NCBI GenBank assembly: GCA_034687125.1
Contig: JAQGBZ010000291.1
Coordinates: 1-64,000, forward strand
DNA from: Neelides folsomi
Lineage: Eukaryota > Arthropoda > Collembola > Neelipleona > Neelidae
Direction: 5' to 3'
DNA: 64,000 nt
Below, one piece after another: positions 1 through 64,000 of this stretch. Each line of letters opens with the position of its first letter. Within the stretch, counting starts at the first letter, position 1. The position numbers were made by a program, and so were the translations under genes. The notes beneath the pieces were generated by a model that was given only the letters and a program-made list of their open reading frames with translations, had not been told where the DNA came from and searched no databases.

Positions 1-459
1 ATTTAACATGTATTAAAAAGGATGAGAATAGGAAATAAAAGATGTGAAAATTGAAATTTTTCTCATCAAGAGCTAAATAAAGAGTATCACATTTTGTAAT
101 TTGTACACATCCGCAATTAACTCATTAACCATATTTGGTTTAGTATCCGAATAACTACTATTAATTAAATTTTTTTAAATTCAATTTAAATATAGCTTAA
201 GTAACGATTTAAAATTATGAGATACCCCGTTTTAAATTGCAAACCCACATATGAAAGCTAAATACATATTGCGATAATGCTTTGTTCTTCTGTCGTTGCA
301 TTATTTACATTTAGTTTTAATTTTCATTCTTTCTCAATTTTTTAATTTTATCTTTAAGTTATGTTTTTCATTGTAATCCTATTTACATCTACTTTTAAAT
401 ATAAAATACATAAATACATTTACGTTTCATTATTATTACATAAATACAGAACCTTTACC

Positions 460-621
460 ATGAATAAATTAGAGTTAACAGTAAAAAGTATTCAGAATAG
501 AAACTATATTAGCGACTCGCTCATATCAGATTTGAAGAAACTTTCGGGATTGATTCAAGATAAAAAAGGGTTATGGGAAACTTTAGATTCCGTATTGTAT
601 GATGCATTCAATAAAAAATAA
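460..621 (+). CDS. hypothetical small ORF (53 aa)
   Basis: I do not recognise this protein. From the ATG at 460 it runs 53 codons to TAA, starting MNKLELTV and ending DAFNKK. It is charged and helix-like, without membrane segment or signal peptide. The open frame extends upstream to 361, but that part is hydrophobic low-complexity sequence typical of translated AT-rich DNA. It could be a short gene, a terminal exon of a gene beginning before the window, or a chance ORF. No neighbour supports any of these. Confidence 0.15.
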   Translation: MNKLELTVKSIQNRNYISDSLISDLKKLSGLIQDKKGLWETLDSVLYDAFNKK

Positions 622-1594
622 TTTCATTGAATATTTTAAAAAGAAAATACATAGATTAATTCAAAATATAAATCTATAAGTAAATTTTTTTAAATTGCTG
701 TACTCTCCTTTTAACATTTCAATATAACGCATCAGAATTAAAAAAGATTCTGAATCTCTAGAAACGATTATAATAAAATTATTTTCCGAATCACACCCTT
801 ATAGCTTGATAAATCCCAATAGGTGCTATCTGATGCTTGATGGCCATAAATATGGGAATTGTAACTGAAGTGCCCTAATGTGATATTCATTCGAAACTTG
901 TCCTATGAAATTGACAAAAAATTAAAAGTATTATAAAATTATAATGATGAGGGTTTCTAGTCAATTTTACATACAATTATAAATGACCTGTACATTTAAT
1001 GATTATTAATAAAAATCATATAACGAAATACATTAAAGTATTATAAATAAAAGTATTATCCAACTGTTGAAAATTATTTTTTTTCATAAACTTATATAAC
1101 GTATTATATAATATTATATATATATGTATATATAATAAAATATACTTATTATATAACTAACATACTAAAATTTTGCATTGAAATGTTTCATATCAGATTT
1201 AGAATTTCATTAAACTTTGTAAGTGGATGTAAATATTTTAAAGGTAAATACTTTAATTATTTCATATTTGTATTTTCTTCTTGGAGTCATTTGTTTTCCT
1301 TTTATCTTGACTCGGTGATTTTGTGAGATAATTAGTTAAAAGGGATGGCTGAAGGGGATTAGAAAGACGGAGTGAAGGGCCGAGATTGACACTCAATTCA
1401 CGACTCGCCCAAATTTCATTTCCTCTTCGAGGAAGCTTCCCAAATGAAAAGTTTCCTCTTTGTTAACAAACAACTCACTTTATAAATCATTTCCCAACCT
1501 CGTCTTTCCTCTCTTCATTTCCACACAAATCCAAATATTTACATTTTATTCTTAAATCATGTAATACTGGATTTGACAAAATGACCAAATCCAT

Positions 1595-1628
1595 ATAACA
1601 AGATTATTAGTTACAATAATCTTGTTAT
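1595..1628. repeat. short perfect hairpin
   Basis: Two 14-base arms (ATAACAAGATTATT at 1595-1608 and its exact reverse complement at 1615-1628) enclose a 6-base loop. It lies in non-coding AT-rich DNA. No gene or terminator role is evident. Confidence 0.6.
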
Positions 1629-4361
1629 GTGTAATTCTTATTCTAAAGTATCTTGGGAAAAATAACTAAAAGTTGAGTTATATAAAAATAGCTTATGTAT
1701 GTAATATTATATGATTTGGAATACTGCAGCCGTTTGTCGTAAAAGCCGGTGAAATATTCATTAAGTCGTTTGGTTCACGAGGGGTCTCGAACTCCCCTCC
1801 CAGCTCCCACCGTTATCGATCCGAGTTCGGGGGAGAACCCACTTCATTCCCTCGCCTAGTTTAATAAATAAAAGGTCCCCTTCAATTACACACATGGCCC
1901 TCTTCCCCCTTTTAATCTACGCCAAATTCACCGTCTGCCTTCCCAACACAAACCGGAGATTAATGGCAAACTCGTCAGTAAATATTCAACGAAACTGGAT
2001 ATGGAACAGTTTTATGGACATCTTCTACTTGTGACGATCGATGCTGCAGAAGCTGTAATAAAAGCCCTTAAATCTACATTTATTATTTCTTTATATAACA
2101 CAAAAATTTAACTAAGTTTAATAGCCGTTCTTTCTCATTATTCTCTTTTATTAAATTGAAATTATGCTTTAAAATTATAGTTTTGACAACTTCGTATGCA
2201 CACTATCGGATTCTAATCTTTTTTTGAGAAATGCATTCAAATGGCAATGACTGCAAAAAGATGTACAGGTAGGATTTGAATCTTAATTCAGAAATGTTGG
2301 GAAATTGTATTGATAATGAAAATGATTAAAGTTGACAAAATTTCGTATTTCAAATCTCAACTTCACACTGTTGATGAAAATGTTGATGAAAATGTCGAGG
2401 GGCGGGGAATGGAAGTGATAATTTCGTGTTCTCAGCTCTACGAGTCGATAAACGCAGTTTCCAGATTAATTACCTCCCTTGGCTCGAGCACAAAACCTCA
2501 AGTTCGGATCACGCCTCTTTTCTCTATATAACACGTCTTGGTCCTTAAACTCCCAAACATGAGGACTTTGCAATTTCCGTCATTGTCGTTATGCATAAAA
2601 CAACATAAAACTAACACTCACAGTATCACCATCAGCTATACTTAAATACATGCAAATTCCATTCATATCATAAATATCCGAAATTTATTTAATTTCTTAT
2701 ATAACAATTTACGATTAATCGCACACACTTACCATAAGAGGTTTGATAAAACTCTCTAGATTTATTATAAGCATAATTGTTCATTGTTTTTTAAATGTGT
2801 TGAATATAATAATAATGTGGGTTTATAAGAACTGTTAGAAGATGAAGCAGAATGCATGGAGTTTTAATGTTGAGCATCAAGGGAGATTTAATGGAGGAGA
2901 TTTGAGGGGGGTTTGAGTTTCGGGATCGTGTGGAGTTTTGCCTGGAGCTGTCGAATTCATCCTCTTGGTTCGCCATGCGGGGAACCTTCGGGGAGACTCA
3001 TTTCCTCTTTCCCCGATCCATCCTGCTGGGCACGGGCCCCGGCCGAGGGGGCCAACGAAACCCTCAGACCCACCCTACCCCACTCAACTTCCAACTCCCT
3101 CACCAACAACGTCGGACAACACCTCGCTCCCACAAAATATCAAAAACCAAATAATCCCCACATCAAATCTACAATACTTAAAGTAAGTTCATCAATTTAC
3201 TAATTCTAATATTTACTAATCGTAATAATAACAATCAAACATTGTTCATAAGCTATTTAGCAATTCAAGAATATTTTATAATCTTGATTTCATTAGAATT
3301 TATTGAATGACTCAAGGCTCAATTGAATGAATTGAACCTTATTGAATTTATTCAAATTGGAACCAAAACATTCTTTAATTAAACAGAGTGTAAATAATTA
3401 ATGTGTAAAGGAAAGTTTATTTAATTGTGTAATATTGGAAGATCTTGTGAGTATTTGGACAATTCTTGATTTAATAGAATAAAGGGAATTTTGTATTCAC
3501 CTTTAATAGACTTTCCATGTGGCCCTTTTCCCAAGGATGTCTTCGCAATGGGGAGAGCCGAGGGAATTTTTTACATGGGAAATCTCCTATGCGGGGAACC
3601 CGGGGAAGAAGAAGAGAAAAAGGGAATTGAAAAAAGAAAGATAAGACCAGGGATTTGGGTCGGAGGATCCGAAACAGAGGGATTTTTGGAGATGTTTCGG
3701 GGGCGAAATGAATAAACGCCCGGGTGATTCTTCATCTCATTTCCCATTCTGTTCTTGCGATGTTGGGGAGTGTCGGGTTTCAATCGAGTCCATTACCCCA
3801 CTACCCGTCAATTAACCTCCACTTCATGAATCACAATGAAGGAGAATTTGTATGGAAGGAGTCCGGAGCTTAAAAGCCCCATTTTCATTATCTTCGCCCC
3901 TCTCAGAAAATTAGTATTTATGAACAGTCCTTCGCGTAGCAATTTATCAATGCCGATGCGACCTTAGATACTCAGAATACACTTATGCAATCCTTCTTAT
4001 CAAATTATGAATATTAATTCATTATTTCACTTTATTTCTCATTAATCATATTTAATTTACACAGCTGAGATTTTTCATTAAAATATTTTTATAGTAAATA
4101 ATCATAACTTAGTTTTATTAGTTTTCTTCAGTTTTTAATTATTATTTAAATATGCATTTAACGAGACGTTTAAAACTGGTTGAGAGCAATATCAAAGTCA
4201 TTATCGATTTAAAAGAGGGAAATGAAAGCGGATTTGGGCATAAGTGGAGGTTTTGGAGCCTCCGTCAAGTTTATCCGGGCGAGTTGATGGTAAAATCAAT
4301 AAGCGTTTCGGTCCCTCGAGTCTCATCATTTTCCCTTTTTTTCTTCTAGGTGTAGACGGAC

Positions 4362-6377
4362 ATGGGGACGGAACAAGAGTCAGAGGCCGGGCGAGAATTG
4401 GAACTTTTGGTCGGGGACGAAGACCCGGCTTCCAATTTATACACCACGGCCGCGTCGCTATTTGCCAAAGGAGAATTCGTCGATTGTTCAATTGCCTGTT
4501 CCGATGGACAGATACAGGCTCACCGGGTAAACAAACTTTATTGCAACTCACGTCACAATCCATTTATTTCCCAAGAGAATCCAATTGAGTGGTTCAAAAA
4601 ATACCCGGAAATGCCCGGAAAAACATTAAAAAACAATTTTATTTATTTTATTCATTCTGACAATTTTGAACTTTATATTTTAAAAGAATAATTAATTTTA
4701 TTAAATATTTTAAAAATTAAATGATCGGTTTAATTTCAGATTGTACTTTCTGCCGTGAGTCCTTATTTGTACAAAATCCTGAATAGCACACCATGGCCAA
4801 GTCCTTGTGCTCATCCTGTCATCATTCTGAGGGGTTCGACCATGGCAGACGTCCGACTGGCTCTTGAGTTCATTTACAAAGGACGGCTGAAGACCAGCAA
4901 GAAAAAGTTTCCATTTCTTATGGATATCTCCAGAGACTTGGGATGTGTGTCATTGAGGAAAGCCATCGAAAGATCAATTTCTCATTGTGGAGTTCAGATG
5001 TTTAGAAGGATGAGCGAAAAACGAAGTTTGGAGCCTGAAGAACCAACAATTGATAAAGACGAAGGCGAAGTGTCGACAAATTCAGTGGCGAATTCAAATG
5101 TTGAACCCAAAGAAGAAGAAGAGAAAAAAAGTGAACAAGAGACGAAAAAATTAAAATGGGACGAGGTGATCGTGAAGGAAGAGCCGGGAGGTGAAACTTT
5201 TGAATATACGAGCGAAGCACTTGGACTTGTGTCAATGGAAGACGAAGAGTTGTCGGAGGGAGAAGAACGAAGCAGGGAGAATATTAATATTGGAACCGCC
5301 ACTGGCCTCATGGTATGTTGAGCAGAAGGAATTCTAATCCTCATTTCCGATTCGGAAATAGAGAAAAATCCCTTTGGGGTTCGTCCTGGTTCGTTCTGTG
5401 GGAGTTGGACGAAAATCATCAGTTTGTTCATTCCAGAACCGAAAGACGATTCTTGAATGAGAATGAAGGAGAGGGAAAACAACGGAGGATTCCGCATAGG
5501 GACAAAATCTGCTTTTTAGTCAAAGGATGAACCCGAAAGGAAATTTATGATCCTTTTGAATGCATTCAACTCATTCAACCAATTCATCCCAATTCATCCC
5601 AATTTCCAAAATCCTACCAAAATCCTTGATTTAATTTGGAGAATCCAAATTAAATTTTGCGATTAATTTATTGATTGGTTAATTTAAATTTTAATTGGAA
5701 TTAATTTAAAATAATGAACTAAATTTTATTGATTTTTAGGGTGATATTCGTGATGAAAGTGGAGCTGATGAAACTCCTGCAAGTTGTCCTTGGTGTCTTC
5801 AAGTCTTCACCAATCTGAGTCTCCTCCAAAGACACATTAAAACTCATGTTGGAAGTTATAAACCATTTACCTGCGAGTACTGCCATGTAAAACACAACAC
5901 GATAAAAATGAAACTTTAAATATTAAAATTTTAAATTCCATTTAATTATTATTATATTTTTACTCATATAACTCTTTATCTCATTTCAAATATCTAGAGT
6001 TTAGCTCAATTTTTATGTCTAATGTCTTATATACTTTTCAGAATACTTTTGCCAGATCTGCTCATTTAAAACGTCATCTTCGAACACATACAGGAGAAAA
6101 GCCATATCAATGCACAATTTGCCTTCGTCCCTTTGCCCGACAAGACAAATTGAAAGTTCATCTCGAACGACATCTCCACAATTCTGTAAAGGAAGACAAC
6201 CGGCTTGAAGAAAATCGTTTGGATGGAGTGGAAGAACCCAATTCAATTCATCCAACAATGATAAATGCCAATTCAATTCACAACTCCTTTAATTTAAATC
6301 AAATCTACGGAGGGCAACAAAGACTTAATTTGAATAATGTTAATAATCTTAACATGAAACCGAATAATGCAATGTAG
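4362..6377 (+). CDS. BTB/POZ C2H2 zinc-finger transcription factor (406 aa)
   Basis: Exons 4362-4526, 4740-5312, 5740-5886 and 6042-6377; all three introns are phase 0 with GT/AG borders. The start is fixed by an in-frame TAG at 4353, three codons upstream, just after a 5' UTR acceptor (AG 4348-4349). Residues about 33-130 form a BTB domain ([14 protein letters not shown], then [13 protein letters not shown] split by intron 1, then LEFIYKGRL). Residues about 145-245 are acidic, rich in Glu and Lys, and include VKEEP, which fits a SUMO-acceptor consensus. Three C2H2 fingers follow: 262-282, 291-311 (split by intron 3) and 319-339, the last two joined by the classical TGEKPY linker. The family consists of nuclear, BTB-dimerising, DNA-binding regulators, often repressors. 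The tail is Asn-rich. Orthology to a named insect factor (tramtrack, chinmo and similar) cannot be decided by eye. Confidence 0.9.
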
Positions 6378-6996
6378 TACATATTAGGTAAGATATTACA
6401 ATATAGGTAAATAAATATATTTACAAATATAATATTTACGACTTATAGTTCAAAGATTCGCAAGGTTCTTATAGGCTCGTTTTTTTATAAGTTTAGATTT
6501 CGTGTATTTTTGATTACGTTAAAATGGAATACGTTTATTTAAGATTTAATTGTTGTTTAAAATTCAATCAATGTTTCTTTTACGATAAATTAAGAAAAAT
6601 TTACATTAGGGTTAATTTATCTCTAATCAATTGAATTTATAATTAAATTAGGTGTGATGTCCCTCCTCTTCTGTAACGTTAACTTACGATGTTAACTTAA
6701 GAATTTATATCGGAAGTTGTGAAATAAAAATGGAATTGAAATTCTTTCAGACTTTTACTTTCACTGTTTAATCATTTGAAATCGTTTGCTACATTATTTA
6801 ATACAAATATTATCTGTATTTGAATATCAGTAACTTTTTGTGTTTTTTATATAAATAAATTTATATAATTTTATCTGCAATCCTCTAAAAAGCTATATTG
6901 AGTTTTGTACAAACTTTCTAACTAACTTTTTAAAATTAAAACATTTCTTCATGAATATATTTTAATACAATATTATCCAATATGTTAAAATACTTT
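6378..6996. other. convergent 3' intergenic region
   Basis: This gap lies between the stop of the plus-strand BTB zinc-finger gene and the stop of the minus-strand GPCR gene, so it should hold both 3' UTRs. A canonical AATAAA for the plus-strand transcript is at 6723-6728, about 350 nt after the stop. I see no ORF or RNA gene in it. Confidence 0.5.
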
Positions 6997-8622
6997 TTAT
7001 GCTGCTGGAATTGGCTTAACATAATTTATAATTGTTGATGAAACTTCTGGATGAACTTTTCGTTCTGTGAAAAATCCAACGAGATTTGAAAAAAGCGCCG
7101 GCTCAAGGAAGAAATGGAGCAGAGGAATTAAAGCTGAACTCGAATGCATCAACCAATAAACTCCTTTGGATAAGTCGGCTGGAAAAGCTTCTTGGATAAA
7201 ACCACCGACCTATTTGTTAAATTAAAATTAAAATACTAGATAATTAAGATAAATTAATAGATCAGAACGGAGCGCTGGTCAGAAAATAATAGAATGCATT
7301 TTATGAAGGTATCTAAAATCATCGTTATTTAATTGATGTAGTAAAAGCAATAAATTTAAAAATTCACCCCAAAATAAATGAAGAATGGAGATCTGGAAGT
7401 TATGAAAATTCCAAGAAGAAAAGCCACAAAGGGAAGTCTCGCTTTCGCCTTTGCTTCCTCCCGCTCCACGATGTTCATCGTCCGAGCGACGAAAGACGCC
7501 GTAAGAACGTGTTTCAAAAATGGCGAATCTAATACCCGGGAATTTGAAATTGCCGATACATCCCTAGATGGATCTTCCCTTGGTGTCATTTTCTTCACAT
7601 TGTAAATCCCCATAAGAGCTCCAAAAGCTCCGATAATTGTAGGGACGTAAAAGCCGAGCAAACCAACATAAAACGCGAAGAATCCATTGTTGTAAATCCC
7701 ATACCCGCAGGTTCCAACTTTGTATTGGGAATTAAGACGATCGTAAAGAAACGGCGGGGCCCAAATCAAATTCGTCATTAGCCATAATGAACAAATGACC
7801 CGAAAATCCCAACAAGCCTTTTCCTCATTGTGCGGAAAGGGAGAAGTTAAAGATAAAAAATTCAACCTAAAGGCAATAATTCAATAATTTAGAAGAAATC
7901 AAAATCATTATTAATTTTATTATTATTAATTATGAAAAAATTTTATTCAACATTCTCAAAAATCAATTAATTCGGAAAGATTTGCTTCTGTAAAATTTAA
8001 CTTTTATTTTAATAATTTAATTTAATAAATTCTTACATAATGGCTGCGAATGAAAAAGAAGATAAAATAATGAGGAAGAAATCCACGTAGACCCAAAGAC
8101 CACAAACATGCCGACTGAATGGCGAATAACCCAAAACGACCAAAGTTCCCATGAATGGAACAACACACAAAGCAGTGAGACCATCAACAGCACCTAAAAT
8201 ATTTTTAATTAATTTTAATTAAAATTAATCAAATAAAAACTTAATAGATAGCTGGGTTATTTGTAATTATAAAAAATACTAAATGAATAAAATTCATCAA
8301 AATGCAAAAAAGCAACATCCAAATGAAAATTCTTACATAAATTGAGAATATAAAAATCCCATGGATCTCTTTTTTTCTCTTTCCACGATCCAACAATTGC
8401 CAAGGCCAGGAGGAAATTTCCCAAAAGAGCCACAAATGCTAAGGACGAGGCGCCAACCAAAATCGCTACGTTGACTCCCGTAGCTTCAAAATGAATATCT
8501 TTGTAATAATTGGTGTGATTGACCAATTCATGTGGAGGGTCAAATGGAGAAAGAAGGCGGATAATTCCTTTAGGATATTTGGGGACTTTTTGATCAATTT
8601 TATCCAATAATGAAACGTTCAT
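6997..8622 (-). CDS. class A (rhodopsin-type) GPCR, aminergic-like but divergent (384 aa)
   Basis: Exons on the complement: 8622-8337, 8193-8037, 7866-7368 and 7209-6997 (intron phases 1, 2, 0), with clean GT/AG borders and TAA at 6999-6997. Seven membrane segments can be placed: about 50-78, 89-115, 126-150, 167-188, 209-236, 290-313 and 329-352. Conserved class A positions present: G68-N69 (TM1), D99 in LCAVD (TM2), C126 at the top of TM3, D133 seven residues later (the amine-binding Asp 3.32), W176 (TM4), P223 in FYVP (TM5) and P308 (TM6). The N-terminus has two N-glycosylation sequons (N2, N35). Lost positions: D/E-R-Y is replaced by LNF at 149-151, CWxP reads SRSP at 305-308, and NPxxY reads IPLLH at 342-346. 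The third intracellular loop is short, about 50 residues. Layout is nearest to biogenic amine or muscarinic-type receptors. The ligand is unknown, and coupling may be altered. Confidence 0.85.
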
Positions 8623-8839
8623 TTGATAAAAATTTCTTTCCTATTAAGAACTTTGAGGAGCAATTTTCTATAAGATTAGAATCTAAAATTTCTCAAATTT
8701 TGTATTATTTAAAAAATATGATCAACTTAATTTAAATTTTTTGTTGAAAATTAAATTAATTTTTTATCAAATTAACTATAAAATATTTTTGAAAATATTT
8801 TCGATAAAAAAGTAATTTCGGAGTTTTTATAAAATATAA

Positions 8840-8848
8840 GTAAGGAAA
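8840..8848. repeat. left 9-bp target-site duplication of the MITE
   Basis: GTAAGGAAA directly abuts the left inverted-repeat arm and is repeated identically at 9149-9157 on the other side. Confidence 0.8.
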
Positions 8849-9148
8849 ATGAGTGTGAAGTAAGAGCACCAGCACATTCCTAGGTATAGGGAAATACGTG
8901 TATTTCAGAGGTCACGTTTGTATCAATTCGTACTCCTGAAATTTAGAGGATCGAAAGGTCATGTCAAGACCTCTTCACTGACCAGATATTTCATGGGAGG
9001 TTATGGGGCAACCTACTGAAAAAATTTAAAAAAACCGCCAAAATACGATATTTTTACGGTTAATTAATTTTTGATACAAACGTGGTCTCTGAAATACACG
9101 TATTTCCCTATACCTAGGAATGTGCTGGTGCTCTTACTTCACACTCAT
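8849..9148. mobile_element. MITE with long terminal inverted repeats, Mutator-like
   Basis: Left arm 8849-8926 and right arm 9071-9148 are reverse complements over 78 bp, differing only at two adjacent bases. The outer ends read ATGAGTGTGAAGTAAG inward from both sides. The 9-bp sequence GTAAGGAAA directly flanks the element on both sides (8840-8848 and 9149-9157) and is read as the target-site duplication. Total length is 300 bp with no coding capacity. Long TIRs with a 9-bp duplication are typical of MULE (Mutator-like) non-autonomous elements. hAT elements make 8-bp duplications and usually have short TIRs, so they fit less well. The near-identical arms suggest a fairly recent insertion. 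Confidence 0.85.
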
Positions 9149-9157
9149 GTAAGGAAA
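9149..9157. repeat. right 9-bp target-site duplication of the MITE
   Basis: GTAAGGAAA directly abuts the right inverted-repeat arm and matches 8840-8848 exactly. Confidence 0.8.
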
Positions 9158-10143
9158 GGGAAATTGAGATGTCAAGAAAGGAATGGGGAAATATTTGATT
9201 TAACTTTACGTCTCCTTCCAAATGTCGCGTGTCTTTTTAAGGGCCAAAGTCATCAAAACTGTCAATCCTGTCGTAATTCACTTTTACGTTCCCAGGAATT
9301 AAAATGAATAAAAAGGGCATTATGGATGACCTGGGTGGGAATGGTGAATTAATAAAAAGAATCATAAGGAATTAACAATGAATCATAGGGATTAAGAAAA
9401 GAATCTATAAATCGATCCTCGGCTATTAAATCCTTTTATTGACAAGTATCCGATTTACGTTTATGTTTCAATTATTGTTGGCCTTGGCTTTTACTTAATC
9501 AGACTTTGGCTAGTAATTAAAGTATTAATAACAACAATTAAGCTTTACTCAATGTTTGTAATTTTAATTATACAAGTTTAGAAGGAGTTCATGGCTTCAT
9601 TAATAAATTGATGGTAAAGTGAATGGTAATTATTTTATTCATAATTATCGACATTTATACAATTGCATTATATGAGAAATAAATATCTTATAATAAGATT
9701 CATTACAATTAATTATTATTGATCTACATGAAATATTTTTCTTAATTAAAGTTAAGAATTTGTGTTTTAAAGTAACGTTAAAATGCTGCAGTTTTGAGTT
9801 TTTCCACGCTATGAAATTTGCCATTATAATAGCATGTTATGTTTTACAAATATGATGTTGCAATTTTTAATATACTTTCTTACATTATAGTAAATTTGCA
9901 CATACCTACCTATGTGACATTATACGTATAAAAGTATACGACTAAAGGAGGAATAAACATTGAAGGTAAATTATATTCAAATTACATCATTCTACCAAAT
10001 GTGTACAAGTGTTCATATAATGAATATTCATTTATTCATTTTCATATTTCCCTTTTCCCTTTTCCTCTTAAATTCTCAAATAGATCATCAAATTAAAGTG
10101 AACTCATAAATCATTAAACTTGGAATGGCATTTAACCTTTTTA

Positions 10144-10482
10144 ATGGAAAACTTTGAAATTTTTCTTCTTATTTTTTTAGCTTCCCTCATTTTTGTTACC
10201 GTTGGACTTGTCATTGTAAGTTTAATTAAAATAACTAATTACTAAATTAATCAGTAAGTATTTATATAATAAATTATTAATAATTTAATCGTAAATAATT
10301 AAACAAAATATTTTAAGGGTTGCTGGTGTCTTCCACGAGAATATCGCAGAGCTGACCAAGAATCATGGAAGTCGGATCGAAGGAAATCTTTTTCAATTTC
10401 AAGAAAGGAATCGTTTAATGTTACTGTGAGTCCAATTGTAAATAATGAAAAATCAACCGTTTCGACAGACACCAATGTTTAA
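10144..10482 (+). CDS. small single-pass membrane protein (78 aa)
   Basis: Exons 10144-10215 and 10318-10482 (phase 0 intron with GTAAGT donor). The first exon encodes only a start (MENFE) and a hydrophobic helix (residues about 5-24). The second begins GCWCLPREYRR, a Cys-Trp-Cys and basic juxtamembrane stretch, then a Ser/Lys/Arg-rich tail of about 50 residues ending in TDTNV. There is no cleavable signal, so a short N-out, C-in protein with a cytoplasmic tail is the simplest topology. The Cys residues next to the helix could be palmitoylated. The first exon resembles that of the gene at 13321 (MExxEIF, one helix, phase 0 exit), so the two may be paralogues. I do not recognise the family. 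Correct splicing, conserved layout and a clean stop argue for a real gene. Confidence 0.6.
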
Positions 10483-10830
10483 AACAATTAGACACGGGTT
10501 AACTAATTTATTTAAATAGATTATAATTTATAAGATTATTTTTATATTAAAAATTATCCGGTTTAATTATTTTGTTTGGTAATTTATATAAATTATTATA
10601 AATATAAAATATTTCTCAGTATGTATATATGAATTATATGTAATGTATACCATAAAACATGCACATTCATGTTTTTATTAGTAATAAATGTATTAGGTCT
10701 GTAATTAAATGTTATTTGTGTTGTATGTATTTTTATTATAAATAGCACTATGAAAAATTAACCCACAATATTTATTGTAAAATGTAATAAATTTAATTTT
10801 TCTCTTGTTATCAAATAAAATCCTTGCATT

Positions 10831-11369
10831 ATGATTTCATTCATTCATTTAATCCAATCAAAAGAATCCAAATTGAATGTGACAAAAGAAGAATTAGAAG
10901 CTGTAAAAATCTCCAATAAAATTTGTTCTTCGACTCACGATACACAAATGGACTTGACTGAATCACAACCTCCTCCTAAATCTCTACCACCTTCTGGATC
11001 TCAACAAAAATCTCCAAGCGAACAAGAACTAATTAATATCATTAATGGACAAAGTGAAAGACGGCCAGAAAAAACTGCAGTATTATCTTCGGATTAGAAG
11101 AAAGTAAGAATATTGAAAAACTAATCTCTTCATTCATTCCAAAAGTCAAAAAGCACTTCATAACATATGGAAAAATTGGAACAGCTCCTGTTACCAACTC
11201 AACCATCTCAAGATCGATCCGAATCAAATTTGCAATTTCTGAAGTTCAGTCAGAAGTCATATATAACTACATCGAAATAAAAAAATCTTCATCTCCATCA
11301 TATACTATCCGTCCTGCCCTCACTAAATTTCAACAAAGAGAATGGAAAATCAAAATGGGCTATATTTAA
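10831..11369 (+). pseudogene. frameshifted ORF1 relic of a non-LTR retrotransposon
   Basis: The first open frame (10831-11097) is Gln/Ser/Pro-rich and ends SERRPEKTAV before a stop. At the run of six A at 11069-11074 the coding sense moves to the -1 frame, which reads NCSIIFGLEES from 11073 and continues to TAA at 11367-11369. The arrangement RR-x-NxxIFGLEES, then about 30 residues, then a glycine turn (YGKIG), then RSIRIKF and a helix, is the typical core of gag-like ORF1 proteins of jockey/CR1-like non-LTR elements. No endonuclease or reverse transcriptase follows, so this is a dead fragment. One base lost in the A-run explains the break. A base-call error in the homopolymer would look the same. 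Confidence 0.5.
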
Positions 11370-12178
11370 AACCTACAAATCTCATCTTCACTAATAATAG
11401 TATCGAACCGTTTTATTTCTAACATTACTCCCAACTATTGTATTCAAATTGCATTAAATTGTAATCAATAATCTTATAATATAATTTATAAATAATCCCA
11501 TTATAAATAATACCATTTTTGTATTCTATTCTAAAAATTCCATTTTCAACTATAATTAATCTAATCATACTTAAAAAAATAAAACACTTTAATATATCTG
11601 AATATCACACTAATCCTAACTTATAAATAATAATTATAAATGTAAACCTTTTTTTAACAATTACCTTATTTGATTAACCCTTTCCAATGCAACCAGTTTT
11701 TCTTTAATATTTACAAACGTGCAAATCGTTAGCAACGATTAATTAATTAAAATGCAAAGCAAATTGATTTCTGTCTCATATTTATGCAAAGCAAAATCAA
11801 TGTAAAATCTCCAAAACTGCAAGATTTGAGATGAGAAATGAAAATAAAAATCAGACAAATTATAATTCCCACTTGTAATTCCACAAAAGTTCAGAGTTTA
11901 TACCAATTGCCAATCCGAATGTACCATTATACACCTAACCACCAAATGTTAAAACCCTTGTTAAAATCCTAGAGAGGCATCTGTGGAGTAAGTTCAGAAC
12001 CACGGCCCCATCATATCCAAATTCTTTCGAATATCCTTCAAACTTCAAAGACATGACCTTTCCCCTTGTATATCTTTGCATCCAAGAGGAATCGAGTCTT
12101 GTCAGATGTCAATGTATAACGATGCGTAGCGGTTTGTTTCAATCACAATTAAATCCAACATTTCTTCAGTGAAGAGAG

Positions 12179-12475
12179 TTAGGAAACATTTAAGTTCCGC
12201 ATTGAGATTTTCGGTCCTCGGGTGAAAGTTGAAATCCAGATGAAGTCATCAAATGGTTCAATCTCGGGCTCGTGGTCTTCTCTTTTAATCCAATCCCAGT
12301 CGATTGTTGGATGAGGAAGTTGAAGAGGTCGTGGCGGCAGAGCGTCTTCTTTTGTCTCAAATCCACCATCACTTTCATCTTGAGACTCGGGTTGGAGAGG
12401 AATATGCTCAAAAAAATTCACCTCCTTAAGAAATCCGTTCATTCCAATCAAAACTTTGAGAATTATGAATTTCAT
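12179..12475 (-). CDS. hypothetical acidic ORF (98 aa)
   Basis: An uninterrupted minus-strand frame from ATG at 12475 to a stop at 12179. After a short hydrophobic start (MKFIILKVLIGM) it is acidic and proline-rich, with DWDWIKRED and EPFDDFIW segments. The composition looks more protein-like than the surrounding AT-rich ORFs, but there is no recognisable domain. A stop lies five codons upstream, and I found no clear flanking splice sites. It could be a small gene, an exon of a larger one, or part of a decayed element. Confidence 0.25.
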   Translation of the reverse strand: MKFIILKVLIGMNGFLKEVNFFEHIPLQPESQDESDGGFETKEDALPPRPLQLPHPTIDWDWIKREDHEPEIEPFDDFIWISTFTRGPKISMRNLNVS

Positions 12476-13320
12476 CTTCGGTCGGGTAAAGAAAATTCAC
12501 ATCGTCGTCTCTCTCGGATGAGATATTCGAGTCGATTTCTCAATTTAACGTTGAAACATAATTTCAATGTTTCAATAATGTCTTAACTAACAGATAGATT
12601 AAACGCAAGCATGATAAATTTTATTACCTTTAAGACGTTATTTTATTCTTTTAGCTATTGGTAATATTAAATTGTATATAAAAGATCGAATTCATGGGAA
12701 AAACAAGTGGGAATTTAAGAATTAGAAGCGAGGGTTTTTTGGTCAGTATAATGACTATTTGCAGTTTACATGGCATTTCATAATGGTCAGTATACTTTCC
12801 CTCTGCGCCTTTCACGTTTTCCATTTGGTCACTATACTGACAAGTTGCATTGGAAATGGTTAATCCATTTACTTTAATCTAATCCATAACATCCCATATT
12901 GTTTTGGGTCGTGTTTAGATATAAAAATTTCTCCTGTAATATTATATATAAACTAAACTATTATTAATAAGTCATTTCAAATCAACGGAGAAACCACAAA
13001 TGACGAAATTGTTAATGAAGGAAAATTTAAATGTAAATTGTCAATGTCGTCAGTAAAATTCCTATCGGATAATTCTTAAGAATCCATGTCCTGTGGTTTC
13101 AATTCTCCCTATACATTTCCTCTTCAACTCATGAAATTGCAATGGTTTGATTCCCATTAAAATTATTCCACATTTGTAAGTTATAATTACAATAAAAATT
13201 TGAATCTATAATTTTTATTATTAAAATTTTTCTATTATTAAGTTAATCATATATTTAGAATTATAAATTTTTCATTCACTCAAGCATTTAAATTCTGAAT
13301 AATTTGTTAAATAACTTCAA

Positions 13321-14038
13321 ATGGAAAAATTGGAAATATTCTTTATTGTGCTTTTAGTAATAGCTGGCCTTATTACATCGATAATTGTAAAATACCTCAT
13401 TTTATTACACAATTTAAATATTTTAATTCCGTAAACATCGTCCACAGCATTAATTTTAATAATATTTTAACAATTTATAAAAAAAATTAAAATCTGAATA
13501 TTACAATTGCATGTGAATAACCCCACAATCATTATTATATTTAAATATAAATTATTTATTTTCAGATCATAACGAGCTTAATTTATATCTGCAAAAGTTT
13601 ATTCAAATCAAGTTGTAAGTTTTGCACTTAAATTATCCATTATTACATGTATGTAATGACTGCAATAGCAGAAAATAAACTGATAAAATTCTTTTAATTT
13701 AAAATTTAATTAATAATTTGTTAGCCCTCGATTCTTTAATTGGATGTCGCGAACCCTATCTTCCCAGTCAACTTCCAAGTCTGAGACGCCGATCTGGTCA
13801 TTTAAGTCACAGACGTCAAAACGGAGAAATTTCCGTCTTTGATTTTGAAGGTCAACGAATTTCCATCATTCAACATCCGAATGTCCACATGGTTCGAGTG
13901 ATTGGTCCAATAGGCCAACATGTATCTCCGTCGCGAATTGTTTCCCATCACGTTACGGCAGAGGATAATCCTTATTGTGCTCCACCTACATATAACGAGG
14001 CTGTGAAATGTTCTGCTGTTCCTGTTCAAGTGGATTAA
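13321..14038 (+). CDS. small single-pass membrane protein with cytoplasmic PPxY motif (142 aa)
   Basis: Exons 13321-13386, 13566-13614 and 13725-14038 (intron phases 0 and 1), frame continuous to TAA. Residues about 6-32 form one hydrophobic helix split by intron 1 (EIFFIVLLVIAGLITSII, then IITSLIYIC). A basic juxtamembrane stretch follows (CKSLFKSS, later LRRRSGHLSHRRQ), which predicts a cytoplasmic C-terminus of about 105 residues. Near the end is APPTYNEAV, a canonical PPxY motif that in other proteins binds the WW domains of NEDD4-family ubiquitin ligases. In the middle is a stretch with alternating hydrophobics (EISVFDFEGQRISIIQHP). It may be an adaptor or trafficking protein of the NDFIP or PRRG type in concept, but no homology is visible. 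The short first exon resembles that of the gene at 10144. Confidence 0.65.
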
Positions 14039-15744
14039 TCACCTCATTCATCTCTTAATTACTTTATAAAACTATTCACAATTACCTGTAATTGTAGTAT
14101 ACTTAAATGCATTATTTCACATACTTACATATATTATATACATTTATAGATTACAAAAAACATAAATTCATTAGAATATTACTTGTGTGAAATTCCCTGA
14201 ATTCACTCAACCAAAACTAATAAATCCATGAACTTTCAACATTTGGTATTTATACATTTAACACACGCAGTCAACAATTCAATGCATAAATAAATAAATA
14301 AAATAGCGAGATTGTTTTTAGATGCAACGGGAGTTTTAATTTCATTCTATCCATGAAGTTATAAACAATATGGTTATATGGTATATTGTATGGTTCATAC
14401 ATATAAATACTGGTACTTACTTAAATAATACACGAATACATTAAATTTACATTATCTTCAACTTAAAATATACAATATGCCAAAGTACGTATTAACATAG
14501 TAAAATAATATTAAAGTATGCGGATATGTGAAGACATGTTTTTTAATCTCAATGCGTTATTTAACCCGTCAATCATTTAATCAAATACAAATAAATTGCG
14601 TCATATTAAAATAACAAGGAGGTTTTTCATTGTGATAATAATTTCAATATATAAAATATATATTTAATGTATTACGTATTATGATGATGAACATAGTGTA
14701 ATACGAGATCTTTGATATGGATTTTGTATTTCCACCGTGAGTTGAAGAATGAGAAGGACAAACGCAGCTGAAATTAACTGCGAATGAAACTTTTCATTGT
14801 TCTTCTCTTTGAATCTGCTTTTGACTCCTTTCAACTTGTTTATTACAATTGTTATCATTCCAATCGTCTGATCTTTCGTTTCTTATATTTCTCAAGTGGT
14901 TGTATCATTCTTATACAAATATAAATATTTATTTTTATGTTAACCTTATATTGGTAGCATTGTAAGTATAGATAAGGGTCAAATTGATATATCCATTCCC
15001 ATACATTTCTTATTGATATACTTATTTTATCTAGGTACTTTTTATTTGTATTATCCTTGTGTGCTGTTAAACCCTTTACTTATGTTTACCTTTTACAATT
15101 GTTTATTATTGTCAACATAAGTTCTTGACCTTCTGTAGGAATTGGAAATAAATGGTGATTCATTTACTTTGGCTATAAACTTATTTGGTATTGCCAGAAT
15201 AGTCTTCTTGGAATTATATTCAATTACGTAGAATCATGAGAATATTCTGAATGTAAGTTTTACCATAGACAATTCATTTTTTAGCAATTCAATTGAAAAA
15301 TGCATTTGAATAAGGTGTAATAAATATAATTAAAAATGTTGTAACTCGACACGATGATGTGAATTTTTAATTTTAATAATTCCCTATTCAAATAATACCA
15401 TTATGGTTTTTCAATTGGATTGTTATCCAATTTAATTGAGGTGATTATATAAAGTGTGAGGATTTCCCATTCATTCTTCTGCTTTGTTAATGCCGAGGTT
15501 GGAAAGGTGTGAGATCTCTGATGAATAAATTCAAACACGCCCTCATAGACGGAAATTCACTCAAAGTCAGTCACTCTTTAGAGTCATTTGGGAATTCAAC
15601 CAAATTGTTTCATTCTTAATTTCGCGTTCATTTTATAAAGTGCTAATTTTATGAACAGTGAATAAACTATTTTATATTTACATTAATTTCATAATTAAAT
15701 TGAATTAAATTAATTAAATTGAAATTTATCGAAATTGTGTTATA
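14039..15744. other. intergenic region
   Basis: AT-rich DNA without a credible ORF. Near its right end lies a possible promoter for the Ig-domain gene: a TATA-like box at 15446-15454 about 25 bases before a TCATTC initiator-like sequence. Confidence 0.4.
15446..15454 (+). promoter_or_regulatory. possible TATA box of the Ig-domain gene
   Basis: TATATAAAG stands about 25 nt before a TCATTC (15471-15476) that matches the arthropod initiator TCAKTY. The implied 5' leader would be about 270 nt to the ATG at 15745 and contains short upstream ATGs, which weakens the call. Confidence 0.35.
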
Positions 15745-18448
15745 ATGAGAAGTGTAGTGAAAGAAAAAATTTTGGTTTGTTTTTTAATCTTTGTGAAATT
15801 TGTGGATTGTGAAGTTTATCATGAAATTGGGATTGGTGAATTTACTCCGCAGATTTCTGCCACTCATGTGGATTTTAAAGGGAATGTGATCAAAATTTTA
15901 GGAATGGAGAAAAATTCAAATATTTTTCTTCCAAATCTCTCTGCAGTTGAAAATGCTTGGGAAGGAACGGCAACTGTTTTACATTGCAGAGCAAGATTTC
16001 CTGTTCAGTGGAAATATGATGGCCCAGGGGTATTATTTTTTAATCATTTTAATTTCATGAATGCAAATATAAGTTAACGCATAATAAATTTAATTCAAAC
16101 AAAAATCCAGAAGCTATTATTATAATGTTCATTTTAATTGATATTAAAAAATTAAAAATATAATTCAAAGGGCCCTTCAGTCAAAGCCGAAACATTCAGA
16201 GAATCTCGTGAGTTGTGGAACGTAAAAAATTACAATTTCACAGCCCAACTCACATTTTCTCACAGCAATTCTAATCAAGTTGGTCTTTACACCTGTGAAA
16301 GTATTTCAGCCCCTGAATTCCTTAAATCATCATTTTATGCTTATCTTGAGCAAGGTAAAATTAATTAAATAAAAAAATAAATTAATACTTATCTGTATTT
16401 AATCCATTCTATTTATTTTTGAATAACCCTATTTAATTCATTTACGATACTTTAATTAACAGTTTGTTATGTTCCATATCCACAAATGTGAAGTGATAAA
16501 AGACCCAAATGTATTTAATAAAGAATTAAATTTATTGTTATCTTACAGAAGATGGATTTGTCCACAAAGAAGACGTGGAAGTTGAAATGAGCCCATTGAG
16601 CTCAATAATGCTTCCGTGCATTGTCACAAATCCTAAATTGACTCCAACGCTTTACAAAAAGTTACCGAATGTAAATGAAAGAATTTTTTCATTTCCTAAT
16701 TCCTATCAAATGTTTAATTTTTCTAATTAAATCCTCAATTTTGGCTTAATTTTGATAATTGCCTTATAAAAATAAACGAGTTTGGGGTTTTTTACACAGG
16801 GAGAATACAAAGAAATCCCATTGAGCAAAGAAGTGAAGTTTAATCCGAAAATAGGCTTTTACTCCAATGGAAATTTGATGAATGACCATTATGGCCATTA
16901 CAAATGTAAAGTGAAGAATTCCTACAGGGAATCTCAACTCAACATCTTTATAAAGAAAAATGGTAAACAACAATTTGGATTTCCTACTCCTTTTAGTTTG
17001 ACCAAATAATCTTTATTATTTATTATGCGCTTCTCTGATGCCTCTTTGGTTTTTGGTTTTTTATTCCATCGTGACATTTGGTTGTTGAAATAGAATGTTT
17101 ATAATAATATTAAGTATAACTATGTACAGATTGATATTATGTTATACATCTACTTAACGGTTGAATTATTCCAATATAATATATTTATTTATTTTGTTGT
17201 ACGATTGCCAGTAACTGATGATGATCTTGTAAATTCCTTATATAGAAATTGTCCTATCTCAACACGATCACCATAAAGGTAAAAGTCGAGGATTTATCAA
17301 TTATATAATAGATAAAAATCAATTTTTTATTACAATTTATTTACAATAGGTATTTACCTAACTAACATCAACTATACTATTAACATACAAATGCATAGTT
17401 TCAAAATATCCATATATTATTATTAAAAAGTTTTAAATAAATAAATTTTTTTGTTAAATTAAATAGCTATTGTTCCCTCATCTAGGGTTGTACTTATCAT
17501 CATAATTATTTTATAAACAGATTTGAAGTTTGAAATCAAAGAAGGGAAAATTTACTGTTGCTCTTCAAGTGGAAAAGCCCCCCGATTAAAATTTGATTCT
17601 TGTAATTGCCGAACTTGGTGTTCAATCCTGGAAACTCACCTGGACCGAAAAAAATTTTACGAAGAATCCTCCACAATTGGTTCATGTGCCGTTTACGAAC
17701 CCGATGAGCTCGTGGACGATTCCGGGCTTCTCCAATGTTCTGATTCTTTTGATGAAAAGAAGAAAACAAAAATCCTCGTCGCTTGTGATGAAGGAATTTG
17801 TACAAGTAAACAAATTTATATTAATGAGGATTATTTGTACTTTATACCACATAAGGAATTGTAAATATTTATTATAGTTAACTCCAAATATGTACAGTAG
17901 TTATTAAATGTAATATTACACTATGTCATTATGTACTTACAATTAGTTAGATACAGCTTGTGTTACATATACAAATGCAACTACTTATATGGTACAGATA
18001 TGTTCTGTACATATATGTATTAAATAGATAGTATTGTAAGATATTATCAAGTGTTATGAATTGATGTGAAAGAATTTGCCATATTGCTCTAATGCATTGA
18101 ATGACCTTTGGCAGGAGCACCGGGGAACGAAGGAACTTCATTGAAGGTTTCCCTTCAGCCCTCGAGGGGAACTTTGCGAGCAAGTTGTTCCTACGACACG
18201 TTCCGCTTCGCCCATGGCGTCAAATGGACGGTGGATGACAAACTGGTGGAATCGAGTAAGTTTCATCTAAAGACAAATTGACTAATTGGAAGCGTCGGCT
18301 TTATTCGTGTAAAATCCCTGTGGTCATTTCAGAGGGACGAGACTTCATTGATCTTGAAATGAGGGAGAACTTGGGAAGGAAAATTACGTGCTATGCTCCT
18401 ATATGGGATTCGCCCACTGAATGGAAAGCTGCAACTGTTCATATTTAA
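15745..18448 (+). CDS. secreted Ig-domain protein resembling VEGFR/PVR ectodomain (442 aa)
   Basis: Exons 15745-16029, 16171-16354, 16549-16670, 16800-16962, 17246-17278, 17521-17805, 18115-18255 and 18333-18448; frame holds throughout and ends in TAA. Residues 1-22 are a signal peptide (ILVCFLIFVKFVDC). Ig1 has C81, W89 in VQWKYDG and YTC at C137. Ig2 has LPC at C180 and YKC at C233. A third Cys-rich unit (about 263-357) starts with a CC pair. Ig4 has ASCSYD, VKWTVDD and KITCYAP. In layout, the Ig1-Ig2 linker, the VTNP segment after the first Ig2 cysteine and the KIGF before the second recall domains 1-2 of VEGF/PDGF-type receptors, including arthropod PVR. There is no transmembrane helix, GPI-type tail or kinase before the stop, so the product should be secreted. 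It could be a soluble decoy or co-factor for a PVF-like ligand (inference). N64 and N117 are glycosylation sequons. Confidence 0.8.
17246..17278 (+). other. 33-nt microexon of the Ig-domain gene
   Basis: Exactly eleven codons with phase 1 on both sides, between AG at 17244-17245 and GTAAAA at 17279. It reads through as EIVLSQHDHHK, joining Ig2 to the Cys-rich third unit. Because both sides are phase 1 it can be skipped without a frame change. Using the earlier AG (about 17210) instead would run into a stop codon. Confidence 0.6.
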
Positions 18449-21181
18449 TTACTTAATATTCCTTTGTCATGAAACAAATAATTTGATTCCGTTTATTCAA
18501 TTTTAATTTTTTAACTGATTTAATAAAATTAGGGTTTTTTTAGATTTTAATTTTTAACGAACAAATAATTTTTATTTGTTAAATGTAACGGTTGAGAGTT
18601 TCCGTTTTACATGTCGATGACATTTGATAATGGAGGATAAGAAACAAATAATGTTAAATGAATTGATTTATTAATAGGGATAATTAATAAAAAGATAAAA
18701 TATGAGGAAATTTGCCAATAAAGGAAATGAGGAAATAAATCAATCAATTGACTTGTTCTTTTAATTATTTTGACTGTTTCGCAATTTTTAACCTCATCCA
18801 ATTCAGGGAATTGATTTCAATTTAATAAATGATAATTTACTATTTGAAAAGTTGGGAGATTTGTAATTAAAAATAAATTTTATATCAATCGATGATGCTG
18901 AATTTGAATAAACACAAGTTAAAATGAAAAATTGTAACTTTTGGATGGCATTCATCAAGTTGAATCTAATGGATGGAAAATGCATGTAAAGAGATAGGGA
19001 ATTTATATTAAAGTAAGTTAATTAACTTTTGAGATTGACGGGAGAAAACGTTTTTATTTTCCAACTGACTGAATGAATATTGTAGAATTTTAATAAAAAT
19101 GCATATATACAATTATCATGACTATTTATGTAGTTAAAATCGACTTAATAATTAGCAAATTATTGATACAGATATAATTAATTTTTTTAGTGGTAAAATT
19201 TTTAAATTGTCGCAACTTTGAAAATTAGACCAATTTAACGAATTCCATTTATTAAATTACAATTAACTCTTTGAAAAGTAAGGTAAGAGATTTAGAATTA
19301 AAAATGATTTTTAGATCAACCAAAGACGTAGAATAGGATTAAGCATAATTTTCAATGGACGATTTATCCACCGAAGCGAGATTCATTAAATTGAAAATAA
19401 ATCAAAAACGAACCTAATTAAAGTGAAGGGGATTTAATAATCAAATGAATCTTCATTAACTTCATAAAATCATGGAAGAAAAGAAATTTTATCTCAAATT
19501 TAAATAAATCGATAATGTAGAATTCCAATAAAAAATAATTTGCCTATAACAAATGTTCATATTTGGAATTTAAAACTCAATAAAAATAATTAAAAAGTTC
19601 AATAAAAAATTTATTATTCTATTAAAATTCAATATTCTACAAGATATTGGCAATATTTAGTATTCTAACAATTCATTTTAGCAAATCGAAGGACCTTTGA
19701 TTTAACATAACTCATTTAACATTTGACTTGTGAAACCTTAAACTTGAAATGAAAATACAATTAGGAATTCTATCAATATTAATTTTTAGTTATGCAAATC
19801 CCCATTACATAACTTTTCCATTGAAAGTGACGATGTAAACAAAAATCTTGTTTTTAAAGACAACCCTTCTTTGTATTTATTGCCATCCGGTTTTTTCTGG
19901 TTTTTTCCGCTCACATTTGGTCCTTTAACGCCATTAATCATTTATGATTAAAACATTAATATTGATTTTAGCAATTATATTTCGTCAGTTGAGCTTTTAA
20001 GACCCCGTTGTACTTGCGATTAATTCAAAATATGAACCACATAAATATTTATTATAGTTTTTATATACCAGCATTGATTTAAGCAAAAAAAATCTTAATT
20101 GTAAATTGGGACTAAGAAATTGTGCCAAATCAATAAAAAGAAAGATTGGGAGATAACAAAAAACGTTAAATGTAAAAACAAATGGGGAAAGAAACCCCGA
20201 GTTCATTTTTCTCATTCGGTCTTCGGGTTAAACCGACTTCGGGTTGAACGACCAAATGAAAGTAAAAAATTCGGTCGAGACTGATGACCAATTCGCGTGA
20301 CAAAATAATGAAAGATTGTGAATTTTGTGAGTTAAAATGTTGATGATAATTTTCCCTTTCTCTTTGCAACCTCGAAGCAGCAACTCGCCACATCACATTG
20401 AGCTGACTCGCTTTGTTAAATGGAACACGAGCAATGAGGCGCATTAATATATTTGATATTTTGAAGTAGGTCTTTTTACTCCTTTTGGATCCCCATTTGA
20501 ATAATTATCATTGGGACATCTCCATGTAAAGACTTCTTTTTTTACTTAATGCTTAAATTCCTCCATTTATAATGAGGGCACAAATATGGGGAAAACCAGG
20601 GATCATAAAGATGCAACTCAAAGTTACACGTTACACAGTTAGATAATTAAACTCAATAACACTCATCCCCATTTCCCTCATCTGCGTCGTGGTTTTTTAA
20701 GATTTATAATTTCGTTTACATTTAAATTGTAAATTTCGATGATTCACTTCAGATTACAATTACGACAATTGAACAGATGGTTAAATAAATTAAGCACCTT
20801 GAATTAAATAGCTTTACCTGTGTATTTTAAAATTAGTTAAATATTTTTAGTTAGTAATAATAATTGTAACTCAAAAATTCAATTTATTCAACACAAGTTT
20901 TGGCTTTAATGGGGATAATATTTAAAAAAAATTAAAATACAATATTTAAAATAATAAAAATCCTCTTCTGTCACGAGTGGACTCGAATTTGACCAAGTCT
21001 CATGAAATGAAGATCCAATTGGTCTACATGTAATCTGCCGCTTCTTCTTTTCTAATTAAACCATTAAATTAATTATTTGTATTTAATTAAATAGTATTTC
21101 TGGTACTTCCTTAAATTCGATTCCTTAAAGATTAAAATTTTTAAACTAAAGTTTCAAGTGTGTTTGTAATATTAAATGATT
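18449..21181. other. intergenic region
   Basis: AT-rich DNA between the Ig-domain gene and tetraspan gene A. Open frames on the minus strand around 19997-20444 have mixed composition and no splice context, so I left them out. I see no RNA gene or repeat structure. Confidence 0.4.
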
Positions 21182-23315
21182 TTACTCTTCATTGAATGTA
21201 TATTCTGAAGAATCTGGCGAGGGTTTTGCATCTTCCAAATGCTCCTTGTAATCGCATAAGATCCACAAATAGTAAAATTCCATTAGCGTGGGAATGAATA
21301 GCGGGAGAATTAAAAACCACCGAATTCCATAAACGAGCATCAGAAGGACAATGCAACTTGAGCCAATGATGAGGATCGTGTTCAAAGCAACGGCAACAAT
21401 CATTAGCGGATAACTCTCCTATGGGAAAAACACCTTCAGATCATTTAAATCCTCTTAATTATAACATTGGAAATTAAGCTTTTGTTTTACTAAGTTTACA
21501 ATTAGCTGAACATTAATTTAATTAACTCTATAAAATTAAAGTCTTCAATTAACTCTTTAAAATTAAAGTCTAAATGTGAGTTCGGACAACTTGAAGAATT
21601 CTAACGTTGGGAGATTAAAACGTTCGAAATGTTCTGATGATGAAAACTGCAATTTTGGTTGCAATCTCCTTTAATGAAAACTTTTGTTTTATGTCATGAC
21701 TAATTACAGTGATCATCTTAAAGGCAACGTCAGCGTAAAGGGGATTTGCATTAATAATTCATTGGAGATGAAGAGGGCAAATTGAAGGTGTCCGATCAGC
21801 CTCATGACAGATTCATAACACTCGACCCATTAAGTGCCAAATGGAGACCTTGGAGGGATTCAAATGCCTCAACCAACTCAATTTCATTTCCAATGACCTC
21901 AAACCTCTTCGCTCAGTTTCCTCAGACACATTTTCATTCACGGTGGCGTCTCCACAATACAAAATACCTTTAATTCATACCTTTGGTTCTTACATTGGGT
22001 CCATAGGAAATTATATACATAAACATAGATTTATGTAATCATATTTATTCCTTTAGGTTTGAGCATAATGCAATTTTTATCTAATAATATTCATATGTAA
22101 TATGGTGTAATATTATTCAACGGCTTGGAGAATTATTTATTTAATATGGTTTGTTCAGCTGAGTTCTTAAGAATAGTTTGAGGTCAGAGTTAATTCAATT
22201 CGGCACTTTTTCCTCTCTGAAGATATCCGGCTCTTTAATTACTCAATACTTTTTTAAACTTCCTTAGCCTTCGGTTCAATTATGAATAAATGGAGCATAA
22301 TTAAAAGATTCCTTGTGGCGACGGCTCTGACATGAGTGAGTTTTTTTATATGATAACTGTTACTGTTTAATTCTATTCTATTTAATTTTATTGCTTTATA
22401 ATTGAATTGTAGCTAAATAACAATGTACTAGAATAAATTGAAATACATGGGATTTTAATCAGAATGCATTTTTATCAAAGATTTTAATTAAATTGGAGTA
22501 TGATCAAATTGAATTTTAATTAAAAATTGATTTTAAAATGTATTTATAATAAAACAAATGAGAAAATTCCAATTATTTTTTTAATTTAAGTGTTTTTAAA
22601 AATTATTAAGGATCTTCAAATTAGTTTCACTGTTTCTCAAGTTGGTTAATTGGATTTCCTGAACGTAAGTATCTAAAAATTATATTATGTAGGTTGAAAA
22701 ACTTTGAAGAATGTTACAAAGGAATAATTTTCTACCTAATGTTATATAAAGTTAAGGGCTAAATTAAAAGGACCTTTTATGAAATTAATAATTTGAGTTA
22801 TTAATTGAATGTAATTGTGTGAATTAATAAGGATTGCCAAATTGGGTGTTTGATATAAAAGGAAGAGGATGAATAGCCTTGCAGGGACGTTTACGAGATA
22901 TGCGGCGAGGAGGACGATTGACCCGAGGAAGAGCGCCAGGCCCGCAGGGGGAAAATAGTAAAGCATCACGAACAGGAGGCCGCCTGGGAAATATCAAAAC
23001 ATCACCATCAATTTACTTTTATTCCTCTTTTTGCCAAAAATTCCAAATCCCCCACCAGCCGACCTTTGTCACTCGTGTCCTTTGGGAACACGTTGTATGG
23101 GTCGATGTTGTCCAACATTCCCTCCTCCCTGCAACACAATAATCCCCATCACACACATTGCAATTAAAATAAATTTAGATAATTCCTCCATACCAAAAGA
23201 CATAGGAAAGAAGGTAGGTCATGGCGGGAGCCACGACGACTGCCAAATCTAAAACCCCAACAAAGATTGCTCCTGTTCGAGGATCCGCCCAGGGAATTGC
23301 TCGACCCAATCCCAT
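21182..23315 (-). CDS. tetraspan membrane protein, cluster member A (170 aa)
   Basis: Exons on the complement: 23315-23194, 23128-23064, 22983-22895 and 21418-21182 (intron phases 2, 1, 0). Four hydrophobic helices at about 15-40, 66-92, 97-121 and 125-147. The loop between helices 1 and 2 (about 25 residues, with NIDPYNVF) should face the opposite side from the acidic C-terminal tail (DSSEYTFNEE). No signal peptide. Helices 3-4 align without gaps to gene B, with about half the residues identical, ending in WxLxxYKEHL in both. The exon 2 donor reads GTCGGC, a poor match to consensus, but lies at the same codon and phase as the good donor in B and avoids an implausible 33-nt intron. The general layout recalls LAPTM/DUF4728-like arthropod tetraspan families. 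Function unknown. Confidence 0.7.
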
Positions 23316-26300
23316 TTTTTGAATTTATTTTATTTTAATTAACTTTGTTTATTTTCTCATTATTCACCATTAATAGATAAATTGGATTGAATTTTTATTA
23401 TTAAAAATAATAATTCACTTTTATTTTAATTTTGTGTAATTTATCTGATTTAGAACTACACTTTTTCTATATTTTAATTAATTAATTCCACTAAAATTTG
23501 CGAAACTTATTAGACAAATAACTTTAAAAGCCGTCCATGTCAGTGTTTACTATTACAAATTCACTGATATTTTTTTAATTATTAGTTTAATTAAATATTT
23601 AAATTGGATTTAAACTTCTTTTCTTATACTTCCTACACTACACATCATTTTGTTCAGAAGTGTGAAATGAAACTGAAGAAAATGGGCAAATGGTGAGTTG
23701 AGCGTTTGAGTTTATTTTGGTGGTAATTGAATGGATTTTGATTGTTCACTGCAACTGCGTGGAATGAATGGGATTTGAAGAATTGAGTCTTTGGGTTTTA
23801 AATCTCTCTTCCCGATCTTTCCACTTTCTACCTTTGTTTCTGCTGTTTCTGCAATCTCAGTTCATCTCTTTTCAATCCACCACACTTCTTACCAGAATGA
23901 ATGGCTTAGGAAGGTCCTTTACCTTTATTAGACATTTATAACACTTTTCGGATATAAACCCATTATTTACTTATAAGCACTCAGCCAGAGATTAACTTGA
24001 TATTACTTACAATATTCTTATAGGTGTTACATACATTGAATAGGTATAAATATTAATCTATTCTTACATCCATAAAAAGTACAGACATCATTATAGAAAA
24101 TATGATATATTACATGTGATGTATGTATGAGTTAAGATTTAAGATTTGTATTATGAAACGATCAATTGTGTTGTATTATGAAAAATTGCCAACCGTGCGA
24201 ATATTTTATACATTTGATTATCGCTGGTTTGCTAAAAGACCTCAATCCTGTCACGTTCATTTCTTTCATGACACTTTTGGATATACCTATTAAAGTTAAT
24301 CTCAACTTTTAATTAATTGCCCTCCTCGCATGCAATATTTTATTTAGACCCTTTTCGTGAAAATCCCTGATAAATCATTTTACCATGCACGTCTGCATAA
24401 AATGCACTTGGAAATAAATTCATTTTTATTTACTATACATAACCATACCCAAATGTAATATCTGTACTTCATTTACATTATGTAAATCTTACATACATGT
24501 ATGTAAACATAATATATTTATTATGTATTTGCATATAATGAATTCTTGTCCAAGCTTATAAATACTCAATTATTGTTTTTGTATACAAATTGTTAAATGG
24601 TGAAGGTAAGGAAATATTTATAGTAATTTAAAATTGAATAATTAATAAAGTATTTTGCCTGTGGATGTAATAAGGATATAAAATTCCTCAAGTTGTCAAT
24701 TATCTTTTCATTTCCTAGTTCATCCCAATCTCCTTCTCCAAATCTCCTACCTGAACTTCAATTATCAAATGGATTTCAATCATCTTTCGTCATCCACCTT
24801 GAAAAACGTCTTGTAATCCACACGGATGTATTTATTATTATGAATGGGGCGCGGAGTTAAATAATTTTTGTTATCTAATGAGTTGATAATAATAAGTATG
24901 GTGATGTTGTGAGTAAGCCAAGGAGCTTATTATTTCATGTCTGCAGGCTCATTCTGTCGCTCAAGTGGAAGTGAAGGAGTCAAATCCATAGTTGTAAATC
25001 TTGTCATTGTAAACCATTGTAAACCATACATGTACTCACATATAATCCACCTTAAACTCCATATACATATTAACTACATAATATATTACATATGAATATG
25101 AATATGAAAATATGAATATAAGTGAAGAAGGAAGGTGAGCCAAGAAAGGAGCAGATGAAAATGAATGATGGGAGTAGGATAGGAAAACAATGCGGAAGAA
25201 AACGATTGTAAATAACGAGTCCTGGAAGGAATTGCATCAAAAACAATACAACCACACCTGTAACAAATCAATAAATCTATTGGCATGTAAAAATACTCTA
25301 ATGATCTTTTGATCATACCAATCTAAAATTATACTACAAATTATAAGATATTGATATGCTATGTGTGTATCATATATATTTTTATAATATAAAATGCGTG
25401 TGTATGATCTCTGCTTTTGTTCGTGTTGAGGAAGGAGATGGAAAGGGGAAATGATGGGAAATTGAATTATTGGTCAGAGTGGGACCTTCAAGGGCGACTT
25501 TTGGGCGAGGTGGAATTTAATTAATTCCCATCCGAGTCTCCCCTTTTTAATTTACGATCAGGATTATTGAGCCGGAACTAACAATTTATCCAATTCCAAT
25601 AAATGCAATGTACAAAGTCTACAAATATCTGTAATTTGAACAATGGAAACTCTCAATGTTAGCTCAATATATGGAAAGTGATCTCTGGGAAAAAAACTGC
25701 ACGAGGAATCCATAAAAACTTGTTGATGTCAATTTTTATTTGCATTGTATAAATTAGCCAAAATTGGTATTTCGTTCCGCTACAATTCAGGAACTTGAAA
25801 TTACAAATGTAACTGGAAAGAAGACAAAAAGATAAATAAACAATACAATCTCAGTGCATAAAAACAAACGAGTACATTACAATACAAGTACATGAAATCA
25901 ATACCAATATCAATACATTAAGTGCATACATTATTATGTTCATATTGTAATTGTATGAGTACATTACGTACTCCAAATGATCCATATTAATTCATTTAAT
26001 AGGCTATAGATAATTTATATAATTTTTATAGGTCATTGAAGTTATTATTTAGTAATTATATTTACTCACATCATTTGGGGGCGTTGGTGGAAGTAGTTTT
26101 ATTTATTAAATATTATTTATTTGTTAAGTGAGTATTTGAAGTATTGTAAAATGAAGTATGAAAGCGGAAGTGTCCTTGATCTGCAGCATCTCCGTTTCCC
26201 TCCACTTCCTCCCAACATCTTCACATGTTTGGGCTTTTTGGCCCTCGCAGCGTCCGCCTCATCTCCAAGTCATAATTGAAGGGACGAACTGCGTAAGCAA

Positions 26301-26702
26301 CCACCTTGCTAAAAGATCCGTCTCTCCAATGAGAATCCCTAATGAGACCGTTAGCTCACTGCACCACTCTCCTCGTATAAATACCTTTACTCTCCAACTC
26401 CCCATCATCTTCATTCACTCTCACTCTCACAAACCTCTTCACATCATTCTCTATATCTTCTCTATTTACTATCTTTTGAAATATATTATTTTCCATCCTT
26501 CTTTATTCTTTATCTTTTTATCAATTTTATAATAATTTTCATATTTAAGATTCTTTAGTGAGAGGATTTAATTAAGGAGTCAAGATGTCATAAATTTAAT
26601 ATAGAATTCAAGTGCCATAATTGAACAACTGTGCCAAAAAGTGCCATTTTTTAGAATTATTTTTTAGAATTTTAATTGTTGGATTGTTAAATTGTTGTGA
26701 AA
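23316..26702. other. intergenic region, divergent promoters
   Basis: Upstream DNA shared by tetraspan gene A (minus) and the peroxidase gene (plus). It holds a TATA box for the peroxidase at 26376-26383. The 124-codon open frame at 26158-26532 overlaps that TATA box and the predicted leader, and has simple Ser/His/Leu composition, so it is not called as a gene. Nothing else is supported. Confidence 0.4.
26376..26383 (+). promoter_or_regulatory. TATA box of the peroxidase gene
   Basis: TATAAATA lies in a locally GC-richer stretch, with initiator-like TCATCT (26405-26410) and TCATTC (26411-26416) 30-37 nt downstream. This gives a leader of about 290 nt before the ATG at 26703 without needing an intron. 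Confidence 0.55.
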
Positions 26703-29700
26703 ATGAAAATGATTGTTGGAGTTTTCTTAGCCGTGATTTCAATCACGGCTGGTCAGTTGAGCTTCAGTGGACTTAATTTTTTCCCTCCGAGTGTCCCTTT
26801 GGTTCAAGATGACGAAACGTTGTTGAACCAAGTCATGTCAAATGTAATTGAGGAAGTGAGCGGCCTTCAAGGGACCACGTTGGGGAAGGCGGAGAAAATT
26901 GGTTCACAATTTACCCAAGATAACCATCACGGGATCAAAAATGTGAATTTGAGATTCAATGGCCATTCTTACTGCAAATTCACACCAACGACGGAGAAAA
27001 TTGGCCTCGTGAGCAATTTGAATATGAGGGCAATGGAAATCATTACGAAAGACCATCCGCATGTTCCAAGAAGGAAAGTTCTCAAATTCCTTTCCGATCG
27101 TCTCCCAGAATTTTGTGAGCGACAGAACAATGTCGTGAAAAAAGCTTGCGATCCAAATTTTAAGTACAGAACAATTGATGGAACTTGTAACAATTTGCAA
27201 AATCCTTTCTGGGGTAATTTTTAAAATTTATTAGAAAAGTTTTTTTTCATTAAATTTTTGCAATTTTAGGTTTTTGCAATTTTTGGATTAGCATGATTTC
27301 TGCTAGATTAATTTTAGAGGCCATTTGAATATTGATCTATGAATAGATGTGCTGGAATTCAAAAAATGTAGAGTTGTAGACAAAGGGTATTTAACAACTT
27401 TTGCAATTTTGTTAATTTTGTTTGGCTATTTATTACACAATGCCAATTCTTAGAATTGGCATTGTGTTTTAATTCTTTATTACACAATTTTAATTCTTAG
27501 AATTACTGACTGATAAAGAATAAGAGAGGAAATTGAATGAGAGTTTAACTTTGGTTTAACACATTATTTTTCACACTTTCTTTTCAATTAGCATTTTTCA
27601 GCGTTTATATAACATATTCTAACCAATCTGAATTCTTCATCTTTAAAATAAAAAAAATACTTTACATTTGAATCGAGAAAGATCATTGCCAATTGAATTA
27701 TTTTAAATAAGTTAAAATAAAAAAATAAATAATTATCAAATTAGATATTTTTGCTAGTTTGATTATTTTGTATTTTAGCAGAGTATAAGGAAAAAAAATT
27801 ATACCAACCTTGTGAAAACATTAGTTAATAATTATGGAATATAGGGAATGTCAACTACCTATGTACATTTAACAAAGTTAGTTAATTAGTTATTTAATTA
27901 AAATTTATTTATTAATTGTTTTGTAGGATCGACGTTCACAGCTTTCGACCGATTGATGCCAGCATTTTATGAAGATGGATACAACGAAGCACGTGGTGGG
28001 ATGGGAAGGAACAAAGTCCCGCGTCTTCCAAATGTTCGTTTAATTTCCACGACGCTCCATCCAGATCTTATTGCTCCTCACCAAGCCATCACCAACATGC
28101 TCCCACAATTTGGGCAATTCCTCGACCACGACATGACACTCGTAATTGAACAAAATTCTCTAAATCCATTTTATAAATATATTTAATATATTTAAAAATT
28201 TAAAATAAAATTATTCATTTTATATAAGTAAAAAATAGATATTTTGTCATTCTTTTTTATTTAATTAACTATATTGATATTTTAATTTATTTAAATGCCC
28301 AACTTTCCAAAGTTAAATAACAATATTGTATAGACACCTGAAAGTGACAAGAGATGTTGTACAACTGACCGAAGCAATATGGATTGTTGGCCCATTGAGA
28401 TCTTCAGGAATGATCCTTTTTTCTCAAACGTGTCAATTCCGCAAACTTGCATGGACTTCACACGTTCCACATCTTATTGCTTTCCCACAGGTAATGACAA
28501 AAATATAATTTTACTTTTATGTGATTATAACTTTAAATATTGTTCTTTTAAGCGATAATTATATGACCCTAAGTCAATGTCAACTGTATTAAAATATTCA
28601 GTTAATTTATTTTATAAAATATAAATAAATTTTTCTAAACAGCTTCCGGAGTTAGAGAGCAAATGAATATTGTAACTGCCTTTGTGGACGGATCCCACGT
28701 TTATCATGTAAGTATTAAACTCAGTTAAATTTAAATCCTCAGATTATAAAATATTTTAGGGAGGATACCAATTATCTATAATAATAATGTTGGAATTTTA
28801 ATTAATTAACATTAATTAATGATTTTAGTCGGAAGATCACAAGAGTCATCAACTCCGTGAATATTTCGGTGGTCGTTTCCGTGTCAATCGCCTTAATCCA
28901 TTTCTCCTCCCATCGGCCGAAGAAGTGAAGGCGATCTTAAACGAAGAAGTTGAAATCATGGGTCATTTCGCAGGAGGAGAAGAACGAGTCAATGAAATGC
29001 CGGCTTTAACCACAATGCACATTTTGCTCTTCCGGGAACACAATCGATTGGCTGATGAAATCCGCTCAAAAAGACCTTATTGGAACGATGAGAAAATATT
29101 CCAAGAAGCTCGTCGGATTCTCATTGCTGAATGGCAAAACGTTGTTTATGGCGAATATCTCCCGATCGTTCTCGGAGATGACACAATGAAAAGATATGCT
29201 TTGACCCTCGATGGGTTTTTCACATCTTACAACCCAAATGTCAACCCGACCATTTTCCATTCATTTGCAACTGCCGCGTATCGGTTCGGCCATACTTTGA
29301 TTAATGGGCTTGTTCGGCTCATGCGCGGATTGTCCCATGTCGGATCTTATCGTCTTCGGGACAATTTCTTCAATCATGAACAAATCACGAGGAATATGGG
29401 CGAAGGATACGATCTCATTCTTAACGGACTCCTTATCCAAAATGCTCAAATCTACGATCCATTTGTCACCGAAGATTTGACCAATTTCTTGCTCAGGAAC
29501 AAAGAAAACGATTTTGGCGGGGATTTAATTGCAAGAAATTTACAAAGAGGGCGGGACCACGGACTTCGACCTTACAACGCCTACAGGCAAATTTGTCACA
29601 TGTCACCGTTGACCACGTGGGGAAATCGGCCATCAAACATCCACCAAGACACGTGGTTGAAATTGCAAACTTTGTACGAGTCGCCGTTAGAAATTGATTT

Positions 29701-30025
29701 GTTCACTGGTGGAATTTCTGAAATTCCTCATCCGGGTGCAATTTCTGGGTCGACTTACAATTGCTTAAAAGCTCTGCAGTTCGGGAGAGCTAAATACGGC
29801 GATCGGTTTTTCTTCACCCATCAGGGTCAAGCCGGGTCGTTTACGCCAGACCAAGTGAGGGAAATTCGAAAAATGAGTTTTGGGGACATGATGTGCCTCA
29901 ATTCCAAGTTGGAAATGACGACCATGAATGTTTTCAAAGTTCCCTCAAACGAGAATCCGTTCATGTTCTGCAAAGACACGAGAAGAAATTTCCTCAATAT
30001 TGATCTCTTCCTCACTGAACCATAA
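26703..30025 (+). CDS. secreted animal haem peroxidase (714 aa)
   Basis: Exons 26703-27213, 27927-28141, 28334-28490, 28643-28707 and 28829-30025 (phases 1, 0, 1, 0), ending in TAA. Residues 1-18 are a signal peptide. The catalytic core is complete: FGQFLDHDMT carries D237 (haem ester) and distal H238; RVNEMP carries catalytic R369, haem-ester E372 and M373; REHNRLADE follows; AYRFGHTLI carries proximal H471; NLQRGRDHGLRPYNAYR is the family signature. Cysteine pairs in exons 1 and 3 match the usual disulphides. These extracellular enzymes use hydrogen peroxide to oxidise halides, phenols or tyrosines, and in arthropods commonly cross-link chorion, cuticle or mucus. There are no LRR or Ig modules as in peroxidasin, so it is a stand-alone peroxidase of the chorion/salivary/Pxt type. 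M373 is unusual for arthropod members as I know them. The first ATG is used; the GTG two codons earlier is not a start. Confidence 0.93.
27435..27467. repeat. perfect 15-bp hairpin in peroxidase intron 1
   Basis: ACACAATGCCAATTC (27435-27449) and its exact reverse complement (27453-27467) are separated by TTA. The arms are followed by a second partial copy of the ACACAATTTTAATTCTTAG type at about 27481-27500. It lies inside intron 1 and could form a stem in the pre-mRNA. No known element is recognised. Confidence 0.65.
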
Positions 30026-30855
30026 TTTACATTTATTTAAATGTATTATTTAATTATAATCAATTAATTTAATAAGTTGATTGAAATCCTCTTTAATTTT
30101 TATTATTATTTAATCTTCGACTACTTGAACGAGATATGCTTTATGAAATATTCTTCATCTTTTTTCAAACAGTTTGAATTGTTAATTAATTCCTAATTAT
30201 TTAATTAGTTTAGAACAAAGGAGCTTTTAGATTTTGCCATACATAAATAAATAGAAAAGAGTTTTTTCTGGATTCTTGGATGAACGTATTATTAAACCTA
30301 AGCTAAATGGTATAAATAAACTATGTAATTATTTCCTTGTAGTATTTATATACGTATTAACTAACCTTAAATTTTATTTATCTTAATTATAAGAATGTAA
30401 TTATGTAAATCAACTTAATATTTACTTTATGAACATGAGTGGTACTTTTATGATATGACGGTAAATGTGCAATTTATAAATGAAAAAATGTTTTTTGTAA
30501 AAAAATAAAGCAAGCTTTTTATTCAAATCTACATTCCACAATCCCATTTTAATGCACATTAAATGTAGTTAATATATAAGTAAGTATATGGTAAAATACT
30601 TTATCGTAAAAAAAGTTGAATATACCAGTTAAGTGTATGAAACTGTATAAGAATGAGCAAGACATGTCTTGAATAATTTAACATTTGAGCTTGGCAATTC
30701 GTCAATGAAGTTGAGATTTAAAGTTGTTCACCGACTTTCCACATTTGCATTCTTAATTTATTTATTTAATAATTAGCTGGTTGGATTAATGGACTTCATA
30801 ATTAGCTGTTTAATTGGTAGATTTATGGGAGTTGAACTATGGGAGTTTGTTGTTT
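30026..30855. other. convergent 3' intergenic region
   Basis: Between the stops of the peroxidase gene (plus) and tetraspan gene B (minus). AT-rich, with several AATAAA-like signals and no ORF or RNA gene seen. Confidence 0.4.
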
Positions 30856-32287
30856 TTAATAGTCGTATGGTTTGAGCTTCATCTTCTTGAGATGTTCCTT
30901 GTACTCGACGAGGAACCAAAGGATGTAAAATTGTGAGAGTGAAGGGAGAAGGAGAGGAAGGACGAGGAACCACTTGAACTGAAGGACGACCATCACGATG
31001 AGGACGAACCCTGACTCGATCACCAGCAGAGTGTCAAGGGCAATCGCAACCCGCATCAAACACGAGTTCATCTAATACAAATTGTCCATTAAGACTCTTG
31101 TAATCTCCATTTATAATCTCAGATTATCAAACAGCATCATATTATATAACTTTGTAGTGGAAAGAAACTGTTAATACCAAAATGATAAAGCATTATTATA
31201 TCATACAATACAATCTTTCATTAATGCATTATTCCAATATAAATTCCTGATATACAATATTTGAAATAAAACAATGTTGAATGTTATGTTTTTGCCTTAT
31301 TGGCATGCTATAGTATGATAAGATTAATGGCGCAATATTCAAATCATAAAAAACGTTAATTTACCAAGTACGACGCGAGGAGTAAAAAGGCGGCAATGAG
31401 AAAGGAAATGGCCGCAGTCGGAACGTAATAAATGAGGAAAAACATCAACTCTCGTCCAACTAATTAGGAAACAAATTGAATCTTCAGAATTTGGCAAATG
31501 CAAAATCTTCATCATGTCAAGTTCATTAAACTACCATTAATCAACATTAGCAAAACATTAACTCAGTATTTGATGGCACAAAAAATCCTTATCAATTCTA
31601 TGTATGTACAAAATACGCTATTGAATTAAAGCATTTTTAATTTTTCAATCCTTCCCTTTAAGTTCATTATTTTGTCATTAAAAGTAAAAAAATCAACTTA
31701 CTTAAACATTGGTACGAATTGTGTACAAAGGGATTTTAATGAATTTTTATATATTAAAATTATTGTTTATTGTGTTTGATTAAATTGGGGGGTTTTTTGT
31801 ATCATTGAAGGAGTCATTAAAAATTTCACCTTTATTCATTTGGTCCTCAGTGAAGACGTTGAAGGGATCAATGACAGGTGGTAAATGATGTTTTCCATTC
31901 AGGTAGAACGTCAAATATGCCAAAGCGGGCGAGACCAAAATAAACTACACAAATCATTTCATTAAATGCTCAATATAAAGGCGAATGCTGATTAAAACAA
32001 AGAAATCCAATTAAGTAAATAAATAAACATATTAAAATCCCGCATTCATATTTTTTTTAAAAATAATGCAAATAAATATTATAATTAATAACCATTTTGA
32101 CATATGCAGATTTTACAGATACTCTCACAAATGTGATACTAATAAAAATTTCTAGATATACTTACTTAACTACATGTATTATATAAAGTGACTTTATATG
32201 TAAAATATGTAATTGACTTACAAAAAAGAGAACTGCAACGAAGGCGGTTCCAAATTTTGATTTCATAATCGAATGCACGCGCCCCAT
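30856..32287 (-). CDS. tetraspan membrane protein, cluster member B (163 aa)
   Basis: Exons on the complement: 32287-32222, 31944-31830, 31459-31365 and 31071-30856 (intron phases 0, 1, 0; canonical borders). Helices at about 13-37, 65-92, 97-122 and 126-147. The first loop contains IDPFNVFTED, matching IDPYNVFPKD of gene A. The end of helix 4 reads WFLVEYKEHLKKM, followed by a short basic tail ending KPYDY. It is the closest relative of A in the window, about half identical over helices 3-4 without gaps, although the peroxidase gene now separates them. A small membrane protein of unknown function, probably in an endomembrane or the plasma membrane. No signal peptide apart from helix 1. Confidence 0.78.
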
Positions 32288-33432
32288 CCTGAAGCGATGC
32301 ACTTTTATTAAAAATTCACTAAACTTTACTTGTTAGGCCAAGAGGGCAAACTGACTGAATTCAAAATGCTGATGAAGAAGAAGAAGATGAACCTGATTTC
32401 CTACCCCACAAACGACCACTTCCGACTCGGGTCAAACAACGGGTTCAACGTCAGCCCCTTTACAAACATTCTACAACTCACGAAGTTCTTCTCCACAACT
32501 ACAAATCATTTCAACTCACAGCTTACAACAAATCTCCTTCTGTTGGTCTCTCCATCTCCGTTCTACTCCAATTAGCTCATCATTGACTCAATGTGACAAA
32601 AAACACTCTTTTTTATTTTCTTTCCCTCTTTTTTACGAACAAATAATCAAAGTCAATTTCCATTTAATTCAACTTTCCTTCACTCTCTCAACTCCTTTAC
32701 TTTACATTGCATTCGTAAAACCATCAGACACTTCCTATTAACTAAATGTTTACTTTCCTTCACGTCACTTTGCTTTACATTAAGAATCTTAAATTGAATT
32801 TGCTCTTAATGCTCAAGCAAGTGGATTATTTGCACTTGCTATTCAAATGAATTCATTCAAGTAAATGAAAGAGAGAAGAAGAAAAGAAACAAGGAAAAAA
32901 TAAATGCCCACAATGCTCAATGACAATGACCATTTCTTATAAACAATTAATACAAACAATTTCTCATTTTATTCATCAAATTCATTCTATTGGAATAAAA
33001 AATGCACGATACAATTTTATACTAAATAAGTTCAATTCAATTCAACATGACGTATTAAATACAATATATTGAATATAATACCTAACCTAGAAAAATAACA
33101 TAAATAACATAGTATACCATTGGTACATTTACAAATATTTTTTTTAAATACATTTTTAAATACATATTTTTAATACCTCGTTTACTGTACTTATATTAAA
33201 TATAATATATATTACAAATGTATTTAATAGTAATAAAGTAAACATAATAATCAATTGTAAATTGAGGTGTAAATTGAATACAATTGTCGATAATGTACAC
33301 ATATTTGTATGTGTGTGAGAATCAGACTCTTTGACTTGGTCTCTCAAATAATAAAACGGTTTTATTTTGATTCACTGTTTAAATTTTAAACGTTAAGATG
33401 TTTTAGACACCATGTTATAGGATTTCCAGGTT
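32288..33432. other. spacer between tetraspan genes B and C
   Basis: AT-rich upstream DNA of gene B and 3' flank of gene C. A plus-strand open frame at 32330-32575 is antisense to the likely gene B promoter and has no coding features. Nothing else is seen. Confidence 0.4.
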
Positions 33433-35129
33433 TTAGACATTTGAGTCGACGAGGTTTTGTTTGTCATCTGCTCTTGTGATTTCCCATGTATATCGCGAGA
33501 ACTCCACAATGACCCAATAGAAATAGAATTGGAGGGCGGTGAGGATGAAAAAAGGCAAAAGTCCCAAAGAGGCCGTCCGCGTAATTAACATGGAAGCAGC
33601 CCCGGCCACGCAACCAGCCAACACAACAGTCGCAAGCACGAAGGAGAAAACAACAAAACCCTTCTTTTTCTAAAAGAAAAACAAATTGAACATGGGATTG
33701 TGGAAACTTTGATTTCTTACATTGAGAATTATTAATTAAACTCTTAAGAGAAATTGTCTTTGACTTCATTATTTAATTTTTATTAATTTTGTATATTGGC
33801 ATTTTTATTACCGTCAAAACTGCCGTGATGATTATGAAACCCAAAACTAAAATTGAGAGAGCAGGAAACCAATATTCTGAAAAGAAAATAAATATTTAAT
33901 GTTCGTATTTAAATGAATTCCCACAAAATAACTATTTAGAATAAATTAAGTTTATTAAATTTAAAATAAAGTTTATTAAATAATGAATGAAATATTGTTA
34001 TTGAGTAATCAAACAATAAGTTAAAGTGTAAAAATAATAAGTTTGTTAAGTTTATACAGTATTTACTACATTTTCAAATGCTCTGATGGTAATAAGTATA
34101 ATTGAATTAAGTAACATTAAGAAATTAATGTTAATTAAATATTTAGTCAACTTTGAAAGAAATCCTAAACAAAAAAGTTTAAAATACGAGGACATTTTTC
34201 TACATTGCGTGACGGGAATTGATGTCCGAATAAGCAAATAACTAATAAGAAACTCGAATTGATCCAAATGCCACACGCAAGTTGTTTTAATTTGTAATTG
34301 AATAATGTTTGTCCAAATGCATCCATTTAAATGGATGAAACGCACCAAGCAAGAACTGAAGTGTGTCTCCGACTTCGTCAAGCTTCCCCAGTTCACGTTC
34401 TCCTTGAAACGGTTGCAACATTCGATGGCGCTCCTTTCGATCAAGGGACAGAAGACTCAAACCAATCAACCCAACCACCTGTTCATTATATAATAAATTA
34501 CCATTAAACCAAGATCCAATTCAAATGCCATTATGGTAATATGCATAATTAACATTATAATTAACTAATAAATTTACTGGATATTTAATTAGTTTTTATA
34601 ATATTAATAATTCAAGATCCCCAACATCACAAAAGTCATTGATGACTAATGTTTGATTATCATTAAATATCGAATTAACAAAATATCAATTAAATACAAA
34701 GCATTTATAAAGTAAGGACAAATAGGATAGTATCTATGAAAATTAAATGCAATTATATTAACTTTCTTAAGTAATTTTACAAAAAATGAATTGATTTTCC
34801 ATATCTTTTAAATGGAAAGGCAAAAAACAATTGAGTTCAATTCGAACATTTGTTAAGTAAAAGAACTCTCTACGTTGTTTAAATTGACATTCTTATAGTA
34901 ACTGAGCTATTTCTATTTGTCATAACTTTATAAACCCTATGTATGACGAAAATACGCACCTAATTAAATTACTATATAAAGCTTAATAATATAAAATAAC
35001 TAAAATTTAACTTACAACGTCGAAGACGCCCACACAAAAAGCTCCGACCCTTGTTGAGAAAAAGCAACATGGTGAAGCGACTCTTGCCTTTTGGTAATTC
35101 TCCTTCACAACTTCCACCAAAACTTCCAT
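33433..35129 (-). CDS. tetraspan membrane protein, cluster member C (182 aa)
   Basis: Exons on the complement: 35129-35016, 34478-34346, 33876-33812 and 33669-33433 (phases 0, 1, 0). Helices at about 29-50, 85-104, 109-132 and 137-160. Before helix 1 is a CC pair (SPCCFFSTRVGAF), a likely palmitoylation site and similar to the CCC of gene D. The loop between helices 1 and 2 is about 35 residues and charged, unlike A and B. Helix 4 ends FYFYWVIVEFSRY, aligned with FYYLWILCDYKEH of A and FYILWFLVEYKEH of B. The tail is acidic. Its last exon is 237 nt, the same length as in A. Function unknown; membership rests on topology, intron positions and the helix 4 motif. Confidence 0.72.
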
Positions 35130-38100
35130 TTTATCACTTACAGTTTAAAACAAATCCATCACAAATAAAAAATCACTATGAACCAGACTATACTAATTAA
35201 TAAAGTTGATTTAATGAATAATTTAACAAATAACTAGCTATTTAATAATATTTAATTCAAAGATTATAAAACTCGACAACTTATAAAAACATTAAAATAA
35301 AAATGGTATTTATATAGAAAAAGGACCGGCAGTTCCTTTGATTCAAATCAACTTAAATTTCACGCCTTTACGTCGTTCCACTTTCAAGTCATGAAATGAT
35401 GTGAAAAGCAAAGTCTATTTTATTTAGTTATTTATTGACTTGGGTCTAATAATGAGTTAAATGTGTGGACACATTTCTTGGAAATGTGTGGAAGATAAAA
35501 TGGCTATTTTCGCCAGAATGAGGACTCGTGTATGAATGGACGTGAAGGTGTGTGTTGGGTGTATTGGGAGTTGAAAGGGGCGTCCGGACCATCTCAGGTG
35601 TTCTCTGTGCAAAATTCCCCACCTTCTTCCCCCCACATCATTCGCAGGTTGTGCATGAGAAGAATATGAACACACATGCAATTTACAATGAGGATGCCCG
35701 GACCCCCAAAGCAATTAAATATGGGAAATTTCCTTTTCTGCTGAGCAAATGTATAAAGAACATGTAAATAAAGTAAAACATGTAAATGAGCTGTTAAGTG
35801 ATGAGAAGACAAAAGAGGGAAAACCACCTGAGATATCTTTCGTGAAAGTAAGACGCCTTGAGCTGAACAAACAATATCACAAATTCGTTCACAACGTCAA
35901 TACTCATATTTATTATTTTATATTCCATATATCTATCCTACATAAATCCATTTATCTAAAAGTAAATACCATAATATTGGAATATCGGTATGTATGGGTG
36001 TTTGCAGTTTATATTAAAATTGCTTAAAAATGATAATAAAAGAAAACTACGCACAATTTGATTATCAATGTGAGTTATCAGAGACATCATAGGAATTATA
36101 TTTGTAGTAAATGATGTCACTCACAGTCGGTGGATTTGTACTGATGATAAAAATCAAAGTTGGAGAACAAGTTAAATGCTTTTATCTACATTTACAATTT
36201 TACATTAATATACATTAACTGAAGTTAAGTATTGACACATGGGTTATTCAATTATGTAAATTTATTACACTTTTCTTCCTTCATTGCATTACTACAATGA
36301 TGGGATTCTTGTGCTAATTTTATATAGGTAATAAGTACTATTTAAGTAGGTAGACAAAACAATTTAAAATAATGTAATGAAGAAAAAGAGTGAGTTTAAA
36401 TATTAGTGTAAATAATATTGTATTGTTTGTGAATGGTAAAAAATAAGCGTTTTAAATTAATCTTCTAAGAAGCTTCTAAAAAGATAACAAAGATAGGCTA
36501 GTGGCTGTGAAAAATTGGCTCAAGATAATTGTTTATTTGCTTAAACTTTTAAATATGAAAAGAAGAGGAAGTTCTGGAGTTTGGAGAATAATTAGGAATT
36601 TAGGTATAATTAGTATGCAAACGAGAATTTGACTCATCTTTGTTATCTTGGTCATTGTCTTATCACCTCAAGGTTTTTTTCACCATCATGCCTATTAATA
36701 TAGTATATCTGGATATAACCAACAATTACCAAAATCTATATGTAAATTAATTGTCCTATCTATAAGTATATTAGTAGAGTTATTTTGTTATAAGATTAAC
36801 TAATGGTAAGTTTAACATTAGGTGAAGTTATATGATAAATGTACCATAACCATATGTACTATGTAATGTATGTATCAGTATGTAGTTCATATAAATATTT
36901 GACTCATGTCAATAATATTTGCCAAAATGATCAATGTGCAAATAATTTTGTGTTGAATGTTCCAAAGGAAATTGGATTTAACAGTGAACAGAGGTGTGAA
37001 AGATGAATGAAGTTGAAAGTAAATACCACAAAAGCAAATGATTATTAGAGAGTGAGTTTTATTACATGTAAATTCATATACAATAAATATAGGATCTGGA
37101 TATAGAGAATTTATAGATTTGATAATGATATATATTAAATATGTATAGGCATGAGCTCAGAGTTGCAATTAAAATTAACACATCAAGAAGCCTCATATAA
37201 ATTGAGTATCTAATTTTCTAAATTGTGAAATTAATTGTGATGGCGGCTTAACGGATGTTGAAAATTTCTACTTTGTACTTCGCACTTTTTAATTTTAACA
37301 TATTGAGATTCACCAATTGATTATTTTTAAATAGTTTTAGCCCATTTTGGCTCTTTAATTAATTTAGTTAATTGTACATTTAGTTTGAGAACATTTGGCA
37401 ATTAAAATAATACTAATAATTTCGGAATAAAAATATAATTTGCATTTTTGCGGAGATAATTACTTTAAATGAAATATTGTTAAAAATAAGTTTAAAATTA
37501 AAATGCCTTTGTAGGGCTTTTTGTATATCTTTGTATTATATTTTAAGTTCTTCGGGTTTAACTTTGTGCTCAACTTTTGTGATTATGTTTCATATTTGTA
37601 CATGAATTGTAGTAAATAAAAAATATGATATTTGAAGTACTTTCTTAAATATATTAAGTAATTAGCTAAAGAACTCCAATTAAGTAGATTTAAACTTTTT
37701 TCATTATTTGTCTAATAGTAAGTACATGAAAAAGCAATTTAAAAATGTATAAAAAGAGATCATTTTGTAATTAAAGAGGCCTGGAATTGAAGAGGCCACA
37801 CCACGTGTTTGATCAACCCAGCCACATTCCCACTATTGCATCTCTCTCTTAATCTCATTTAATTAATAATTTCAATAAATACAACGAAAGCATAAAAATA
37901 TGTATAAAACACTAAAAACATTAAAATATCTTAAATATTAAATTAAACACAAAAAATAAAAATCAACACCTTTAAAAATGCACAACGCGTAAACGATAAA
38001 TTGAACTTTTCAGAACATTTAAAGCAAAAATTTCTCAACCTCAAACACAAAAATCCAACTTCAATTTATAATTAATTAAATTACAAACTTTCACTTGTTT

Positions 38101-38423
38101 GTAATAAATTAATAATCCTTGCAGAGCCAAAGAAGATTTTTTTTTCACTTGGGATAAAACTGTGTTGAAAAGTGTTGAGATTTCAAATCAGAAAAAAACA
38201 TTTTCCCTTCACATAATTCCCACTAATGAGGGTTCATTGACAAAAACAATTTGTAAAAGAGTAAATTAATACAAAGGTCTGTCTACAATATTAATTTCTA
38301 ATGTAGGTAGGTTTAGGCTTATTCACTCCAATTTGTATTTATATTAAGAATCAAAAGGACATTTAAAAAGATAATAAAAAGGAATCAAATGTGAACCCTT
38401 GAGATAAAAATCTCTTTTGTGTT
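35130..38423. other. spacer between tetraspan genes C and D
   Basis: About 3.3 kb of AT-rich DNA. A possible TATA box for gene C is at 35307-35316 on the minus strand. Overlapping ORFs on both strands between 35457 and 36027 look like translated non-coding sequence. No repeat or RNA gene is recognised. Confidence 0.4.
35307..35316 (-). promoter_or_regulatory. possible TATA box of tetraspan gene C
   Basis: The minus strand reads TATATAAATA about 180 nt upstream of the gene C ATG, just after a GC-richer stretch. There is no clear initiator at the expected distance, so the call is weak. Confidence 0.3.
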
Positions 38424-39714
38424 TTACTCATCGACCTCGGTTTTGAGGTCATTAGACCTGAAGTTTTGTAAGGCCCAGGTGAAGTGAACTTGAATAAGGG
38501 CAAGAAGGGCGACAGGGATCAAAATGGCCCAATGAGTTCCAACCACAAAAATCATCACGCAAATGTCAGCAATTGAACCAATGATGAGGAGAAGGTTCAA
38601 AAACAGCGACAATGTTCCGAGAATTGAATCCGTCTGAATCAAAAATAAATTTTAATTTAGCTATATTACTTAACCTTTATAATTGTAACTTTATAAGGAT
38701 TAAATATCGTTTAAATATCGCAATTGACTATAAGGTAGCTTTTACATACCTTGCACACAGATGCCATGATGAGAATTCCAAGAACGAATGTCGTAAGAGC
38801 TGGAGCTAAATAAGCAACAGCCACTTGCCAATTCACTGCAAAAAGAATTTAAATGTAAACAATTACAATTGACCATTACTGACTTTTTTTTTACATATTG
38901 TCGTTTTGTAAATCAACAACCTTTGATCTATCTAAATTGACCCATTTTTAGTAATGATTAAATAATAAAAAATATTTTATATTGTATGAACTATGCCTAT
39001 GTTTTTTCATATTTATTATATAATTTATATAAATGCCATATGCAATATTCTGTTTTATAACTTTTATAAGACTTCAAGTGTAAAAATAAATAGTTTTCAC
39101 TCATACCATGTTTCACTGTAATTTGTTTTAATATTAGATATTTTATAATAAAATTAATTATAAAATTACTAAAATGGAGACTTACGAATATTTGAATGGA
39201 ACCAATGGACGAACTCATTGAGAGAATTGAGATTTGGTTCTTTTTCAGGATTTGGATTTTTCCCTGCATCTGTCCCAAAGATCTCATAGAGCAAATATCC
39301 CGTTCCTCCCAATGCAGCCAACCCGATCGCCTTTAAATAAACCAAACTCCCATTAAATCCCCATTAATTAAAAAATATCAACAATGTTAAACACCCAATT
39401 CCTCAAGTGTCAATCAATAAAAGTTTTAAGCACAGAATTATTAAATAATTACAAATATCTTCAAAGCTGGGTTAATACGACAGACAAAATTTATTAGATC
39501 ATATTAAAATCTCTAAAAAGTGAACAAAATTGTGAAAATTGAGGAAAAGTTGGTAAAGAGCGTAAAGTGCGTCTTAAAATTATGAAATTGACAGCTGGTG
39601 ATGAACATCCTTTATAATATTATTTAATTAAGAGTGCGTTTAAATTACAATGTCGAGTAGGGCCACAAGGACGGCGGCGGTCTTTGGCTTGATACAACAA
39701 CAAGCCTTCACCAT
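38424..39714 (-). CDS. tetraspan membrane protein, cluster member D (168 aa)
   Basis: Exons on the complement: 39714-39649, 39330-39186, 38835-38750 and 38633-38424 (phases 0, 1, 0). The N-terminus MVKACCCIKPKTAAVL has a CCC cluster directly before helix 1, suggesting acylation. Helices at about 12-40, 73-98, 103-130 and 134-153. The loop between helices 1 and 2 is about 35 residues and Asn/Pro/Glu-rich (GKNPNPEKEPN). The tail is acidic (LKTEVDE). The exon 1 end (VALLDI) matches gene C (VGVFDV) in position and phase. The minus strand has an initiator-like TCAGTC at 39773-39768, about 55 nt upstream of the ATG. Membrane protein of unknown function, same family as A-C but the most divergent of the four. 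Confidence 0.72.
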
Positions 39715-41247
39715 CTTGTCTGGGAGTTAGAAGAAGATTCCTTGGTTTAACTGGGTTGTAAATGTTGGACTGAAGCTTTGGGGCGTGTCGTGGGGTTGGT
39801 GGCTTGTGCTTTCTATAAGGGGTGTCCTCACGACCATCCAACAACCCAAACACTTCTTCCCCGCAAACTCTGCAAGGGACGCCACCCCTCCCTTTGAACC
39901 CCTAAAATCCCAAACAACTCCATACAAGTACATTCAACTCCATACGAAAACTTCATATGATATACAACTCAATACAATATACAACTCCATATGATATACT
40001 CCATACAAGTTCTATAAAACTCTTCCTACCCGTTTGATATACTCACTTATACTCACTCCCCCATATTGAGAGCATTCTCTTCAAATACTATCTATATAAC
40101 ATATAGGTTCTGTATATTTTGTCTTGTGAGGGTGGTAATGATAATTTTTGATATATTTATGAGGAAGCTTCTCTAACTAAATGTAAGGGCAAAAGCTCCA
40201 CAGAACCATTTCTAATTTCATACTTTTCGTATGCTTTTGCTATAGATTTCATATATTTTTTCTACATTTTGGTTCAAGCTTTGGTGTATATTTGGTGTTT
40301 GGTGCCTTTGGTGTATGTAAGAAGAGAAAGAACATTTGTATAGAGAGTACCAAACTAATAGAAGCATAGTCACCATCGCCTGACAATAGTGATTACTTGC
40401 GAGAACTTCACTGTCGAATAACTCCCACCTTATTACTTATTCTTGCACATTGATACAGTTTGATAATAAATTGAGATACACCTCTTATACACCTTTATAC
40501 TTTTCTTACATTTAGTTAGGTTAGGTATATATTTTTTTACATTTTATATACTTTTACCTATATTGTATTTTATGCTTTTTAGATTTTACGTTCATCTTAT
40601 ACACTTTAAGAATATTAAAGCAATGGCATGTACTATGAACTATGCCCATCTTCCACTCAAGATAAATACACCTTTACTTTACTTGAATTAAATTGGGTGT
40701 AATTGGTTATAAGAAGGAACTTTGAGTTGTCTTCTCCCTTTGCCCTTCAAACTTCCCCGTCGCGTCAGCTTTTCGATCGAACGGTCATTATCGCTTTTGT
40801 TAATAAATGATGTTCCTATTTGCTCCTATTAATGCACTGGGTATTGACCAAGTGGAATTGGGTCAGGAAAAAAACGAAGTTGACCACGAAGCCGCAGAAA
40901 ACCAACTTGTCAAAAAGGAAAAATGTCTAAATCTTGCTCGCAGCTTAAACATTGTGCATTTATGGATGAATGAATGAACAGGAAAAAAATAGATGCATGT
41001 GAACTGGAGTTTAATTTATATATAAAAAATCTCTCCTTTACATTTTAATAAAATAATACAGGTTTATAATATAAATAGTGTAGAAATTTATACAAAATAT
41101 AGTTATATCGGATACGAAACAACGATCTGTAGTAATTTTACTTGGTTAATTTAATAATTAATTTTAAATTGTCAATGGCATGATTTCCAATATTGGTCTT
41201 ATGGATTGATAAAATTGAGAGGCTCTACTGCGTTGGATTGGGTACGA
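39715..41247. other. spacer between tetraspan gene D and gene E
   Basis: AT-rich DNA with a GC-richer patch directly upstream of gene D (39715-39910), where ORFs on both strands overlap. I read that patch as promoter and leader of gene D. Nothing else is supported. Confidence 0.4.
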
Positions 41248-42140
41248 TTATGAAGAGCTTTTGGGTTCGAATCTCTTCCCGAGAACCAAGGAATAAACGA
41301 CCAAGGCGAAAACGGCTCGTCCGATAGCGACGACCTCGAGGACGGAAAGAAAAGAATTTGTGAACGCTTTCCCATTCGGATCTTTGAACATCGAGGGGAG
41401 AAAATCAGATTGGGCTGGATCCATGTAAGAAATTGAACCTCCAACTCCGCATGTAATCAGAATGTCAGCCAAGAACCGATACTGGAATAATAACCATTAA
41501 TATTAATTAATTTAACCACTTTAATAAACTTTAGCCATAATAACGTTGATATAAAGTTTAAATATTAGATTTTTTATTGGTCATATTTTAGTCTCATTGT
41601 AACTTGTCTTGCCTTATTAGAGACATTTTGTATCATGAGTCTTCATGAGTTTATTTGTTGATTAAATAGGAAGGAATTGTAAAATTGAACTAACGGTGTC
41701 TTCCACAGAGTCGAAATTCCTCGTTCGCAAATCCTCAAAGCAAGTGGCACTGATGGCGAACAAGACAGTGAAAAGAGGAACCATGATGTATTCATCGGCG
41801 GTAAAATACGCTGAAATTCATTTTTTAATTTTACAATTATTGTTAGTACATAATTATTTTTCATTCATGATATCAATAAATTGCATAATTGAATTTATTA
41901 ATTGTTATATATAACTAACCTTTGCAGCTGTACCAACTCGCAAGGGCCATTGTTGTGCCAATAAAAATCTGAGAGACTTCTTGTTTCTGAGTTTAAATAA
42001 AATTGAAAATAGCTTTGTTATTAAATTTTATATTAAATTAAAGTTGATAAGATTAAAATTACGAGCGCCGTCTTGAGATTTTCAGGGAGCTCGAGTCCTT
42101 TCACTGAAGAGAATTTGTTTTGAATATTTTCCCAATTCAT
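41248..42140 (-). CDS. four-helix membrane protein E, different topology (164 aa)
   Basis: Exons on the complement: 42140-42063, 41986-41920, 41810-41695 and 41481-41248 (phases 0, 1, 0, clean borders). An upstream ATG in the leader is followed at once by TGA, so the ATG at 42140 is used. The N-terminus (about 30 residues, MNWENIQNKF) is hydrophilic. Helices are at about 32-48, 55-72, 88-108 and 137-157. Here the first loop is very short and the third is long (about 28 residues: SYMDPAQSDFLPSMFKDPN), the reverse of genes A-D. The tail is basic (GKRFEPKSSS). It shares orientation, exon number and intron phases with B-D, but I see no convincing sequence similarity. It may be a distant relative or an unrelated neighbour. 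Function unknown. Confidence 0.68.
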
Positions 42141-42357
42141 TTCATCTGTCTCCTTACTCAAAACTTTACAAAAAATAATTACAATTAACTTTTAATTGCT
42201 TCTTTTCGGAAGTTTAATAATTTTATATAGTAAATAACTCATCCGCTGTTTAGTAATTTATTATATGTTTCTATATAAATCTATATATTATTTAATTAGC
42301 ATTTTAACTTTTGCATGGAAATATTTCTGATGACTTTGTATATGAATTTATGATATG

Positions 42358-42362
<5 letters not shown>

Positions 42363-42404
<42 letters not shown>
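42363..42404. repeat. (TA)21 microsatellite
   Basis: An uninterrupted run of 21 TA units lies between gene E and the small plus-strand gene at 42658. It is non-coding and likely polymorphic in length. Confidence 0.95.
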
Positions 42405-42408
<4 letters not shown>

Positions 42409-42657
42409 TAATGAAGATGTAAATACATACATATTGATATAATAGATTGATTTATCTTAAACCAAAGTACAATATGTTCATACATCCCCAAATAAGTTCT
42501 AATATTCATTTAAAACGAAAGGATTGGGCTCTATTATTGGAATAGTGAATTTTGGACTTCAATGAAGTCAATGATATTCATGCAAAGACTTGTCTTTACA
42601 AATAAACAATTATATGCAAAAATTTTGAAATTTTATTTATCCTTAAATTGAAATGTT

Positions 42658-43724
42658 ATGCCAGACTCATTAAGGAGAAGGATTTTTCCGGTTGAAAATA
42701 TTAATGAAGAAGATGAAACCGATGATGAGCCCGAAGAGTAAGAAATTTATTTTAATATTTAGTTTATAAGGTATTCAATATTTATTTGAATTACCCATTT
42801 ACGTACAAAATTCATTTATTTGGATGAGTTGTATTTCACCATGATGTTTATTCATATTTCTAATACCAATATCATAAATCTGATTAAAAGAACTATTATT
42901 GTATTTACATTTAAGCATTATCTATCTATGTAAATGAATTAATAAAAGGTAGAGAGATAAGGAACAAACAAACAAGGAAAAGAGATAGGAAAAGAAAATG
43001 TACGAGTATTTTAATTAAAAATCAGATTTTGAAAATTGAATACCTTCTACAGATATAACTCGAATGTCCTACTTATGTATGCATGAATACGAATACATAT
43101 TATTAATGTACTATAATATAAATACAATATATTGATGTGAAACCCTGATTATTTTAAGGACTACTTCTTATCTTTTACAAAATTTACCATATCGAATTTT
43201 CATCAAGTCACTTTGTAACTTTATTTGTTCGAACCACAAATATTTTGTTCTTGGTAGCAATGAGTCCGAAGAAAATAAAGCGAAGTGGGTAAGGTGAATT
43301 TTAATTTAAAATTACTTTTTCTAACTATTCTCCCCGTAGCATAAGTTTTCTATACTTTTTTTTAAATCTAACCCTTTAAAGTTGAAAATAATAGCATCCC
43401 AGAGATTTTCTATACAATTTTCATAAAAGCACATTATGTTGAGATAAAAAGGATATTTTTGATTTTGATTTTGATTTACTAAAAAACTATTTTTAAAATT
43501 ATTATTCCGTAATATAACATTTTAAGTTACAATTAAGATTCGGGGAGGCACGAACTTATTGTATAACAGTATGTACAATAAATGAATGTTAATTATTCCT
43601 TTTTAGGATCATTAGACAACGAGATCGAGCGGGGGTAGGGATGATCAATACTATCATCATCCTGGGAATGTTTGGTTTTTCAGCACTCGTCGTGGTGCTT
43701 GTATCACCACAAGAAATCAGATAA
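42658..43724 (+). CDS. small acidic protein with C-terminal membrane helix (77 aa)
   Basis: Exons 42658-42737, 43258-43293 and 43607-43724 (both introns phase 2), ending in TAA. The first 38 residues are hydrophilic, with an acidic block (NEEDETDDEPEDNESEEN) crossing intron 1. A basic stretch follows (KWVRIIRQRDR) and then one helix at about 51-72 (MINTIIILGMFGFSALVVVL), with a short tail SPQEIR. This is the layout of a small tail-anchored or type II protein with a cytosolic acidic N-terminus. Exon 2 could end instead at GTGGGT (43285), which keeps the frame and removes three residues; GTGAAT at 43294 is the better donor. I do not recognise the family. Confidence 0.55.
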
Positions 43725-43883
43725 ATCGTGATCAAATGCTCATTAGTATTATTTATTTGTTTGGCCATGATTCTTGTCTTAATGATTTTTAAACATTAAA
43801 TAAATTAAATGTGTGAATAAATTAAAAAGACATGTATTCTTTATGTATGTTTTGCTTTTTATTTTACTTGTTGCACATCATAG

Positions 43884-44112
43884 AAGCGTCTTCAATGTCA
43901 AATGTCACCCAAATTCCAAGTCCGGTAAAAAAATAATTTTATTATAATTTAATTAAAAGCGAAAGATTCTAAATCCCGATCATGCAAAAGTCAAATAAGT
44001 CAAGAAGCATTTAAAAAACGTCTTTTAATAAAATAGTAAATTGTAACAAACTACATAGTAAATTTAGGCAAGAAAAATTGAAATAAGAATTAAGAAATTG
44101 CATAAATAAATT
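43884..44112. repeat. duplicated block, copy 1
   Basis: Direct repeat of 44522-44773. The right part (43978-44112) matches copy 2 with about one difference in 135 bases; the left part has small indels. It starts AAGCGTCTTCAATG and ends CATAAATAAATT. No TG...CA ends or target duplication are evident. Confidence 0.8.
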
Positions 44113-44521
44113 CGCCGGGCTCATTGCAGCAGTGATTTTCATTGCTTAATTTTGAAAATTGCACAAATTTGAATATGGAAAAATAAAAGAAAAAAATTTT
44201 TTTATTTTTAACTTTTTAATTTACTTATTGACCATATAGTAGTAAACATTGATTTTAGCATTAAATTTCAATTTAACAATTTTTTGATTGTTTCAATAAG
44301 ATTTTAAAAAATTCTGTATATTAGACAATTTCTCAAATAAAATAAAATAACAAATAATCATTTGCACTTGAAATTCAACAACAAAAGTATTTGGAAGACA
44401 AAAAATAAAATGTGTGTCATTTCATGTCATTCTATGTATAACTTTATCATTTAATAAAAGTCCAAATAAGTCAAATGTCAATATGGTTCAAAATGTCATT
44501 GAAAGCTGTCATGGATTAAAT

Positions 44522-44773
44522 AAGCGTCTTCAGTCTTCAATGTCAAATGTCACCTAAATTCCCAGTCAGTAAATAAATAATTTAATCATAATTTAAAATT
44601 ATAATTTAATTAATAAAAAGCAAAAGATTGTAATACCCGATCATGCAAAAGTCAAATAAGTCAAGAAGCATTTAAAAAACGTCTTTTAATAAAATAGTAA
44701 ATTGTAACAAACTACATAGTAAATCTAGGCAAGAAAAATTGAAATAAGAATTAAGAAATTGCATAAATAAATT
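44522..44773. repeat. duplicated block, copy 2
   Basis: Second copy of 43884-44112, about 640 bp downstream in the same orientation. It contains a short internal duplication (CTTCAGTCTTCA) absent from copy 1. It ends about 150 bp before the stop of the minus-strand YGPPK-repeat gene. Confidence 0.8.
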
Positions 44774-44923
44774 TTCAAAGTAAGAAACAGTCAAAAAGGA
44801 AATAGTCGAAAAAGTAAGAAAAAAGGGAAAGAGAAAAAAGTGTTAAAGTCTTTTAGGATTTTTATCATTTTCACAACAAGTCATAAATTTTTCACTCATA
44901 CTCAAATTAAATTACAATTGTGA

Positions 44924-47900
44924 CTAAGAACGCGAAAGGACGGCTTGGGAATCTCCCGGGCTTCCTCGGCCCGCTGATGGAATTATAAAGGAGGAAAATG
45001 ACATTTGCACCGGGGTCAAACTGCTCCCATCAGCTGAAGGGAAAAACGTTGTTGGGGTCATGGCCTTTGGCGTGGCGACAACTACAGCTTGTGGTTCAAC
45101 AGACATCACTTGATAAATTTGTTGTTGTTGCTGTGATTGTTGTTGTTGTTGTTGGGATTGTGCTTGTTGCTGTTGTTGTTGATTTGGCTGTTGCTCTTTC
45201 TTTGGCACTGCAATTGTCAATGTTTGGGAAATCGACGAAGGTTCCATTTCCATTTCTTCGACTTTGTCGGTTCTCTTAATGGCGGGATTCTTAACTTGCT
45301 CACTGGTCGAGCCGATGAATTGAGATTGGATGATTTCAATTCCTAAGGAATTTTGTCGGGAATGACCGCTGGGTTGGAGAATCGTTGGACGATAAACTGG
45401 CGCTGGAGCGTAGTGAGGTTTTGTTTGGGAACCAGCGGAAGTCACTGGGAAAAATTATTATTTTAATTAACATTTAATATCTTAGTTTAAAAATTATTTA
45501 TTTATTAGTTTTAATATCATAGAACGAAATCTTTTATATGTACCTAATTTAATTTTTAAGAGTTTTTTTAACACTTACAATCAGAAACATAAAGTGCTGG
45601 TTGTTGGATTGTGTATTGAGATGGATAATACGAAGGTTGTTGGAGATAATTTTGCTGTAGCTGTTGCTGGAAGCTTTGTTGTTGTTGTTGTTTGCCTCTT
45701 GGATCTATTTGACTCACTTTTAGGAATATTAACCCGTATAATTACATTTGTAAATAGCCTTTGTAAAATATTTATTATAATGGTAATATTCTTAATTTTT
45801 ATTTTGCTTAATTTATTAAATTTTTGATAGTCAACTTGATGTGTATTTATTCTAAATTATTGTATTTATAAATTGTGTGATAATGATACCGTCAGAGATT
45901 TTAGCAGCTGCATAAGACGAATATGGAGCAGAAGAATATCCGCCGACATCTCCGCCCTTTTGTTGGTAAACGGTAACTGGTGGGTGAGTTCCTTGGTAAA
46001 TGATGATTGGCGGTTTTTGCCACGCTTTCGGGGCCACGATGTACTAAAACAATTCATTAAAAATATAAATTAAGCTTGAAAATGCCAAACACCTTTTAAA
46101 GAAGTGTTTTCGCAATTTAGTTTAGTTTAATTTAATTTTACTATTTATATTAAATTTAATTTCCTCACCTTTCCTGATTTCTTTCCTGACTCATGTCTGT
46201 AAGATTTTGCCTTTGAATGAGAAAATGTATGGAATTTGGGTGGTTGGACGGTTTTGTAGGAAACGTGGCTGTGAGAGCCGTGAAGTCCTTTGGCAAAGTT
46301 TTGTCCTTGGTGGAACGAACTCTTCAATTGGGAAATAAGCTGTAAATAAATAAAACAATGATTAATATAAAATCTTTGTACCACTTATGTACCACTAATT
46401 TTACTATAAGTTTTGACCCCGACTTAACTAACTTCTTTAATTACCGATTTGTGAGCCGAAGCTTTTGGTGGTGGCCCTTGGATCCAACCACCGCCCTTGG
46501 GAGGATTTGGTGATCCACCCATTTGGAAAATGTGAATTGGGGGATGCTGTCAAATTTTAAATGTTAATTACAATCATATAAAAATAAACATAAGTTATAA
46601 TTTTTCAATTACTCCTGAATAGATGATATGAGGAAGTGGAGATTTCTTCCCCTTTGAATGTTTTGGTGGGCCATATTCAGCCTTAGGTGGGCCATATTCA
46701 AATTTAGGCGGACCATATTGACCTTTCGGTGGGCCATATTCTCCTTTGGGTGCTTCTAAACCTGCAATTTAATGTCATTAATTAGTTAAGTTCAAGGAGT
46801 CAATTCTATTAAGTAATTTTAATTTAATTATTAAATATCAGAATTTCAATTATTCAGATCGTAAAATGCTATTTAGTCTTTGGATAAATACTTTCGGGAT
46901 GCTTCAAAAATTGCTTTATTTTTTAAATAGACAATCACATAAAAAAGAAAACAACTTTTGACAAACCCTGTACATATTTATTGAGAGTTCGGTTTTATTA
47001 TGAATTAATTAAAATTAAAATTACCTTTTGATGCATGGGCTGAGTTGTAGGTTCCTTGAAGTTTGGGTGGACCATATTCAGGTCTTGGGGCCGAAGTGTA
47101 TTCTGCTTTTGGAGAATTAAATTCATATTTAGGGATTCCATAGTCGTTTGATGGTGGTCCATATTCCTCTTTGGGTGGACTATAGGAGTCCACGTTGTGC
47201 TTTGGTGGATATGCAAAGGATGGAGACTGAAAATAAAAATTACAAATATAGAAAATTGATTTGTATTCATTTGTCAAAATCTCAAAATGTGAAAATCGTC
47301 CAAATGACTTATTGTAAATCTGAATAAATAAATTAAATAATGAACGAACTTCAAAAGAAGCAGCAGCTTTGATTCCGTTGGATGAATATCCTCCGCCGCC
47401 GCCATTGTACCCCTTTGGTGGATTCACAACATGAATGGGAGGGTTGATGTCGCTCTGAATAAAACAATTTATCAAACATTAATCAAATAATTGACCAAAC
47501 ATCATCTCTTTGTTTCAGACATAGAGATTCCAAATTCACATACAAATTTTCAGACATATAGAATTTGCAATAAATGTGCGAATTTGGAATTTATGATTCA
47601 ATGTTAGAAATTTAATTTGAATTTACTTATATATTAAATGTACGAATTTGAATCCTACCTGGTACACCAAAATTGGCAAATTGTGATGAGGAATAGGAAT
47701 GTATTTTACATTCTTGGGTTTGTGACTTGACCCATAACCGCTTTTCCAACCCTAAAAACATACACAAATTAAAGGAGTGGATCAAATTAAGTTTAGTAAG
47801 TATCAACAAGATTAACATTTTTATGAAGATTAATTTAATTTATTTACATAGAAGTCATTTCTCATATGACGTCTGTTTTTGCTCAAAGTTCATCGAGTTC

Positions 47901-50900
47901 ATTCATATTTATGAATCTCATGAGATTCTCCACTTATCGTTACTTTTCACTACGAACCATTAAAATGAAATACCTTGTCTATGGGCGGCTGTGGGAAATG
48001 GATGACTGGTGGCTTCTCGTCCGTATACACCTGCAATTGGAAGGAGTGAATTAAGATCCATCTTTTTCATCATATATCATATATCCTAACTACAAATATA
48101 CTATTATTGTATATAAGAAAAATGCATATAAATAATATATATATATATCAAATGTATAGAATTTCAATATTTTCCAATTATTATAGGACTGCTAGGGTTG
48201 GGTTCAAATATATAATACTTGGAAAATAATAGAGATTTTCAATTTATGATTTTGGGATTTACGATCCCTGATTTAAAGTTAATCTACTTAACACGAATGC
48301 TCGCATGCTTACAATTGGCCCGGCGTATTTGACGCCTTTTGAGTGCGGAGTGGCGACGACGTTTGAGGATTCGTAACCTCCAGTTGGTGGGCCATAGGAA
48401 GGGCCGGGCACTGGAGGTTCACACGCCACTAGGCCAATTAAAACAAATACTGCGATCTAAAAGAAAGAAAAAGAAAAATGATCATTAATAAAAAAATCCA
48501 ATAGGTCAATCATATCTAATTATTATAATTAATTATGCCAATATAATAATCAGTATAAATAATTTTAATCGAATTTTCTAATTCCCCAATATTGATAAAA
48601 TATTCAAATAGATTACAATTTGAATAATATTCTATAGATATATTATATTAAATGTATAGTAAAATAGTAAAGTTCAATTTGTGAATAAAAAATATGGACA
48701 TTAAATGACATAACCAATTGGTGTCAATTTCCCTTTTGTTTACAATTCACTTTTAAATTGTCACACAGTTTGATGATTTCCATTAAAACGAGTCAAACGA
48801 GTGAAGGTTTAAGTTGTAAAGTAATGGAGGGAAAGTGAAAACACTTTCCTGATCATTAAAAATGTCAATGTCAAATGGGTTGGAAGAAGTTGGAATTTCA
48901 TTTGTAGTTTGAATGAATGAAGGAGGTTTCAATTCACCTACATTTCAATAAAAGTTAAACTTGAGCTGCATGAAAGCACATTGGGAGAAGAAATATTCTT
49001 TTTATTCCTGTTTCAAACTTTCATTTTCATTTACAGGGGAGGTTTAATGGGGCCGTGTGTGGGTCAGTCGGGGGCGGATTGGAGGAACAACCTGTTCTGC
49101 CCGACCTCATTTAAAACACACATGTCTTCGAGCTAGGAAAACTTCACACTCAAATCTTCTTCAAATTCACACATCTTATTACAAATACATACTTTTCTAT
49201 GTTAATGAGAAGGAAATGGATACTTCAATTATTCACAATGATTATAATTTCATTTTTAAAGTCAATTTCTAAATGAGTCATCAAATCGACTCACTTTTGC
49301 CAAATCCAATAAGGATAATAGAAGAGATAAATTTTAGCTTTGTTCGTCTCTGATTGAATAAAGACGCTACAAAGAATAATAATTTAATAAAAATTTAATA
49401 AAAATGACATTTTATTAAATGTAGTCCAAACGCTATTAGATTCTTAATGAAGTATAAAAAATTAATTTAAATTAAATTTAAATATTAATTTATAAATTGA
49501 GGTAAAAATTTAATATTTCTCATGTTGACATTTAGACTCATTTAAATTCTTGTGAGGTGTTGAGGGAATGAAAATGGAGTAAGACAATGTAAAAACTCAG
49601 AAATCAAAGCCAAACCAACAACTAACTTGTAAATGTTGTAAGTCATATAAGCTCGACCTTAAGATGGTTAACTGAATGGATCTTCTTCAAAGGTTAATAC
49701 CGGTTTTGTATGAAAGAAAAGATTCGAACTAATAAATTGAATTATGAAGTCTGCCGCTGATTCGGAAATTTATCGAGGTAGTAATTAAATGTAGTTGAAA
49801 GAGGAAGTCGGCCCAAATTCCCAAAGATCATTTCCAAAACACAAATTGATGATTCCGCTGCTTTCTCTCTCAACTTCATCGAGATTTTAATGAGGAGGTT
49901 TGAACACGTGTGTGGACGTGTCATCTCTGAGAATGAAATATTAACATGGAGGGTGAGATTCAACGTTTTTTGAATTGGCCCTTCTCCCACGTTTTCTCTT
50001 AATTGACCACATCCTTCCCTTTTTGTTGACTTTGTTCAATTTTGTCTACTCAGCCTGATGATTTTCATCTCCTTTTAGCAATTCGCATTTTCACCATTTC
50101 ATAAATTTCAACATTTTCCACATAAAGTCATAAATTATATTCCAAGAAAAAGTTTTTTAATGCAATTTAGAAAATAGTGAGAAGTTTTTTTTACATTTTA
50201 CGCTTTCATCTGATATTTAATATTTTCTGCATTTTATAGTGCATTTTATCACTATACATTGTACATGAATTTTACGTATGTATGTATCATGTATGATAAC
50301 AATGTCCTTTATATAGGTAGTATATTATAAACTTTTTCATATTGTGTATTTAATACAGAATTTTCTATTATATGGAGATTGTTGTAAAGTCAGTATTAGA
50401 AGAATAAATCCTTTTAACGAAAATGAAAAAAATGATTTAGTTTGGCCTTCAAGTTCTATAAATCATTGAATTGACAAGTTGACCCGAATTCATTCCCAAG
50501 ATTCTTGCCGTCTGACGGGGGGGTTTTATGTCGAGCACCCTTTGGATTTAATTTACAGATAAACTCTATGAACTTAATTCGCATCTCATACATCCAACCT
50601 ACCTAAGTATAATATAATATCCACACAGGTCGTAAATTGAGCACCATGTGGAGTATTGTGAAGTGATCAGATGCCCTTTGCTTTACATACGAAATTACTA
50701 AATACATCTCCCCTACAAGGTTTAGCTTTTTCACAAAAGAACTCCAAGCTTCAAATCCATCTAACTCCATTCATACTCTACATTACATTCTACATTAAAT
50801 AAGCTTCAATGGAAGCTTCTTATAAAATTAAATCCTTCCTATATTTATATAAATTCCTCAAATATTTACATAAGTAAAACACATACTTTATATAAATATA

Positions 50901-53127
50901 CATCCTAACTATAAGTATACATACAGTGTTACATATTGTACAGTTTTCAAATTTGTCCATATAAGGATTTTAATATTTGGTCATATAATAGGACCAGTAT
51001 AGGATTAATATTGAATATAAAAGCTATATGATATTCTTATTGCTAGGATTGTGAGTGTATTTGTGTATATATTTAATATATATGGCGGATTGTTGAGTTT
51101 ATTTGTGAATTTGGGTTCTGCGATGGCGATTACCTTTTAGTTAAGTGAAAAGTTTTGTGCGTGGGGCGGTAATAATAATTTATGAAGAGAATTGGGAGGT
51201 TTGCAGGAGAGGAGTCGAGGTCTAAATGTAAAGTACTGGATGGGGAAAGTCAAGGAAGTGTCGTAAAGTCGCCGTGATTTCCCTCCCTCCGCCCAACTCC
51301 AAATCACTCCCGGGTGGAAATGAGGACATAATCAAACACTTCAACTCCTACAGACAATTCAATTAACCTTTACTACACACCAACTGTCCTCCTAATAATT
51401 TATATAAACCATTAGTATATACTCCTTGGCTAAATAAAATTATAGACATCTGCTTTGATCCCAAATCTTTCTCAGAACATCTCTTGTACATTTCAACCCT
51501 TTCGCCTTTAATCCTTTTATGCTTGTGACGATTCCCCAATTGATGATTTCTTATAGAAAATGAAGTGGATTAATCCTTAAAGAAAATCAACGGGAGTTGG
51601 GCTTTTATGTATTTGTTTACTTTAATGTATTTGTAGATAGATAGAAATCTTTGTAGTTCAATTATTAATTGGATCTTAAGGCAGCGGGGGTTTCACTGAT
51701 TGGAAAAACTTTTGTTTTGATACAAATAAATCAAAATAAACAAATTGTAACAAAACGAGGAATGGAATTGAAGGTAAAGGAAGATTTCTTTTGTTCAATC
51801 ATTTTCTGCTCTGAAGAACATGTGGAAACTGTGGATGTGAAAGGGAAATGAAAATCCTTTGCCTGGTTTGTCAAAAAGACCACAGAAGCTTCAGAACCAA
51901 TATCCGGTGATGGGAAACGAAGTTTTAACAGAAAAGTCCACCAAACTTCAAAAAAGATAAACAACTTGGAAGGAACATTCATTTGTAAAATTGCGCATTT
52001 AAATTTTCTATGAACTCCTAAACTTCTTTGAACATTCTGAGTAAGTGATTTTGATGAAAATATTTATTTTACTTTTTTCACCTTTTAAAACTCATTCTAC
52101 ACACTCGAAATTTTGGCATTTAAATAAGTTGAAATTAAATATATAAAAAATAAACAATTATATTTAATTATAATCTTTTCAAGCTGAAATTACTGACGCT
52201 GGAAAATTTCATGGATATCTAATTAATTAATAATCTTTGATTTAATCTTTAATTTTGTATTCGGAATAAATTGACTTTTCCCATTTTTCCTAAGATTGAT
52301 AATTAAGGTAATAATTTATATTTTGGTAAAAATGCATAATGTAGGGAAGGATTTATTTGTCAAGGGCGAAAAAAGGTCATATCTTTTAGAGATCGAAGGA
52401 AATGAATTTATCGGGTCGAAGAGGAAATCGTAATATGAGAGAAAACAAAAGAAATAAATAGAGAGAGTCAACAAGGAGATTCGTCCCGACTTCCCTTTGT
52501 CGATCCATTAATTTATAGCTTGGAATCTCTTGGGTTCCTCAAAGGAACTCCGACGGGCATTTCCGAACATTTTCAGCCCAGGAGGAAAAAGGAGAAACAA
52601 TAAATACATTTCAGGAGCTTGATACAGAAAAGCGGTTCCTTCCTTTGACGATTTATCTCAGCCCTAGTTCGATGATGTGTTGGGGAAAACTTCCTCTACG
52701 GAATTCTATTTTCCTTTTTTAAAACAACCCTAGGAATTGATCTATACAATTCGATTTGAAAATTTCAAAGACCGAAAACAAAAAACTCACTAAAAATTTT
52801 AATAATTTAAAAATTCTTAATTATTTCCTAAAACCAACTTGTCACTTCTAACATACTTAAAATTAGCCACATCAAAAGTCTCATTTATAATTAAATAATA
52901 TTCAATACTAATTGTAAATTTACAATGAAAAATAAAACCCTAATGAAACTAATGAATTCTTTTTAAATTTAAAATTTAATAATAAAATAAATTAATAAAT
53001 AACGGACGATTTAATCAAATAACTAATTAGCCGTGTTTAAAAAATAAGCAATTTAATTTTCAGGCTAATTTGTACAAGTGAAATTGATGATTTGTATTGA
53101 AAATAAAAGTGTGCTTACGAGTTTCAT
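44924..53127 (-). CDS. secreted YGPPK-repeat, Q-rich structural protein, cuticle or eggshell type (614 aa)
   Basis: Twelve exons on the complement: 53127-53119, 48456-48313, 48030-47974, 47751-47659, 47454-47350, 47226-47025, 46761-46613, 46546-46445, 46339-46169, 46043-45890, 45716-45579 and 45444-44924; all junctions keep frame. The signal peptide is split after MKL by a 4.66-kb intron and continues IAVFVLIGLVAC. Residues 17-136 are Pro/Gly/His-rich, with recurring PPIHxx and PPKG units. Exons 6-7 hold tandem YGPPK units (about six copies; GEYGPPKGQYGPPK is typical). Exons 9-10 are His/Lys/Tyr-rich, exon 11 is Gln-rich, and exon 12 carries two polyglutamine blocks and a Ser/Pro-rich tail. 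Low-complexity Tyr- and Pro-rich secreted proteins of this kind usually become cross-linked extracellular matrix. There is no Rebers-Riddiford chitin-binding motif. The weakest junction is the exon 5 donor GTTCGT. Confidence 0.85.
48457..53118 (-). other. 4.66-kb first intron of the YGPPK-repeat gene
   Basis: This intron separates a 9-nt coding exon (MKL) from the rest of the gene and is far longer than any other intron in the window. It contains only AT-rich DNA, one GC-richer patch at about 51180-51320, and weak ORFs on both strands with no coding features. Large first introns after a split signal peptide are common in arthropod cuticle protein genes and often carry enhancers; that is a family-level expectation. 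Confidence 0.6.
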
Positions 53128-53156
53128 GGCGTGTCCCAGCCGGAGCGAGACGGACA

Positions 53157-53196
53157 GACTGAAATTTCATTGTCCTCATTTCCTCCTTCTTATATA
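53157..53196 (-). promoter_or_regulatory. TATA box and initiator of the YGPPK-repeat gene
   Basis: Read on the minus strand, TATATAAG (53196-53189) is followed 34-36 nt later by TCAGTC (53162-53157), a perfect match to the arthropod initiator TCAKTY. The implied start near 53160 gives a leader of about 33 nt before the ATG at 53127, with no intervening ATG. Confidence 0.65.
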
Positions 53197-54358
53197 CTCA
53201 ACTTTTTTTCGCTGAAGACGAAGGAGAAGCGTCGAGGGAAATTGTTCCCCACAGCCACGCAAACCAAGCTCAATTCATTATAATGGGGGGACAGAGGTTG
53301 AAATGACATTTGAGTCCAACCACCTCTTGAGGATCAGCATTTATTTACACTTGCTTTCAATCAAATACATTTTTATACACCTTTCTTTATTACAACCACA
53401 ACACTCACAACAATTACATTTTGAATTAATTTAACCCCATTCATTTCATTTTCACTAATTCATTCATTTCTTCACTAATGCTTACAATTTAAATCCACAA
53501 CCTTAACCTGTCAGAATTTAATCATGTCTTTTGATGTATATTTTATACAACCTAATGATTTCCCAATTGATATTAATTTCAACACTATTTAAAAATTTTA
53601 TTAAAAATTTAATTAGCAATTGAAAAGCTCTTTATAAACTTATAGGACTGGAGGTATCAAAATCGTGTACAAAAGTTTATAAAATTGAACGAAAAAAACT
53701 ATTTTAGCCAACTGTCAATCAAAATAATTAGTTCCATAAAACAATTATTCCAAAGTGTGTGTTTAAATGCTAAATCATGAAAATTCATTTTATCTTTTTT
53801 TAGTAAAATTAAATGAAAGTAAACCGCGAGATAAATCTTTCGCTACTTAATAAAACGGCTGTGCATAAATGTTAATATTGTTGATTTAACCCATTAGTCT
53901 TCATCTCGGAGATAAATAATTGTCGTTAATGAGAACTTCAACATTCTCAAATGGGCTTAAAAACGTGAGAAGATTCTCCCACTTTTCCACATATCTTATT
54001 ACCTTCCATCCTTTACATGAGTTTAATATTCATATCAACCCAACATATGCAGTTAGAATCCCAAGACTTGAATGTTCATCTTTACTTATGATATTTCCCT
54101 ATATCACAATCACCTACAATCAGAAGATGATTTTTTGGGGCGTTGCAACGCGTTGATGATAATGAGATTCCAAAGGTAAGTTTCCCTCTTGTGACTAACG
54201 TCCCTTTAAGGCTAAAACTCATCTCGCATTCATGATGATTTGTATTTACCAAATCCCTCGCAGCTTCCTTTTCACACAACTCCCAAACACCTGAGCGGAA
54301 CTCAGAACAAAAACCCATGGGGAAAGAGATAGGGATTGTATGATGGGAGTTTTAAGTA

Positions 54359-54544
54359 TTGAAGGAAGGAGCCAAGAAGGAGCCGAGTGATCTTCCACAC
54401 CGAAGCCGTCGTTGTGTGACCCACAAAACTTCCGGTTTTTCAATGTCAAGGCGAGGAGAGAAAGTTGAAACTCGTCTTGAGAAAGTGGCCGCTTACAGTC
54501 GCAAGGCAATTTCCCATGTTTTACCCAAATTGAAACAAAGTTGA
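54359..54544 (+). CDS. hypothetical basic ORF (up to 60 aa)
   Basis: An open frame ending in TGA at 54544 whose second half (MSRRGEKVETRLEKV, then AAYSRKAISHVLPKLKQS) is basic, helix-like and better in composition than nearby ORFs. A good donor (AAG|GTAAGT at about 54174) and a good acceptor (TCGCAG at about 54261) lie just upstream, but I could not join them to this frame. It might be a terminal exon or a small gene. No family recognised. Confidence 0.2.
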   Translation: MKEGAKKEPSDLPHRSRRCVTHKTSGFSMSRRGEKVETRLEKVAAYSRKAISHVLPKLKQS

Positions 54545-57376
54545 GTTTGAACTCTCATAACTTCTAAATTCACCTCGTGGCCCAATGACGAAATTCATTC
54601 CCATTCCCATAATAGATCATTTGGAAGTTCACAACAATTCTTTTAAAAACTTCATTCAAAATTAACAACTTTATAAGAAATTGTAAATATGTACCACATA
54701 TGCAGAAAACTTTTAAAGTTTAGCAAATATTTTATACTTATTTTTTAATCAAAAATATTATTAGGATTAAAAATTAATAAATATTAAAAAGATTCATTTT
54801 TTAAATTAAAGGAAATTGATTAGGATGGATAAATTGAAATATGGAGTGAAGCAGAGTGGAAGGAAAAGAACATGAGAAGGAAATTAAACCAACTATGACA
54901 GTTTGACAAAAGATAAATTCATCTTCACAATGTACTTTGAACTCATTTAAAGCACATAATGGGATTAATTGACTCTCCTAAATTTGACAAAGTAAATTAA
55001 TTCAAATTATGTCATACTCATAATCTTCTCATCTTACATTCACTGCAAGTTAATAAAGCTTCAATGTAAATAATAATTTCATATATATATTATACGGAAA
55101 ATTCTGACATCGGGTCTGTAACGAATTCACTGTAGACTTTATGAGGACAAATACAAATATGTGGAGACATTTGACATTTAATGACATTTAAACTCCCTTT
55201 TTAATTATATGATTCAAAAGTTCCAGGGGTTTCTAATAATGATGAAAATGATGATGGTGACGTGCATGAAGAATATTTACTATTGGAATTACAATTAAAA
55301 CTACTTCATTAAATGCGTCGAGATATTTTGGATGCATTTTTGCTACACGGTTTATGGAGAATTTATGCAGAGTTTTTAAGCATAGTTTTTATGCACAGTT
55401 CATGTATTTGTGTAGTTAGTAAAGACGTTGAGGGAATTTTTCGCATGAGAATTCTTAGTTGGCTTGATGTTCTGTTGATCATAAAATAATAAAATGTGTA
55501 CATTAACAAATGGAAATTTGGGTTAACCGGCCCTTTATACGGATGGTAATGCGTGTAGTTACAGGTTGGCTATAAAGTATAAATTTATATACATGGCTTC
55601 TCTTCAACCCTCGAGAGATTAATAAGGTCGGAAAGGATCAATTGAGCTGTCTAATGAAGAGACAAAATACGTGTGGTCGCAATTGATCAATTCTCACGTT
55701 CAGAAACACAATAAACAGATGTTGGGTTTCTTTTTGCAGATAAAAAATATTTTTTTCTCATTCTTACCCTTTTTGTAATTACACAATTACAAATATTTAA
55801 TACATGAAATATACAAATACTATTTACTATATACCTATTTTCCTATATAACATAAATACGTTAATAAATTGTAAGAAATTTTTACAGATAAATACAGATG
55901 TGTATCTGTAGTACAGTATATGTAAGTAAGTGTACAGGTATTAATATATACATTTAGTAAATTCTGTATTTAATCCAAGGATTATCAAATATAAATAAAA
56001 GATGTAAACCTTGTATTGACATCGAGTCAATATTTCATGTTTTTTCAAATTTATTTCCTTTAAATACCCAAACAGACTCTCGTTTTAAAAACCCAGCCGT
56101 TTTTGTGTACATTGAAAGGAAAATTTTAAAATTTATTTCCATACACAATTTTCTAACTTACAAATATGCTCGGTTTTATATAAACTTATATCTATCTGTA
56201 GATATACTCTGTAATATATCAACTCTGTATATTCCCTCTTTCAAGGTGTTTGAACAAATTTTATATAAATACGCCAGTTCATATATCGAGGAAAGGAATA
56301 TGCAGCTGGGTATGAAAATGAGTTTGGCAAATAGAGTGGGAGCATTGGAGGAAAAACCTATTGGAATTTATTCCCCGACTCGTCTCCCATTGTTTATTTT
56401 AAATGGCGAAACTTGAGAGAAAAACTTTTTATATATGAAGTTTAAGAGAGAATTTGCGGAGATCATTAAAACAATTTGGAACTATTTGGAAACAATTTGG
56501 ACCACTTTGAATTGAAAATTTGAAGGTAAGTTTTCATTTTCACTTCCTTTAAATCCATTCATAATTTCCCACGAGCTCAGGAAAGAACTCAAACTAATGT
56601 AAAATATAATCCAAGTGTGTAAATTTCCATTATCGCAAAAATTTAATCAGGGACACGCCCTACAAGATTTAAACCTTCCGAAATCCTTATAAAAATTATA
56701 TAAGGAATTAAGAACCAGGTAATTGAATTTTTAATTGAGTTGTTGAGTTGCTGAAATCATTTATGAAAAATTGAAGATGGGAAAAATCGTAAACTTGAAC
56801 GGGTCAAAAGAAGAAATGGAAAGTGCGTTTGATCTTGTACTTTACCAATAAGTTGATCTTCACTTGTTTGGTTCATTCAGGTGTTTCACGTGTTTGCATC
56901 TTTCTCCCATTGTCAAAGGTTTACCAAGTTGAATAAAAACTTACTTATCTTTATATCCATCTATGAAGTTTGTTTATAATAGAAGACTTCAAGTCTCGTT
57001 TCAAATGAGGTCTTTGAAAGTAAAAGCCTCCATATATTATAATATACAAAAATATATATATACCATACATACATTGTACTTATGTACTTACACATGTTCA
57101 TAATAAATACATATTTCCACAACCAAATGAAGACTGACAATGAGAGAGATCAAATGATCAAAGCTCGTTCACTAACAACTTCCAAAATTTGGAAAATCCA
57201 CTTGTAAACGAGCGGATCAAATTCACCTTCATTATCCTTTAAATAAATAATTACGAGTTCTTTATATGAATATTACTCATATGAAAATATATTATTTCAA
57301 GAGTATATCCAATTGTCTTGTTTGCTATTAATTTCAACGAAGAATCATGTTCCAGTTGTTCAATTTAGGATTAATT

Positions 57377-57724
57377 TCAAAGTTTGGGTGAGAAGGTTTT
57401 TGAATCAAAAGAATTGTTGAAAAATTGAGATTTGAATTTTAATGAAGGGAAATGATAAGTTTGTGGGAGATGAAGAGAATTTCTTGGATTTAAATCAAAG
57501 TTTGTGAGAATTCGAACAACATTTGTCACTTGATGCGTTTTGAGAGAAAAAAAGGTGTTTGGGACGTATTGAGAATTGATGATTCCCTTCATTCCCCCTT
57601 TGTCTTTAATCTTCAAAGGTGGAAGCTTCGACTTCTCTTTGAGTTGTTCCACTTGGACTCTCAATGGAGATCTCAACTTTGTAAGTAAAAAGTATTGAGG
57701 AAGAAGGAAGAAGATCTTTTCCAA
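57377..57724 (-). CDS. hypothetical ORF (115 aa)
   Basis: The longest open frame in the right part of the window, from ATG at 57724 to a stop at 57377. It has a hydrophobic start (MEKIFFLLPQYFLL) that could be a weak signal or anchor, then Lys/Ser/Phe-rich sequence without motifs. There is no splice or promoter support, and the composition is not clearly different from translated non-coding DNA. Confidence 0.15.
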   Translation of the reverse strand: MEKIFFLLPQYFLLTKLRSPLRVQVEQLKEKSKLPPLKIKDKGGMKGIINSQYVPNTFFSLKTHQVTNVVRILTNFDLNPRNSLHLPQTYHFPSLKFKSQFFNNSFDSKTFSPKL

Positions 57725-60700
57725 TACTTTTACAAATCTTCTTTCCGTTTCACTCCATCAAATTCCAATCCCTTCTGTCTTGACACATTTACTTTTTAAT
57801 TCACTTCATACTTTATACAAAAAATATATTTTACTATACTTTTTGGTTGACAAGTTCAATGTTTCCATATATTGATTTCTTACTACATACTACAATGTAT
57901 TTATTTCAATATCTACAATATTATCTATAATTCCATTTTACTTATATAATAAAGAATTTATATTGGTTTGTAAAATAAAATATGCAAATAGTTAAAGTTA
58001 AGTAGAAAAAAAACAGTTTAATATGAATGCACCTATGTAATGGTATATTGACCATATTGAAAATATCGTAGATACATATACATCATATAGGTATTACACT
58101 AATAAGAATAGGTTGGTTTTTTGAATTTAAGGGAAGTCGTAAACGGAGGAAAAAAGACCATGTGCGTTGCAGAGGAGCTTATGAGATTTATCATCAGTTT
58201 TGTCCATTAGGAGTTGGAATGAGGGGAATTTGTCTCTCTCGATAGGAATTGGCCAAAAACACGAGAGGAGAAATTTTTGATGGACCTATGTAAAACAAAG
58301 AATTTCCTTCTTATACCCAAAAAACTTTTTAAAAGCCCGCTTTATTCATTTTTTATTAATTCTGACCCAAATTGGGAAGATAAACATGAGTCACGATCTT
58401 CTTACCATTCTCATCATTCCAATTTACAAAATACACAAACCGGCAGATCTCCAATTCCTCCAATTCCACACCAATAGGTTCAATTTTTATACTCAGAAAT
58501 CAAAAGTTGTTTTTGCCCTTTCTTTGTTTTCTCAACTTCTCACGTCCACGCCTTGTCAATAATATTAATATTAAACCAAATGAACCCAAAGATTTCTATT
58601 TTATGAAGGCGGAGTAAAAATTACATTTAAATGTGAACCAAGGTCTCAGGATTTTGAAATTATTTGCAATTTTCATTTCTCCTTTTTATTCCGCATTAAT
58701 GTTCAGTTTAAAATAAAATAATGAATGAAGCAAATGCCATTGTCTTTTGGGATTTTCCATTTCTCTTTATAAGTAAAATTTTACAAGTTGTTGTGATTAT
58801 GTTTATAATGAATATAAAACCGCGATTTTATACTTGTTACACTTAATTAGACTTACAATTAGCGAAATAGAAAGTATTGGGAATAAAATATAATTATATA
58901 GGGGATGAATTAGCGAAGGAGGATATAAACTCCTTTATAGAGAAAGGGCTGAAAGGAAAAGTGAATGGAGTAATTTAAACTGCAATTAAAATTGACCCTC
59001 GCCAAAAGGTGAAGTTCAAAGTTCTACTTTTTCCACAGACATTTTTCCCGAGGGAAAATTTAGGAGTGTTTTACCCTTATTGTGGGTTTATTGGTAATTG
59101 TAATTGTAAATAAGGACTCTATTAATTTATGCATATTTATTTAATTGCCCAACAGGTAAATGTATGTTAGATTCACGCATAAGTATTTAAATATTAAATT
59201 TACCTATTTAGATGATTCATACCTTAATTTAACTAACTTTTAAATGTAATGTTAAAGGGTGGTTTATAGGAATTTGGGCATTAAATGGGCAAGGTAGAAA
59301 GTTTCCCTTAAAAAAGAAATTTTTGAACATTTTTACGATCGCATGTGGCATTTTATTATTAAAGTTCTCTCGAGATGATCATATTCATTTAATGCGTTGT
59401 TTAAAAAGTTTTCATTTTATTCATAAACTTTCCTTCTTATGATGAATGACCTTTCCCAATCCGAATAATTAAATTAAATTAAATATTAATATTAGTTAAC
59501 TATTCAATTAAATACAAAGTTCTCTTGCTCCAAAGTTCCCAATAAAGGAGTTTTAAAGGTAAATGAAGAAATGATTTTTGTGAAATTATTGAGAAATTGA
59601 ACGGATGAGGTTTCTCTTCCAACCTCCGTCCACATAATTATGGTCAACCTTTATAGCTTCCTTCCAACATTTTACGACTCGGCTTAAAGCACAGATGAAA
59701 AATTCTTCCTTTTATCATATAAAGTAGAGAAGTTGAAATAACTTTTATCGTCCATTTCAATAGCCAATGGAAAATATGATTTTGAATCATTTTTCTTAAT
59801 TTATTAGCCTTTTATTATACAAGATTTAAAACGATTCCACTATTAAATTGTCATTTTTTATAAATTATTACCAAAAATAATATGCCTAATACCAAGTCAT
59901 AAAAATCCTTATCATATATGTAATATTAAAAAGTATGTTATACAAAAATTAAAATCTTGTGTATAAATAGGAATATGTGTAAATCTAAAAAATCTATCCA
60001 TTAAAATTTTTAAAAAATAATAATTAAATCGTTCGAAATTACATATTAAAAATTATTTAGAAAAATCATTAATTTTTTTATTATTTTCAAGTTTACACTA
60101 AAGCCAAAGCCAAAGCCTAATAAATGGTATAAAGTTATAAAAATTTTAAGAATAAAATAAAATTATCCAGTCTATCAAATATCTCTAACATTTAATGCAA
60201 ATGAGCGTAAAATTGTCCATTAAAGTGGATAGTTATAAGCAAATATTTGCTTGGACTTGGTTTGTACATGTAAGTGTGAAGATCAAGTCTGACTGAGAGT
60301 TGAGTTGATCCGGTGGATTTAGTAGGACAATAATGGTAGAAAGTGAAAAGGACTCTCAATCACTTCATTTATGTTCAACTCCTTCCACAACTTCCATCTA
60401 AAGGCAATGCGCTAAAAAGATACCAATGAGGTTGAGAGATCCAAAGACCCAACGCAGTCCACTTTTTACACAAATCAAAGTATTCCACATCTCCTGGCGT
60501 ATTCACATGACCTCAAACATTTTCCACGTCCATAAATCATCAACTTTATGAATCATTTTTACTTAATTTATTCACCAATAAATATTAAAAATAATAATCA
60601 GTTGCTAGATCACTGCAATCACTTTTTCTCTTAATATTGCATTAAATTAACATTGATAATCAATCATTATCAGAATCAATTATCAAATCACAACTAAATA

Positions 60701-62389
60701 CCATTTATTAAAATAAAAACCCAATTCGGTAATTATCTGTAGTTTAAATTCAATTAATAAATGCAATTAAGTTAATTTTAAATCATAAAGTCGTTAATTG
60801 AATTTATTTATTACTAAATAAAATTTTGATGGCTATTAAAATATTTTAGATTGAAGGAATTAGCTCATTTAATTATTATTAATCAAAATAAAATATTAAT
60901 TGGAAATTGGGATCGATTGTGTGTATAAGGATGTCACGTCTCACGTGAGTGGATAATTATTATAGTTAATCCATAAGTTTAATGAGCTCATTAGTCCCCG
61001 TATTCTCATTTTGACGAAGTAAAAACAAAGTTTTTATTCCTCGCTCCCATGTCACAAGTCCGTGAAAATTGTTATGTAAGTAGTAAAAAGAACTTTGTCC
61101 CTCCTAATGACATTTCACTCCTTCAGTTTCATCCCAAACCTCCACTTCAACACAGATAGGACAAAATACCCAGGTACATTTACGTATCATTTATGGTTAT
61201 ATAGAAGTACAAAGAGATACAAAGTGTGTACACAAAGAGATACGAAAAATTTCATCAAAAATGAAACTTGCTCTAATAGAAATTGTTATGTTTTTCTCCT
61301 CCCCCATATTCTGAGAAGAGATAGAAATTTAATTAGGAGTATGGAAAAATGTATGTTGAGTGAAGTGGAGAGATAATTGGATGATACATGATACAATACA
61401 AGGCACATTGGAGAAATTTAATAGATTTCTGCATGGAATCATGATGGGAAAACTCATTTGCTCTTTAATCTTCACTTCATATTTGATATCCTTCCTCCCT
61501 TTTTATTGCAATCTTTTTTCGTAAATATCCGCGCCCTTAGATTCCAAAATCTCCTCTTTTATGAACACTATAAATCATTATAATGTTCATAATATGAAAT
61601 ATTATATGAAAAATAAGAAAACCATATTTTGTAAATACTGATATATTAATACAAATAGAAAATAAACCTAAAAGAGTAGATATACTTAAGTATTTATATA
61701 AAACTGTAAGTATATTTTCAGGATAATATATGAAGTAAAGTAGATAATGTAAACACGTGAACACGTCATCAGATATGAATATTGATTAAATCTCACCGGA
61801 GATTCGGAATGGATTTATTAAATGAAAATTGGTGAATGTCATCAGATCAAGATGAATCGGAGAGCAAGAAGGAAAAGGGCGAGAAAGAAAAAGGAAGTTG
61901 ATTGAACTTCCAATTCCACCTGAATAAAACATAGAAGAAAGTCATCTTGAATAATTTATGACATTTCTTTCATAAACCTTTTCTTACTTCATTAAGAAAT
62001 AGTGAATTATGTTCACGATACCAAAAAAGCATAAAATTCACAATTTTTTATTAACATAAGTGGTTTAATGTTTATTAAATAATTAAACATGTTAATTTAA
62101 ATATCTTGCAACTAACTTTCTTAATATATAAAATGGTGATGTCTTAATGATGTCAAAATTCACTGAAGAAAAAATTAGAAAACAATGACAATAAAAAGAT
62201 TGAGTGATAGAGAGATGTTATATAAAAGAATCTCCCGGATTGTTCTCAATATGGTAAGATATATCTCAGGTTTGATATACAGATACTTACATAGAGACGT
62301 TCCTGAAAGGGTAAATTGTAAATAAGAGGAATTTGATGGAAAGGGAGAAAATTGGAAGTCGGAATTGGAGATTTATTCTTTTTGATATA

Positions 62390-62700
62390 TTTTTGGACAT
62401 TGGGTGCTCCCTGGGGCGACCCGGGGAGTTCGAACCTGGTAAAGTCACACAAATCATCCGGGTGACCCCAGCGGGCCAACGCGGACTGGCGAATGTAAGT
62501 GAGACGGATGGGGCGGAGGATTTATGACAAACCGCGTTTTCACCACGACCCAGAAGTGAGAGTTTATTCAACCGAGTCAACATCCGGTCCGGTCAAATTC
62601 CCCGCCGATTCAAATATCCCAAAAGATGATCTACGGCGATCTCATCGCACTCCACGTTTCCGCTCCGCCCCTCAACATTGGCCCATTTCAAGGACCTTAA
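62390..62700. other. GC-rich patch with unresolved coding potential
   Basis: This patch stands out against the AT-rich background. Minus strand: acceptor CGCCAG at about 62493 opens a frame reading ARWGHPDDLCDF and FELPGSPQGAPN, and FQERLY is followed by a GTAAGT donor at about 62292. Plus strand: frames reading RVTPAGQRGLANV and RRIYDKPRFHHDPEV are also open. These cannot all be real. It could be one exon of a gene with distant partners, a promoter island, or a decayed element. Confidence 0.3.
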
Positions 62701-64000
62701 TTTTAATTTATTCATTTATTTATTCAATTTAAGCCTTCTAATTCCTTTTTCTCTCCTCAAATCCCAAATCATTTGTTTCAATTAATACTCAATTCCTACA
62801 TAAAAACATTTATTAACGAAGAATTATTCACCAATGACAAAAAATATTAAAATTGATATAAATGGTTTGGACAAAACATTGCCATTTATTCTAATTCAAA
62901 TAAAATTCATTTATAATTAAATTAGAAATAATAAATATTAATATTTTCGGATTTACACACAAAAGATTTATAAGAGGAAAAACCATTAATTAGAGTTCTT
63001 TTATGTTAAAGATTCCTTTATATCTCATCTGTATCTGTAAGTGTAGTAGGATAAATAATGGGCCAATTGGTCAACGCGGTTTGTCAGTGTGATTTAATAG
63101 GAAATTCCATGCATAGCAAGTGGATCTCAATTCGGGAAGAAAGTAAATTGAAGGAGGCCATTAACATTAATTCACTTTCCCACTTCCTATTCTTTGGGAC
63201 GGAAAAAGCCAAGGAGTTTCAGTAATTGTATAAATCCACTCCAAGAGAAAGGAATTTAAACCAAGCCATGTTGATATCTAAAACTGGACTGTATGTACCA
63301 TATGATACTCTTCCATATACATGCTTTACATATAATACTTAATAAGTATACGAAGGTATGTATATTTTATTATATATCATTTTATAAGTATACTTATATG
63401 CAAGGTTATATTGGAACTGGAACATTGGTAGTAATTTAAGTAAGTTAAGTATTCCGTAGTAATAATAATGTATTGGTGAATGGGATTCCGTAGGAAGCGG
63501 GACGTGATGGATGTAAATGGGAATATTAATTTTGCCCTTTCTTCTCAACAATTCTCCCCTTCTTTCCCGACCCGTCACAATGCGGGGAGAAGTGTCTCCT
63601 TAACTCTCTATTTATGCCTCATGAGAACATTTTTAACATTAGAACCCAAAATTCAAAACTTTTATCCATTTGGAAAACATAAAAACCCCTCAAAGGCAAC
63701 CATCCAAAATCCGCAAAGATTTTTACTACGATTTTTTATTATCATAATCTTCACCCGTCTTGCATAAAATAAGACCTCGGAAAGAAATCAAGGAATTTTG
63801 AACTTCAACTACAAATCGATAATTTTATGAATTGAAATCTATTAAGAAAATATGATCATTTTACAACTATAACTTATATAGATTTCAAAGAATAATTAAA
63901 TTGTAAAATGAACGGATTTGAAATTACCAACGAGAAAATTTTAATTTGTTCAAGTTTGCATGAGACTTTAATTAGTTAATTACAGAATTACACATGTTTA

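Follow-up and report, generated by a model that had tools for sequence, protein, structure and literature searches.

On balance, and with modest confidence, we favour the reading that the receptor gene in the analysed window (a stretch of 64,000 nucleotides of contig JAQGBZ010000291.1 from the collembolan Neelides folsomi) is intact and belongs to a small, divergent aminergic-like subfamily of class A G-protein-coupled receptors (GPCRs) whose activation network has been replaced, and which most likely operates without canonical G-protein activation, in an atypical receptor role. For this subfamily we observe the gene itself, a paralogue on another contig (C334), residues and intron positions that the two share, and purifying selection in the branch formed by C334 and a third, decayed copy (C769). 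Class A receptors are regarded as sharing one engine, made up of DRY, the toggle tryptophan, NPxxY and Y5.58. A naturally kept subfamily that replaces all of these switches yet keeps the fold markers would test which parts of a receptor serve folding and which signalling, as well as the existence of pseudo-GPCRs in the amine systems of arthropods. None of the titles returned by our search of the open-licence literature reports an aminergic-like receptor of an arthropod in which all three motifs are missing.

Gene structure, switch residues and ligand pocket

The gene lies on the minus strand (8622-6997, coordinates exact), with its ATG at 8622 and its stop codon ending at 6997, and its four exons encode 384 amino acids without an internal stop (Table 1). 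All three introns are bounded by GT..AG, the third having the weakest-looking donor, and an in-frame stop lies a little upstream of the ATG; the original prediction of four intact exons with good splice sites and no stops is therefore borne out. The predicted protein matches the Pfam family 7tm_1 (E 8.4e-21; 75 bits against a cut-off of 30.5; profile positions 1-258 of 260), the sole family at E <=1. A phmmer search matched 219 distinct PDB sequences at E <=1, headed by the beta1-adrenergic receptor (1.3e-16), and the best 60 of these are adrenergic, muscarinic, histamine, dopamine and serotonin receptors together with two nociceptin receptor entries. Class A landmarks are kept (N1.50, D2.50, W4.50, P5.50, P6.50, P7.50 and the cysteines C126/C201), and D133 (3.32), D99 (2.50), the cysteine pair and FYVP (220-223) are all present as had been claimed. 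At the level of sequence the gene is thus confirmed as encoding an intact class A, aminergic-like GPCR, whose product would be expected to fold as a 7TM receptor and to reach the membrane. An assembly duplicate or recent copy was rejected, as a DNA search of the genome returned the gene alone.

Table 1. Features of the receptor gene, in window coordinates (all on the minus strand)
Feature	Position	Strand	Description	Basis
Exon 1	8337..8622	-	N-terminus, TM1, start of TM2; two N-glycosylation sequons (by eye)	gene model; donor GTAAGAAT
Exon 2	8037..8193	-	TM2 (D99, 2.50), ECL1, TM3 to the split Met148 codon (3.47)	gene model; acceptor TTTTAG, donor GTAAGAAT
Intron 2	7867..8036	-	phase 2, splits Met148 codon AT-G; same place and phase in C334	gene models
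Exon 3	7368..7866	-	end of TM3 through end of TM6	gene model; acceptor CTTTAG, donor GTGAAT
Exon 4	6997..7209	-	ECL3, TM7, C-terminus, stop	gene model; acceptor AAATAG
Asp99 codon	8183..8185	-	D2.50; also kept in C334	numbering and paralogue alignment
Asp133 codon	8081..8083	-	D3.32, amine-type aspartate; also kept in C334	numbering and paralogue alignment
N150-F151-L152	7854..7862	-	replaces D/E-R-Y (3.49-3.51); N-Y-L in C334	helix count, alignment
Ala231 codon	7617..7619	-	5.58, usually Tyr	numbering
S-R-S-P	7386..7397	-	6.47-6.50 (residues 305-308), replaces C-W-x-P; Arg306 = 6.48; C-R-A-P in C334	numbering, alignment
His336 codon	7144..7146	-	7.43; also His in C334	numbering, alignment
I-P-L-L-H	7114..7128	-	7.49-7.53 (residues 342-346), replaces N-P-x-x-Y; His346 = 7.53; S-P-I-M-H in C334	numbering, alignment

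Positions in TM3 were counted from D133 as 3.32, which places S140 at 3.39. The predicted loss of DRY is real, Arg3.50 being gone under either alignment, but the motif had been read one residue early as LNF (7857-7865), and positions 3.49-3.51 are NFL. In the phmmer alignment with the beta1-adrenergic receptor a one-residue gap falls exactly on Arg3.50 because ICL2 of the window receptor is one residue shorter; the paralogue on C334 shows no gap against 5-HT1B and alpha1A as far as the end of TM3, and its motif is N-Y-L. The replacement of the toggle tryptophan by arginine (SRSP) and of NPxxY by IPLLH, both predicted, was found at residues 305-308 and 342-346, and the prolines alone survive of these two motifs. 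Two further losses go beyond the original prediction, Y5.58 (now Ala231) and Y7.43 (now His336). Compared with the aminergic receptors beta1-adrenergic, 5-HT1B and alpha1A, the window receptor is therefore alike in 7tm_1, N1.50, D2.50, the C3.25/ECL2 cysteines, D3.32, W4.50, P5.50, F6.51/F6.52, P6.50, W7.40 and P7.50, and unlike them in reading NFL for DRY, Arg for W6.48, Ile for N7.49, His for Y7.53, Ala at 5.58 and His at 7.43, as well as in a phase-2 intron that lies three codons upstream of the DRY intron.

Tyrosine is typical of aminergic receptors at 7.43, and Y7.43 and W6.48 belong to the amine pocket; of these aminergic marks D3.32 is present in the window receptor and the other two are absent (H336, R306). 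The ligand pocket, described beforehand as preserved, is so at D3.32, F6.51, F6.52 and W7.40 but not at 7.43 (His), 6.48 (Arg), 5.42 (Val) and 5.46 (Gly). An alternative splice restoring DRY, which the original prediction had named as one of two observations that would speak against it, was rejected because intron 2, searched in every frame, contains no D/E-R-Y/F/W.

Several other elements were seen around the receptor. A MITE-like element (8849-9148), with 78-nt inverted arms that are 97% complementary and 144 nt between them, lies ~226 bases upstream of the ATG and has 36 matches in the genome, counting itself and arm-to-arm matches. Convergent with the receptor, on the plus strand at 4734-6377, are coding stretches for a BTB domain (Pfam) and for C2H2-type zinc-finger-like sequence (by eye), and coding stretches of an animal haem peroxidase were found at 26691-30025 (28829-30025 strong; 26691-27224 a short match below cut-off). 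Elsewhere in the genome, the mitochondrial contig C742 carries ND2, COI, COII, ATP6, COIII and ND3 consecutively and ND1 on the opposite strand (genes named by eye), an arrangement common among arthropods; its COI suggested a springtail.

A paralogue with matching replacements, and selection

When the genome (75.1 Mb, 840 contigs) was searched with the protein, the next-best match after the window gene itself was a gene of five exons on C334 (C334:56597-59216) that encodes 382 amino acids and is open throughout, with no frame breaks. Its protein matches 7tm_1 (E 1.9e-20), has 5-HT1B as its best solved relative (4.5e-14), and carries C-R-A-P and S-P-I-M-H at the other two motifs. The two proteins are 28% identical overall and 29.2% over the 308 core codons of the 7TM core, and have in common the unusual residues N3.49, an aromatic at 3.50, L3.51, A5.58, R6.48, H7.43 and H7.53; N7.49 is absent from both (Ile in the window receptor, Ser in C334). 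Two of their introns match in position and phase (in the Met codon 3.47, phase 2, and after 6.56, phase 0), and the others differ. Identity is highest in TM3 (0.42) and TM6 (0.41) and low in the loops ICL2 (0.13) and ICL3 (0.22), and an ICL3 patch, SAIS.S...D, recurs in both proteins. Since the same kind of replacements occurs in such a distant sister gene, inheritance and retention by selection seem a better account of the change than simple decay, and the activation network would most simply have been replaced once, before the two surviving genes diverged. A long intron of the C334 receptor (L023, 3804-4940) contains inverted-repeat sequence (CCGCACATCCCTCAACGCCGCGCC and its complement), by eye probably a transposable element.

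The third copy (L040 on C769, 189-601) is truncated, keeping TM6-TM7 and the C-terminus at 70.8% DNA identity to C334, and is decayed: a TGA stands in frame at W7.40, and the reading frame is broken; it retains C-R-A-P (R6.48) and H7.53. Over 104 codons, excluding the stop codon, the frame-break codons and a gapped codon, C334 and C769 differ by dN 0.19 and dS 1.17 (dN/dS ~0.17), a ratio that indicates purifying selection on the switch-altered form before C769 decayed, the evidence applying to the C334/C769 branch. Between the window gene and C334 synonymous differences are saturated (pS 0.755 versus 0.760 when shuffled), which precludes a dN/dS estimate for the former, and pN is 0.475 versus a shuffled 0.714, with 164, 131 and 200 differences at codon positions 1, 2 and 3. 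That the window gene itself is constrained is argued from its uninterrupted frame, the low pN and the residues it has in common with C334; ~52 stops would be expected in its frame after one neutral substitution per site, and none is observed.

These values bear on the explanation that constraint has been relaxed and that the lineage is heading to loss, its frames being open by happenstance. The truncation, in-frame TGA and frame break of C769 and the long branches of the lineage would fit such a history, which we nevertheless regard as improbable, as the replacements and introns are common to both genes across 29% identity, pN is far under the shuffled expectation while pS is saturated, dN/dS is low between C334 and C769, and the window frame has none of the expected stops. 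Our preferred reading is that the window gene and C334 form a small divergent subfamily with a common altered switch set, constrained in at least one branch as judged from these codon comparisons. The broader original prediction, that an intact aminergic-like receptor lacks the standard switches without being in mere decay, is supported by the intact paralogue with its matching replacements and by purifying selection in the C334/C769 branch.

In a phylogenetic tree of 21 sequences from this genome, built on TM1-TM6 columns (23 rows were prepared; L051 and L054, with <110 residues, were dropped), the window receptor and C334 split from the other 19 sequences with an ultrafast bootstrap of 100. 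The pair sits on its own long branch (branches 0.94 and 1.42, stem 1.07), without a resolved placement towards the other groups in these columns, and the long branches make fast evolution likely; long-branch attraction may contribute to the grouping. A scan of viral contigs with two peptide patterns gave 66 pattern matches, none confirmed as relatives.

Rarity of the changes in the genome

Our census drew on an author-picked part of the 148 PF00001 exon matches in the genome and covers positions 3.50 and 6.48, using a home-made profile without NPxxY columns. Arg3.50 is present in all 27 distinct receptor loci (28 locus ids, L045 being the same receptor as L004; places fetched more than once were counted once) and in all 19 further stretches that reach the motif (20 were fetched; L072 does not reach it), making 46/46 other readable receptors. 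A read-through Arg can derive from the acceptor AG where an intron lies in the motif, and the spliced codons of L046, L047, L050, L052, L056 and L057 were therefore checked; all are Arg. W6.48 is found in 14 of the 17 loci readable there, the remainder having His, His and Leu, and Arg in none (0/17). On these counts the switch losses of the window receptor are more than would be expected by chance.

Arg3.50 is kept also in a divergent group reading KRY, KRN, KRF or RRY. Altered motifs do not by themselves preclude G-protein coupling, and the window receptor could be a fast-evolving, for example chemosensory, receptor that remains G-protein-coupled by way of a rebuilt interface and has N-F/Y-L, Arg6.48 and His7.53 as switches of its own. 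That identical replacements are conserved across an old duplication argues that the new residues have a function and are not only a loss of the old ones, and the two helices of highest identity, TM3 and TM6, hold two of the switches. Against this, Arg3.50 persists even in very divergent receptors of this genome such as the mostly-KRY group, the tyrosines at 5.58 and 7.53 are also gone, and ICL2 and ICL3, where G proteins dock, are little conserved between the paralogues, so we consider a rebuilt interface unlikely, if a shade less so than relaxed constraint.

The divergent group itself comprises eight receptors (L064-L071, on C606, C635, C430, C541 and C348), each matched in one open frame and with KRY, KRN, KRF or RRY for DRY; three of them lie on C430 within ~10 kb, perhaps a lineage-specific expansion. 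Two similar receptors, L059 (C202) and L061 (C365), combine NRY with His at 6.48.

Possible roles and the intron at the DRY motif

PMC6954041, in the part available, sets out an activation pathway in which W6.48 and N7.49 work close to the pocket and the sodium site. Y7.53 makes its contact with R3.50 in layer 3, and in layer 4 the freed R3.50 and its neighbours prepare G-protein binding; the mutations noted there for Y7.53 and D2.50 are all loss-of-function or inactivating. With W6.48, N7.49, Y7.53 and R3.50 lost, the usual path of the signal from the pocket to the G protein appears to be removed at several points. The window protein would be unable to form the R3.50-Y5.58-Y7.53 bridge, by which TM6 is opened and the G protein docked, and the absence of canonical G-protein activation is for this reason most likely. 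Judged from these residues, loss of canonical coupling is the likeliest outcome, and an atypical receptor of this kind would bind or sequester ligand, partner another receptor, or couple to a non-G-protein effector; decoy, partner or arrestin roles are all conceivable. Constitutive G-protein activity would be the least likely of the decoy, constitutive and heterodimer roles, because the G-protein-engaging residues are among those lost.

Atypical chemokine receptors are class A receptors described, in the available portions of PMC12803360 and PMC5635198, as scavenging ligand or recruiting arrestin without G-protein signalling activation. They are a comparison of working mode only, the chemokine lineage being absent among the best 60 PDB matches of the window protein or of C334. 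A response of a class A receptor to one agonist is possible in the absence of the toggle switch, as ACKR3 shows (PMC12803360, in part); as described there ACKR3 keeps R3.50, Y5.58 and Y7.53, whereas the window receptor has lost all three, so that its loss goes further. Choanoflagellate rhodopsin-class receptors, as far as the available text of PMC12716839 goes, have lost E/DRY from TM3, like the window receptor, and have CWxP and NPxxY partly conserved, unlike it, a likeness noted at the level of motif.

A role as obligate partner or chaperone subunit for another receptor of the aminergic class, without signalling of its own, would account for the fold markers and C126/C201 being kept while the activation residues are lost, and the recurrence of the ICL3 patch in C334 is in keeping with it; we hold this to be the least probable of the alternatives considered. 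Returning to a receptor with a replaced network, within the bundle D2.50 or D3.32 may be paired with Arg6.48 and His7.43, at the sites that in other receptors accommodate Na+ and contact the amine, and D3.32 may then belong to an internal pair, with no need for it to bind an amine.

More speculatively, and doubtfully, an arthropod aminergic-derived lineage may have swapped the whole switch set (N-[F/Y]-L at 3.49-3.51, R6.48, H7.43, A5.58 and H7.53), beginning with a three-codon shift of the DRY intron, and arrived at an activation or partner mechanism undescribed for class A in which an internal Arg replaces the sodium ion. A shift of this ancient intron by three codons would replace codons 3.48-3.50, including D-R, and is one possible route to the loss of DRY; it suggests how such a motif can be lost. 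Relative to the canonical phase-2 DRY intron, intron 2 of the window gene and its C334 counterpart lie nine bases (three codons) further upstream, and with the intron at Met 3.47 in both genes, 3.48-3.50 open the next exon. DRY introns of this type have been described (PMC3151243, in the part available). In this genome a phase-2 intron lies within the Arg3.50 codon in five receptors (L046 and L056, AG-G; L050 and L052, AG-A; L057, CG-A), and in L047 a phase-0 intron lies between the Glu and Arg of the motif.
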